A model generated the notes under the pieces. It did no database searches. It was not told where the DNA came from and saw only the letters and a program-made list of their open reading frames with translations. Below are positions 1 through 64,000 of a stretch of 64,000 bases of DNA, one piece after another. The stretch's first letter is position 1. Every line of letters begins with the position of its first letter. Origin of the DNA: Lumbricus terrestris (lineage: Eukaryota; Annelida; Clitellata; Crassiclitellata; Lumbricidae); contig OX457036.1 of the NCBI GenBank assembly GCA_949752735.1, forward strand, positions 82,156,505 through 82,220,504, in the 5' to 3' direction. The position numbers and the translations under genes are program-made.

Positions 1-189
1 AGAAAGCATTAATGTTTAACGAGTGAGGTCGTTCAGAGGTCAAATTCTCCATCGCTTCCAACATCCATTCTTCTTCCAGACTGGGAATCGTTGATCAGAC
101 GAAATTGAGATTATAATCAGTGGGAAGGAGTGAGAGAGGAACCGAAGAAAAATACAAATTATACTGTTCGACGCAGGACCACCAGGCAT

Positions 190-238
190 CGTGTTGGTGC
201 TAAGTGCTGCTTAATTAGCAGCACTTAGCACCAACACG
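190..238. repeat. Perfect 21-bp inverted repeat with 7-nt loop
   Basis: The arms at 190-210 and 218-238 are exact reverse complements, separated by TTAATTA. A transcript would fold into a 21-bp perfect hairpin. The arms begin CGTGTTGGTGC and end GCACCAACACG. No TSD or transposase is visible around it. It could be the end of a foldback element or a short hairpin RNA; sequence alone does not decide. Confidence 0.85.
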
Positions 239-326
239 CAGCACCAGCCATGTATCTTAACGCTTTTGTATTTCCGCCTCTGTATACGCTAAAAATGTTA
301 GATTTGCTGTCCTTTTCTGTATCATA

Positions 327-1444
327 GGGGAGAGTGCTACAAGATGCCCACGCTAATTAAAATTGTGCTTTTCTTCCGTGTGGGCACCAAGAGAAGTACA
401 TTTTTGACTCTAATGTACAGTGTGATCATTGATAAAGCAATAACAGCAACCATAGAACTTACCGTAATTCAATCAGATCAATTGTGTAAATTTAGAAAAG
501 TAGACCCCTCCAAACTGGGAGTCTTAGGAACCCTATACTATAAGACGCCCACAGGATGGGCATCTTGGAGCAATGGAAATTGACTAAAACAAGTGGCATT
601 ACAATCATGCATTTTTTAGACTAAAGCAATAAACTGCATGAGAGAAAACAAATTGAACGAAAACTAAAAGGTCCTAAATATACAAAGCAATTGAAAACAC
701 GAGAAGCAAAAATCCAATCTCATGATGTAAGTTATTATTGTCATTTTTACTTTAACCATAGATTAGCGACAAGGGTCACACACGAATTCTTTGGATGTCA
801 ACCTTTGCACTTCTGCATTCTTTCCATTTCACTGAAGTTTTGGGCAAGGGTGAAATAAATTCAATAAACACTTATGAATTTGTATATTGGCCCCATATTT
901 TTATGGATAGAAAATGGTGTCATGGTAGGCACCGATTCCTGGCCACTTACTCATAATATCAAAGACGCTCATGGGCGTCTTGTAATCTCTAGGCTTCCTA
1001 TACATTCAAGACGCCCATAGGCTTCTTGTAATCTCTATGCTACCTATTATGTTCAAGACGCCCATGGGCTTCTTGTAAATTTCGAGTCCATCTCTACTGA
1101 CGCCATTTTATTTAATGAGGTCTATGTTTTCTAGTTAGGTAAAACCATAAAAATAATTATAAATGAACCCTAAATAAACGTTGAAATGCGCGATCTTGTA
1201 CTGCGTAAGGCTAAAGAGAAAATTAGGCAGATTCATAAATGTGTACTTACGCAAAAGTGATGAAAATCTATAAAATTGGTTTATCGCGTCAAAAGCTCGA
1301 ATATTGAAGCATGACTGTTATGGAAGGTTCACAAGATGTCGCTGCATGCAATGAGACAACTAAAATATGAATATGTGTCTTTTTACCCGTTTTAAAGGGG
1401 GGTGGGCGTCTTACTCGCCCTGGGCGTCTTGTAGCACTCTCCCC
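327..1444. mobile_element. Inverted-repeat DNA transposon, non-autonomous, TA target site
   Basis: The left end GGGGAGAGTGCTACAAGA at 327 is matched as reverse complement at about 1427-1444. TA flanks both ends (325-326, 1445-1446). The terminal repeats run into copies of the motif AAGACGCCCA, which also recurs inside (about 540-575 and 961-1080). No transposase is visible; the 79-residue ORF at 344-583 resembles nothing I know. Superfamily unresolved, a TA-duplicating type. Confidence 0.75.
961..1078. repeat. Three tandem units built on AAGACGCCCATGGGC
   Basis: Three units of roughly 50-55 bp, each holding a near-palindromic AAGACGCCCA/TGGGCNTCTTG core followed by TAATCTCTA-like sequence. 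The same core forms the element's terminal repeats, so this looks like an internal array of subterminal motifs, plausibly transposase binding sites (inference). Confidence 0.6.
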
Positions 1445-3922
1445 TACGTCTGTCTCTGTCTTTTCTGTCTGTCTGTCTCACTGTCTATCTGTCTGTCTGA
1501 TCGCTATTTTGACGGTCGCCGTTTTTTGGCATAGCGGTTTTTTGTCATCGTGGTTTTTATGAACGTACCGTACCAGCCTGTTCAACCGAATATTTGATTA
1601 GGTAGACCCTACTATTCATTGTCGTAAGGGAATGGGATGATCAGCATGTCTATTCGACTATCGGCCAAGTTGTCCCTCTGTCGCCTCTCAGACAAAATAT
1701 GTTGAAGCAAATAAATTGCCTTGCTATAAGATGCGAGCAGATAGAAGAAGGGCTTTAAAAGCTGAGTGTCTTTTCCATGGAAAAATAAACAGATGCGATT
1801 CTATTGAGGCCTACAAAATTCTGTATAAATTCGAAATACAGATGAAGAAATACTTCCAGAGGGCTGCGACTAGAATCCGAGAGGTCGTAATCTGAAACTA
1901 TCATGAGCGTGTGCGACTCGTCATTGGAGAATTCGTTTTAGCCAAAGAATTGTAGGGTAGACCATTAGAATTAGCTAGGCTACAACCGGAGACAATAAAT
2001 AGTCTGTCTGCACCAAGTTTATAAACAGAAATTGGAAGGATGGATAGAAGGATTTAGACACTATGAGCTATAGCCTACTTATCCTATTAGGCTATAGGCC
2101 CAACTGTTTTCTCGCCAGTTACTGTAGGCTACATAAAAATGATGTGTCTAAAGTTTAGGCAGTTAGAAACGGTTGTCTTTCTGCCCATCACATTTTGTTC
2201 AGTATTCATCGTAATGTTTAGAATATGATTTTTTTAGGATACTATTATACTTGTAAGAGACGAGGGACTGTATACGCTGGTCTGGACCGCATGCAGTGCA
2301 TGCACTTGTGCTTATAAGTAGCCTATAGGTCTAACCCGATTCCAGAGAAGTCGATCCATCTCTGACGCATTTCGCCATGCTGTCCGCATTCTTCTGAATA
2401 GTTTCAAAACAATTATTGTAATAGTGAAACAGTGAATACGCAAAGCGATAACGAGGCCGTTAGCGATTTTTTGACAATTATCTTAAATCCAGTGCAATAT
2501 AGGATCGACCCACTTCAGATGCAAAACAATCTCTGTTTGTCTAGACTTTAGAGATCATCATTCTGTGACTCGGCTGACGCTATGTAAAGTGATATCGTCA
2601 GACATTACAAAGTCATATATTGTGTTAGCACACATGATACTACAACATACAATCGGCGTCTTGATTTTTGACGAAATTTAAGACATCCATTGCAATATCG
2701 ATCTCATTTCTTCAGCAACGGAAAGATTGAAGAACAGGACGCACATTGTTTCAAAAATGCGTCCTAAATTTGAGCCTTTCAAACATGGTCACACTCACAC
2801 ATGTAGACTTTCTTCATGCCCTGGACTCAAAAGTTTAAGGGCCACGTAGAAGAACAAGCTAACCAAGAATATTTGGAGATAAAGCACAGAGGTCTCGCTA
2901 CATATCGTTTAAGCTACATCATTTCTAAAGGCTTAATGTTGGCTAACATGGCTAAACCGAATTACAGCTGACTTGAATGTCAAGCCTCAAGGACAAAATC
3001 TGCTGGCAAGCAGAATTATGCACATATGAAGTTGCATCTTCTCAAAGTTACAGCTGAATCAAAATATACGAACAATATGCTGGCGCACCAACCCAGAGTT
3101 CTTTTCAACGCTTAGGCTATATTTCGGTATGTTGCACTCTTTGGTATTAGGCCTACATTGCACTCCGTGGTAGTATAGGCCTAAATGGGTCAACGCGTTG
3201 TAGCCTATGTACAAATAATAATAAACGGCCGTTTTTCTGAGCGTAGACCTACATAACATTATACAATGTTAAAGGTGATTTTTCTGGGCACATGCTTTCA
3301 TACTTTGTGTAAAATGTTATGAGGTCATTGTCTTGGAGCGCCGTCTTTTTATGTGACTGTAATTCTGAATGTCAATAAGTTCCATGCTGTGCAATGTTTC
3401 TGGAACATCAAATGGATCAGTTCCAACAATGGATCTCAAAACATCGTCATAATTATCACTATCATGTTCATTGAAAGTTATCCACCAATCTGTGCGCAAG
3501 TAATTCAGGGTACTTAGCAAAGTTAGTCAGTTCAGTAAACCTGGTCAACAGGACTAGAAAATTGACAAGCTCGTATTTTAAATAAGCCGTAACTTTTTTT
3601 TAGAGAATGCAATAATTGCTTACTGATGCATTTTGTCACCTGCAGATGATCCTTGCCTTGAGGCTTGACATGCTGGCATATTACGGTGATCTCGTGCTAG
3701 ACCAAGGACTGTGTCTGAGCAGAGAACATTGTAGAGGAACAGAGAACATTGTAGAGGAAAACACAAGAATTGGCTGCTGAGGTATACAGTGCTACTTCAA
3801 ATTCCCAAATGAACCCACTGTAACCTCGCGGAAAACAGCTGCGCGGTTCATTTATGCAGCGCTATTGTCAGATTTTCCATGGAGTCGGTGGTAGACGAGT
3901 CACGATGATTCGGTGCATTAGT

Positions 3923-3950
3923 GTAAGTAAGTAAGCATAATCTTTATTGT
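3923..3950 (-). repeat. Retroelement-like 3' tail, AATAAAG followed by (CTTA)n
   Basis: Read on the minus strand this is AATAAAGATTATG followed by CTTACTTACTTAC. The same layout appears on the plus strand at about 44457-44488. This suggests the 3' ends of one retroelement family in two orientations; the bodies were not identified. Confidence 0.4.
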
Positions 3951-4084
3951 GTAGTGTTGCAGAAATGCTGCATACATTTATTGATGTATGATTGCTGAGC
4001 ACCTGCGTTGATTCAAGCTTCAAAGCTTGCATTCAGCTCACAATGCTTTCAGGAAATTAAAAACTGAAACATAAACGGACTCAA

Positions 4085-4188
4085 ACAGACAGACAGACAG
4101 ACGATTGTCAGTCTGTCTGTCTGTCTGTCTGTCTATGTCTGTCTGTCTGCCTGTCTGTCTGTCTGCCTGCCTGTCTGTCTATTTGGCT
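4085..4188. repeat. (CAGA)n/(CTGT)n compound microsatellite
   Basis: CAGA repeats at about 4085-4103 are followed within a few bases by CTGT/CTGC repeats to 4188. The two halves are complementary, so the tract can fold back on itself. Confidence 0.9.
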
Positions 4189-5021
4189 GGACGACATACG
4201 TACAGAGTAACAAGATCTGAGCTGGGGAAAGCTTAAATATTAATGCAGATGCTCTTGTTGTTGACCTGTCAACTCTTTTTACGGCGTACTAAAGAGATCC
4301 TGGACGTAAAATGGCTTTTTAATCCATAGATAAAAGAAAACGAATGTTGATTTTGTCAATTGCTTTTATTACAGAAATTAATTTAGCGACATTGTCAAAA
4401 GGACTTTTAGAGACTCCAAGGATGCGCCCTCTAATTCCTACGTGCATACATTGTAGACCGATACCTATACCTTATATACATCGTGATTAAGCTATGAATG
4501 TTGTTGCTGTCAAAGATAGCATATATAGGCTACCGTACTGACGATCTCGCGTTCCATTTAAAATTCATCAGTTTTTGAGCTCATTCGACATGTATACATG
4601 TAGACTCTATAAGTTCTGAAACTTCCTGAGTTCTAATCATCAACGAAACTAACTAACAATAAACTCTCAAGACCCACCTGTAGCTGGTTTGTCAATTGTC
4701 AGGCGGTGAAAGCGTATAGGTCTACACCATATATAGGTTACTCTTCTGAGGAATCTGAATCACATTCTGGTCAGCTATCGAACAAACGGAATCGTTTCAA
4801 ATTTCGCACTGTAGAAATGAAAGCCCAAACTAGACGTTTTTCTATGCGGATTATCGCAGGAACACCTATCCCCAGCACAACTACCATACCTAACGATTCT
4901 AAAGGATGTAGTGGAAAGGATCCATGCGAGCAATGGTATTCAGCTCACCTGGCACCAATCAAGCACACCATGATAATTCTTTCTGCATTGAGGAGTGAAC
5001 GCATGTAACGTATGTAAGACG

Positions 5022-5356
5022 CAAGGGGCGGATACAGGAGTTTTCGAATGGGGGGGCAAAATATTCGGTCTGGGGCAGGGTAAAAATTTCCCTCTTGGTC
5101 ATCGAAAAATCTGATGACCTTTTTTTAGTCATTTGATTCCATTTCCCAAGAAAAAGATACCATTTATCCGCCAAAAAAGTTTATGACCTTTTTTAGTCGT
5201 ACGGGCCTCGTCTGCGGACTGCGTGGGTGTGGGGAGGGTCTACGGAATTACTCATGGGGGCCACGTCAACTTTCCGAGCCAGAATAGCTGGTCAAAAATA
5301 AATAAATTTCTAAATGGGGGCCATGGCCGGATTTGCCCCCTCCTGGATCCCCCCTG
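5022..5356. mobile_element. Short non-autonomous hAT element, 8-bp TSD GTAAGACG
   Basis: The termini are CAAGGGGCGGATACAGGAG at 5022 and the imperfect reverse complement ending CCTGGATCCCCCCTG at 5356. The 8-bp GTAAGACG is duplicated exactly at 5014-5021 and 5357-5364, the hAT hallmark. At 335 bp it has no transposase. The interior phrase around CTGATGACCTTTTTTTAGTCAT is shared with the insertions at 49916-50205 and 53518-53844, so they form one family. Confidence 0.9.
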
Positions 5357-5705
5357 GTAAGACGTCAGGATTCGAATTGTCTCGACGATGACTATCGTCT
5401 GCACTTAGTCGACTTTGGAGAGGTCATGGATGTCCTGGTTGCCATGGTTGCTGGACATGTGTTTGTATGCGCACTGTATGCGCGATCTTTGTATGCATGT
5501 GACCAGAATACATCAGAAACAAAAGACCATTGTTTGAATGACGTGATTGATGATGTCGTGTGCTCCCTTTAGAGAAATTAAGGCTTTGGTTTGGAGGAGG
5601 GTAATATGTCAGATGAGCTGCTTTGTGCATTGTTCCATCCTTTTATGTGAGTTTGAGATAGCCATGTCTTCAGCAGACGTTGATTTTGTTTGACCTTTCA
5701 TATAA

Positions 5706-5708
<3 letters not shown>

Positions 5709-5789
<81 letters not shown>
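5709..5789. repeat. (CT)n microsatellite, about 80 bp
   Basis: Almost uninterrupted CT dinucleotides with one CTTT break near 5758. The minus-strand Glu/Arg-run ORF here is an artefact of the repeat. Confidence 0.95.
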
Positions 5790-5793
<4 letters not shown>

Positions 5794-6691
5794 CATCTCT
5801 CCTACGCGTTTGGTCTGATAATCGATAGATTGTTTGAAAAATGACATAAATCAGATCTGAGTTAACATCTGATGCAGACCACGTGACATGCTGTAAATCT
5901 ACGGGCAAACAATTGGGTCATATCGATCGAAATTGATTAGTCACGCTTTTGTAAACAATTTATTTACGACGGAATTTATACTGCAGTATATATCAGATGA
6001 ACGTACCAATAATGTCTCTAAAATCGGGTGTCAACTGCACACTTTGGCCTAGTGACCTTCAAACAAACAAGGCGAAGGCCTGTTTAGCTGTTTGCGTTAA
6101 AGCGACTTGTAAGTCGTTATAACCGTGGAAATGCACAAAGATTTTGCAACCTTACTGTTATCCAGACGTAGATATGGCATGCAATTCAAAAGTCATCTGA
6201 TCTATAGGCGATTGATTTCCATGTGCAAAATTCATATTCGTTATCTGCAGCAGGTCGTTGCTGCCAATGCATGGTAAACTTAAAAGGAAGAATATCGTTT
6301 CGCTGGCACGCAGCGTCAATGTTATTTTTATACAGGCCTACAGTGTTACTGACCGTCAATATGAGAACCAGTCAAATCTGCTGGACTGCAGAAATGTATA
6401 ATGTGATGTTTGTGCAGTTGCGTATACACTATACAGATCTTTTTATTAATAATACGTGCCAGTCAATAATCAACCATTCATCATTTTTTACAATTATATA
6501 TATATATATACTACATTTGTTAAATCTATATATATAATAATTCCACCTATATTTAGCGCCTCTCGCGGAATGGATATACTCAGAGGCGTATTGTTAATGC
6601 TTTCATATTGTGCTTTTTAATTGGGCCGAATAGGCAGGAAATATGAACGCAGTGAACAAGGCATCTGCTTTACAATGGCCTTATAATAATA

Positions 6692-6735
6692 TGTGGGGGG
6701 GGGGGGCTGGTGGTGATGGTGGTGGTGGTGGGATA
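6692..6735 (+). repeat. G-rich tract with quadruplex potential
   Basis: A run of thirteen G's is followed by repeated GGTGGTGATGG triplets. Four or more G-runs lie close together, so the plus strand could form a G-quadruplex. No linked gene is seen. Confidence 0.6.
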
Positions 6736-8416
6736 GGTGTGGTTCTCTTGGCGCCGTACGTGGCTGCCTCTATAGAGTCCGTCGATCGCTTGTCTCTGAA
6801 TGTGTATAGGCTACTTGTCTTTGTCGAGGCGCCCTTGTAGCAGCATGGCTGTGTTATGGCGCCATAGAAATTGTCGTCATAACATAACATAACATAACAT
6901 TACAAGGAATTCAGATAACTGCTTTAGGATATGTGTGCAAGCGTTTCACGGTCGTAATGAGTGCATGTATTAAATACTGAATAAGATTTCAGGACGCATC
7001 ACCGTATATATAGACTCATCAGATAGTTCAATTGCATTGCCACTTGCGCCGTATACGAAGGCGCTATATGAAGTACTGCTGCTCGGAAACACGAAAGCAG
7101 ACATCAACGAGGAGGAGGAAATAGTTCACAGTGCGAAGTCTTAATACAAGACGAAGGAGACATCATGATGTAAAGACAGGGAGACATAGGGAGACATAGA
7201 CAGCGACTTACAAAGAAAAGGACATCGCGACAGACATAATAAGCAAGTGGAAAATTGAAATCGGGTTATTAAGAAAGGGAAAGCGTGACCTAATCATTGT
7301 CGGATGTGGCTTCATGTGAACTGGACCACTTTCCAGGAATCTGCGCAGTCCTAACTCTGCTTACATCGTAAACCATCCCGTGAAACGAGCGAGCGTGTCC
7401 AGTCAAGCATGACAACCTATCAAGCGACGACATGACTTGCAGCATCACGCTCTTACTTCGCTCCATTACCGTCAGCGCATTGCATTCAAGCTTCAGCAGA
7501 CAGGCAGACTACAGTCTCTCATCAGTGATTCAGTTGGTTAAGTCAATGATTCGCGAAGACTGCAACAGCAGCAACCACGGAGGATGCTTGACGACCTGAG
7601 ATGAAACAATGCGTCGGAGGTGTCGCTTGAATCGATAGCATTGACTAACAAGCAGTCGATATGAATCTGTTGTCTTTGCATTGACCTCACGATATAAAAT
7701 ATTCTGCTCGTCTATCGACAGCATTCATTCAGTGAACGGAATAGTATTGGATCCGACAATCGTTTTCTGAATTGACGTCAATAATTTATTCAAAGCATCG
7801 TTCTTTTAACGTAGACCATTGACAAATAAACGAACCTCGTTTAATCGTATCAAACGCTGCTTCTCGTTAGCTATAAATAGCAGAGTAGTATTATTATGAT
7901 GACAAAGAGTAAATTTATTGGATCTTATACGACTAACATCAAGGTAAGACAACTAAGACATGTCTTGTTTGTCATTACAATCCTATACGTTGACCGATCA
8001 GATTATGGTTTATGGCCAAATATAGCGCATTGTATTGAATTGTATTTCATTTTATTTCGCTAACCAAACAATAATTATAATATAGAAATATCAGAAAGAA
8101 CGCCATACACACCTGAACATGTATATAATATTATAATAGTATACATCACATGTATGTATGTGTGCATTGGTATGCATTCGTTCACGTATGCAACTATAAA
8201 TGTGGGCAAGCATAATTGCACGTGCAATTGGGCATGTGTACGTATACATGAATTCACTCATATATCCCAGTATATACGCATGTATGCATGTATGCACGCC
8301 TGTGCATGTCATGCACATGTGTTCTGATTATATGATTAAACGAGACTCGTTTGTTTGTAAAATTTTCCAAACAAAAAAATAAATGCGCATTTACACCTGT
8401 ATTTATGTATGTGCGC

Positions 8417-8512
8417 ATGTATGTATGTATGTATGTATGTATGTATGTATGTATGTATGTATCTATGTATGTATGTATGTATGTATGTATGCATGTATGT
8501 ATGTACATGTAT
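8417..8512. repeat. (TATG)n microsatellite
   Basis: Tetranucleotide TATG/GTAT repeats, about 20 units with isolated substitutions. Looser copies of the same repeat continue from about 8140 to 8660. Cys/Met/Tyr-rich frames here are artefacts. Confidence 0.9.
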
Positions 8513-8757
8513 GTATTACGTCTGTAGGAATGTATCTATTTTTGTATACATTTATTTATGTATGAATATAAGGCCTTTTGTAAGTCTAAATGTATGCATC
8601 TTTTTCTGTACCCATGCACGCATGTGCACAATAACGTATGTATGTACATTGTTGTACATGCGCGTATCAACGATTGACTGCGTGCATTCATTCATTAATT
8701 TGCATATCACCTCAACCCAGGTATGGAGAAAGACTGGTGTTTTCAATAGTTTGTCCA

Positions 8758-8788
<31 letters not shown>

Positions 8789-8789
8789 T

Positions 8790-8820
<31 letters not shown>

Positions 8821-8836
8821 GTCTGTCTGTCTGTCT
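8758..8836. repeat. (CTGC)n(CTGT)n compound microsatellite
   Basis: About seven CTGC units pass into about ten CTGT units. Frames reading CLPACLPA or CLSVCLSV derive from the repeat. Confidence 0.9.
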
Positions 8837-9259
8837 GCTCCTGTTAAGCCATAGAACGTCTTCTGCATGGAGCACTTAATCGCTGTTATCTCTTCCCAAT
8901 TCTGTTTGTGCTGAGTCGTCTGAGCTTACTTATCAAGTCAGTCAAAATTGATATTTATTGCCAAAGTATTGGTCGAAAGAAAGGTGGTCGAAATGTGACT
9001 AACGATGTTTTCTACATATGAACAATTGAACATATTATATTATCGATTTATGACTCAGACACTTAGACGAGAAATTCACCAAAACCTTTGTGTTCGCTTT
9101 ACGTATTGGCCAATGCATGTCTGCATATGACATAGCCTACACGTAGGTCCTCCTGTGTAAAAAAATGCAGAGTAAAGATGGATGATGTTTGTCTTTCCGA
9201 TACACTAGTCCTAGATATCTGTGCATATATACTGTACTGTTCCGACATGAACGTATTTA

Positions 9260-10202
9260 GGGGTCATTGCATAATTACGTAACGCCGAAAATGACCGTTT
9301 TCGACCCACCCACCCACCCTGTAACGCTTCGTAACGTTGCCCTTGACCCACCCACCCACCCTCCCCAGCGTTACGTAACGATTGTTACAAAAATCAGTTG
9401 AGATTTAGGTCTATTATTGGTTTATGTGAGCGCGTAATTATAATTCATATTTTCATAGTGAATTTAATAGAGCCTGGTATGTGAATTATAGGCTAATTTG
9501 ATAGTAGACTAGGCTTAAAATATACACAATGTTTTATTCATACATAAACGACAGTCATGCGTGAACTGTGATTTTCTTAAATTATAGACCTACTGCAGGA
9601 AATTTTTTTACTCTACTGAAATGTTTCACGGACTAAATGGCTCATTAACAATTAAGAAAAATTAAGAAAAACTAGCCAATTATTAATTTTGCTTAGAATG
9701 GGCACTTCGATAATTAATCATTAATAGAAATATTGCCGAGTTTTGTTGAGCATTAATTTTAAATGTTTGAGATCGTGTCCACTAAGTGTAAAACATGCTT
9801 CAAAGCGGTTCTTCGCTGTCAAGAATCCAAGGGCAATTAGGCCTACCGCGTTGTTCCGTTGGTAAAGCTATCACAGATCCAAACAATTTGATGAGCGGTT
9901 TCAGGTTTGCACAAACGGAAGAACAGATATGTTGACCTGACATGTACATGTACATGTAACATGGTGTCTGCTGCCGGATCTTATTCAGATAAATGGACCT
10001 ACTTCGGTTAAGTTTTAAATCAATGCCACGAAGTTTAAACTTCGGAATCTTTCGATGGTAATTTAATTGTCATTATTAATTTTTTTCTTGGCGTTACGTA
10101 ACGCTCAGCTCCCCCCACCCACCGACCCACGTAACGCTTCGTAACGTTTTCAATGACCCCACCCACCCACCCTCGAGCGTTACGTAATTATGCAATGGCC
10201 CC
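9260..10202. mobile_element. Harbinger-like non-autonomous element, TTA target site
   Basis: The left terminus GGGGTCATTGCATAATTACG at 9260 is matched by the reverse complement of CGTAATTATGCAATGGCCCC at 10202. TTA flanks both sides (9257-9259, 10203-10205), which suits PIF/Harbinger 3-bp TWA duplications. Behind each terminus lie GTTACGTAACG palindromes and CCCACCCACC runs. The 943-bp interior is AT-rich and has no transposase ORF. Superfamily is inferred from TSD and terminus only. Confidence 0.75.
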
Positions 10203-10223
10203 TTATGTTTATGTACCCCTGTA

Positions 10224-10352
10224 TTAATGCATGTATGTGTGTATATGTATGTATGCATGCATGCATGTGTGTGTATGCATGCATGTGTGTGTATGCATGT
10301 ATGATTGTATGTGTGTATATGTATGCATGTATGTGCATCTGTGCATGCATTC
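10224..10352. repeat. Alternating purine-pyrimidine ATGT/GCAT microsatellite
   Basis: Degenerate ATGT, GCAT and GT repeats follow directly after the Harbinger-like element. The alternating purine-pyrimidine pattern can favour left-handed DNA. No gene. Confidence 0.8.
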
Positions 10353-10657
10353 TATGCATCCAAGTGTGGTTTACGGTTTGCCATTTGACCTTTTTTCGGT
10401 CGACTTCCGCTGTTTTGCAAGGCTAAAGGTCTAGGCTACTCAGCCGGGCTGAGTATCAATAAAATACTCTTAAAATAGGTTTTTTGTGCGTAACTGTTTT
10501 TGGCGCCTATAGGCTGTCTTTGAATTGATAGAGCGCCTTATTCAGGTTTGGAATTGGAACGCTTGATTCCTAAAACAAACTCAAAACAAAACTATCTAGA
10601 CCTATATCAATCAAACCTAATCTTGATGCGTGTCGCTTAATGCTTCTGATCTGAGCA

Positions 10658-10733
10658 TAAACCTTCGAAAAATTGCATGAACCTTCGGAAAATTGCATAA
10701 ACCTTCGGAAAATTGCATAAACCTTCGGAAATT
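10658..10733. repeat. 20-bp tandem repeat, four copies
   Basis: The unit ACCTTCGGAAAATTGCATAA is repeated about four times with one or two substitutions. Confidence 0.9.
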
Positions 10734-10823
10734 TCGTTGCGCTCTGCCGGCCTATAGTGTTTTGAATGAATGAAAATGTAATTGAATTGTTTGGATCGAT
10801 CCACGGGTCACGGCGCTGTGCTC

Positions 10824-10902
10824 ACACACCCACACACACGCACCCATCTTCACACTTACATAGACACTCACACACACACACACACACGCACACACTCACA
10901 AC
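10824..10902. repeat. (CA)n microsatellite
   Basis: Interrupted CA dinucleotides. The His/Thr-rich frame across it (10766-11035) is not a gene. Confidence 0.85.
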
Positions 10903-11160
10903 TGGGCCACTAGTGCGTACACCCGTTACACTGTCACATATAGAATTATTAAGTGTTTGTTTACTCCAGTTTTCGTTGTTGTCTTTGCATATAAAGACAA
11001 CATTCAGCTTGTATTTATATGGACCGTGTATGTAGGCATGTAAGCCTATGCATGTACAGTGTACACGTACGTATCCATGTATGTTTAATGTGTATCATTA
11101 CCTATGTAGACTATTCATTTATGTAGGCTTTGCACGTATGCACAGAAAAGATAGGAACAG

Positions 11161-11371
11161 AAAATAAATTGGACGCACACTAACAGCAGATTCTTTGCTA
11201 AGAATAGTGATCGAGGGAAAATGGAGGGAAAAGAACAAGAGGAAGACCGAGACAGATGATGCTGGACTGGATGATGGCTACAAAAAACTCAAGGAGAAGG
11301 CACAACGGAGGATGGAGGAGTGGCAACATTTTGCATCAGAGCCTGCCTAGGGGCAGATAACCTAAAAAAGA
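11161..11371 (+). mobile_element. 5'-truncated LINE 3' fragment
   Basis: This stretch closely parallels the end of the LINE ORF at 41656-42309: both carry GGAAGACCGAG, CTGGACTGGATGATG, GAGAAGGCACAAC-type text and GAGTGGC before a stop (GCCTGCCTAGGGGCAG here). The reading frame is broken here. It is therefore an older copy of the same non-LTR element, inserted just left of the hAT element. Confidence 0.7.
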
Positions 11372-12081
11372 AATATGCATTATATTTGTATTACTACAGT
11401 ATTAGGCAGGGATCCCGTCCTAAAGAAAAAGGAACCGGAACGCCGGACACTCACGACTAGGGGGTCTGGGGGAGCGTCGTGAGCTCCCCCAGTGGGGTCT
11501 GGGGCGAAGCCCCAGCCGACAACGGATTTTAGGGCAATTGCTGCTGAATAGAGCCCGTTTTAGCCACTTCATTTTACTAATTTTGCTATTTTTACCACTG
11601 GATTCTTAGACGTTCTGTGATAAGTAATCTCTTTCTCATCCACTATTTATTTATGCGGAATTCCTTAGAGCCAACTCGTTTCACCCGGATTCTTCATTGC
11701 ACTTTGAGCTACTTAGGTTACCGATAAAAATTACTGTGTAGGATACTGGTAGGCCTACTTCCATATTATTAGGGCCTGCCATGAAATAATCAGACTGCTT
11801 ATTATTTTTAGCTAAACATGGAGTCAAAAGCAATGCATGAAAATAATAATAGTTGTTGGCTATGGACTACTGTTATTATGCAATGTGTCTGGCTTCTATA
11901 GGCGATTATTGACACGGATTAGTTCTCTCAACTTTATAGTCTGTGCACATCTGACACTACTACACTAGCACTATGCAAAGATGCAATACGAAAATAATGA
12001 AACGAAATATTCCAGTTAAGAAATAACACAATGAAATAAAATTGTTAGTAGTTGCATAGACAATAGCAAAAGCCATTAAAT

Positions 12082-12540
12082 TCAGTCAAATATTTTCCGC
12101 ATGTGATAGTAACGTGGCTCTTCTCGGTCCTCGCATTTCCTGGACTGATTTTCAAATGCGCCACGGTGACCGACAGCCAACCATTTCTTCACATACGGAA
12201 GCGGGTTGAAGTCCTGCAAGGACGGCCCAACAAGTTTCACAAAAATTAATTTGGATAAACGGTCAACACCTAGCCTATTCCGAAGAGGCGTACATATTAT
12301 GTTCATTGTACTGAAGCCACGTTCGGCATCCGCTGATGTTACAGGGATTGTGCTGACAGCGAAATTGATATCCGTCATGTCATCAGGTATACTGGAACCC
12401 CCATTATCAATGAAATCTCGGAAGCCTCTACGGGTCTTATCAACGTCGACACGCAGTCTCATGCAAAGTTTGGCAAGTCGCTGTTCACCGTCGTTCCAGG
12501 GTGTTGTCACGTCCGCTGGCCACGAGTGTTTGTTCAGCAC
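12082..12540 (-). CDS. hAT transposase C-terminal dimerisation domain exon
   Basis: The acceptor GTTGCAG|GTGCTGAAC (intron end 12541) joins in phase 0 to the upstream donor. The exon encodes TIPVTSADAERGFSTMN followed by PLRNRL and LSKLIFVK, the hATC signature (the ERxFS motif carries the third acidic residue by comparison with Hermes, from memory). The fold dimerises transposase and completes the active site. The stop at 12082 follows YYHMRKIFD. With the upstream exons this makes a partial transposase gene within the TSD-flanked element. Confidence 0.8.
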   Translation of the reverse strand: MLNKHSWPADVTTPWNDGEQRLAKLCMRLRVDVDKTRRGFRDFIDNGGSSIPDDMTDINFAVSTIPVTSADAERGFSTMNIICTPLRNRLGVDRLSKLIFVKLVGPSLQDFNPLPYVKKWLAVGHRGAFENQSRKCEDREEPRYYHMRKIFD

Positions 12541-12592
12541 CTGCAACTGATGACACAATAATGGATATTGGTTTTATTATCTCTAATGAACT

Positions 12593-12906
12593 AAGAAGCA
12601 AAAAGAAACACATAGGCCTAGACCTAATTGCCATATCAATAATCAATCAATCGACAACAATTATATAATTAGGCCCTGTAGCATTCCTTCAAGATCCTTA
12701 CTCAGAGGGGCTGAAAGTTCATGAAATGCAGTAGGACCTATCATAATTAAGAAGCAAAAAGAAACACATAGGCCTAGACCTAATTGCCATATCAATAATC
12801 AATCAATCGACAACAATTATATAATTAGGCCCTGTAGCATTCCTTCAAGATCCTTACTCAGAGGGGCTGAAAGTTCATGAAATGCAGTAGGACCTATCAT
12901 AATTAT
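12593..12906. repeat. 156-bp tandem duplication inside hAT intron
   Basis: The sequence from about 12595 (GAAGCAAAAAGAAACACATA) to 12750 is repeated nearly perfectly from 12751 to 12906. It lies wholly inside the predicted 403-bp intron (12541-12943). The high identity suggests a recent duplication after the element inserted. Confidence 0.92.
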
Positions 12907-12943
12907 AGGCATAGGCCTAATTATATGTAAGTTTAGTCGTTAC

Positions 12944-13330
12944 CTGTGAAATTAGTTCTTCAAATTCTGATTTATTCCGGGATGACTGAGCTGTGTTCTC
13001 AGCAGAAACGTTGGAAGCAATAACCGTATAAAGGCGACTACGCAAGTTATCGGCCAGACTCTGAAGAAACTGATTGCGTTCAATCGCAACCTGTTTGCGA
13101 CTTCCAATCCTGTGTGAAATTATTTGGACATTGCGATATTTCTGTTCAGCAACACCATCGACTGATTCCGTAATGTGCAGTGGATGCTCTTCTTTCATTT
13201 TCTCCAGTGCACGTATTGTGCGATTCATCACTTGATACGCACGTGAAAGTGTGATATCGTCTCTCTGCAGCTCTTGTGAAATATTATTGAGTTCTTGCAA
13301 AGCGTCTATCATCAATCCCAGGTTAAGCAC
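12944..13330 (-). CDS. hAT transposase middle segment
   Basis: About 129 residues containing LMIDALQELNNISQELQ and YQVMNRTIRALEKM, a helical stretch like the insertion domain that precedes the C-terminal dimerisation region of KIAA1586-like hAT transposases. It ends at a good donor (ATTTCACAG|GTAACG) at 12943. The first residue in the open frame is a GTG, not an ATG, so this is an internal exon or a frameshifted continuation of the OTU exon. The two catalytic aspartates of the core are not recognisable in it. Confidence 0.65.
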
Positions 13331-13866
13331 GAATGCCTCTTAAGGGCCTTAAGTACAGCAGACAGATTGAATCTGAGTATTTCACACCAGAATCAGGTGG
13401 TAGATTGCAGAACAGTGTGTAAGATTTGTCAGTGGGTTGCTGCCTCGTGTAAATTCTAAACTGTGTGTTCAGTATGTACGCTAAAACCAAAATTTCCAAA
13501 TAGCCTGCGTAGCCTGTGGTTTCCACACTTTCTATCCGATCTTCAACCGTCGGAAAGCTTTCTCCCACTTTATTATCCAACAGAAATCCCATATTGCATG
13601 TTACCTCCTTCAGAGCTGCTATGTTACTTCGAAGAACAGAAAGGACGTCCTGCTGGAGTTGATCAGCTAGACCTTCTTCAAGCATTATCAGTTTCTTGTC
13701 TGTTGGACAGCTGAAAACTGTTCGCCTTGCTGTTCTTAACTCTACGCTTGATGCAACGGCGACACTTCGAAATAGACATTTGCCATCTCCGTGTATGCGG
13801 ATCACATGGAACTCTTCATCTTTAGGTATACAGTCATTAATGGCATAACCAGTCGCGTTCGGCTTC
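13323..13866 (-). CDS. OTU-like cysteine protease domain exon in hAT element
   Basis: Entered through a polypyrimidine-AG acceptor at 13867. It encodes about 180 residues including HGDGKCLFRSVA, the OTU nucleophile motif with Asp and Cys three apart, and later YAGYLEILVLAYIL, the conserved OTU helix region. OTU proteases remove ubiquitin-like modifiers. The final SICLLYL strand is normally followed by the catalytic His; here the frame reads RPLRGIRA and stops, so no His is visible and activity is doubtful. The exon overlaps the next hAT segment by 8 bp in another frame, which implies either a frameshift or a small intron. It occupies the position where a hAT transposase would have the first half of its RNase-H core. 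Confidence 0.7.
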
Positions 13867-14372
13867 CTGGAAAGGCAGAAGAAATAGGCTATGGCTTCTC
13901 GTTGTCTATATAATAGGCCTACAAAAATTAACCTACCAACCGCAATGTATAGGTCTACGGTACCACTAGGCGCCTGTGAATAAGCTGGTTCTCACGACTC
14001 CGCTCTCGTGGGCGCTATAGAAGTTTTGAGATACGATAGGTATACTTGAGGTTTCCCATTGACATTGTCCTCTGCAGTCTGCATAAGCCGCCTATAGCTC
14101 TAGTTACACAATAATAATTATGATTACTACCGTGATTATAGATGTACACTTTTCGGTGAACAATAGGCCTAAAGGTGTTATTGATTAACGTAGGTCTATT
14201 GATTTATAACCTTTCTCTTTATTACTTTCTTATTTTGAAGTCAACATTTTCATAATTGTTTTCAGTCATTCCGCTTCTTATTCTTCTATTACCTTTTTCA
14301 TTTGCCATCGACTGAGCCTTAACTTCTCTGATTAATAACATGCATGCCATGGACAGTAAACAATATTCAAAC

Positions 14373-14443
14373 CTTTCCGTCGTCAATGGGTTGCGTCTTT
14401 TTGAAAAGTAATTCAGCAGATCGGCGTCTCTCAAGCGCTTCAT
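14373..14443 (-). CDS. hAT gene exon 1: short basic N-terminus
   Basis: The ATG at 14443 opens MKRLRDADLLNYFSKRR, resembling the N-terminal LLxFFxKR-type motif of KIAA1586/ZMYM-like hAT transposases (recalled by pattern). The uninterrupted ORF runs on to 14222, but a donor-like AAG|GTTTGA at 14372 joined to the strong acceptor at 13867 (TTTCTTCTGCCTTTCCAG) keeps frame into the OTU exon. That phase agreement is why I prefer the spliced model with an intron of 506 bp (13867-14372). Splicing is predicted, not observed. Confidence 0.5.
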
Positions 14444-15109
14444 CGCCTTAGTATTTAAACTAGTCGTAAAACTTAAATTAACCTCGTTCTCTGTTTAAAT
14501 AGAGAAATTAATGGAACTGTATCGACTTTATGGTGGAGTGAAATGTAAAAAATAAAGCTAAAACAAATTATAATTTTGCATTGCATCTTCTGCCCTCTAC
14601 CGGCAGTTTAGTTTGTTAAAATTCATTATTTTTTTCCTAAAAGTTACATCTCATTAAATAACTTTTTATTTCTTCAACTATTTGCAGATATTCCAACTTT
14701 GTGTACGAAGTCCGTTCATTTCAGAATATAGGCCCTAATAAAATATCATGTGTAAAAAATGTAAGCGGTAACGGAGTTATTAATTTTTTATATGTCTCGA
14801 GTCCCGATCGACAACATAAAAATGCTAAAATACACATAATTCTGCATCCCTTGACCAATTGTTATGATTTTGGTGTCATATGATTAGAATTTATATATAT
14901 AGGCATGCTAAAACATATGGAGTCATTTTAACTTAGAAATAAAAATATAGTTGGCGCTATAAATTAATGGAGTCATCCAAAAGGAGAATGAGACAGAGGG
15001 TTTACCTATGTGTATACATGGACTCTGCATGACTAGGGCTGAGCTCAACATGGGCGCAGAGAAAATTATACGAAATAAAAAACGACGCCGTACATGCAAG
15101 AATTATTTT

Positions 15110-15182
15110 ATAAAAAGGAACCGGAACGGCGTTCCGGTCGTCAAAAAAGGAACCGGAACGGCGTTCCGGTGCGTTCCGGTCC
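15110..15182. repeat. Subterminal GGAACCGGAACGGCGTTCCGG palindromic repeats of hAT
   Basis: Two AAAAAGGAACCGGAACGGCG units, each followed by its partial inverse TTCCGGT, lie just inside the right end. A related GGAACCGGAACGCCGG lies 30 bp inside the left end. Such subterminal repeats are typical hAT transposase binding sites; the role is inferred. Confidence 0.7.
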
Positions 15183-15469
15183 GACCTGTTCCCTGGTATT
15201 AGGTAAGTATGTAAGTATACGGTGCATTATAAAATGAGAACCAGCGAATGTGGAGATTAGGTCTGACGCGAAATAAAGCTAAGAGGATTTGTTACAGCTA
15301 AGGACGCATTCTAAGACCTACATTTAATTAAGTCTAACGCACCTTTACAAAAACAGAATTTTTTATGTGGCTTCGACGCTTCGTGTCACACAATAAGAAC
15401 TTAATCTTCATCTTCATCAACTACGAGAAACCGACCTTATTATATATATATATATATTATATGAATGAC

Positions 15470-16400
15470 TAGCTGTACCCGGCCACGCGTTGTTGTGGCT
15501 GAAAAGACTCTCCCTCCCACCCTCCCTTCCTACCTCTCTTCCCCTGCCTCCCTCCCTCCCTCCCTCTGTCCCTCCCTACCTCCCCTACCCTCCCTCCCAT
15601 TGCCTCCTCCTTTCCTCCCCTTCCCCTGCCTCACACCCTCCATCCCGTTTCCTCCATCCCTCCCCTCGCTCCCTCCCTCCCTCCCCTCCCCTTCCTTCCT
15701 CCCTCCTCTCTCTTCCTCCCGCTCCCTCCTCCCCCTTTCTCACTCACCCCCTCTCTTCCTCTCCTTTGTCCCTCCGTCCCTCCCCGTCCGTCCGTCCGTC
15801 CGTCCGTTGTCCGTCCGTCCGTAAAACTTTCCGAGATCCCTGGTTTTGTAAAAACCGACAGTTACATATATGCGCTATAAACAGACGCGCGGATATGCGA
15901 TATAAAAACACGGCCGCATTGGAATGCAACGTCGTGTGAAAATTTAAATCGATATCGCTCGAATGGAATGCAAAGTTGTGGTATAAAGATTGCGCTTTTT
16001 CCAAAAAAACATATAAAAACCATGGCGCTCGAATTCAAATGGAACGTGTGTGAAAATTGGAAATCCATCGGTGAAGAACTTACCGAGATCCTTGAATTTG
16101 TACAAACCAAGAGCTAGATACGTAGCCTATATGCGCTATAAAAGGACGCACGGATATGCGCTTAAAAAAACGGCCGCATTCGAAAGCAACGTCGGGTGAA
16201 AATTGAAATCGAAATCGCTCGAATCGAATGGAAAGTTGTGGTTTTTGTCGCAAAGATTTCGCTTTTCCCCAAAAGGCATTATACAAACATGTTCATGTTC
16301 GAATGGAAAGTTTTGCGAAAATTTTCAAAACAATCGGTCAAGAACTTTCCAAGCCCTTGATTACGCACGCTAACGTTTTACATTTTTATTTATATAGATG
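15470..16400 (+). mobile_element. Interspersed repeat, copy 1, with C/T tract
   Basis: Starts CTAGCTGTACCCGGCCACGCG after an AT tract and ends CATTTTTATTTATATAGATG. A second copy with the same ends lies at 44981-45625. Both contain GTTGYTGTGGCTGAAAAGACT, a C/T tract, then ATATGCGCTATA and GGCCGCAT motifs. In this copy the segment from about 15826 to 16078 is imperfectly duplicated at about 16079-16330. No protein-coding frame is intact. The AT-adjacent start and TATATAGATA end fit a non-LTR or Penelope-type 3' region; the family is not settled. Confidence 0.7.
15512..15820 (+). repeat. 300-bp pyrimidine tract, CCCT-rich
   Basis: Almost uninterrupted C and T, built on CCCT/CCTT and ending in CCGT repeats. 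It can form triplex (H-DNA) structures. The long Pro/Ser/Leu ORFs across it are low-complexity artefacts. Confidence 0.9.
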
Positions 16401-17179
16401 TAGCCTATATACGATTAAATGAATATGAACTCACCTGTTATAACTATAGATATTTTGATCATTTATAATTAGGTCTACGTTGACTATCAAGTATTGTTTA
16501 AGCCTGCCTGACAAATTTTCTTTGCCCCTTTTAAAGCGTAAATGACGCTATTTAAATTTAACTAACGAAAGATGATGACGTCGATATATAGAGACGATTA
16601 TTGGGATGACGAGTTTTCAGTTCGAAAGAAGGTCCCTTGGTCTTTTGTTCATCCAAGGATGAGAACATCGAGGTCGTTTCCGGTTGCTTTCCTCACAGAC
16701 AATTTTGTGTATTATTTTATGAGCGATCAGCTGTAATGAGTCTTAATTATCTCGAGAGATAATTAATATAAACTCTCGACTAATGTTCCGTCGCGCTGAC
16801 CACTAAGCTACCACGCAGTAAGATTCAGTAAACCAGAAAGATCGTACGCAGAGACGGAGAGAATTTGATATGAGAGCGTCTGTTGACTTATTAAAATGGC
16901 TCCAAGAAAAATGCAACGTTTCATGCATAATTCGCGATAGTCGGTAAATCTATCAACCTACGGCCATGTCCTCAAATCACTCTATTGGGTTTAAATACGT
17001 GAACGAATACAACACAAAGTGTTATAACTCAACTTAAACACAATTCAATGCTCACAGTCTTCTGTCAGTTGAGTATGGTCAAGAAAGACACTCCACCCTA
17101 AAACGTGTTCGCCTTCCCGCCATCTCATCTCTTCACTTGCAAATTCACAGCCATAGCTGCCCCGCCTCTTTTGAACAAA
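16401..17179. other. No gene seen; flank of the Polinton
   Basis: AT-rich sequence between the interspersed repeat and the Polinton TSD. It contains a short palindrome around ATTATCTCGAGAGATAATTAA near 16747-16767. Nothing coding is supported. Confidence 0.5.
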
Positions 17180-17212
17180 CCCCCTAGTAGATAGATAAAG
17201 ACTATTCTAGCA

Positions 17213-17530
17213 CATTGACCCATAACCATGGTTCAAAAAATATGTCGACCCATAACCATGGTTCAAAAAATATGTCAACCTATAACCATGGTTCAAAAAA
17301 TATGTCAACCTATAGGCCTAACCATGGGTCAAAAATGTGTCGACCCATAACCATGGTTCAAAAAATATGTCAACCTATAACCATGGTTCAAAAAATATGT
17401 CAACCTATAACCATGGGTCAAAAATGTGTCGACCCATAACCATGGTTCAAAAAATATGCCGACTCATCAAAAAATTTGTCGACCCATAACCATGGTTCAA
17501 AAAATATGCCGACTCATCAAAAACTTCGTC
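17213..17530 (+). repeat. Left Polinton terminal array, 30-bp units
   Basis: Units of CCATAACCATGGTTCAAAAA plus ATATGTCGAC recur about ten times with a 30-bp period, including variants with GGGTC or an inserted TAGGCC. The right end (24822-24900) carries only three inverted copies. The arrays are part of the terminal inverted repeat, with unequal copy number at the two ends. Confidence 0.93.
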
Positions 17531-18334
17531 ACCCCATAACCACCCCAGCACGCGCCTATGACTCATCATGCGGGGAATTTCCAGTAGTTTCGATGATGAG
17601 TCATAGGGTGAGTGGGTTATCTTTTCGAAGAATTTGTGGGTTATCTTTTCCCATATCGGTTTGACAATTTGTTTGTATTTGTCGCTTGAAGATGATTTAG
17701 GTTTGTTAGGATTTTTTTCCTGTCTTATAGCATTCGTCGTGGTGAGAATCTCGGCGTAATCAGCTTTATCATTAACATCGTATATCGTGGGGTTAGGCTG
17801 TTTCAGCGTCAACAACTCCCAAAGCCCCGGTGTTCCTCTGTAAGTCTTATCTCCCACCGTCACATCGTCTCCTTGTATCAAAATCGGAGTGTCGCCGATG
17901 AAGAATTGATCATTTTTTTCTTTTATTCCAAACGTCGTGTCGGTGATTTTTTTATCGGAGACGTATTGACGAAGGTACTTAGTCGCCATATCTCCTAAAT
18001 ATAGGGTTCTGATATCCTCAGTCGGATCGGGGCTATACGCTTCTATCGAAGGATGCTGAGAAAATTGAAGACCCTGTAACGAAGGAAGTGCTTGTAACGC
18101 ATTTGAAGTAGCTACCGAATTTTGATTGATGGCGGATAGTAAGACATTTTGTTCTTTGGAAATTGCGGTTTGTGAATCAACGATAGGCTTGTATAACTTG
18201 GTTAATTCTTGTTGTAGTCCTGAATCCCCCAATCTCTCCGATAAAAAGTTTTGTCGAATATTCTGCCTGGTTTTCAGAATATCTGCAACGATAAGGTCTC
18301 TTTTCGCGGGGTCGGTTATTTTATAAAACGACAT
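17447..18334 (-). pseudogene. Polinton-type uncharacterised protein, C-terminus chimeric
   Basis: I start at the internal ATG giving MSFYKITDPAKRD (18334), because this opening is familiar from a widespread uncharacterised Polinton protein; the ORF itself extends upstream to 18379. The middle region has FGIKEKNDQFFIGDTPI and YRGTPGLWELLTLKQPNP, also family-typical. The last 25-30 residues read through the terminal repeat array (FLNHGYGS comes from the 30-bp unit), so the true C-terminus has been lost at a junction near 17550-17660. Role unknown; it co-occurs with virion genes, so a structural or assembly role is possible. Confidence 0.7.
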
Positions 18335-18385
18335 TTTAAAATTAGGAATATAATGTTTTTGGGCGTGTGTAAAAAACATAAGTTG

Positions 18386-18507
18386 GACGTATTTCCCAAC
18401 GTAACAACATACGTCTACATGTTTTCACGTATGTTTGCGTATGTTAGACGTATTTCCAGACGTAACAACATACGTCTACATGTTTTCACGTATGTTCGCG
18501 TTAGTCG
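18386..18507. repeat. 61-bp tandem duplication with ACGTATG/CATACGT hairpins
   Basis: Two adjacent units of about 61 bp begin GACGTATTTCC at 18386 and 18447. Each holds ACATACGT and ACGTATGT in inverse orientation around CTACATGTTTTC. They lie between two minus-strand ORFs and the second unit overlaps the 3' end of the ORF at 18476-19174, suggesting that its C-terminal residues are altered. Confidence 0.85.
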
Positions 18508-19174
18508 TTTTTTTGATAGATTCGTTATTTTTCTCAAACATGGATTGCAAGCGCTGCCTGACTTCTTCTCTTCCACGATCGATGAGTGATTGTTTCGTCA
18601 CCTCGTCCATCGCGTCTATCGCAACTTTAATATTACTTCTAATTTCTTCTTTCATGCCGTTGAATTTTTCAATCTCGCTCAGAATCAACGAATATTCCTC
18701 GGCTGAAATGTTATCATCCATGAGAGCTTTTGAAATATGGTCGCTGATCGTGTTGAGTTTCGCGTCGGCTAGCGTTTTGATTTTTTCATGCTTCTCCGCC
18801 TTCATCGCTAGCTTTTTACTGATGTAGGCACCGATTATACTTAGCAACCCCATACCCAATGCCGCTCCTTCCATAGCAATAGCAACGGGTGCCGCGATTA
18901 TGGTGGATAATACTCCGATTCCTGAAATTCCGAGTCCCATCGTAGCCGCCATGAGGACACCACCTACTGCACCGAGCACGCTTACACTTCTATGGTACTT
19001 TTTACTCAACGCTGTTCTTTTATCGCGTTCTTGTTCGATTTCCTTCTTAATTTCACCAATCTTTTGGAGTCGATAGGTTTGCGCGGACCCTGTGACGATA
19101 TGTATTTCTCCTTCCGGTGCTGATGGTAGCTTCGGATAGAGTGATTGTGTTATTTTGATGCCGTCGTTTTCCAT
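18476..19174 (-). CDS. Polinton protein with central glycine/alanine-rich hydrophobic region
   Basis: 232 residues. A polar N-terminus and a helical KIGEIKKEIEQERDKRT stretch lead to a long hydrophobic region (roughly residues 65-115, GAVGGVLMAATMGLGIS and onward) able to span a membrane twice, then a charged coiled-coil-like tail. Proteins of this layout occur in Polintons and adintoviruses. Membrane penetration or virion association is a guess from the hydrophobic region. The C-terminus overlaps the 61-bp duplication. Its 5' end overlaps the polymerase-type fragment in another frame, which marks a deletion junction just upstream. Confidence 0.6.
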   Translation of the reverse strand: MENDGIKITQSLYPKLPSAPEGEIHIVTGSAQTYRLQKIGEIKKEIEQERDKRTALSKKYHRSVSVLGAVGGVLMAATMGLGISGIGVLSTIIAAPVAIAMEGAALGMGLLSIIGAYISKKLAMKAEKHEKIKTLADAKLNTISDHISKALMDDNISAEEYSLILSEIEKFNGMKEEIRSNIKVAIDAMDEVTKQSLIDRGREEVRQRLQSMFEKNNESIKKTTNANIRENM

Positions 19175-20300
19175 TCGTTTTATTTACGCGATTTTCATGC
19201 TTCGATATATACAATGGGTATACGCTCTTTTCAAAGCCGAATACGCTAACGCTAATGTTATTACAGCGCTCAAACTTATTTATAATATTAGCATCAGCAG
19301 CAACTGGAAACACGATACCGCTCCAATCGAGTTTCTTAGATTGTTCTACCAGATCTTTAGTGATTCTTTCAGGGTGTTCATTAGCTGGGTTCAACGCCCT
19401 TGTAATACACCATTTGAAACATTCTTCGTCTTCGTTTTTCGGATTAATAATGGCCTTTTTATTGGCTAAATACTCGGGAAGCTGAATATATGAACTACCT
19501 TTCAATGGCTTGTATACTACTGTATCGATATCCAACTTCGAAACGGCCTTGAATCGCCAATTGCTACCCCGCATCTGATAACTAGCCATACTCTCCTTAA
19601 TTTTATCCACTGCGTTGGTATATATTTCCTTCACATCGGTTGCTTCTAAAATAATATCAGTCTTTGATTTGAAATTAGGCTCAGCCGTTGCTATTTCACC
19701 GGATTTTATGTCTACTTTCTCCATTACACACATGAGATTGAGTTGAACTTTTACCCCTCGATTTTTCGCTAACAGCCTAACTACCTGCGATTTTACAGCC
19801 TTGAGAAAAGATGCAACATCGACCCTGTTGTTACCCTCGATCGTGTATCTTTTTGTAAACCCTTTGATAGCCGTCGCAGTCTCTTGAAGTTTGAACCTAT
19901 GAATGGGTGGTTTTATTTGAGGTGGTAACTGACTAATCTCACTAGTCAACCAATCCAAAAAAGTAGCTTTATTTTTCCTCACAAATTTCCAAGTAGTAGA
20001 CAAGAATGCCGTAAGTTCCGCTTTTCCTAATCTTGAGTATCCTTTTTGACGTCTCTTTTTTGCAATTTCTCGCAATTCTCGTACAGTACACGGAGTACGC
20101 GTTGGAGTCTTGATGACTGGGGGCCGTGCGCCTAGCCGATCTCCATGCTTTATGAACGCGATAAGTTCCTCTTTTGGTAGTTTTGAGTATCCTTTTTGTC
20201 CTCTTTGTTTAGGAATTTGTTGCAATTCTTTCAGATTATACGTTGAGTAGTCCATTTTATATTGGGATTTCTTGTCTTTAAGTCGAGTTGCATATTCCAT
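19053..20300 (-). pseudogene. Polinton PolB N-terminal fragment
   Basis: 415 codons from ATG 20300. Two N-terminal repeats of a SAP-like LKELQQIPKQRGQKGYSKL motif (residues about 8-50 and 70-95) precede a region with YIQLPEYLANKKAIINPKN, DEECFKWCITRALNP and KLDWSGIVFPV. These are typical of the N-terminal part of Polinton family-B polymerase polyproteins. Homology stops at about LYISKHENR (near 19190); the rest is the next gene read out of frame. The exonuclease and polymerase catalytic domains are absent, so the copy cannot encode its own polymerase. A probable internal deletion with a junction at about 19175-19190. Confidence 0.8.
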
Positions 20301-20377
20301 TTTTTAGTTATTTTATATACACAAGAGAAAAAATTGTTATGATTAAGTGACTCATCGATACCATAGTTGGCAAATTC

Positions 20378-20396
20378 TGGATATATTACCGATATA
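20378..20396 (+). repeat. 19-bp direct repeat, copy 1
   Basis: TGGATATATTACCGATATA is identical to 22319-22337. The two copies bracket the ATPase, PLA2-like and integrase cassette. The ATPase stop codon lies inside this copy. Confidence 0.95.
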
Positions 20397-21015
20397 ACAA
20401 ACTTAGATCGAGGTTTTTCGAGTCCTGCTTGAACAGGCAAATAAAGTTTGCATTCTCTCTGATCGTTTGTCGTGGCAGTTTGAAATAATTCTGAGCGAGG
20501 TAAAAACAGTCCACATTACTATGCCTCCCCCGAATATAATAATCTCCGCACTTGTTTTGTTTTTCCAATTGTAAATCATCGAAAATCATCAGATTCTTCT
20601 TTTCGCTACTCATGGCTCCCGGGTCCGGTACATCATCGGCTTTTTCAAAGAACTTGGCAATTATATCGGATTTAGCTTTTGATCTTTTGGCCATTTCTTC
20701 CATAATGAGGGCTGGCGACACATTTTGTTTGGCTATTTCATCTTGAAGCTCGAATAATCCAACGATCTCTTCTTTCGGTAATTTTTCTTCGAAGGCTTTT
20801 TTAATAATACGATATTCAGGTTGAAACAGAGATTTACCGAATACCTGAAGGTTATTATAGTCCAACCAGCCTGGCCTGAGTAATAGATTCAGAAGAAGCG
20901 TCGTTTTGCCACAGCCTGACTTTCCGATTATCAGCCCCCGTATACTTTTGGGTAGCAAAGGATTATTAAATCTTTTCGATAGCGCAGATCCCCAACTCAG
21001 ATCTTTGATTTCCAT
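20386..21015 (-). pseudogene. A32-like DNA-packaging ATPase, C-terminally truncated
   Basis: 209 residues from ATG 21015. Walker A GKSGCGKT is at residues 31-38 and the Walker B segment MIFDDL at about 143-148, followed by RGRHSNVDCFYLAQNYF and RENANFICLFKQD. This is the FtsK/HerA-type ATPase that pumps DNA into capsids of Polintons and related viruses. The frame stops nine residues after KNLD, inside a 19-bp sequence (20378-20396) that is repeated exactly at 22319-22337. The C-terminal portion expected for the family is missing. It is divergent from the PLA2-like gene, only 28 bp away. Confidence 0.88.
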
Positions 21016-21043
21016 TTTTAAATATATTTATTAAAAAAGCGAG
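21016..21043. promoter_or_regulatory. 28-bp divergent promoter region, ATPase and PLA2-like genes
   Basis: Only 28 bp of A/T-rich sequence (AAATATATTTATTAAAA core) separates two divergent start codons. It must hold both transcription starts or lie within longer 5' leaders. TATA-like on both strands; promoter function is inferred. Confidence 0.45.
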
Positions 21044-21568
21044 ATGTATTGTGTAAAGTGTAAAAAACAGACTGAAACGAGAGATGTGCAGAACGTAGTG
21101 ACTAATAACGGGAGACCGATGCTTCGGGGTGTTTGCGTTGTATGCGGGAAAACTAAAACTCAATTCGTAAAAGGAGCTAAGAAAGGTGGAGATTTAGTTA
21201 GTTCGTTGAATGCAGCTACTAGTAACATTAGGCTACCTTGGGCTAAGTTCCCCGGTGAGATGCATTTACCAGGCCACCATTTTACAGGGCCAGGTACAAG
21301 GCTAGACAAGAGACTGAATCCGAACGGGACTCCTAAAGATTGGAGCAGACCTATTAATCGAGTAGATAACGCAGCATATATCCACGATCTAGCTTACGAT
21401 CAACACACCGATACAACTTCTAGAAATATCGCGGATAGGGCGATGATTAATGATTTGAATAATATTTCTAATCCTAGCTTGCGAGAACGAGTGGAGAGGG
21501 CTATAGTTAAGCCTATATTATCTACTAAGGCGAGTCTTGGGTTGGGTTTAAAAAAAGCTCTGAACTGA
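21044..21568 (+). CDS. Zinc-ribbon plus phospholipase A2-like Polinton protein
   Basis: 174 residues. An N-terminal zinc ribbon has two CxxC pairs (Cys3/Cys6 and Cys31/Cys34). A parvovirus VP1-type PLA2-like module follows: the glycine-rich calcium loop GPGTRL (82-87) and the catalytic helix YIHDLAY (112-118) with His114-Asp115. Family knowledge: this PLA2 type cleaves membrane phospholipids during virion entry, and related proteins occur in adintoviruses and Polintons. The key residues seen here look intact. Its 3' end overlaps the upstream-extended integrase frame. Function in this degraded element is unknown. Confidence 0.85.
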   Translation: MYCVKCKKQTETRDVQNVVTNNGRPMLRGVCVVCGKTKTQFVKGAKKGGDLVSSLNAATSNIRLPWAKFPGEMHLPGHHFTGPGTRLDKRLNPNGTPKDWSRPINRVDNAAYIHDLAYDQHTDTTSRNIADRAMINDLNNISNPSLRERVERAIVKPILSTKASLGLGLKKALN

Positions 21569-22254
21569 AATGGACTGATCAATTAGCCGATGAATTGCAC
21601 AAACCGGTAGTTAGACATTTTAGAAAAAGGAAGGTTTACGCCGGGGGTATAGATGAGATATGGGCTGCCGATTTGGTGGATATGCAGGCCTTTGCTAAAG
21701 ATAACGATAGGGTGAAATACCTGCTGACTGTAATAGATGTGTTTTCTAAATACGGGTGGATTGTACCATTGAAAGACAAGACTGGGAAATCAACAGCTGA
21801 CGGCTTCGTGAAGATACTCAAGGGTGGACGAAAGCCGATTAAGTTATGGGTTGATAAAGGGAAGGAATTTTATAATAAGGATGTAAAGAATTTGGTTGAG
21901 TTGTACTCTACTGAAAATGAGGAAAAATCTTGCGTTGTTGAGAGATGGAACCGAACGATGAAAGAAAAGATGTATAAATATTTTTCAGCTAACTCGACGA
22001 GAAGATATATCAACGTTTTGGATGAAATGGTGGGTAATTATAACAATACCAGGCACGTTTCGATTAAAATGACTCCCGCCAAGGCTAGTATGAAAGTGAA
22101 TGAAAAAACTGTATTTATGAATTTATACGGTAAAGAGATTTCGGAACCTATTGTACCAAAGTTTTCAATTGGTGATAAAGTTAGAATAACTAAAAAGAAG
22201 AATATTTTTGAGAAGGGATACACACCTAGATGGACTGAGGAGGTATTTACCTAG
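21541..22254 (+). pseudogene. Polinton DDE integrase, C-terminally truncated
   Basis: The frame is open upstream of the first TTG at 21595 back to at least 21541, overlapping the PLA2-like gene; no ATG is obvious, so the start is uncertain. The catalytic pattern is visible: Asp in WAADLVDM, Asp in LWVDKGKEFY and Glu in VVERWNRTMK. The second and third are separated by 28 residues, shorter than the retroviral D-35-E spacing but apparently normal for this group (from memory). The C-terminal GDKVRITKKK...GYTPRWTEEVF region begins but stops at 22252-22254, so the DNA-binding tail is incomplete. The enzyme inserts Polintons with 6-bp duplications, matching CCCCCT. Confidence 0.88.
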
Positions 22255-22318
22255 GGTAAATAACTTAACTGTTTCATACCCGAAACTTCAAAAGACGATG
22301 AAATTAACTTAACAAACT

Positions 22319-22337
22319 TGGATATATTACCGATATA
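22319..22337 (+). repeat. 19-bp direct repeat, copy 2
   Basis: Identical to 20378-20396. It lies 65 bp beyond the premature end of the integrase frame. It may be a shared gene-end or promoter motif, or the footprint of a rearrangement. Confidence 0.95.
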
Positions 22338-22385
22338 TTTTTAAATTTAATTTACAGATAATCTCCCGCGTTTATAGTTACAAAA

Positions 22386-22985
22386 TTATAATAACATGTC
22401 GATAAACGGAATGCCTCGAAACGGGGAATCGGGGCCTAGCAAAAGTCCTTTACCTATAGGCACAAATCCCGACCCTGTTTTCATGTACAACCCGGATGCC
22501 TTTATTGTGCCGCCTTTTTGCCAAGGGGACAGGAACAAACCAGACCCGGCTGCTCTTATCTTACACGTCTTATCACCGTCCTTAACATACACTACCCCAG
22601 ATCCGCAAATTTTATCGACAATCTTCGTAGCCCCGGCAGAACCTACACCGCTCATAGCTCCCATCGCTAAACTAGGTAGCAATTTAGATAGAATGAATTT
22701 ACCCGCCGTTGCAATAAACGGAAGTATAGCGCCTATGAATCCTCATTCGACTTTTCTATTGTTCTCCAATTGCGTTTTACTCATTTTAATGATCACGCCA
22801 GTTCCTTTTTGACACGCCTTTGTCATTTTATTGATTTGTGCCTGCGTTAGAGCTAACACATGCTGCCCGTCCATATCATCATGCGACAGTTTGATACTCA
22901 CACCAGTTCCCGCTTGAAAAGATCTTTGAATTTTGTCTTTTTGCGCTTCTGAAATATTAACTTTTACACCTATGTAACGACTCAT
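22386..22985 (-). pseudogene. pX-like Polinton virion protein, nonsense interrupted
   Basis: The gene starts at ATG 22985 with MSRYIGVKVNISEAQKDKIQ, followed by VSIKLSHDDMDGQHVLALT, both typical of a Polinton core-protein family compared with adenovirus pX/pVI. After 80 codons an in-frame TGA (22743-22745) interrupts it. The same frame stays open beyond it to 22386 with a small hydrophobic stretch and repeats around GSGLFLSPWQ and GKGLLLGPDS. A point nonsense mutation is the simplest explanation; the full frame would be about 199 codons. Confidence 0.8.
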
Positions 22986-23010
22986 TTTAATATAAATTAC
23001 AAAAAAACTT

Positions 23011-23903
23011 TCAAACTTCTCTGATATGAAAACGAATCGTCAAGTCTTCTCCTCTAAGGTTTAGCTTTTTCCCATCTTGATCTGTGAGCGTCGTTATCAT
23101 CGTTGAAATTGAAGATAGCGTAATGGGTAGATAAGTTAGAATCGGCGGCACTTCGATAATTTTGTACCCCGGCCCTACGTCTGGGAAAAAACAATGTATC
23201 ACGTTTTTCTTCGTTCCGTTTACGTATGAACCCCGATAATATCGTTAGTCACTAGTATACTGTTAATACTCATTATTTTTACCATGTTCTTCGATTCATT
23301 ATTACCAGACCGATAGCGTAATCCTTCAAAACCTAGAACTGATCTGATCGAATTCTTAGGTTCAAAGGAAACCCGATAGCCCTCTGCTATACTTACCACA
23401 GACTTCTGCGTATTGGTGTTTGCTCCTAAGCTGATATAGTACTTTCCATTTACCGCGTCGTAATGCCCTTTATCCTTCATGGTTTCCTGTATATGTGCGT
23501 TGATACCAGTTATTTCATAGCATCCTTCAGGGACTTCTATGTCAATCCACTCGTTCTCGTTGTCTTCAGTTGGCGAATATCTGAAGTTGTTGTTTGTCTT
23601 GTCGATATTTGGAAAGGAATAGTACGTATAGAGATCTAAAAGAGCCATTTCGTAGTTTTTATTTGTGTCTAGTTCAAGTGGCGGATTAAAATTTGTTATG
23701 ATTCGTGTGTCGTTCGCGCTTACCGTAATGTCTGTTTGACTACCTCGAGATAGCTGTTGGGTCAGACGTTGACTCAAACATTCAGGCCCACGAGTTTTCA
23801 GCTGCGTACTTACGACCCTAAATTCTACCAAATCGATGGAAAATATAGGTAGTTTGTATTGACTAGTAAAAATATTATCGCGTAATAAAATGCCTGTTAA
23901 CAT
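23011..23903 (-). pseudogene. Penton-like minor capsid gene, frameshifted
   Basis: Two adjacent minus ORFs (23220-23903 and 23011-23202) are halves of one family-typical protein. The first has LELDTNKNYEMALLDLYTYY and PEGCYEITGINAHIQETM; the second has FFPDVGPGYKI and LTDQDGKKLNLRGEDLTIRF. The frames differ by one around a GGGG run near 23230, so a single-base indel broke it. This is the single-jelly-roll penton (minor capsid) candidate of Polintons and adintoviruses. The first roughly 35 codons cross a remnant of another C1q-like gene end (23796-23827), so the annotated 5' end is probably not original. Confidence 0.78.
23796..23827 (+). pseudogene. Remnant C-terminus of a second C1q-like gene
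   Basis: Plus-strand TTTTCAGCTGCGTACTTACG and the following bases match 24489-24521, the end of the intact C1q-like gene, with only a few substitutions, including the stop codon. A second C1q-like gene, or an ancestral copy, therefore once ended here. Only about ten codons remain. Confidence 0.75.
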
Positions 23904-24516
23904 TTTTGGACAAATGGACGGCGGATCGGCACCACGGGTAGAAGCGGGTGGTGTCTCATATCCTCAAGTCAACAATACTTTTCTAAGACGAGATGGAGCG
24001 AATGCAGCTGTGGAAAATATCGACTTGGGTACAAAAAAGCTGATTAATGTGGCAGATCCTTCCGATCTTCAAGACGCTGCTACAAAGAATTACATGCATT
24101 CGACTGCATTTGGTCCAACGTTTAGTGCTTACAATTCCAATCCCAAATTTCAGGGGATTCCTGGCATAATTCACACAAAAGTATTATTTAATACAACAAG
24201 ATGCGATACTGATTCTTGCTTCATCACCAGTTCGAGCCGTTTCTTCCCCCAGAAAGCTGGATATTACACCGTTTCCGTTTTTGTGGAATTTCAGGACGAT
24301 AAAACAAGAAATTACGGTAACGTTTACCTATACAAAAATGGAACATTGTACATGCAGATTGCTGGTGGGGGAGGCGTTGTTGGATTGTATATTAACGCAA
24401 CGGGTAATACCGTAGTTTACTTAACAAATACCGACTACCTCGAGATATTTGCTGAAGCGAACGCCCCTGTAGTCATATTAGGTAGGGACTTTTCAGCCGC
24501 ATACTTACGGCCCTAA
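23890..24516 (+). CDS. C1q/TNF-like fibre-type Polinton protein
   Basis: 208 residues, intact from ATG 23890. The N-terminus VNNTFLRRDGANAAVENIDL through PSDLQDAATKNYM resembles tail-fibre/collar linker sequence in phage and Polinton proteins. The C-terminal 130 residues (KVLFNTTRCD, FFPQKAGYYTVSVFVEF, NVYLYKNGTLY, LEIFAEA) have the alternating beta pattern of a C1q/TNF jelly roll. In Polintons such proteins are candidates for trimeric receptor-binding fibres (inference). It starts 14 bp inside the opposing penton-like ORF, supporting the view that the latter's 5' end is an artefact. Confidence 0.78.
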   Translation: MPVNIFGQMDGGSAPRVEAGGVSYPQVNNTFLRRDGANAAVENIDLGTKKLINVADPSDLQDAATKNYMHSTAFGPTFSAYNSNPKFQGIPGIIHTKVLFNTTRCDTDSCFITSSSRFFPQKAGYYTVSVFVEFQDDKTRNYGNVYLYKNGTLYMQIAGGGGVVGLYINATGNTVVYLTNTDYLEIFAEANAPVVILGRDFSAAYLRP

Positions 24517-24551
24517 ATTCGAAACCACATTTAGTTTTGAATTTACGTAAT

Positions 24552-24791
24552 TTAGCGCCCTACGTTTATTTTATTACCATCCGATTGAAACTTGAGAAAC
24601 TTGTCACAAATCACCACCGCGTACGCTTTCGTATTAACTGGCGGCGCCACACTAAAAGTACCTCTGATCTGGATATCGACTACCGAGGCCTTCAGACGCT
24701 GGGGCTGCTTGCTTACATTAAACACTATAATCGGGTACAGCTCTTTGAAGTCTACCGGTGTGATATTGCTATGCGTTAACTGTTCGTCCAT
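24552..24791 (-). pseudogene. C-terminal remnant of a Polinton structural protein
   Basis: 79 codons reading FKELYPIIVFNVSKQPQRLK, ...SVVDIQIRGTFSVAPP, ...AYAVVICDKFLKFQSDGNKI, then stop at 24552. The pattern recalls the C-terminal strand region of a Polinton capsid protein, possibly the double-jelly-roll major capsid protein, but I cannot confirm which. Upstream lies only the terminal repeat, so the N-terminal bulk of the gene has been deleted. Confidence 0.4.
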
Positions 24792-24821
24792 TCCGTAGAA
24801 TTTTTCGCCAACGTATTTTTT

Positions 24822-24929
24822 GAACCATGGTTATAGGTTGACATATTTTTTGAACCATGGTTATGGGTCGACATATTTTTTGAACCATGGTTATGGGTCA
24901 ATGCTTAGAATAGTCTTTATCTATCTACT
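24822..24929 (-). repeat. Right Polinton terminal inverted repeat
   Basis: Three inverted 30-bp units (TTTTTTGAACCATGGTTATG core), then GGGTCAATGCTTAGAATAG and the terminal CTATCTACT. It matches the left end except for array length and a small difference next to the first unit. Confidence 0.93.
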
Positions 24930-24935
24930 CCCCCT

Positions 24936-25351
24936 ATATATACTGAATAATACCAAACCAAATATCTTACACATGCTACGATTAACCCCATCCCAGGATC
25001 TCACCTCCTGCTATCTTACCACTTGTCTTTCGCTCAAAATGAAAACACTGAACATTTTATTTTCATAAATCCTAAATCCTAGTATTATCCTACCGATCCC
25101 TCCTACATTCCTCTCGTCTGCCTCGTCGATTCAATCGTAAACACCATCCATCTTCGCCGTCTGATTGTCTGTCTGTCTGCCTGGCCTCTTAGATTTTGAC
25201 TTGTAACTGCAGAATTTAACCCCTCAAGCCTATCGATTACATTTTGCCTGTGAAGAAACTGTTCCCCATGACTTCGCTCTTTGGGTGTAAGAGCCAATGG
25301 ACCTGCTCTCGGGCAGAGAACTCGTCGTCGTCGTCGTCGTCGTCGTCATCG

Positions 25352-25396
<45 letters not shown>

Positions 25397-25862
25397 ACAT
25401 CAACAACATCATCATCATCATCAGCATCATTATATGCGACTATCCATCCTTTAGACTTTTCCCTAAATATTTTAGCAGCATCATCAGCAGCATAGTATCA
25501 GCATCCAGCATGATTCAGCAGCATCCTCTTCCATTTTATTTGCAGTTGTGCGTGTATAATGTGTGGCACTGTGTGCATGTAAGCCTGGACCATCAGCATC
25601 CAAAGAGTGTAATTTCCAACCCATGTTTCTGTAAGGAGTAAGTCCTTCCCGCCCATGTACATTGCACATTGCTTCCATGCAACCATCGATTGCCGCCCTA
25701 ACCATCTATATGGTATCTAACCGCTATGTGGTGCAGCTGAAGCAGCCGTTAGACTTCATCAAGTCTTCGTGGAGTTTATGGAGCTTTTTAAATTGTCTGG
25801 CAATTTGTCTTCAACATAGAGTCAGGTTACGTGCATAATGATTCGCGAGAGAACGATGCCGA
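24936..25862. other. No supported gene; SINE-like tail and triplet repeats
   Basis: AT-rich flank, a short CTGT tract at about 25167-25182, then the sequence CCTGCTCTCGGGCAGAGAAC (25302-25321) leading into triplet repeats. It resembles the SINE 3' end at 40290-40316. Confidence 0.5.
25322..25417 (+). repeat. (TCG)n(TCA)n triplet tract
   Basis: TCG triplets change to TCA/ATC triplets. It is preceded by CTCGGGCAGAGAAC, the same tail context as the (CAT)67 tract at 40318. Poly-Ser, poly-Ile and poly-Met frames are artefacts. Confidence 0.9.
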
Positions 25863-25935
25863 ATGCTGTTTCTCTCACACACATTTTTTATGCATTTCCG
25901 CAATCTTCGCAGAATCCGCCCGATGTTTACCGGTA
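25863..25935 (+). mobile_element. Tiny LINE reverse-transcriptase relic
   Basis: The frame reads LSHTFFMHFRNLRRIRPMF, closely like SRSCFMHIRDLRRISPML in the LINE fragment at 60829-61077. Too short to classify further. Confidence 0.4.
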
Positions 25936-26279
25936 TACATAGCCTACGCCTGAATGTGTATATGGATCAAGATGTTGGCGTATTTGTGCCTCTATTTATA
26001 TTCACGCGCAACTGCACAGAATTCCTTTCTCTCTCTTCCTTCCTTCCTTCGAAGCATCATTCACGCTACCGTCCGCCTATTGGTAATGGGTATAGACTGT
26101 TGTGAGTGTTGTCCATTTTGCATACGAAACCTAGACTACTTAAAAGCTTTTAGTGCGGGCTAGTGCGATTCACACAGAGGAGTGGGACTAGAATGGCACT
26201 CAATCAAGCAGGTGTGGACTGTGTTGCCGGTGATTGATCTCAACCGGTGACTTCACGGAAGCGTGAGCAGAATAATTGA

Positions 26280-26354
26280 CATGTGAAAGAACGCGTACAT
26301 TTAACATGTGAAAGAACGCGTACATTAACATGTGAAAGAACGCGTACATTAACA
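26280..26354. repeat. 25-26 bp tandem repeat, three copies
   Basis: Unit ACATGTGAAAGAACGCGTAC plus ATTA(A), three copies. Confidence 0.9.
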
Positions 26355-26359
26355 TGATC

Positions 26360-27557
26360 ATCTCTGTGTGATATTCATAACATTAGGCACACGTGGCACA
26401 GTCGTATTGGAGGAAGATGAATCCATAGTTTATCGACAGCTTATGACAACAGAAGCCGAATTTGTTGGGCATGTTGCAGCTCGAACACAGTTGTATTGTA
26501 TTGTATTGTATCTATGCATTTATATAGCGCTCCTCGCAACAATGCTGCGGACGTGCATGCAGATCGTCGGAACATAATAATATTACAATTGCAAATTTCT
26601 AGCACATCTCCTGCCACAGAAAGTAATTGCAAACGTCATTCATCGAAGAATTGGAGGAAGACATCTGAAAATGTCCCATCATCTATAACGACCAATGAAA
26701 AACGTCAGACCTCTAAAAACAAAGAGACAAAATACAATGGGCAATTTCTATTCTTGTATTATAATAGTCGCGTGCGACCATCGAGTTTCTGTTTGGCGAC
26801 CATTTAACTGGCGGCTGCTGTTATTATTATTATATTTGTTTAATGGTAACAAAAACTGATAGACACACCGCTATCAGGCACAAAAAACCGTTTATCAAAT
26901 ACAATACCTATAGAATGTCTTTAGCCTTGACTGGTTGGATTTGTCTTTGGATGAGATCAGTGATCACAATTTAAATGACGTAAATTACAAGAATAATAAT
27001 TCTATGCTTATATAAGCTTAACTATAGGCTAATGAGATTAGACTTTTTCAGTATTAATGAGCATAATCAGCATATAGTGCCTTTCTATGCAAAACCCGGG
27101 AGATGTAATCATATTGCAAAACTGGACAACCGACGAGATTATATTCATATGTTGTACAATAGCCTAATTGGCTTCCAGTTGCGCAAGCATCATGCGACTA
27201 AGGGTTAGCCTACTTAAAAAACCACGCAATTCTCGCAACACATAATCTGCCAGTATGCGACCAACTTTCCCACTTACAAACTGTTCAGCGATGTTCTCTG
27301 CAGAAAAGTCAATAAGCGCTTAGACCATCAACCGGAAGTAGGAAGACAAAAGGGTGAAGCAGACGATCTTGTTTGCAATATCAGATCAATAGAGTGGACT
27401 GACGTCATGACAGACGCTCCATTCCGACTAAAACAACCCGACGACACAATAATTATGACCACTTTTCATATAATTTTCACTCATGTTTTGACCCTACAAA
27501 TAATGTCGGCTGACCTGACGCCAGATGGCGTTGTCCGCTGTAAGCATTAATTGCCAT
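26360..27557. other. No supported gene
   Basis: Contains a TTGTA run at about 26489-26511 followed by TTTATATAGCGCTCCTCG, which looks like a LINE 3' end. Otherwise AT-rich with no recognised frame. Confidence 0.45.
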
Positions 27558-27565
27558 GGGCTAAG

Positions 27566-27951
27566 CAGGGATGCCACTCATAGCTTTTCCCACCTAGATC
27601 TAGGCCTAGGTTTTTCGGTCTTGTCTAGGTTTCTAGTTTTTTTTCAGGATCTAGCCTTGTTCTCACGGTGGTTTCTCGACTTTTTCCACATAGAAATAGA
27701 CTTTTTAGGTGAAAATGCACAAAAGACGTGAAAAAGTCGAAAATGTTGGGAATACGGACCACAAAGATCAGACTTTTTCAGGAAAAGGAGCAAATTTTGG
27801 TCGGATGACTTTAAAAATGTCCTCAGAAATTTAAAATTCAAGTGCAAAAAAATTGAAAAATCCTTGCATTTTCTCAGAAATTCTCAATCTAACCTTTTCT
27901 AGCCTTTCTTCGGCTGGATCTGACCTTTTAAAATTCAGAGTGGCATCCCTG
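27566..27951. mobile_element. Short non-autonomous hAT element, TSD GGG(C/T)TAAG
   Basis: Terminal inverted repeats are CAGGGATGCCACTC at 27566 and GAGTGGCATCCCTG ending 27951, a perfect 14-bp match. The TSDs GGGCTAAG (27558-27565) and GGGTTAAG (27952-27959) differ at one position. At 386 bp it is non-autonomous; the interior is rich in TTTTTC/CTAGRTCT text. The CAGGGAT start resembles the larger hAT at 11407. Confidence 0.9.
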
Positions 27952-27959
27952 GGGTTAAG

Positions 27960-28955
27960 CATTTTATCAATTTCATCGTCATCGTCACAGCATCAAATTG
28001 ATATTAATTTTCAGATCTTGCGGTGGAAATTCTGTCATTCCTGAAATGGTAGTTTGATATGGCTTAGCCTTTAGGCCTATAACTGAAATTGTTGAAGTAG
28101 CCTACATGCAGTTGTCTAGTTTCCTTGAATAGTCGCTATATAAAATTAGTGTCGTTAACTCGCATATTACTTCTAAGTTGTCTGTTTCAGAAACCATAAT
28201 CGGACGTAAGGACAAGTCCTGATTCTGCTGGTATACGTCATAACATTATAAGAGAATTAATGACAATAGAGAACGAGCACAGACGTAGACCATGCACGGC
28301 TGCATGAGTCACTTGCACTTAAAACAATCAAGGGCCAAAGTAGCATATAATGTGTTAATGGTGTTACAGATGATAAACGTGGAGATATATGGCCTGCATA
28401 AATAGTTTTCCACACATGAAGCCCAATAGAATGGCAATCTCTCTTTTGAGTGAGAGAAGAAAATGAAGCATTTCTGTTATTGTTATGAAAATGAATCATG
28501 GACGCCCTCACGTAGGGGAAAGAGGGGCACTTGTCCCTCCCTGGAAGATTGACTCTTATTGTTTACTTTAACTACTACTTTTTGGATTTTTACAAATATC
28601 TTCGCACTAAAGCATTAATGATGTCAATGACAAATAAAATGAATTATAGAAGTTTACAAATAGAAACCACTATGCAATGAACCGATGCTTTTTCATTTCT
28701 GCTTTGCATATTTCAAGCTCTTGCTAAAAAATGCAACCACGGCTATTATTTTGACCCCCCCACGAAACTTTCTGCGGGCGCCAATGAAATGAATAAAAGA
28801 GATTAAGTAGAATGAAGAAGATAATGAAAAGATGTTTATAGGTAAACCAATTCGTTAAGCATGAGACCTAACCCTGGTTGTGAAATATTAACGGCAACAG
28901 TTGGTAGCATATACTGTATAGGCTAAGTGTATTCTCGTCCTATTTTAGACCTAAC
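27960..28955. other. No supported gene
   Basis: Nothing coding is convincing. A run of C's at 28753-28760 and TAGGCCTA motifs are the only notable features. Confidence 0.4.
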
Positions 28956-29147
28956 TTGAACACTAAAGGCATTAGAAATAATAGAGCCTACATAAGTGTC
29001 TTTGCAAAAACGAGCACTAGAAAGTTTTCTGTTAAGTATCAGGGTCCTCTTTTATGGAATAACATACCGGAAAGTATTCGTGCATCCAGGAGTCTCGCTC
29101 AGTTTAAAATTCAAATCCGTGCATACACATTAAACAATGTAAAATGA
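28956..29147 (+). mobile_element. LINE reverse-transcriptase C-terminal end
   Basis: About 63 codons ending KYQGPLLWNNIPESIRASRS, SLAQFKIQIRAYTLNN, stop. The YQGPxLWNxIPxxIR signature is the extreme C-terminus of CR1/L2/jockey-like non-LTR retrotransposon ORF2. It is followed by a 3' UTR that is interrupted by the hAT at 29300-30743 and resumes at 30752, ending in an ATTGA-type repeat near 30953-30973. Confidence 0.8.
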
Positions 29148-29299
29148 ACTCCTTTATTTAACTTATGCTCATGTTTATTTATCATTATGTTTTTGATATA
29201 TGTTTTGAGGGAAAGTATCCCGTTGCTACTGTTCACTTGCTTTCAAAGCACCGCCATTAATTAATATTGCATCTGCTTTTTATTTTCTATTGTTACCAC

Positions 29300-30743
29300 C
29301 AGGCCCGGCCTTAGGCATAGGCAAAGTAGGCAGTTGCCTAGGGCGCCGCAGAGTTTGGGGGGCGCCGGTGCACCGGCGATTTTTTACACTATATTCTTTT
29401 AAACTGAAAACTTTGGAAAGAATTTAAGATAATTATTGATTTCATTGTACCAATTCAGGCAGGTCTAATTCAATTTCAACGACTGCACAAATTTTATATC
29501 GACTAATAAAATTCGATTTAACGGCATGCTTTACTCTGTGCTTTGAAGTCTATGTCTATAATAGACCGACATAGTGACAATTTTCGACTGAATACGCCAA
29601 CAACTGAAGAATTGTTGTGTTATTTATAGTTGTTGTGTCTGGTGTGAATCTTTTGATCCTAAAAATTAAATGATATCAAACACTATGATTCCATGAAGCG
29701 TCAAAAGTTATCAGGTGCCCAAAATCGTAAGAAAAACAGAAGACATAAGTTAGAATAAAAAGACAATACGGGTCGGTTTCCAATTATTTAAACAAAACTC
29801 AGACAACTTTATCTGGCAATGTTAGCGCCCAGTTGTCAGCTATAGTAATTCAGACTACACGACTCTCAATTTCTATAGTGATGAATGATGACCAGAGGAT
29901 CAAATAACCCCAGGCACAGGCAAAGCAGGTGACACGAAACGGAGTATCCCCCCTGAAAGCTATCCGGGGGGATGAATTAATCTATCCCTCCGGATGGAAT
30001 TAACCGGTCTAGGCTATCCGGGGGATGAACCATTCTATCCCCTTTTTTGAAAAATGCGCATAATAAAAATATTTATGCTGTAATCAAAATTTAAAGCGAC
30101 TCTAATTGTTTTAAGTGTCCTAAGCAATGCTCAGATAAAGGTAACTTGAATTTATTTAGTGACTCTGAGTGTTCTTAGGTGTTTTAAATGTTTTAAGTGC
30201 TCTAAAAACAGGGCAAAACAAATTATCTAGTAAGAATAAACATACCTGTTAGTGTCATTGTTCAAAACAAAGCAGATTACAATAAATTTGCAAAAATAGA
30301 TACACGCGGAAGCGGGTTTTCCGACTTTTTTAATTTGGGGGGATACAATTAATACGGGCGATACTCTATTTCGTGACACAGGCAGTTGCCTGTGGCGCCA
30401 AATTCTAGTGGGGGACTCATTTGCACACAAATGTATGTTAATAGCCTTTTTCGCTTTTAGCCATTGTGCACGAAATTTAATTTTTATCCAGCCTTCAATG
30501 TACTAATAACAAAATTATAAATTACTCAGCTGAGTGTAAAGGCTCTGGAAGGTTCATCTTTGGATTCTGAGCTGAGCTGAACAATTGCGTTTGATTGGGG
30601 ATTTGAGGGCGCGAAATGTATGCTTTGCCTGAGGTGCCCAATGCATGCTCTGCCTATATATGGCGCCAAAATCGGCCAAATGCATGCTGGGGCGCCAAAT
30701 GCATGCTTTGCCTAGGGCGCCATTTTGGCTAAGACCGGCCCTG
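29300..30743. mobile_element. Non-autonomous hAT element, TSD GTTACCAC
   Basis: Starts CAGGCCCGGCCTTAGGC and ends AAGACCGGCCCTG. GTTACCAC is duplicated exactly at 29292-29299 and 30744-30751. Subterminal text TTGCCTAGGGCGCC occurs near both ends. The 1444-bp interior has no transposase ORF. It sits inside a LINE 3' UTR, so it is younger than that LINE copy. Confidence 0.93.
29931..30377. mobile_element. Possible nested inverted-repeat insertion
   Basis: GACACGAAACGGAGTATC at 29931 and the imperfect reverse complement GATACTCTATTTCGTGAC ending 30375 face each other within the hAT. CCGGGGGGATGAAT-type palindromic text follows the left end. No clear TSD, so this may be part of the hAT itself. 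Confidence 0.4.
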
Positions 30744-30751
30744 GTTACCAC

Positions 30752-30975
30752 AATGATTTTTTTGGTAAATAGGCCCCACTAGCGGGATCATTCCCTTCGG
30801 GTAGCCTATTGGTTCTGTCACACTCAGTATTGGTTGCTCACCTGTCCATATCATCGCAAATGTTAACTCGCAATCAATCACTGTGCGTAGGCCTACTATC
30901 CTGTAAGTAAAATTGTCTGCTTGTCTTTGTTTTTTGGTGGATCAATAAACCAATTCAATTGAATTGAATTGAATA
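30752..30975 (+). mobile_element. LINE 3' UTR continuation ending in (ATTGA)n
   Basis: Resumes after the hAT TSD with AATGATTTTTTTGGTAAATA and ends AATAAACC followed by AATTCAATTGAATTGAATTG. Short terminal repeats in place of poly(A) fit CR1/L2-type tails. Together with 28956-29291 it reconstitutes one LINE 3' end split by the hAT insertion. Confidence 0.65.
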
Positions 30976-31437
30976 AATAGGTTGAAGACAATCCCGAGGC
31001 TGTTATTTATCATTGTGTTGTGAGTATTATGTAGCTTTTATCATATGTGCATATAATTGAAAATACATGCATACATCAGACACCTTAAGCCTCAATGCAG
31101 CGGCGTTTTGTATATAGCTGATTGGCAAAATGGAGATTTGGAAATGATCTGAAAATAGCATTTGCTTGGAGTATAGCACATAATTATGGCCTTATATTAG
31201 GCCTATATATAGATATAAAGTATAAACATAGGAGTATATATAGGCCTATATAAAGAGAGTGTGTAATGATTACAAATATACAAATACAGAGCTATTAAAA
31301 TAATCGGTAAAACATCGGCGCCAATGCATCCACATATAAGTCCATATATATAATATTTTATGCAGATGCCATATTATATGGACTCAATATCAGAGAGAGC
31401 GATAAATATGATTTATATAAATCTGATGTCAATAAAT

Positions 31438-31483
<46 letters not shown>

Positions 31484-32024
31484 TACATGCCTTGGCACCG
31501 TCACAACGATTAGAAAGAAATAGCTCAGATTTTGATTTATGAAGTTAATCTCAGAAGCTGATTTATTGTTTCCATGCATGTCGATGTATGAATAGATAAA
31601 TACATTGACGTCAATGGATGGTAGTATCTTTGAAATTCATTCATTCACTGCGAAATTTTGAATTGCGTCTCTTCAAGAGAAACTAATCAGAGGGGCTTAT
31701 TCCAACACAAACGTGGCCAGAATCATCTTAAGATGAGATAGGAATGCTTTGGAGGGGGTCTGCGGTAAGGAAGCAAATCGCCAAGGGGAGACCATACCAG
31801 TTAGGCATGCTGCAGAGTGGGCCAAAATGGAGAAGGCACGGTTCGGTTTATAGTGATATGGTGGTATAACGAGAAAAGGGAACAGAGAGCAGACCTTGTT
31901 CAGCGGAAAAGAGGGAGCACTAATTATAATCAAGCGTCTATTATAGGGCTACAGAACTTGCCAAGGTCGACATTGGTTACAGAATCGAGGTCTAGCGGGT
32001 AACGTCAGACTATGGTGGTAGATA
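30976..32024. other. No supported gene; AT microsatellite
   Basis: Contains an (AT)n tract at 31439-31481 and TAGGCCTATATA motifs. No recognised coding frame. Confidence 0.5.
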
Positions 32025-32179
32025 TAGACAAGGCTTGGAATTCTAAAAGGGCTCTATAAATCACTGTTAGAAGCAAATCATGTAACAATTTGCTAACCGG
32101 TGTTTCTAGACTAATTTGACCCTGCTGAAAACGAAAATCGCTGTTAGCAAGCTGGATTTTTGGCCGTTCAATGAGAAAA

Positions 32180-33190
32180 ACAAGATGGCGGACAAAATGG
32201 CGGTCAGTTGCTTCAAATGGCTATAAGTAAAGTATTGTATGTGACAGGACCACGATTTTAGACTCTAAATTAAGATTATAGGGTGCAAGGAATACAATGG
32301 AACCAAATACACATATGCAGCACTGCAAGAAAATCAAAATGGCGGCCAGAATCTTAAAATGGCTGTAAGTGAAGTTATGTATGCAGCGGAATCATGATTT
32401 CAGGGTCTAAATCAACATTTTCGGGGTCAAGGAATGCAATGGAAGCAAGGTAACATATGTGGCATTGCACGGAAACCAAGATGGCGGACAAAATGGCGGA
32501 CAAAATCTTAAAATGGCTGTAAGTGAAGTTATGTATGCAATGGAATCATGATTTCAGAGTCTAAATCAACATTCTCGGGGTCAAGGAATGCAATGGAAGC
32601 AGCAAGGTAACATATGTGGCATTGCACGGAAACCAAGATGGCGGACAAAATGGCGGACAAAATCTTAAAATGGCTATAAGTGAAGTTATGTTTGCAATGG
32701 AATCATGTTGTCAGGGTCTAAATCAACATTTTCGGGGTCAAGGAATGCAATGGAAGCAAGGTAACATATGTGGCATTGCACGTAGACCATGATGGCGGAC
32801 AAAATGGCGGACAAAATCTTAAAATGGTCATAAGTGAAGACATATATGCAACTAAATCATGATTTCAGGGTTTAAATCAACATTTTCGAGGCCCAGGCAT
32901 GTGATGAAACCAATGTGACATATATAGCACTGCCTGGACACAAAAATGGCGGCCAAAATGGCGGCCAGATTCTTGAATTGGCTGTTGGTGAATTTCTGTA
33001 TCTAATGAATACATCAATTCAGAATGTAAATGAGAATTTTCGGAGTTAAGGAAAGTGATGAAATTAAAAGCACGGAATATATTATGTGACACTGCCAGAA
33101 AACCAAAAACCAAAATGGTGGACAAAAACTTCAACTGGCTATGAGTGATGTCTTGAACACATGCGATGAAGACTTGATTTCAGTCTGGAC
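32180..33190 (+). repeat. Left-arm tandem array, about seven 143-171 bp units
   Basis: Units carry GATGGCGGACAAAATGGCGG (at about 32183, 32337, 32480, 32636, 32791, 32942 and 33113, the second and last degenerate), a GGCTGTAAGTGAAGTTATG segment, ATCATGATTTCAGGGTCTAA, ATTTTCGGGGTCAAGGAATG and CATATGTGGCATTGCACGG. Several contain AAGATGGCGG, the YY1-type core. Confidence 0.9.
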
Positions 33191-33975
33191 TAGTAATTTC
33201 CAGGTCATATGCTTCCAACAAAATCACATGCAATGTTATGCAGTGAAATTGTCATACCTATAGTGAAAATTTTTAGTAGCACTAGCCTATGACTGCACTG
33301 CAGTTTAACTATTGCTGGCTTTATGTATATACAGGATGCATGCTTCAATGTTTCATAACTTGACCTATCAATAGTTTCAACTTTTCATGACTTGACGGAT
33401 ATAGCGTATACCGTAGAGTCAATTCAGGCCTTGCTACTGTCAATGCAATTGCACCTGAGTGCACATGACAAGATCGCACTTCGATAGCAGCAGGGCCTGA
33501 TGCTACGTTTGTCAACTTCACATGATTTGCTGTAGACAAACTCTATAATGTGGCTTTGGCGCACACTGGTAAAGATTACTTTCTTCCACCACACTCCATC
33601 CGATGAAGGTGAGGATGATATCTGAACATCAATATCTAGACAAATGGGCCTTTCCAAACTTACAGCTTGGTAATGAGCTCATAATGGAATGTTCCAATTG
33701 TAGAAAGTAAGTGGCAACATTCAAGTAGTTTATTCATGCATTCTTTCAGCTGATTGCTGCTAAATATGTCATATCACATCCAGTTGTAGCATGAAGGACA
33801 CTCAATTCTTCATAGTTACGTGATTTGGATGAGCTTCCGTTCCGCTGATGTTCCTGCCATCACCAAAACACCGTTAAATATAAAGCAAACACATATGACC
33901 CGGCAGTGGACAACACCTTATCTTTTTTCACGTAACCACCAGCAACCGCTCTAGTCCATATCTCCAAATGTGGCT
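33191..33975. other. Element centre, no gene recognised
   Basis: Between the left array and the small hAT. Short open frames on the minus strand show no family features that I know. Confidence 0.4.
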
Positions 33976-33983
33976 GTTGAGAG

Positions 33984-34126
33984 CATAGGCGCAACCACCC
34001 TATGGGACCCACGGGATGCGTCCCCCAACCTTTGAGTGGTCCCCTAGCTTTATTATTATGGCCCCCAACTTTTAGGACGTGATTCATTATGGTCCCCCCA
34101 ACTTTTAGAACGCGATAGCACCTATG
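33984..34126. mobile_element. Tiny hAT element, TSD GTTGAGAG
   Basis: The 143-bp insert begins CATAGGCGCAACCACC and ends CGCGATAGCACCTATG. GTTGAGAG is duplicated exactly at 33976-33983 and 34127-34134. The interior has two CCCCCAACTTTTAG(G/A)ACG units. The 8-bp TSD and short termini suggest hAT, although the termini are weak. Confidence 0.8.
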
Positions 34127-34649
34127 GTTGAGAGCTGAATATATAGACAGGAATGTTCAAAGCTAGATCAGTCTTTCTTTAAAGCATAGAGCCTACCAAG
34201 AACATTCACCCAATTTTCTGACAACGAAGTATTTCAGGACTCCACACAGTGACAGAGTTGTGGTGGTAATTTACTGTACGATTTCACTTTTGAAAAGCAA
34301 TGTCCACTATATCTTTCGAAGGCAATAATTATTAACCCTTTTGTAGTCAATCGAAAGTAGGCTACCTGTACACAGGTATCCACTGTATCTGTCGGGTCAC
34401 CAAATGTCTTCGCGTTTGGAGGTTCCCTATAATTGCTTGAACCATTGCTTGTCCATCAATAATTTCTCTGCAACAGGTTGGATGAACTGCGTCGCGACTT
34501 ATGGGCATATCACAATATTTGGTCATGTCCCATACAATATGCGAGATGTCTTGCATTGGCCCCTTTACCGCAGCGGATTGCCTGCAGGGTCTGTGTGTTG
34601 CTTAGGTAGTGTCTTGATGGACTAGCCCCAATATGTCTGAAAGAACTCT

Positions 34650-34945
34650 TTTTTTCAACCTCGGATGTCCAGCGTCGATCTACTCTTCGGCTGGCGGACC
34701 AAGCTGAGCTGGTTCACTCGCGGTCTGCCATTCGACATCACCTTTCATTCTCTGTAGTGGGTTCTAAAATCTGGAATGGGAATGGCCAACCCCTCTTCAC
34801 AGCGCTTATTGCTTGCCCATGGGTCACTCCACTCTGTTCCTTAAGAATCTAAAAACTGTCCTATTTAGTTGTAGTTAAGTCGGGAGCGATTCCGGACAGC
34901 CCACCTTGAAGAGACACTACGTAAAATATTCTAAATAAACAAATG
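34650..34945 (+). mobile_element. LINE 3' relic
   Basis: Text such as GTAGTGGGTTCTAAAATCTGG, AAGAATCTAAAAACTGTCC and GTCGGGAGCGATTCCGGACA then GAAGAGACACTACG parallels the LINE end at 56265-56450 (GTCGGGAGCGCTTCTGAGTA then GAAGAGGCGCTATAG). The frame is broken. Confidence 0.55.
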
Positions 34946-35319
34946 CTATGACTCTGCTATAGAAATGCCGACTGGACAAGTTACTTTTGCAGAGAGAATC
35001 CAATCCCATTGGTTTTGAGAAAAGTCCAAGGCACAATCGTGTTTCCAGATCCATGGGACAGTCAGCTTGATACGATCTAATAAGGCACTGCATGATATAC
35101 CAAACTTCCTTTGTAATTTTTTCAGTGTTCTTTTGAAGAACACTCCTTGGTTTAAGACTTGCTGAAGGCATTTCGATAATTTGAATGATCATATCTGGTC
35201 AAATAAGGGAACATTGTAGATAAATTCAACTGTGCAGGTTTCAGATACCATCTTGCAAAGACCTGGCAACAAATTTGAATCAAGTTCCCATTGCATGCAT
35301 GACTTCACTAACATCCATT

Positions 35320-36780
35320 TTGAAATTCTTGCCGCCATTTTGTTCGCCATTTTGGTTTCCAGGCAGTGCTATACACTGTGTCCGGATGAAAAGTAGTACA
35401 CAACTAAAAGTGTCATAACCCGGTCAAAAATTTAGGATTTGTCTGAAATTTTTAATACAGCAACAGTGACCATATATACACGAGTTCCTAAAGCCGATTA
35501 GAAATATTCGTGAGTTTGTCAAATTTATGAGGGTTTGCGATGGAGCACTGAAAAATTAAAGTTTCCAACATGGGCCCTCACATAAGAGAGTGAAGTTCGG
35601 CTACAGTTGGTGTTCAAAATGTCCTCCTCGTTGACGGACACACGACCGCAGACGTAGACGCTACTGTTTGATGGTCCGGTCGATGATCACTTGGTCAAAC
35701 ATCCGCCACTCTTCAATCAGACGCACCCTACGCCCTACGGTTATCGATGTCATGAATACGCGTGAACGAAAAACGCGCCCCTCCAGTAAATGCACCTGGT
35801 ACTCCGGATCGGGGTCTGGACTGCTGGGCGGCCACAGCTACGGGTTATGAAGCCGACTGTATCCCTGGACAACTACTACGTCTACGGTCGTGTGTTCGTG
35901 AACAAGAAGGACATTTTGAACACCGGATATAGCTGAATTTCACTTCTTTTCAGGTTTTCCATGTTGGAAAGTTCAATTTGTTGGTGCTGCATTTTAAACG
36001 CTCATAAATTTGACAAACTCACGAACATTTCTAATCGGCTTTAGGATCTCGTGTGTATATATGGTCACTGTTGCTGCATTAAAAATTTCAGACAAATCCT
36101 AAAAGTTTTGACCGGGTTATGACACTTTTAGTTGTGTACTACTTTTCATCCGGACACAGTGTATATGTCACATTGGTTTCATCACATGCCTTGGCCTCGA
36201 AAAGTTGATTTAAACCCTGAAATCATGATTTAGTTGCATATATGTCTTCACTTATGACCATTTTAAGATTTTGTCCGCCATTTTGTCCGCAATCTTGGTT
36301 TCCGTGCAATGCCACATATGTTACCTTGCTTCCATTGCATTCCTTGACCTCGAAAATGTTGATTTAGACCCTGAAATCATGATTCCATTGCATACATAAC
36401 TTCACTTATAGCCATTTTAAGATTTTGTCCGCCATTTTGTCCGCCATCTTGGTTTCCGTGCAATGCCACATATGTTACCTTGCTTCCATTGCATTCCTTG
36501 ACCCCGAAAATGTTGATTTAGACTCTGAAATCATGATTCCACTGCATACATAACTTCACTTACAGCCATTTTAAGATTCTGGCCGCCATTTTGTCCGCCA
36601 TTTTGATTTTCTTGCAGTGCTGCATAATTTTATGTGTATTTGGTTCCATTGTATTCTTTGCACCCTTTAATCTTAATTTAGAGTCTAAAATCGTGTTCCT
36701 ATCACATACAATACTTTACTTATAGCCATTTGAAGCAACTGACCGCCATTTTGTCCGCCATCTTGTTTTTCTCATTGAAC
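35320..36780 (-). repeat. Right-arm tandem array, inverted, interrupted by a nested element
   Basis: The same units as 32180-33190, read on the minus strand (GCCATTTTGTCCGCCATCTT at about 36270, 36425, 36580 and 36740, plus one at 35330). The array is split by the insertion at 35366-36165. Confidence 0.88.
35366..36165. mobile_element. Mariner-like nested element with about 215-bp inverted ends
   Basis: TACACTGTGTCCGGATGAAA at the left and its reverse complement TTTCATCCGGACACAGTGTA at the right, both abutting TA. The inverted similarity continues for about 215 bp (AGTAGTACACAACTAAAAGT, CATAACCCGGTCAAAA, ACTCACGAA). The centre (35610-35935) holds a second weak inverted pair (TTCAAAATGTCC with GGACATTTTGAAC). 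TA target site and terminus suggest Tc1/mariner; no intact transposase. Confidence 0.75.
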
Positions 36781-36911
36781 GGCCAAAAATCCAGCTTGCT
36801 AACAGCGATTTTCGTTTTCAGCAGGGTCAAATTAGTCTAGAAACACCGGTTAGCAAATTGTTACATGATTTGCTTCTAGCAGTGCCATTTTGAGATTCCA
36901 AGCCTGGTCTA

Positions 36912-37239
36912 ATAACGAGAAAATACGTAGGCTACTCGATACTCTGCTTATATCGACAAGTCAGTGCACATGGACAGCATAACGCATATACACACCGTGA
37001 TTCAAATTGCTTGTTAACTGAAATTTCGGCATATGAAGTTGAAAGATTCATATCTCTTGATCCGTTCAACTTTATCTCATGAAATTTTGGAATCATATTC
37101 TTGGTCCAATTTTCTAAATATTTGGAAAATTTTTAGCGTGATATGTTATCAAGCATTAGAGATAGGCATATATGAAAAACAGTTTGGCTTACTTTTGTAT
37201 ATTGACGCAGATTTCAAGAATTCTCAGCCACTATAATTA
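36912..37239. other. No gene seen
   Basis: AT-rich; the 67-residue plus ORF at 37033-37236 is unrecognised. Confidence 0.4.
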
Positions 37240-37445
37240 CATCATCATTACCATCCTCATCATCATTGCTCTCCTCCGTCCGCCCGCGTCGACGATGAGG
37301 CCTTTACATGGCGTCTCGACACTGCTCTATCCTTGATGATATCCGTGGCATTCCTCATATCCATACGCCTTTCCTCTAGATCCTCTCTTATGTTGTCGAT
37401 CCATGTTTTTCTTTGACGTCCTCTACTTCTCCGTCCCTCCACATT
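37240..37445 (-). mobile_element. LINE C-terminal relic with (ATG)n tail, minus strand
   Basis: On the minus strand GRRSRGRQRKTWIDNIREDL followed by EERRMDMRNATDIIKDRAVS reads to a stop, then ATGATGATGAGGATGG. The RGRQRxTWxDNIRED pattern is the C-terminal basic tail common in non-LTR reverse transcriptases. The tail of ATG triplets parallels the CAT tracts elsewhere in the window. Confidence 0.65.
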
Positions 37446-37657
37446 GCCGCGCAGAGCCGCAGCTGCTGGTAGTTAGAGCGCTATATAATTACATTCACTA
37501 ATCAACTTGGTTTTAAGAGCAGTTAACGGATAGGCCTATTACGTATAGATAGGCCTATACACGCTTGGAAGATTTGACGATGAGGTGAAGGAGAAATGGT
37601 TACTATTTACTTACTTCCTTTCATTTGGGTTTCAGCTTCAGGCTAAAGCTATAGATA

Positions 37658-37732
<75 letters not shown>

Positions 37733-40068
37733 CTTCGTAACGATGACAACCTAACGATATTCAGTCCAGGGGGAACTCATCATTAGCATCGTCCTATTCC
37801 TCGCCTTCCATTTCTCTTTGTTTCTTCTTCTTTGTCTTTTTCCGCTTTAGCCATACTTCCCCATCTTAGTCCAAAAGAAGTAAGAAATAATTAGATGGTC
37901 GAGAACATCGCGAAAGATGTTTGTTATCTCTTCAATGGTTGCAATTATCATGCTCAAAACGTTGCGGATATTCATACTGTCATACAGACCAATAGTAGAC
38001 TATAGGCGCATACCCCTTATAAGATGATCGACTTAACTCCGTTTTATTTCTGAGAGGCAGCTGTACAAGTTCGCACTCTTTATTATGGCTTCGAATGCTC
38101 TTCCGCGAGGTCCAGAAAGCAGAACCATAGCCTATTACTGCTTCATTATGCCTAGTCTCTGCAGAGACGTTATCCACGCAATCAGCTATAAGAGAAAAGT
38201 GACCGCAATATCATGTTATAATATTGCCAAATATTTTAAAATCTAACTTCATGTGTATACATGTACGGATCAGCGAAGTTTGTTTTGATGCATCGCTCTC
38301 TGGGATTTAGATGCAGGTGCATGCACACCTGCATTTGCTGCAAAGCTTTTCCGGAGTTTGCGGAGGAAGTGATAGTGTATATATCTTTGGCAGTATACGA
38401 ACTGCACGCTTTCTCTGGCGATGTCAAGGCGATCTTGTAGAGTATACGTCTGCACTTGGACGGTCTGTCTATCTGTCAGGAAATGCTTCCATGGTCTCAT
38501 AGGTGACAAGATGTTTTCCTGCACCTATACGTTATCCGGTACCATCGTACATGTGCATTTGATTTGAGATGCTGCACCTAGGCGACCACGAAAACTATTT
38601 TCCAAATAATTATCCGCAGGTAAATATATACCGCGGTGAGCCTATATTAGGCCTATACGTTGGTCTGTGTTCCTTGAATCATCCTTGATGTCGTAGCTCT
38701 TTCGATTTCGCCGTCTCTGGTCTTTCCTTAATACAAAGATTATGGATCCAGTTATAATAAGCCTATAATAACCCAGCTATCGTTCCTTAAACCCCAATCA
38801 ACGAATCTTACAATACAAACCGGTTTTAGGAACAAAAAAGAGAGTTTAATTCAAAGGCGCCGAACTACCTGCAATCAAGATTTGATTTAGTTTTTGAATG
38901 GCAGCTTAGTTACAGTGTGCAACATATTTCGTGACAGAATACGCACAGTTAGTTGAGCCTTCGTCGATAAAACGTCTGCGAACTCATCGACCTACATTGC
39001 GTCAAAGCCGATGCGCTGCTGCCGCTCAAAGGTACAGCATGCTTTCCAATAGCATTCCGATATGGATATTGGATAATCCATGCTGGAGCGACATTTTTAT
39101 GGACATGCTATATGATCCATGACCGCTGACACTGGATGAAGTCGAAAACAGATGTTGAGCTGTCATCAGATTTTCTTTCCCACATCATCCAATAATTCTC
39201 TCCCTCCGGAAAGCTATCAGATGTCTAGCATGTAAAAACGAGTTATTTTGAATTCAAGACAGCTTATTGGCCGACAGAACAAACATTAATCATGAAATAG
39301 TATAGTCTATATGTTCCAGTTAAGTCTGTATACGTATACGAGCACTTGTTATAGCGCCAATTCAGGCTTGCTGCTCAGAAGCGTTCCAGACTACATTATA
39401 CGGGCACTGAATCGGAGTTTGAGGCCGAAGCCCATGTGCAGTTGCGAATAAAGGACTTGCTCATGGTCATCACGCGGCGGTTGAGGTGGATTCGAAAACT
39501 TCCATATAAACTTGATGCATATATGCCCGAACTTTGGTAGGCAGCCAATCAGACGAGCCGTAGCATTAAGGACAGATTGTAACATTTACGCGCGAAATTG
39601 TTAAGCCTGCAGAGATATCACTGCCATAGTCAACTCTCATGCATGCAGATGCATGCATCAGAGTTGTGGCGGCTTTAGTTGTAAGCGAGCAGCACGCCGA
39701 GTGATTCTAGCGAAGATGGTAGAAGCACGTGCAACATGCATTTCTTGCGTGTTCTGAAACTTAAGAGATCAACCCTGGCGGCATCAATGAACGTATACAC
39801 GTATTATTAAGGTATCAAGTATAAGGAGAAGATATTATTTTGTCGTTGTCTTTGATGCCAACGAAACCGGAATTCCTGCTTTAGGAATAGGAGTTTTTAA
39901 AGTTTTTTTTAGGTGGATGTTCGTAATCAAGCACAGACAGAATTAACAGAGGCTGATTGCTTTGAAGACGATTGTGTCTATGTTTATAGCCTATATGCGT
40001 GTGGATATTATGCGTGTGAGTAAGCTTAGGGCCTACATAGGGCTATATTTTGTGTGCATATATGCACA
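37446..40068. other. No supported gene; AT microsatellite
   Basis: Holds (AT)34 at 37661-37728 and scattered short unrecognised frames on both strands. Nothing defensible as a gene. Confidence 0.45.
37661..37728. repeat. (AT)34 microsatellite
   Basis: 68 bp of uninterrupted AT dinucleotides; self-complementary and able to extrude a cruciform. Confidence 0.97.
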
Positions 40069-40317
40069 TACTGGCCTCGTTAGCTACACCGGTAAGCGAG
40101 AGCGGCATACGTCTGCTGGTTGCAACGGACTGCGGTTCAAGCCCCGGGCTGGGAGTTGACATTCAGAGATTTAGATATCTCGGGCTAGCACGTGTGGGAC
40201 GCAGGGGCGCAAGCTGCTGCGGAGCGACCTTGGGCAAGTTGCTTACCCATCATTGTCTGTGGGGAAGGCAACGGGAAACCACCTCACTCATCTCATCCCT
40301 GCCTTCGGGCAGAGCAC
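40069..40317 (+). mobile_element. tRNA-derived SINE
   Basis: GGCCTCGTTAGCTACACCGG carries an A-box-like TTAGCTACACCGG, and GGTTCAAGCCCCGGG, 55-60 bp on, matches the pol III B box (GGTTCRANYCC). A tRNA-unrelated body follows (GACCTTGGGCAAGTTGCTTA, GGGAAACCACCTCACTCATC) ending TGCCTTCGGGCAGAGCAC and the CAT tail. A related 3' end lies at 25302-25321. Transcription by pol III from the internal promoter is inferred. The parent tRNA is not identified. Confidence 0.75.
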
Positions 40318-40518
<201 letters not shown>

Positions 40519-41101
40519 ATGCACATATACATTATATATGTAGCCTATAATATATGTGGGCATATAATAGGCCTAAATTTGACACTGTATAGTGTATAAC
40601 TGTATATAATATGTATGTATTCTCTCTTTTCGCCTCCGTCAGACCGTGGCCGACGATGAGTCCTCAATTTGGCGTCTCCAGGTTTCCTTTTCCTGATTTC
40701 TTCCGCTGGTGTATAATAGGCATATATAAATATATGTGTGTGTATTATGTTTGTGTGCATATATATATATATATATATATGTGTGTGTATATTAGGGTTG
40801 TCCAGAAAAACAAAAAGTTTCAGAAAACACCCAAAGTGAAGTTTTTCCCATGATTTTATTCATGTGTGGCCTTCAGATATTTTTTTACAGAATTTTAAAA
40901 TGTCATCCTGAGGTCCCTCATGGCCCCTGAACTTAGGGACCGATTTTGATAGAAATTGCACTGTATTTTCAATACGAACAACTGATAGCGAAGCAGATAG
41001 GACTCGCAGTTGCACTATTAGACACCAAACTGATATAATTTTCATTACTCTTGACTAATCAGCAATAAAACAAGTTGAAATGTACTATTTGAGCAATATA
41101 A

Positions 41102-41273
41102 GGGGCCGTCCATAAATGACGTCACGCAATTTAGGACGATTTTTGACCCCGAACCCTCTCGTTACACGTCGTCACAAAATTCATACGATATCTAGTAAGA
41201 AACTGTCACAAATAGTCACAGATGTGTGACCCGGCCCCTCCCCAGGGTGCGTGACGTCATTTATGGACGGTCC
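41102..41273. repeat. Nested inverted unit in left arm, CCGTCCATAAATGACGTCA
   Basis: GGGGCCGTCCATAAATGACG is answered 150 bp later by CGTCATTTATGGACGGTCCC, so each arm holds its own small inverted-repeat unit. The counterpart in the right arm is at about 43107-43279. The TGACGTCA core is also a CRE/ATF site. Possibly an old MITE captured in the arms. Confidence 0.8.
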
Positions 41274-41655
41274 CCAATGAAGTATCAATACGCACCCGCC
41301 GCAGGCGTCGCATCATATGGTTCGCACCCCTATTTTTCACATAATGTTTGTAATGCGACTGTTGTGAATGCCTTGACACAAAGCCTCTATGCTTAAAGAT
41401 GTCGACTCTGCAACAGCACCCAGACTATGATTACGGGACACTTGCTTGATGTCATCTTGTCAACAGTTTGGAATTGCTTCCTGTGCTCTTTGACACCCTG
41501 CAAAGGCCATGGAGGATCTCTGTTCAGGAGCGGTCGTAATAATGGTTGCGAAGTCCGATAATAAGCTTCAGTCCACGCTCAGCTGTGTCCTTTACAACTT
41601 TGACAGCACGAAACAATTCTCAGCTAAGACGTATGTTTGGTCACATGACCATTGA

Positions 41656-42309
41656 TTGGCTGGCTTAACTAGCCAGTCATTGCTGATATCCAGCAGTCAG
41701 AACAGAATAACAATCAATGGAGAAGAAGTGGAGCAAGTCACTGAATTTTGCTATCTCGGAAGCCAAATATCGGAGGATGCGAAGTGCCACAAAGAAATCA
41801 AGAAGAGGATAGCGATGGGGAAAGAAGCATTCACGAAAAGGAAGGACCTATTGAAAGGAGGATTGAATCGAGACATCAAGAAAAGAATGGTCAAGGCACT
41901 AATCTGGAGCGTCACACTGTACGGAGCAGAGACCTGGACGATGAGAAAGGAGGATGTCAAACGAATAGAAGCGTTCGAGATGTGGATATGGAGAAGGATG
42001 GAAAGGGTCAGCTGGACAGAGCATAAATCAAACGAAGAAGTATTGAAAAAGGTGGAAGAGGAAAGATCCTTGATGAATACAATTAGAACAAGGCAGAAGA
42101 ACTGGATGGGACATATACTGAGAGGCAACTCCTTGCAAAAAGACATAGTGGAGGGCAAAATGGAGGGGAAGAGGGGAAGAGGAAGACCGAGGGAAAAGTT
42201 CTTGGACTGGATGATGAAGGATGGATATGGGAAACTTAAAGAAAAGGCACAACACCGAGAAGAGTGGCGTCGTTGGGCATCTGGACCTGCCGAGAGGCAG
42301 CAGACCTAA
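41656..42309 (+). mobile_element. LINE reverse-transcriptase C-terminal ORF
   Basis: 217 codons, open. RITINGEEVEQVTEFCYLGS and SVTLYGAETWTMRKEDVKRI are the post-catalytic thumb/connection motifs (FxYLGS, LYGxExWxxxK) of RTE/jockey-group non-LTR reverse transcriptases. MGHILRG and GRGRPREKFLDWM form the C-terminal basic end. The catalytic FADD region is absent: a 5'-truncated copy. It lies entirely between the two long arms and was either captured before transposition or inserted into the element. The relic at 11161 belongs to the same family. Confidence 0.85.
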
Positions 42310-42796
42310 AGAAGAAGAACTGAGTGTGTGATTCTGGGTCAGTTAAGTTCGTTAAGGTTGTATCGCGAGCAACTTTCTTCAAGGCAAGACCTATCGAAAC
42401 TTGTAGATGGCTTCAGGCATGCAGTGGTGTTGCTAATAATCGAGTCGCTAATTCTTGCTATCATGGGATTTTTGCTCAAAAGTACAAATGGAACAATTTC
42501 TTCCGTGAGGTACCACCAGTGTGAGAATTGTGGATAAATAACGGGGTGGGTTGGCCTATGATCCACAAGGAATTGGCGTGTGAAAAACATACTTTAGCCT
42601 ACTATGGGTCCGTATATAGGAAAGACTGGAGGGTTGAAACTCCCAACCACCCTGGGGATTCTTGCCCTGGGTTCTATCGGTGGTTGCCAAGTTAATTAGT
42701 TTCAGTATTGACAACTGCCATTATCAACTACACTAAAATCAATCATGTCATGGACAAAGCGGAAAATCATCTTGCTGGAGCATCAGCAAACGATAC
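42310..42796. other. Interior of long-TIR element, no gene seen
   Basis: Follows the LINE stop and an AAGAAGAAGAA tail. The short frames at 42324-42537 are unrecognised. GGGTTGAAACTCCCAACCACC near 42633-42653 is a local inverted repeat. Confidence 0.4.
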
Positions 42797-43587
42797 AGAT
42801 GAGCGTGGACTGAAGCTTATTATCGGACTTCGCAACCATTATTACGACCGCTCCTGAACAGAGATCCTCCATGGCCTTTGCAGGGTGTCAAAGAGCACAG
42901 GAAGCAATTCCAAACTGTTGACAAGATGAAATCAAGCAAGTGTCCCGTAATCATAGTCTGGGTGCTGTTGCAGAGTCGACATCTTTAAGCATAGAGGCTT
43001 TGTGTCAAGGCATTCACAACAGTCGCATTACAAACATTATGTGAAAAATAGGGGTGCGAACCATATGATGCGACGCCTGCGGCGGGTGCGTATTGATACT
43101 TCATTGGGGACCGTCCATAAATGACGTCACGCACCCTGGGGAGGGGCCGGGTCACACATCTGTGACTATTTGTGACAGTTTCTTACTAGATATCGTATGA
43201 ATTTTGTGACGACGTGTAACGAGAGGGTTCGGGGTCAAAAATCGTCCTAAATTGCGTGACGTCATTTATGGACGGCCCCTTATATTGCTCAGATAGTACA
43301 TTTCAACTTGTTTTATTGCTGATTAGTCAAGAGTAATGAAAATTATATCAGTTTGGTGTCTAATAGTGCAACTGCGAGTCCTATCTGCTTCGCTATCAGT
43401 TGTTCGTATTGAAAATACAGTGCAATTTCTATCAAAATCGGTCCCTAAGTTCAGGGGCCATGAGGGACCTCAGGATGACATTTTAAAATTCTGTAAAAAA
43501 TATCTGTAGGCCACACATGAATAAAATCATGGGAAAAACTTCACTTTGGGTGTTTTCTGAAACTTTTTGTTTTTCTGGACAACCCTA

Positions 43588-44581
43588 GTGTATATATATA
43601 TATTGTGTATGACTATATGCGTGCGCGTGCGTGTGTGTGCGTGTGTAAGACAGAAATGGTGCAGTTGGTATGGCCATGGCACGTGCTGAGGGAGACATGG
43701 CACGTGCAGAGGGAGCTCGTGTGGTGGAAGGCACTGATTGGGCGGTTGGTATATGGCGTTTTCAATTTGGACATAATTATGTCCTGTGGGGGTGACGACG
43801 ACGACGGATTAGCAAAGCAGCTATTGACCGGTGATCTATGGTGCGCCCACCACCCCTCTGATGCATGAGCGGCAACTCGTGAATTTGATCATTTCAAATG
43901 GATCGGAAAATGCGATGCTGTCAGCAACAGAGAAGTCTTCGTCTTAGTTTAGTGTCTGATGGTTTGTGTCATAAACAGTGTTCATGCACCTGGTAATCGT
44001 CGTTTGTGTAATACGGAAGTCTCAGCGACATTCGCGCTGTTGCTTAATAGGTTTTCCGTGTTCTGGTTAGAAGGTCGGAGTATAAATCGAGCTCCTTTTA
44101 AAGACTATAATGTCGCGCGGTCTTGTAGCCAACCGTCAGAATTGAGCATCTAATTCACTATTATACTGTCAAAGATTTAACAAGTAAGATCATGAATCAG
44201 TGAAAAGAGCGTGGGTTTCTACGTGTCTTTGTCACTTATTGTCACAGATGTGGCTTTATAACACGGATGCTATTCAAGTGACAATATATTTTTTCCTATC
44301 TAGCCTAAGTTCTCTCCTGTATAGTTCACAACATGTCTATTATGTAGTTGTATAATGTGTTTATTGAATTGCATATTTCTATTTGTCTTGATTGTATACT
44401 TGCATTAATTATTCTGTTCTTGTACATTGTTCCCGCAGTGCGTTTGCAGGCGGTTCAATAAAGTATATACTTACTTACTTACTTACACTTATTAATTAAT
44501 CAGCCTATTATGCTATGGGTTGGGATGTTTTAATTTGTTATTTTCGTTATTGGCCCAAAGGCTTATGCGTCATTGTTTCCT
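43588..44581. other. No supported gene; possible retroelement tail
   Basis: A (GT)-rich tract at 43617-43647 precedes unrecognised frames. AATAAAGTATATACTTACTT with TTAC repeats at about 44457-44488 resembles a retroelement 3' end (see 3923-3950). Confidence 0.45.
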
Positions 44582-44589
44582 AATACGAT

Positions 44590-44767
44590 CAGTGCTTAAA
44601 GTGTGGAAAAATAAGTGCCTGGACGCCCCTTATCTTTCCAAAAGAAGTGCCTGGACGCCCCTTACCTTTCCAGTCATTGCTGGCCAATAAGTGGCTGGAC
44701 GGCGTTAAGATTTTAAAATAAGTGCATGGACGCCGTCCATGCCCGTCCAGCCACACTTTAAGCCCTG
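44590..44767. mobile_element. Tiny hAT element, TSD AATACGAT
   Basis: Ends CAGTGCTTAAAGTGTGG and CCACACTTTAAGCCCTG, near-perfect inverse. AATACGAT is duplicated exactly at 44582-44589 and 44768-44775. The 178-bp interior has AAGTGCCTGGACGCCCCTTA units repeated at 44611 and 44645 with diverged relatives to 44750. Confidence 0.92.
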
Positions 44768-44980
44768 AATACGATTCATTTAATGTTATGATCAGTTTTA
44801 TTAAACTGGGTATCTTTTAAGGCAAGCTACATGCATCCGTTCTCATAATTATGCATAAAATAGATAGATTATGGTTTCGTGTACAGGGATTGGAAGCTGT
44901 ATTAACGTCGACCAAATAAGCGTTGACTCCATGTTTTGGGGGTTCCTTCGGTTCGAAAGTTTATATATATATATATATAC

Positions 44981-45625
44981 CAGCTGTACCCGGCCACGTG
45001 TTGCTGTGGCTGAAAAGACTGTCCAACCCTCCCTTCCTACGTCCCCTCCCTTTTCCCCTCCCCTTCCTCCTTCCCCTCCCCTCCCGTTCCCCCTCCCCTT
45101 CCTCCCTCCCCTTCCTCCCCTCGTCTTCCTCTCCTTCCCTTCCTCCCTCCCCTTTCTTCCCTTCCCTCCCTCCGTCTCAACCTCCCCTCCCCTCCATCCG
45201 TCCCTCCCTCTCGTTGCCTCCCCTCCCCTCCGTCCCTCCCCTTCCTCCATCCCTAGAAATATGCGCTATGGAAAGACGCGCGGAAAACGGCCGCATATGG
45301 ACGATTTTTAAAAACCGAACAGTTACATATAAATATGCGCTATAGAAAGACGGCCGTATTTGCGTTTTAAAACGCGCCCGAAAAATGGGCGGACGGATGC
45401 GTGAAAGTTCAAATCGAAATGGGTGGACTCCATCGACGTATATCGAATCGAATTCAAAGTTGTGTTTTTTTGTCGTAAAGATTGCGCTTTTTTCCAAAAG
45501 GCATTATACAAACCCGCTCATGTTCGAATGAAACGTTTTGCGAAAATTTTCAAAACAATTGGTCAAGAAGTTTCCGAGATCTTTTATGTCAAACGGTAAC
45601 GTTTTGCATTTTTATTTGTATAGAT
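44981..45625 (+). mobile_element. Interspersed repeat, copy 2, with C/T tract
   Basis: Same family as 15470-16400: starts CAGCTGTACCCGGCCACGTG after an AT run, has a C/T tract (45023-45255), the ATATGCGCTAT/GGCCGCAT body, and ends GCATTTTTATTTGTATAGAT. One body unit is present plus a partial one, against two in copy 1. No intact coding frame. Confidence 0.75.
45023..45255 (+). repeat. 230-bp pyrimidine tract
   Basis: C/T only apart from occasional G or A, built on CCCCT and CCTT. Pro/Ser/Leu and Gly/Glu/Arg frames on the two strands are artefacts. Confidence 0.9.
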
Positions 45626-45629
45626 ATAT

Positions 45630-48600
45630 ATATATGTAATGTATGTATATATATAATTTATTATATATAATTATATATAAATATATGACGCATAAATCAG
45701 ACTAGAATGCTTCAGTACACGCTGAGACTTAAACAGTAGATCTAGATCAAACTGTGCATTGAGAAAATTAATCTATCTGAAATCTAAATTTATCAGTTAT
45801 TAAGTAAGTTAGTTAATCAGTCAAGACTGGTCAGCTTAAGAACTTCAGTCTGGATCTGTCGAGTGCCAACCAAGTGCGCTCTTGTCTTCCTCCTTTATAA
45901 CCTATGTAGATTGTAGAAGCTGCTTATAGCAATTCGCTGCTGAGGCTTTGGCCTACATCAGATACTTGAGCATCACACTGTGGCATATGAATGCTATAAA
46001 AACAAATTTTGGGATTCATCAATGTACGTATTTTTATTGCTCATTATGATCACTTATTCGACGATTGTTTCCAATGATCTCGTGAAATAAACATGCCTTA
46101 TTAAGGCTTACCCGGTATTGTCTGACTTTACGAGATAACCAAAATAAGCGCCCCTGGCGACAAACTATTGACACGTGTGCTGCGATGAGCAATAAGAATA
46201 ATTTTGTTTTCACTCAAGATGAAGAATGATTGGCTAATAAAAGAGAGGTGGTGACTGAAAGAGACAGGAAATGATGTAGGCTAAATTCACACAAAAATTC
46301 CATGAGATGAAAGAAACTAAAAGTTCTGACCAACGCACCGGGTATGAACAAATAGAAAGTCGGTTTTTCATGTTTTCATGTCCATCCACTGCATCCAGTG
46401 TATTAATAATTATGCACTCGCGACATTTAAAATTTCTAGAACAAACAGTTTTATTTTTAATAGATCTATGCGTGCCAATTCCAAAAATTGATAACTGTTA
46501 TGTTCAGAAAAGTTTCACATTTATGTAGGCCCTAAGGACATTATTGTAATCTCTTAACCCTGCCCCTTCCTTCGTATCTTACTTTCTCACGTCCTACATT
46601 CCACTGATACAAGAAACAGGAAGCATTGAATTATTTTTCCAGAACAAACGTCCGTGAATTCTCCATTGAATATCAGGGTCCCTAGTGTGGAATAACTTTT
46701 TATCTCAAAACATCCGCATCTCTTCTCGTGTGGCTTAAGTGTCTGAGAGGTGCAGTCATCTACACACACTGGAGCATGTGTCATTGTCATTAATTAGGAT
46801 GTCTTTCTTACGTATAGCCGCCGATAAGTCGTCTTCATTATGGACAAAATGTTACTGATTCTTATAACATCAAAATTCCAATTTTTCTGTTTACCTGCTG
46901 CGGCCTTTGTCATAATTATACGACCTGACGTCTGTACGAACTAGGTCTCTGCTTAAGAGGCTTCTTTCCCTTCTGTGTTCCTCTTGCTTCCTAATCAATG
47001 GTGTGACTCATTTTTACTATTTGATAGGTTGTTGATAAGTCGGTCATAGCGCTTCAGCTGTTGGGTATCTTTCGCATGAACATTGAACTAGCGCTTGTAG
47101 GCCTGATGGTTTATTCAACAGATGCTATTATATGTTGTTATGGTGATCTATGATGACACTGGGAGCAATTAACTGAACTGAATTCAGCTGCATGTGTTCG
47201 TCTTCCAGACGCCTGACTCTGTGGCCTGACCTTTATCCTTCTCCTGTTATACGCCGTCACAACTTGTGCGCGTTCTAAAATCGCTTGTATAGCAGCTGGT
47301 GCCAATTATTCTGCTTTTCGGTTCAGTGCATATAATGACTTGTCTAATTCGAGTCTTCGTTGTTTACTTGCTCTCCTCATGACAGTTCACAGCCGAACTC
47401 AACATAAAGTCTCAATTTATTTCAAACTATTATACTACCAATTTATCCCTAAACATTTCAGCGAAATGATACGCCGTGAATTGTAGTGATTTGATGGCTC
47501 ACGACATCGTAGAAACTGTGCCGAACGTTGCTTCTGAAACCTGGCGTGACATTAGGTCTAAACAGCGACAACCTATCTCTCTGTTATTGATTTGATTAGG
47601 TCTATCTAAGTAGATACTAGGTATGGGGTCACTTCCGGGGAACCAGTCTGCAGGCTATTTTTAGAACCGTGAACCAGTATATACCACGTGGGGAGTGATT
47701 TCACTTCCGGTTGACATTAGTGCTTTGATCTGATGACCCATGAAGTCATTGAGTTCACAGTGAGGCATAGAAGATAATGTCTTCTTACTACATTTAGGTT
47801 TATCGTAGGAAATAATGTAGCATGACTTGATGCAGGATCGTTACGCAAACATTTTCTGGCATTAAACATGCGATAGAGTAGGCCCCAATTTTTTTGTCTG
47901 CAGAATAATCTTGGTTGATTGGATGTTCGAAAATAAAAACGTGATTTCATGCCGTGATTTTCGTCCAGTTTGTACAAAATGCAACCGAGACCTTACAACG
48001 TTTCTGCTCGAACTTTTATTCGTCCTATTTTTAAGGATCTACAGCAGTGCGACCTGATTCTTTTGTTCTATTTGAGAAGCCAGCAGGAGAAAAACACGCC
48101 GTATATAATAGAGCAGTATTCGCCCGAGGCAAGGGACAGACAATAGACTTAAAAGTAACATAGCGAAATAATATAGACCTATATAGGCCTAGGCCAACGG
48201 CACGACAGTCAAGACTCAAGAGGCTAGTTTGAAGATCTATGAAACGCTAAGTATACGTCCAGAAGCAATAACAGACTTTACTCCGAAGTCTAATGTTTAG
48301 AGTGATTAGGGTAGGCTTACTTTAAATCTAAGATGATATATTATGGCATTGGCGGTCTCTATATATATGGCATCAGGTGCTGTTGTGCTTGAATGAAAAA
48401 GAGGGTCTACAGATTCTACAGTATACGACGAGAAGAGTGAACCGCGTTTGATCATCAGACGAAGATTTTGTACTCTTATGGAAGATCTTTCTCGGTCTGC
48501 AATTCACAGACTTGACTGTTTAGGTATAGTCGCCTCTGTGTGAACAATAAAAACAGACTCAAGCAGATTTGAATTGTTCAAGCGATTGAGAATTTCATTC

Positions 48601-49907
48601 TTATCTTATCTAAACATTTACATATATATATAGCGCTATAGTAATTAACTACAGCACACTTCAAATATACATCCACTCAACCTCGAGTCAGTTGAGTAGA
48701 ACTAACTCATTGTCTTAATTTCTTTCAGCATTTTTCATCTCTCGGTTGGTGGTACTGCAGTGTATAGTGTATACGGTAGTAAAGCATTTGCAAAGCAACA
48801 AACTGCAGAGTCTCGTGTCAGACAAGCAGACACTTTAATTATTGTGTCCTTGAAACTGTTCTTGTTTTCTGCCAAAAACAATTGCAGTCGAGTACGACTC
48901 TACTCTATATTCGGATCTCGTATGCGAGGGAGAGATATCAACAGCTGCAGCCCAGCAGCAGTGTAATGCTTCGGCAAATGGAGAGCAATGACCTGCGTAT
49001 TGTCTACTTAGAAAGCACAGGAGACTAAGCTTAATTCCATTAAGTTTAGTATCCATCGAAATCGTGGTCATGAAAAATTAACGATCAGATGAAAACCGGC
49101 TGTGCTCTGAGGGGACCCTGATCATCGGCCAGAGGTCGTGTGGAGGGGACCCTGATCATCCGCCAGAGGTCAGGTGATCTCTCAATCACCGTGCATAATT
49201 CAAGAGACCGGGGGGGGATTTGAGGCTTTGGATGATCAGTTGCAAGCGAACAACCGACGCCGCTAATCAGTGTTATCAAGTAGACGACGTGGTTTTAGCA
49301 ATGCCGATTATCATTAACCAGCCTGTATCGCTGACCAATATACAGTACTAATTCCAGTTGCAGGAGGGCTATACATGTCATGCACGCTTCGGTAAACGAT
49401 CCTGGATTTCACTGCAATGCTCGAAAACACACGTGTAAGACTTAAGATTAAGATTCACAATAAGTTGCATCATATATACAGGAGTGCAGGTTTGACGTCA
49501 GTGACTCCGGCTGCTTACAGGTTTCGCAAAAAGCAGATCTATATTATTGCATCACAGCTGTCAGTCATCTGATGTCATGGAGGCAAGCAAGGGATTGGTT
49601 CTTACATGTAGGTCTCCATTTGTGACAAAGACCTCACAAAGGTCTATCAACATCGCCTCGTAGCTTAGCACTATTATTCCATATAATATATATCTTTAAG
49701 CTCAGCCTAAATGGTGATTATATAAATTATAATCTCTCTCGCCGTTAAATAAACACAGGTACATAGATGAGCTAAAAAGGTATATGATGACATAATTATC
49801 TCCTAAAGACATGATTATCTGTCACATATATGAACCCCATGCACGGGCCCATAACCGCAAAATTTCTCTGGCAGTTGGTATGATGAAAAACCTTCATCAT
49901 TAGGGTG
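45630..49907. other. No supported gene
   Basis: More than 4 kb with only short, unrecognised frames. It contains a direct duplication of GGGGACCCTGATCATC(G/C)GCC (about 49110-49165) and scattered TAGGCCTA palindromes. I could not identify an exon or RNA gene. Confidence 0.45.
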
Positions 49908-49915
49908 ATAATATA

Positions 49916-50205
49916 CAGGGGCGGGAAACAGAAATTTTCGAAGGCGTGAAGCCAAAAAATTTTACCTTGTGTCAGGAAAAATTTCGTTGAGCTTTGGCTG
50001 AAAAATCTGATGACCTTTTTTAGTCATCCATGGCCACAATGTCTTGAAAATATAGCCTACTGAATTTCCCTGCCGAAATAGCTGACGACCTTTTTTAAAG
50101 TCAGGTTCCATTTTTCCTGGCCAATGCTAAGTAGCCTAATTAGTTTTTAGTCGTATCCTACTTTTCCTATGGCCATGGCCGGATTGCCCCCTGGAACAGC
50201 CCCTG
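49916..50205. mobile_element. Short hAT element, TSD ATA(A/C)TATA
   Basis: Starts CAGGGGCGGGAAACAGAAAT and ends CTGGAACAGCCCCTG. TSDs ATAATATA (49908-49915) and ATACTATA (50206-50213) match 7 of 8. It shares ATCTGATGACCTTTTTTAGT with the element at 5022-5356 and GGCCATGGCCGGATTGCCCC near its right end, so it is the same family. Confidence 0.85.
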
Positions 50206-50393
50206 ATACTATAGAGTCTATGCCGCACGTTTTTGGATTTAGCAAAAATGCGTATTTTTACATTTGACCGCCTTTACCAATTCTATTAATTTTACATGCT
50301 TTCTACCATGTCTGTGTCCCAAAATGCGGTTAGCAATTAATGATCAAATAAGATATTCTTGTTTTAACTACTGTAACAGGATTGTATTTAACG

Positions 50394-51740
50394 ATGGCTG
50401 GCGAAGGTGATTGGCTGATGAACGGATCTGCAATCCAATTGGACCAGCTGCTCCTCTTTCTAGTCAACACTTCCAGCTTCGACCTCCACCTCCCAAACGC
50501 CTCCACCGCCAACCACACCGCCAACCACACCACCAACCACACCACCAACCACACCACCAACCACACCACCAACGACGACGGCTACCTCCTCAACATCTGG
50601 AATTGTTCTGCGGACGACGACGAACACTGCGACCAATCGATCCTTCGACTGAGACGCATCGTCGACAAACTTGACCTCTGTCTCGTTCCAGCCATCGTCC
50701 TCATCGGTCTCCTCGGCAACTTCCTCTCCTTCCTCGTCTTCGCCGGAACCTACCTTCGCCGGATGTCAAGCAGCGTCTACCTGGCAGCGCTGGCCGTCAC
50801 CGACATCGTCTTTCTGCTCGTCCTCTTCATCACGTGGCTCGCCAACTTCGACATCATTCTGCTCCACACCCACATCTGGTGCCAGCTGTTCGTCTACCTC
50901 TCCTACATCGCTAGTTTCCTGTCCGTCTGGTACGTCGTCTGCTTCACCGTCGAGCGTCACCTCACCGTCTGCTTCCCACTCGAGCGACAGAAGATCTGTC
51001 AGCCGCGACGGTCGAAGATAGTCGTCGGGGTCTTAGCAGGACTGGCGATGGTCATCTACAGCTTCGCGTTGTGGACTTCAAAGGTGGACGTCTACAACGG
51101 TCATCCGACCTGCGGTGTCCACGACGAACGCTACTACGACATCGTGACGAACATCAACAACGCCGACACGCTCGTCACCCTCGTCCTTCCGGCCGTCATC
51201 ATCACCGTCAGCAACGTTCGCATCTCATACGCGCTGTCCAAGTTCTACAAGAGCTACCAGACTGTTCAGATCGTCGACCGATCGAGCAGCTGCACGAGCG
51301 GCAGTCTCCGCTCGACCCCTGGCGGACAGTCGTTCTATTCGAACTCGTCGTACAACCGACTGCACATGCGAGTGACGAAGATGCTACTGCTCGTCTCCAG
51401 CGTCTTCCTCCTCTGCAACATTCCAAGCCACGCCATCCGTGTCTACGCATTCTTCCGCACGACGTTCGACTCTGACTACCTGCCGTCGCATCGCCTCCTT
51501 CTGGTGCAGAGGCTGTCCATGCAGCTCTACTACATGAGCTTCTCCAGCAACTTCATCCTCTACAACATATCTGGAAGGACGTTCCGTCGAGCCTTCGTCC
51601 GTCTCTTTCGATGTCTCGCTGCTCGCGTCGTTGCCTTCACATACACACGATTCGTGATGGTCCGAACGAGACATCACGTCGCTCAACCGAAGACAACCAT
51701 ACGAATGAGGTTCGTCGGACACGACTGCGCATACAACTAA
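50394..51740 (+). CDS. Class A neuropeptide-type G-protein-coupled receptor
   Basis: 448 residues in one exon from ATG 50394 (an upstream in-frame TTG is not used). The extracellular N-terminus has many N-glycosylation sequons, including five tandem Asn-His-Thr at about residues 40-57. TM1 (about 95-119) has GNFLSFLVF, TM2 AALAVTDIVF with the conserved Asp, TM3 starts at WCQLF and ends TVERHLTVCFPLER (E-R-H in place of D-R-Y). TM4 has ALW, TM5 VLPAVII, TM6 VSSVFLLCNIPSH and TM7 SSNFILY in place of NPxxY. The cysteine in TM3 and ECL2 (HPTCGV) can form the usual disulphide. This resembles invertebrate FMRFamide/TRH-receptor-like peptide receptors; the ligand is unknown. Strongly GC-rich at third positions against an AT-rich flank. 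Confidence 0.92.
   Translation: MAGEGDWLMNGSAIQLDQLLLFLVNTSSFDLHLPNASTANHTANHTTNHTTNHTTNHTTNDDGYLLNIWNCSADDDEHCDQSILRLRRIVDKLDLCLVPAIVLIGLLGNFLSFLVFAGTYLRRMSSSVYLAALAVTDIVFLLVLFITWLANFDIILLHTHIWCQLFVYLSYIASFLSVWYVVCFTVERHLTVCFPLERQKICQPRRSKIVVGVLAGLAMVIYSFALWTSKVDVYNGHPTCGVHDERYYDIVTNINNADTLVTLVLPAVIITVSNVRISYALSKFYKSYQTVQIVDRSSSCTSGSLRSTPGGQSFYSNSSYNRLHMRVTKMLLLVSSVFLLCNIPSHAIRVYAFFRTTFDSDYLPSHRLLLVQRLSMQLYYMSFSSNFILYNISGRTFRRAFVRLFRCLAARVVAFTYTRFVMVRTRHHVAQPKTTIRMRFVGHDCAYN
50507..50572 (+). repeat. In-frame 12-bp repeat coding Asn-His-Thr-Thr
   Basis: The unit ACCAACCACACC is repeated about five times inside the receptor N-terminus. Each unit adds one glycosylation sequon, and the number is likely to vary between alleles (inference). 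Confidence 0.9.
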
Positions 51741-51862
51741 CTAACTAACTAACTACACGCATAACTAACTACACGTATAACTACAACTAACTACACGCAT
51801 AACTAACTACACGTATAACTAACTAACTACACGTATAACTAACTACACGTTTAACTGACGCA
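51735..51862 (+). repeat. Minisatellite in the GPCR 3' flank
   Basis: CTAACTAACTACACGTATAA-type units with ACG(C/T)(A/G)TAACT variants are repeated about seven times directly from the stop codon. It is probably transcribed as 3' UTR. Confidence 0.85.
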
Positions 51863-52912
51863 GTCGTCGTGTAGCCACGTGCTCCAAGGTTCACGTGATT
51901 ACGATACTGTATCATCGATAGCGATGTGTAACTACATCCTAGTTCGGAATTCTGATTGAGGAGAAGTCGATGTAATGGCTCTGTGGAAGTCACATGGTAA
52001 CAGATGATCAGTGCAATCTATATCGCAATTCTCGTCATGTATCGATATTAATCGTTTTATGGCTGTAGATGGAAAAGGCAGACCACTGGAACATCTGCTG
52101 TGTGAGATTGTAGAGTATAGACACGGCAAACACTCTATTTTAACGCCGCATATATACATGTAAAGCTATAGTATAGGCCGAGATGATAGTCATCGTGACG
52201 GGAAGCGCGAGGACTTCGCAAAAAGTGTTTGCCACACTTCGTCGTCAAGTCTAAGTCATCGTCAAGTCTAAGTCATCGGCAAGTCTAAGTCATCGTCAAG
52301 TCTAAGTCATCGTCAAGTCTAAGTCATCTTCGTGTTTCTTCAGCGATGGTTATACATTTAGCAATGGTCAGCGTTCGTTTTACGATGACAACAGACGAAC
52401 AAGTTTATACTGTTTCCAAGTTTACTTTTGCACTGTGTCTAAACTTGAAAGCCAGTGCGACTCTACACTACAGCATGCGTTTGACAACTTATTGGATATA
52501 CTATCGTTCATGGCGGCTGATAGGGTTTGCAACCTTCTGGCAGACAATGCCTATAGACTGGTAATGGCGCCTCAGAGATTCGCTGTTTTCTTGCCGCTTG
52601 CACTATATACAGAACCTCACGGAATACGTCGTAGGCCTACTATCGTGTCCAATGTACGTGCGCTCAACATTGCGAAAGTGACGTTTCCATTATAGTAATG
52701 GATGGGAGCAGAGTATATAGGCTGGTCTTCAATATAAATCCTGTCGACATAAGTCATCAAATCATTCATCAGGTGACACGCACAGTGGTAAAGACCCACA
52801 GTCACTCAATCGTCCTTCATAACAACGCTCAAGCAGCACTTGAAGATTGTTTCAATTTCGTCCAATCTAGTCGACAACTCTTGACGCATAGATACGGTGA
52901 ATTATTGTTAAC
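51863..52912. other. No supported gene; 17-bp tandem repeat
   Basis: Apart from the repeat at 52238-52328, only unrecognised short frames (e.g. 52346-52564). Confidence 0.45.
52238..52328. repeat. 17-bp tandem repeat, about five copies
   Basis: Unit TCGTCAAGTCTAAGTCA, five copies with one G/T variant. Confidence 0.92.
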
Positions 52913-52920
52913 ATTGGAAC

Positions 52921-54094
52921 CAGTGGCGTAGCAAGGTTTTTGGGGGCCCTTGTGCAGGGCTTCGGTGGTGGGCCCCTTCATTGCTTGAACCTTCTCGATT
53001 TCAAACAAATAGGCTGTGCAAAAACGCCTGGCTCTTTTGCGATAGACCTTATTTGCATTATTTCGAACCCGAAATTAAATAAAAAATTATCTGGTTACAA
53101 TTTTAATTATTTTCTCCGTTAGTCTTTATAATCACTTTCTATTTCTTCAGGCTACCAGAAAAAATTCAATTCGCGTACCTGACAAATTTATGAAAAAAAT
53201 TTCTTCATCTGTTGAAGTAGGCTATGAATTATCATCATCATCCACGCTTAAATCCTGTCAAACAGTTGGGTTACTAAAAAAAACATTATAATAAATTGGT
53301 ATAATGTGAAGTGACTCAAGTCTCGGTTGCTACGATAAGTCTCTAAAGAAGAAACAAAAAATTCCGAGATGTAAAAATGTTCACTTGGGCGAAATCCCTT
53401 GCGCAAAAATAATTAAGATGCCTTCGTTCCTGAATCCTTTGGTAATGCAGCTGGTATACCACCATCCGAAGCTCGTCAATATCCACCACCACCTCAGTAC
53501 TGATCAGCACTGGCAATCAAGGCCGTAGTCAGGATTTGATTTTGGGAGGTGTTTACCAAAAAATTTTCGGGAAAAATTTTCTGCGACCTTTTTTAAGTCA
53601 TCACAAACTTTTCGTAGGATTTTTGCGCCTGAAAACTGATCACCGCGGGGTAAAAATATCTAATTTCCTGCTTTTTCCTTCTAATATTGCGATCTTCTGC
53701 GGTTTCTGGGCAGCCAGTGCACGCTGCATGCACACTGCAATTCTTACAATAATGTGCTAGTAATGCAATACAGATCTATTATTTTCACATTTTTTTATTT
53801 CGGGGGTGTTCAAACACCCAAAATACCCCCTAGCTACGGCCTTGCTGACAACTACATGTACATGTAAACTTGATTACATTCTGAATATTCTGAATGTAAA
53901 AACTTGACTCTGACCACCAGGGGCCCCTAGTGCAGTCTGCACAATCCATTGCAACGCCACCACCGTACTTCTAGATATAAACACTTTCTGAATTATTCTT
54001 AAAATAAAAAATTTACTCTGGCCGCCGGGGGGCCCCTAAACACCGTGGGCCCTTGTGCACTGCACAAGCTGCACAACCTATTGCTACGCCACTG
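52921..54094. mobile_element. hAT element, TSD ATTGGAAC
   Basis: Ends CAGTGGCGTAGCAAGG and ATTGCTACGCCACTG. ATTGGAAC is duplicated exactly at 52913-52920 and 54095-54102. Subterminal GGGCCCTTGTGCA motifs occur at both ends. No transposase frame in 1174 bp. It contains a nested hAT at 53518-53844. The left terminus recurs at 61078 as CAGTGGCGTAGCTAGC. Confidence 0.95.
53518..53844. mobile_element. Nested hAT-like element
   Basis: Ends CAAGGCCGTAGTCAGG and CCCCTAGCTACGGCCTTG. Flanks CTGGCAAT (53510-53517) and CTGACAAC (53845-53852) match 6 of 8. Interior GCGACCTTTTTTAAGTCATC ties it to the 5022 and 49916 family. Younger than its host element. Confidence 0.75.
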
Positions 54095-56264
54095 ATTGGA
54101 ACAGATTAGTTCTTGTCTCGGATGCTTTCGATGACATTAATGCACTGAACGCCTTAACTAGACATACTAGACTTAACTAGACATGCCCGGCAACGACCAA
54201 GAAGCCTTAAACCGAAGAAGTCGTTCCTTATTCTTCTCTCTTGCCTTCGTTATTATTTAAACTGTGGTCAAAATGCGATTTCATAAAATCCTCGGCTGCC
54301 AATCGTTTTCATCCTTCGTCTATATTCCGACTCTATACTGTCTGCTATTGGCTGCGTATGAGACTCGACGTTTGACGCTTAAAAGATCTCATTTCGTGCA
54401 GAAATTAGTTTCTAAAAGCCAACCTTGAAAGCGTTGAGCTGAATTCGTTGATCGACTGCCTTTGTCATATGCAATCGAAATGCATACGGGCTTCTATGGC
54501 GCCATGATCACGATACAATAAATGTCAATTGGCGACCACTTCAGATGGCACTGTTGCTAACATCGCGATAGCTGCAGAGTTCTGTAAAGTATGTGGTATT
54601 ATAGGATTCAACTGTGGAAATCCAATTAAAGTTCAGAAGACATTTAGGTCTTAAAAGAAGTTTTGAGGAGTGTTTTTGAAAATTGTGAACGGATTTGTAG
54701 AACTTTTGTTGGTTCGGGTAGATTTTCTATGTTAGCATTGAACCACCGCTGCAATCATTATTAACCTACCACCACTAATTAATAAACGCAAACATCTGCA
54801 GACATCATGGCCTTCAACTAATTATTATACCGTCACCTTTTGGACAAGCAGTCACACGTAATTGTCTGGCTGTCAGTCACCGAGTCTAAAGACAACTTCT
54901 ACATGTACATAAACCACATTACTCTCGTTCTATCCATGGTAACCTCATTTCCTGTCAGCTTTAGATAGCCATGTCCGCATCTAAAAAATCATTAGCTACT
55001 TAAATCAACAGACGAACGTATATATTCTGATATAATTCAAATTAGCATAGTGACCGTTTTAACCCGTCACCGACCAAAGCGTAGTCAATGGTATGTGAAT
55101 CGCATATACATGTATAGGCTACCGTCGGTCAATAGCGGGTTAAGTTGGACCCTGATATGCTGATTCGCGTGAAAGGATAAACAACGTTCAGATCCCATCT
55201 ATGCCTTACTGTAGCCTAAATCGCTAAAGATCTATGTAATTATAGCACGGCATGTCGACTTCATAATCTTCATTCATTCTGTGGCACTCGAGCAAACAGA
55301 CCTTATTTACTGCTTTCAAGGCCAGAGACGGGTTTAGCCGTCTACTGCTCCATGACATTTTTTACAGCCATTAAAATACATTTTCCCAACGTTTTAGTTT
55401 TTGCTAATATTGTTATATCCATAGGTCTTAGGTCATATTTCTTTTCGTTCTTTCGCAGTTTTAATTAGAATTTAATTTTCAACTTAATTTTTTGAACCCC
55501 CTATATTTTATCAGGTATTGAGATTCTCTGGCGTTATCTGAACCATTACCTCGTTCGTTTCAAGGGTAAATCTTCCACTGTGCAAACTGTACGTGTCACA
55601 AATATCTTGAATAAGTAGATCTAAGCTTATAGTCTAACACAATTTACTTATAGTTGTTTCTTGGTTCAATCATCCCACAGAACAGCATTGCAGACTAGAG
55701 CGACAAACAACATTCCAACTAATCTATAGACATTCGTCATCTTTATGTTAATGCACATGACCACGATTCATACTTGAAATAGCTCAGAAGGTTGTATAAC
55801 CTAAACAAGCCATTAACTATTAAGCTGCAATTGATTGAAAACAGGAGCATTTTAGGGCAGTTTGAAGCATTAAAGTCTTATTAATTCGAGACCAAAAACT
55901 CATTTTTACCACAGAAAAGATGAGGATAAAGATGCACTCTGTTTTCAGGATGTCGCAATTTATTTAGATTATTTGCATTTACTTTATGAATAAAATCTTA
56001 GTCAAGGGAATCCATAGTTTTTGTACGTTACGCGGAACAGTGAACTTTGGTTAAATGTATTTCGAGGACCATGTGCATTGTTCTTTCTTTTATTGTCTAT
56101 TTCTTTTGTATATTTTGTCGTTATAAAAGTTTTACGTTTTGCGTATTTGCTATTAAATGGTCTTTGAAACGAATACGCTTTGTTATCTATAACAGATTCT
56201 TAGGCGGTCACAGGAGAGTGTGCTTCTGGTTCTATTCTCACAGACTGCAACTATGCAGAGTCGA

Positions 56265-56450
56265 GCTTTTTTCGTAGTGGGCCCAACCAGTGGCCAGGAA
56301 TGCATGGGCTCACACAGGAGCGAAATCTGCTTCCTGAGGATATTACTAAAATATTTTTGTTTTCAACTCAGAACTGCTTTTTGCCGTGCTAGAGTCGGGA
56401 GCGCTTCTGAGTAGTCCCCTGAAGAGGCGCTATAGAAATTCTTGAGCGAA
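56265..56450 (+). mobile_element. LINE 3' relic
   Basis: GAACTGCTTTTTGCCGTGC, GTCGGGAGCGCTTCTGAGTA and GAAGAGGCGCTATAGAAATT correspond to the end of the relic at 34650-34945. The GAAGAGGCGCTATAxAAAT ending is common at the 3' ends of CR1/L2-like LINEs. No open frame remains. Confidence 0.5.
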
Positions 56451-58349
56451 TGAACGAATTAGTCAACATCTTCGCAACTTCTTTCGTTACGGTTGGTTAG
56501 GTCTACTATCTGTTTATATATCTGTCACAGTTTGTCTGGTTTATCTGCCTATCTGTCTGTCCAAGACCAGTTGGAGGTTGAAATGTCGTTGGTTGATCTT
56601 TAGGAACTTGAAGCAACTTGGTGTAAGACTGTAAGCTTATGTGTAGAACAATTTCTCCATGGTTTACTCCAATAACTCTTCTTTGCAATAAGAAGTTTTT
56701 AACAAAACTGTTCATGATAAAACCAACATCTCTTACCAAAACACATTTATTATAGATGGAGGTATAGAGATGGGGCAGTAAATCAAGTAACAATACAACA
56801 TTCCCCATTTTTTATTCCTTCGATTCTGCTCTGTATACTTCTTGCCACCTGTTCACTTCAAAGCAGTTGAAATATTACGAAATCCTATCATTTATTAATC
56901 GCTGGTCAGCCGGACGGATGGCATTACCGCCATCTAGTGTTAATGTCGTCTGTGAATCTGTTATGTAGAAAATGCGGGAAATAATCGACTACGTTTGCAA
57001 TAATTAATGAGTTCATCACAAAAATACATTTTCTGCCTTTCATCCAACATCTGTTGTTTTCTTGGAAGAAATCTTCAACAGTCTTATTTCCGTTGTCCAG
57101 TGTCCTGAAACGCATTTTTGTAGCATTTAAATCGCAGCCTAGAACATTAAGCAAAAACATTACATTAGTTTCTCCATCGTGATTGTAATCGTCATCTCCA
57201 ACCCTCGAAAGCGCCACTCGAAAGCCAAGTGCATGCTGTAGGGCACAAGTTTACTCACTAGCGTTGCGTCTAGTCCAAAGGGGAGTCCAATGGTACGAGT
57301 AGGCCTAGTACAGTTTCCAGAGATGGAGCAGAGTAGATGCTAAGACCGGTGATGCTTAGGTCTAGAGTTGGAAGGCGGAGAATCAGATTACCCTGTGAGT
57401 ATACAAGTTAGGAAGTCGGGGTATACGTGATGGTAAGTTGGGGAAAGAGTTCACACATGATTATAGTTCTGCAGTTTGTATACAGTAGGCTATACTAACT
57501 GCTTTGACAATCGACTGAGTGATACCATTGCCCTAAATTATTCAGAACTGCTTTCAATGACCGACTAGAGCACTGAAGTGTGGTGACGATTTCTTTGACA
57601 CAAAATAGTTCCTCTGGCTATGCTATTGTACTCGATTAGGCCTACTGTTAAAAGTCTACATCGTTTATACATAGGATATACAATACATACACGATACGTT
57701 TATACATTATCCATACTTTAATAATAATTAAATATTATTGATATATTTAATGATGCGCGCACAAATACAAATACAAATACAAACATAATCATTGGCATTC
57801 AGTAAGTATGCAGATATGCAATCAAACATGCAAGCAAACATGCATGCATACACACAATGCATAATATAATATTTAACATAATTATATTTATATAATTGGT
57901 GTCAACTTAAACGATAGCAGGACCTTCAATTTTGTGCTAGACTGTTTACTTTTAATTAGATTAATGCGTACAGATACTGAACTATAACTGATTTAAGAAC
58001 TGTATAGGCCTAAAGACTGCACCTGATTTCTGTTATTATTTCTAACAAACAGCCAGAGCTTATAATGTGGGCCTACACCACCCATATACGGTGTATACGA
58101 CGAACTCGTGGATCACGGTGGATGTTTCATGGCTCTCAACCGCCTTCCATTGATCTTCGGTGACAGACCGCGTGACGAGTGGAAGTACAAAGGAGACGAT
58201 TAGTTAGCCATAAAATATCGAGCCATAAACCGTGTATTGAGAAAGAGTGAACATTGTTGTACAATGCAACAATGGTAGACTACTAACTGTTGGTTCGATG
58301 GATGGCAGCATTGCATGACCTACAAAGCCACCGGTTGTTGCAATCCTGT

Positions 58350-58530
58350 GGTATTAATGGTGTAGCAAGTCTTTGGTATTAATGGTTTCGCCAGTCTTTG
58401 GTATTAAATTGTGTTGCAAGTCTTTGGTATTAATGTTGTTGCAAGTCTTTGGTATTAATGGTGTTGCAAGTCTTTGGTATTAATGGTGTTGCAATTCTTT
58501 GGTTTTAATGGTATTGCAAGTCTTTGGTAG
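58350..58530. repeat. 25-bp tandem repeat, about seven copies
   Basis: Unit GCAAGTCTTTGGTATTAATG plus GTGTT, with substitutions and small indels. Confidence 0.9.
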
Positions 58531-58766
58531 ACTGGTAGGCCTAGTAATGGCTCTCGACTGAATAATTATGATCCTACGACGCTTGACATGACGCATTGAA
58601 TTTGAGACTTATCGAGCATGGTTAGTTCCTTGTCGGTGACAGTCCGCTGAATAATCCCATTGGTAACTATTATTTGGTCACTGCTCAATGTGCTCATTAT
58701 ACATGTAGGTCAGAGATCATAATATTATAGGTAAACCGATTGTAGGGTCTTTATTATAATAGAATA

Positions 58767-58870
58767 CAATATATATATATATATATAATATGATATATAA
58801 TATTTATATAATGTATAAATGTATCATTCGAAGAAGAAGAAGAAGAATATATAATATATAATATAATAAA
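58767..58870. repeat. AT-rich tract with (GAA)5
   Basis: AT dinucleotide and ATAATAT repeats surround GAAGAAGAAGAAGAA at about 58829-58846. Confidence 0.85.
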
Positions 58871-59764
58871 TATATATATGTGCCATCTAGTCGAGGATTG
58901 GCTGACAAATGCTTTGAGACGTCATACCATGATATCGGATGTCTCAAAGGAGTGTTTTGGCGAAGCGTCACGGTCCTCATGGACCTGTGATTTGGGGTCG
59001 AATATTTGCTTCACCGAGACTCAAGGCTTTCTAAGGGCTAACGTTTTAAAGCGATTGTTGAAGTGCACGGCAAGCTGACCACTTTGATAAAGTCTTAATT
59101 AGGCTAACACTTATGAACGGAGTTTCAGTAATCATGCAGTCAGATGCTGATCAGTCAGACAGTTAGTCCACTGTACAAAAATCAGTCTGATATAACCATT
59201 CAATCATTCCAAGAATATACAATTATACATACCGTGTTCACGCGATCTACTCGACTTTCTCAGTCCAGCATTGTGCGAGTTAATCGGTCGCCAATCAGTC
59301 AGTCTTTTTAGCAAGCCACGTGGTTTATACCGTTTGTTATTCATTGACATTTAAATTTTAGTATATCAGTCAGACAATAGAAGGCTAACGACGGGCAGTT
59401 ATTCTATTTCTCATTCAGATGACCAATCAGAATGAAGGCTGCTCGCAAGTAAATTTCTTCATTAGTTAGTTAGGTATCTAATAGGCAGTTTTTGTCGCTA
59501 GACAATGAGTCTGTTAGACAATAAGACCAACATTCCATCACTCACTCGTTCATTTACTCACCAGCCCTGACAATAGCAAATGGAACGGTCTGAAACCACT
59601 GATGCGCATCAAGAGCAAGTATACAAATGAAAGGATGATTGAGTCGGACAATGCGAGTAATTATTAGAAATGAGAATTTGTGCACAGGCCTATACGGTTT
59701 TTTTAACCTCAATCAGCAGGAGACAGATCATGAGAGTTACTTCAATGGCAGCGTAGTTCTGAAC

Positions 59765-59935
59765 CGGAAAAATAGGAGCCAACGAGACCTATCCTAATAA
59801 AATAGTCCGGAAAAATAGGAGCCAACGAGACCTATCCTAATAAAATAGTTCGGAAAAATTGGAGCCAGCGAGACATATCCTAATAAAATAGTGCGGGGAA
59901 AATAGGAGCCAACGAGACGTATCCTAATAAAACAG
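59765..59935. repeat. 43-bp tandem repeat, four copies
   Basis: Unit CCGGAAAAATAGGAGCCAAC plus GAGACCTATCCTAATAAAATAGT, four copies with few substitutions. Overlapping minus ORFs repeating SYFP/RIGLVGSYF are artefacts. Confidence 0.93.
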
Positions 59936-60828
59936 ACAACGGTAATGATTGATGCCTTAGACATAGAATGGTGGAAAGCACACATTTGTCAATTAGCAGC
60001 GATAATAGACTGTGGCACTTCCAATTACTCGCATAGAATAACTTATTAGTCATATGGTGCGAAGTGCAATGCCATACAATGCAGGGTTCTGTGGTGAAAG
60101 CTGCAGCAGGTAATGAAAAAGAAAATTGTTTGTGGCCACTCAAAGAACGCTCGTGAATAAGCTGGTGCCCTGCGCTTGGGAACTTGGAGATTACAATAAT
60201 TTACGATGAGACTAATCAGAGGGTATTAATCATCGTCGTGTAGGCCTGATGTATTGTATTGTATAATGTGTAATTTAATACTTTACTGCATTGCATTAGA
60301 CTGCAGTGCGTGATCCTGCCGTATTGTATTGTGGTTAGTGAAGGCTAAATATACATTGCATCATGGTATAATGCTTTCATATCTGTATATCGTCGTGCCT
60401 TTTTATTGTATGGTGCTGTAGTTTAGTGCAGTGTAAGTCTGTTATTTTATAGGCCTATATCATTTTTGTACGGTGTTGTATCTCTCTCACTCTCTGTCTG
60501 TCTGCTTTTCTTCCTCTGTCTTGGCTTCGGTGCCGCTGGTTGGCTAAAACCGTTATAATATTATTCTCTTACGCTGCTGGAACTCACTGATGAAGTCCAG
60601 AATAGACAGAATTAGATTTCATGGAAACAATCAAAAAAATTGCACAGCAGCGAACATGCCGGAAACATACTTCGCATAATTATAATTTCTGACATCGACG
60701 ACTTCCGGATACATTGCGAAGTTATGCCACATAATATTTCCGAGATTGTTTCTATTATATCTTACCTGCTACATGTATATCCATCAACCTTGACTCTGCA
60801 TCTACCCACACATTTACTCCAGATTCTC

Positions 60829-61077
60829 CTGTCAGAAACCAAGGTGTTATTTTCGATCAAAACTTGAGCTTCTCTCATCACATCACCCATCTCTCTCGCT
60901 CGTGCTTCATGCATATCCGCGATCTTCGCAGAATCAGCCCTATGCTTGACTTCAAAACTGCATCCACAATCTATAGTTCATGCGAAACTTGACTACTGCA
61001 ACTCTCTTCCTAAACATTGATATCACCCAAATTAGCCGCCTCCAAGCTATCCAGAATGCCCTCGCCCGGGCTGTCAC
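60829..61077 (+). mobile_element. LINE reverse-transcriptase fragment, frame-broken
   Basis: One frame reads VRNQGVIFDQNLSFSHHITH then SRSCFMHIRDLRRISPMLDF. After a frameshift near 60975 another reads VHAKLDYCNSLFLNI then SRLQAIQNALARAVT. LGVxFDxxLSF, LRRI, LDYCNSL and LQxxQNxxAR are CR1/L2/Rex-type signatures after the polymerase core. The frame breaks where a hAT terminus (CAGTGGCGTAGC) begins at 61078. Confidence 0.82.
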
Positions 61078-61230
61078 CAGTGGCGTAGCTAGCTTTTCGT
61101 GGGCCCGTGTGCAGAGATCCCGCATGGGCCCTTCGAATCTTGACCTTGTAATGCAGGTATCTTTGCGTTCTTGGCGTTATTTGCAATCAAAATCACCAAA
61201 ACTAATCAGTGATATTTGCTACTAACACAT
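61078..61230. mobile_element. hAT left terminus inserted in the LINE
   Basis: CAGTGGCGTAGCTAGCTTTTCG and GTGGGCCCGTGTGCA match the left end of the hAT at 52921 (CAGTGGCGTAGCAAGG, GGGCCCTTGTGCA). The candidate TSD is GCTGTCAC. No matching right end was seen to 64000, so the far end is lost or diverged; the right limit here is arbitrary. Confidence 0.65.
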
Positions 61231-61446
61231 GCAATACAACTCACTCACAGAATAAAAACCCTTTGCCATGAGAATGAGATAAATAAACTTTTTCTACAAT
61301 GTTAGAGCCAGGGTGATTTCTTACTGAATTCAAACCTATCACGTGGCAGACTTAGGCAATTATTGATAGTGGTTTTACTAAAGACAATGCCATGGCATTA
61401 TAATTTTCTTTCTAGCCTTTTGTCCATCAAATTTGTCAATTGTTTG

Positions 61447-62460
61447 CAGGGCCGGATTTACATGTAAGCCCACTAAGCACCGGCTTAGGGCCTCCGGAAT
61501 TTGGGGGGCCTCCAAAAGTGAACTTCTAAATTATAAGCCACTGAATTTTTACTTTAGTTCACTTATTATCAATCAACTTTTTTACTAGGAATTGATGTGG
61601 TTAGCCTAGCTATGCGTAAGATCGAAAACACTTGCTCTTAGTCTCAGTTCTTTAATAATTAAGTTGAACGCTTGCGTCATACATCGTAATAACCTGCGTC
61701 AACCGATATATTATTATTGTTTATGGCGGAAAGTGAGGAAAACACGTTAGTTGAATGTTTGAGCGATGTTAAAAGTATTCAATTTTATCTTGTTTCAAAT
61801 TTCTGTACTGGTAATTTTCACGATTCAATTATATAGTAAACTATAGAAAATGAAACGGACGTTCGTAAGTGGTGCTGAAAAAAGAAAGAAGCAGAAGGCA
61901 TTGAAGATCAGTGAAACAAATTTGCCTAAAGTTGATGCTTTTTTCCGATCTGATACGCGAGAAGCAGAACATGTGCAACCGGAAGTAAACATTGAATCAG
62001 TCTCTGACATAATTCTCGCAGAGGCTGCCGAAGTTGAAATCGAGCAAATGCCGGCGCCGCAACATGTAGGCCTACAAGATGTCACTTCCACTGCTACCCA
62101 ATCGCTTGCAATGCTCGATTGTGGCAATCGATGTTGCGATGCAGGTCTGTGGACTGAACTATCAAAAGATGATATTGCGTATTGGGTTGCAAAGGGTCCC
62201 GAAGAATGCAAAAATGCCAGTGATTCCTTTCAAAGTTCGCGTCGAACTTATAATGTGACAAAAGCAAAAAATACAATAACTAAGACTAGAATGTGTCACA
62301 CCGGGTTTTTTCACAATGCACCAGAACAAACTCAGCTCATTGAGCTTGCTTTGCATAGAAAGTGAACAAATGCGCAAAATTCCTTTTGATGACATTATCG
62401 CAGATTATGCGATGCAGAAATGCAGGAAAAAGATTATGTAAAACTTCATATTTTTAGTAT
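61447..62460 (+). mobile_element. Second hAT 5' end with transposase N-terminal exon
   Basis: CAGGGCCGGATTTACATGTA at 61447 is a typical hAT terminus (compare the 29300 element). The ZMYM/hAT-like ORF at 61850 begins 400 bp inside it in the forward direction. The right end is not identified; my limit simply follows the ORF. Confidence 0.5.
61850..62365 (+). CDS. ZMYM1-like hAT transposase N-terminal fragment
   Basis: 171 codons from ATG 61850. A basic start MKRTFVSGAEKRKKQKALK and LPKVDAFF are followed by acidic linker, then SKDDIAYWVAKGPEECKNAS, the start of the TTF-type zinc-finger region of ZMYM1/hAT proteins (pattern recalled). Further residues (FQSSRRTYNVTKAKN) are degraded and the stop follows LALHRK. 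The catalytic core and dimerisation domain are absent, so this is a truncated copy or first exon. It lies just inside a hAT-type terminus at 61447. Confidence 0.65.
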   Translation: MKRTFVSGAEKRKKQKALKISETNLPKVDAFFRSDTREAEHVQPEVNIESVSDIILAEAAEVEIEQMPAPQHVGLQDVTSTATQSLAMLDCGNRCCDAGLWTELSKDDIAYWVAKGPEECKNASDSFQSSRRTYNVTKAKNTITKTRMCHTGFFHNAPEQTQLIELALHRK

Positions 62461-62501
62461 GTAGGCCTATACCATAAAAAAACTGGAATAAAACGAGTGC
62501 A

Positions 62502-62975
62502 TCAATTGCAATTCGACTCGTTAGAGACTAACAGTGTTACGCCCGCCCTAACCGCTAGGGGACCGGAAGCGCTTGCAAGGGATGCCCCACTTACTCGCTT
62601 ACTTTCGCCCCCCTCCCCTAGTGTGGCGGCGTACTGCCGGGGCGACAGGGAACCACCTACGGGAACCTCAAGTGTGAACGACAGGGAGGAACGTCCAGAT
62701 TCTCTTCTTTCATGGGTACCAGGGCCTACAGGACATGTCTCCGCGGCGGTTTGTCGACGCGCGACAGCACCCTCTTTCCGGTGCTCGTCTGAGTTCGTTA
62801 TCCCCACGGCAGCTTTGGGCGAAAGGGACCCGAACTCCTGAAGAGGTGGCGGAGAGTATTTGGCTGGATATATCTGGCGCTCTATCAATCTCTCATCACT
62901 ACTGACTGACCCCCCTCCCTCCGAATCATCCGATTCCTCTAGGGCGTCCCCCCTCAAAGAGCTGGCACGAGACAT
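62502..62975 (-). CDS. Unrecognised 157-codon ORF
   Basis: Starts at ATG 62975 (MSRASSLRGDALEESDDSEG); the open frame extends 10 codons upstream. Ser/Gly/Glu-rich and likely disordered, with no domain I recognise. GC content is higher than the surroundings. Position downstream of a putative LTR on the same strand could make it a gag-like start, but nothing in the protein proves that. Confidence 0.3.
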   Translation of the reverse strand: MSRASSLRGDALEESDDSEGGGSVSSDERLIERQIYPAKYSPPPLQEFGSLSPKAAVGITNSDEHRKEGAVARRQTAAETCPVGPGTHERRESGRSSLSFTLEVPVGGSLSPRQYAATLGEGGESKRVSGASLASASGPLAVRAGVTLLVSNESNCN

Positions 62976-63019
62976 GGGATTATTCTGTTTTACAACTAAT
63001 TGCAAGTCAGTCAGTGAAT

Positions 63020-64000
63020 CACCTTCAATTCTAGTTCAATATTCAACGCTTTATTTATTCTTGCAACACTACTTAATTAATATACAATTGGCAGCAACCT
63101 GTGCAAATACAATTCTGCCTATAATACTTATCAGTTCAACACAAAGTATTCCTAACACTACACAGCATTTATGGCTGGTTATTACACACTTTGCATTACT
63201 TGATACCTATCCTTTATGCTCCTGCATATAACTAGACTATCAGTTCAGTTCTTATTTCCTTAACTACTGCAGAAGGTCAAATCACGCTATTAATCAGTTA
63301 CACGAAAGCAACGAATTAACATCAACACTTTGCACTAATTTACCACGACCACAGCAACAGTTATATCGCAAGGCTACTTCTAGCAACTCTTTCAATATAT
63401 TCACGCTTCTTAACACAAGCGCTAATTTATCCTTCGCTCTACCTGTAATGCGCTATATAATCTATATCAACGCGTTCCGGCCATTTTAAACATTCATTCA
63501 TTTACAGATTCAGCACGCTACACTTTAATTTATTTCTACTTCCCTGATTCCTAAGCGGTTTTGCTTATTTCGACGTTCTCCTTCCACCGGAGGCGACCAG
63601 CGGTCGTTTACTTTATTATCTATTAATTTAGTTGACTTCCTTATTAATTTAGATGCCCGAAAACTTAGTTTTAAACGAATTTCTATTCAAAAAGATGGCC
63701 TAGTCTTTCTCGTCGGTTTCACCTCTTCGCGTCTCTTCGTCCTACTGACCTAGATTGGTCCAACAGCCAATCGGAAGCGACCTTTTACCGCTGTTTTAGA
63801 TCACGCGCCGCTCTTGGCCAATCAGCGGCGCCCACACCTTCGCCACGTCATCTAAAAGGTCACACGTCACGCTGGCGTAATGTCTGCAGCCTCGCTCTGG
63901 TGCAGCATAGAGTTAATTAACCGTTATGGCCAGCATGGATAAAAATAAGTATAATTTTGTAGCTTTTCCCAAAACGCTACACTCTCCCCTCCTTAACCCG
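63020..64000 (-). mobile_element. Possible LTR retrotransposon edge
   Basis: On the minus strand the window opens GGGTTAAGGAGGGGAGAG, a purine run like a polypurine tract, followed by TGTAGCGTTTTGGG, an acceptable LTR start (TG). AATAAATAAAG at about 63046-63056 could be a poly(A) signal within such an LTR. The inner end and any partner LTR are not visible, so this is tentative. Confidence 0.3.

Follow-up and report, generated by a model that had tools for sequence, protein, structure and literature searches.

A probable Ds-like hAT element of Lumbricus terrestris and relatives encoding an OTU protease domain ahead of a KIAA1586-like transposase

Examination of a 64,000-nucleotide stretch of the Lumbricus terrestris genome (hereafter the window) revealed a hAT element which, judged from its sequence, is a Ds-like deletion derivative of a transposon whose intact protein unites an OTU domain with a KIAA1586-like hAT transposase. 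The element itself is very probably a cut-and-paste hAT copy made non-autonomous by an internal deletion. Relatives in the databases encode an OTU domain, followed by a zinc-finger-like CxxC...H motif and then by the core of a KIAA1586-like hAT transposase. The features of the window copy are given below by position in the window and strand.

11407..15195, minus (gene strand): hAT element, probable internally deleted copy, with CAGGGA/TCCCTG ends, target-site duplication and coding exons
11399..11406, no strand: left target-site duplication GTATTAGG, identical to 15196-15203
15196..15203, no strand: right target-site duplication GTATTAGG, identical to 11399-11406
11407..11419, plus: left terminal inverted repeat, 10/13 bases matching the right end
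15183..15195, minus: right terminal inverted repeat, pairing with the left end, 10/13
11431..11442, plus: subterminal repeat GGAACCGGAACG, with more copies starting at 15117 and 15149
14373..14443, minus: exon 1, encoding the basic N-terminal motif MKRLRDADLLNYFSKRR and holding the start codon; in-phase junction over a GT/AG intron
13867..14372, minus: predicted intron 1, 506 bp, with GT donor and CAG acceptor, phase kept
13341..13790, minus: OTU-like cysteine protease domain (PF02338), cut short before the catalytic His, Asp/Cys of DGKC kept
13340..13346, minus: putative deletion junction; tblastn of protein P0001 places residues 1-153 at 13805-13347 and residues 657-796 at 13339-12920
12944..13339, minus: 3' part of exon 2, hAT transposase middle after the second Asp; 139/140 identical to P0001 over 13339-12920
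12541..12943, minus: predicted intron 2, 403 bp, GT/AG, phase kept between two hAT exons
12589..12900, no strand: tandem duplication of 156 bp inside intron 2, 155/156 identical
12082..12540, minus: exon 3, encoding the C-terminal dimerisation region of hAT (PF05699, 22.6 bits) and including the Glu of AERGFS

The element is 3,789 bp long (11407-15195) and reads CAGGGATCC...TTCCCTG inside its target-site duplication. Two hallmarks of the hAT superfamily were found: an exact 8-bp duplication, GTATTAGG, enclosing the element as originally predicted, and short terminal inverted repeats beginning with CAGGGA at both ends (10/13), a CAGGG-like start being the hAT consensus. Among 139 CAGGG/CCCTG pairs spaced 0.1-6 kb apart in the 64-kb window, a single one, that of the hAT element, is flanked by an exact 8-bp duplication, the naive expectation being 0.002. 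No second copy of the element was found elsewhere in the 64-kb window, Rfam and tRNA scans of the window gave no match, and 3 matches of a 17-base subterminal repeat to viral contigs were taken as chance.

The original prediction described exons that join in frame around an OTU domain with an Asp/Cys motif and a hAT C-terminal domain. Both domains were confirmed by Pfam. The OTU profile PF02338 scored 29.5 bits (cut-off 23.3, E 1.2e-6) over profile positions 2-121 of 128, the match covering residues 26-175 in the translation of 13865-13326, with DGKC present and the His stretch (GHYD in P0001) absent; Dimer_Tnp_hAT (PF05699) scored 22.6 bits (cut-off 21.4). A chance OTU call is ruled out by this above-cut-off score together with the existence of relatives of the same domain order. 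The window OTU alone had no match at E 1 in a sequence search of PDB, and the frame of exon 1 had no Pfam match; exon 3 and P0002 share 43.6% identity across 163 aligned residues. The claim that the exons join in frame was borne out in part: the exon 1/OTU and hAT/hAT junctions are predicted to be in phase, the latter at a position where the alignable frame also ends in main-clade relatives, but the OTU and hAT parts, though in one exon, are read in different frames. A TAA at 13323-13325 closes the OTU frame, and that of hAT begins at 13339, directly after a TAA at 13342-13340. Of the catalytic residues D, D and E, assigned as in the hAT literature, the E of AERGFS alone survives in the window copy, and the open transposase frame that marks an autonomous hAT is interrupted by the deletion and frame break at 13340-13346.

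The nature of this break is indicated by alignment with P0001, a protein assumed to belong to this species or a closely related one. It is identical to the window at 152 of 153 residues on the OTU side and at 139 of 140 on the hAT side; since it matches both sides of 13340-13346 with 503 residues in between, the window copy appears to carry a deletion. Residues 154-656 (503 aa, about 1.5 kb) are absent at the junction, where 7 unmatched bases and a frame shift were left behind. This middle of P0001 holds the His of the OTU, the CxxC...H zinc-finger-like motif and the RNase-H aspartates D446 and D515, the whole protein running from OTU through CxxC...H and both aspartates to the hAT stretch shared with the window. 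Its OTU scores 32.9 bits (PF02338, cut-off 23.3), with DGKC and GHYD both present; the CxxC...H motif was recognised by eye and by alignment, the Pfam scan of P0001 naming no zinc finger. Having lost about 1.5 kb between its OTU and hAT parts, the window copy would therefore make neither a working protease nor a working transposase, and, its ends being kept, it would be movable only by a transposase made elsewhere.

P0001 is thus the longer version with both aspartates whose discovery had been named as a test of whether the core was deleted, and because it has the OTU as well as D446 and D515, followed by the hAT stretch, the OTU did not replace the first half of the RNase-H core, as had been proposed. 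That proposal, in which capture of the OTU yielded a new working OTU-hAT protein with half a core, drew on the hAT C-terminal half following directly after the OTU in one exon of the window; it is barely credible now that the two parts prove to be out of frame, with a stop on either side of their junction, that a 99%-identical protein holds the missing core between them and that both aspartates are invariant in alignment A2 (30 rows). As to the other alternatives offered earlier, a new composite lineage fits the family, OTU-hAT proteins being found in relatives, and a deleted autonomous element fits the window copy.

Nine of the 45 proteins among the matches listed carry an OTU before the hAT core, so the domain is neither confined to the window copy nor left without support from profile searches. 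Seven were recognised by the precomputed Pfam column, P0011 by a profile scan (25.2 bits) and the N-truncated P0013 by scan (16.4 bits, below cut-off) and alignment. In P0019 and P0028, the OTU and hAT core lie in one uninterrupted frame which extends into the hAT dimerisation region (22.4 bits in P0019, above the cut-off of 21.4, and 21.2 in P0028, slightly below it) and contains all three D, D, E motifs; a basic N-terminal motif precedes the OTU of both P0028 and the window copy. All nine come from three kinds of source (lgn, ena, jgi), for which reason an assembly chimaera was judged an unlikely source of the fusion; organism-named relatives show no OTU in the Pfam column. Of the 45 listed relatives, 22 do not allow a judgement, and 12, each with at least 60 residues before the core, showed no OTU in profile scans; the OTU is not required for a KIAA1586-type transposase. 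Family profile A2 matches the Hermes transposase in the C-terminal dimerisation region (E 2e-4). A protein search with the P0001 OTU alone, of a type that needs shared 5-residue words, retrieved no protein besides P0001 itself from 428 candidates. In tblastn searches, the OTU had no match in phages, and the C-terminus had one weak match in plasmids (E 0.04, 26% identity); neither P0001 nor alignment A1 matched viral contigs, nor did A1 match prokaryote genomes.

At the place of the OTU, P0010 and P0015 carry a CE-clan/Ulp1-like piece. Its best matches are the YopJ family (E 9.5e-5) and C48 (E 0.023), which fall short of the curated cut-offs wherever bit scores are given, and, in PDB, a Ulp1-like SUMO protease (0.006). 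The transposase tree comprised 48 of 50 rows (P0005 and P0006, which are close to P0004, were not included), and the protease label was 'unknown' for 26 of the 48, including P0021, P0026 and P0038, which were later counted among the 12 showing no OTU. A topology in which the main OTU group, together with P0014, forms a clade that excludes the Ulp1-like pair could not be rejected (p 0.42); the branch placing the pair inside this group had a support of 77/55, and the Ulp1-like piece was possibly swapped in for an OTU. Grouping of all OTU-bearing transposases in one single clade was rejected (AU p 4.2e-5), which counts against one ancestral OTU fusion followed by many losses, as opposed to several captures. 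A single origin is also disfavoured by the 16-19% identity of the OTUs of P0019, P0024 and P0028 to that of P0001 and by the order of the nearest PDB entries: these three OTUs have OTUD5 first with yeast OTU2 close behind, whereas the main profile finds yeast OTU2 weakly (best 0.006, unrelated chains from 0.08). The tree cannot tell gain from loss, however, and main-clade and other OTU profiles align end to end (hhalign probability 95%), so that one ancestral fusion is still a fair-sized possibility, if a rather doubtful one.

Our tentative proposal, to which we give somewhat less than an even chance, is that KIAA1586-type hATs repeatedly took up ubiquitin/SUMO-type cysteine proteases at one N-terminal place (OTU in at least 2-3 lineages, a Ulp1-like piece once, possibly in exchange for an OTU) because stripping such conjugates off the transposase or from its vicinity lifts a limit that hosts generally set on transposition. 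The intact OTU would take ubiquitin off the transposase or off proteins present where transposition occurs, and this would stabilise the transposase or ease repair or silencing control, a role which we consider nearly as likely as its opposite. The presence of OTUs in several lineages, together with a Ulp1-like piece in the same place, suggests that selection acts on deconjugating activity rather than on one particular protein.

The OTU might instead be a passenger, a host gene fragment caught by the hAT and kept by chance without use to the transposon. Many relatives show no OTU and the domain evolves faster than the core, as this reading would have it; between P0001 and P0008/P0009, however, OTU identity is 49-52% (hAT part, 66-68%) against no more than 17-24% in the linker, and the OTU therefore looks constrained. 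Every OTU open to judgement retains its catalytic motifs (DGxC in 7/7 with an N-terminus, P0011 and P0013 beginning after it; His of H[YF] in 9/9), and another deconjugating-type protease piece occupies the same place in close relatives, which makes a mere passenger improbable. A self-processing protease or a docking domain, rather than a deubiquitinase, is less easily dismissed since sequence cannot tell ubiquitin from other targets, but is nonetheless unlikely: the Ulp1-like piece in the OTU's place points to a shared class of conjugates, and OTU enzymes of known activity mostly act on ubiquitin-like conjugates.

No hAT with OTU or Ulp1 was found among the titles and abstracts listed in literature searches, which took in papers on KIAA1586 and covered few subscription papers. 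The intact relatives appear to place a helper protease, known from Ginger1 and Helitrons, on a hAT transposase. An OTU and a Ulp1-like alternative on hAT would represent a third, mechanistically distinct transposon superfamily with such proteases, making it possible to test as a general rule that deconjugation helps transposition. Cell-based mobility assays for hAT elements already exist.

The window copy resembles maize Ds elements, which are internal deletions of Ac (PMC3260210), both being internally deleted hAT copies mobile only with an intact helper; Ds is a plant element, and excerpts of that source mention no OTU for it. Also close are the KIAA1586-like hAT transposases, such as P0002 of Pelobates fuscus (source name E3 SUMO-protein ligase KIAA1586-like). 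Like the P0001 family, P0002 has an N-terminal KRK..I..FF motif, a CxxC...H motif, a hAT core (45% identical to that of P0001) and a C-terminal region, but unlike in P0001 the N-terminal and CxxC motifs are not separated by an OTU. Helitrons carrying OTU or VTD domains, described in passages of PMC9741609, likewise join a deubiquitinase-like domain to a transposon protein and have different protease classes either side by side or as replacements for each other, although on a rolling-circle RepHel protein and not a transposase. In Ginger1, as described in parts of PMC2836005, an integrase-type (Gypsy-integrase-like) transposase with CCGG/CCGT target sites carries a C-terminal protease domain, which is either OTU or Ulp1. 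The window element, with its hAT domain and 8-bp duplication GTATTAGG, does not belong to Ginger1, and its family has the protease at the N-terminus; the fusion of a DNA transposase to OTU or Ulp1 in Ginger1 is an independent parallel.

Examination of the element's ends bore out the predicted exact 8-bp TSD, GTATTAGG on either side of 11407-15195. The window has 139 CAGGG/CCCTG pairs with a spacing of 0.1-6 kb; an exact 8-bp flank repeat is found at the element's own pair alone, the naive expectation for 139 pairs being 0.002, and three other pairs match at 7/8 flank positions. The termini share 10 of 13 bases, and GGAACCGGAACG is repeated subterminally close to each end. Elsewhere in the window, a cluster at 17447-24516 contains the gene types expected of Polinton/adintovirus-like elements, together with three more frames lacking a Pfam match. 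The features are as follows:

11407-15195, gene on minus strand: hAT element, 3,789 bp, GTATTAGG at both flanks
19056-20303, minus strand: Rho_N protein (17447-24516 cluster, Pfam)
20389-21027, minus strand: Pox_A32-type ATPase (17447-24516 cluster, Pfam)
21035-21565, plus strand: phospholipase A2-like and DUF5679 protein (17447-24516 cluster, Pfam)
21529-22251, plus strand: integrase core, slightly below Pfam cut-off (17447-24516 cluster)
50352-51740, plus strand: rhodopsin-family GPCR, single open frame (7tm_1, 81.8 bits)

Pfam supported both the OTU (29.5 bits, cut-off 23.3, translation of 13865-13326) and the hAT C-terminal dimerisation domain (22.6 bits, cut-off 21.4, translation of 12573-12085) of the original prediction; neither the frame of exon 1 nor the hAT piece in the middle gave a Pfam match over a cut-off. 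The exons had been read as joining in frame, which holds for exon 1 (14443-14373) with the OTU and for the two hAT exons with each other. It fails between OTU and hAT, which occupy one common exon in two different frames, TAA at 13323-13325 closing the OTU frame and TAA at 13342-13340 directly preceding the hAT frame. Intron 2 carries a 156-bp tandem duplication (12589-12900, 155/156 identical), which is probably recent. The presence of introns and of the GPCR gene at 50352-51740 suggests an animal-like eukaryote as host.

A protein search with the joined window pieces (8000 candidates scored, at least seven matches) revealed P0001, a longer relative of 796 aa encoded on a 4,137-base contig. 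The window OTU is identical to P0001 residues 1-153 at 152/153 positions, the sole mismatch being the first residue (Met in P0001, Val in the window), probably a GTG start call in P0001, and the window hAT piece matches residues 657-796 at 139/140. The 503 residues in between hold the OTU GHYD, a zinc-finger-like CxxC...H motif without an assigned Pfam name, and D446 and D515, the two aspartates that were to be looked for in a longer version. Because these residues have no counterpart in the window, its copy is, on the sequences compared, a deletion derivative. P0001 passes the exon end and terminates in VTTKLTYN, the unspliced window frame inside intron 2, and so appears to have been translated directly from genomic DNA.

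A search with the KIAA1586-like hAT core of P0001 (E 0.01, 7998 candidates scored) returned at least 45 proteins including P0001, nine of which have the predicted OTU-hAT order. The OTU appears in the precomputed Pfam column for seven (P0001, P0008, P0009, P0012, P0019, P0024, P0028), in our own scan for P0011 (25.2 bits), and by alignment for the N-truncated P0013 (16.4 bits, under cut-off). Our Pfam scans covered 32/45 relatives, the remaining 13 being judged by the precomputed column. Another 22/45 begin too late for OTU presence to be judged; 12/45 have at least 60 residues ahead of the core with no OTU seen in them, and of these only P0021 is long enough for a whole one, so that an upstream OTU exon could be missed in the other 11. 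P0019 and P0028 carry OTU, CxxC motif, core and C-terminal region within one reading frame, and the fusion therefore needs no splicing guesses; a basic motif precedes the OTU of P0028. DGxC is present in all seven OTUs extending far enough and the His in 9/9, and identity of P0001 with P0008/P0009 is 49-52% in the OTU, 17-24% in the linker and 66-68% in the core. In P0016, a KIAA1586-like hAT protein from Hyperolius riggenbachi, the hAT sequence is followed by a reverse transcriptase domain (63.2 bits), through either a nested insertion or a gene-model fusion.

Two close relatives of the OTU-hAT clade, P0010 and P0015, have a Ulp1/YopJ-like protease piece (motif DCGLFAIATA) where the OTU stands, apparently lacking its N-terminal part in both. 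Its E-values reach 9.5e-5 for the YopJ family and 0.023 for C48, under curated cut-offs where bits are given; against PDB, a Ulp1-like SUMO protease comes best (0.006) and an unrelated chain second (0.027).

Repeated OTU capture is our preferred but unproven history. With unknown rows counted as lacking OTU, the OTU label must change six times (each change being a gain or a loss) on a 48-row transposase tree, five changes being forced by well-supported branches; all protease labels jointly require five changes once unknown-state rows are dropped. A single clade of all nine OTU proteins is rejected (AU p 4.2e-5); a tree that keeps the main OTU group (P0014 included) separate from the Ulp1-like pair passes without rejection (p 0.42). 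The P0001 OTU is 16-19% identical to those of P0019, P0024 and P0028. Alignment of the two OTU profiles places them in one superfamily; against PDB the first finds only yeast OTU2, weakly, and the second best matches OTUD5 and yeast OTU2.

Fused to the transposase, the OTU would work in cis or at paired ends, where it would strip ubiquitin off the transposase and make it last, or would target ubiquitin on repair or silencing proteins; we propose ubiquitin removal from one or other of these by the predicted OTU only tentatively. Our literature search found no published hAT-OTU fusion among the matches listed. In Ginger1, according to a proposal by Bao, Kapitonov and Jurka, OTU and Ulp1 take part in repair (PMC2836005). 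Helitron-encoded deubiquitinases, it has been suggested, may prevent degradation of proteins required for transposition (PMC9741609); by the account of that paper, activity assays of transposon OTUs had yet to be made. In retaining both ends, the window copy resembles Ds-type elements, likewise deletion derivatives, which are moved only with help from an intact element.
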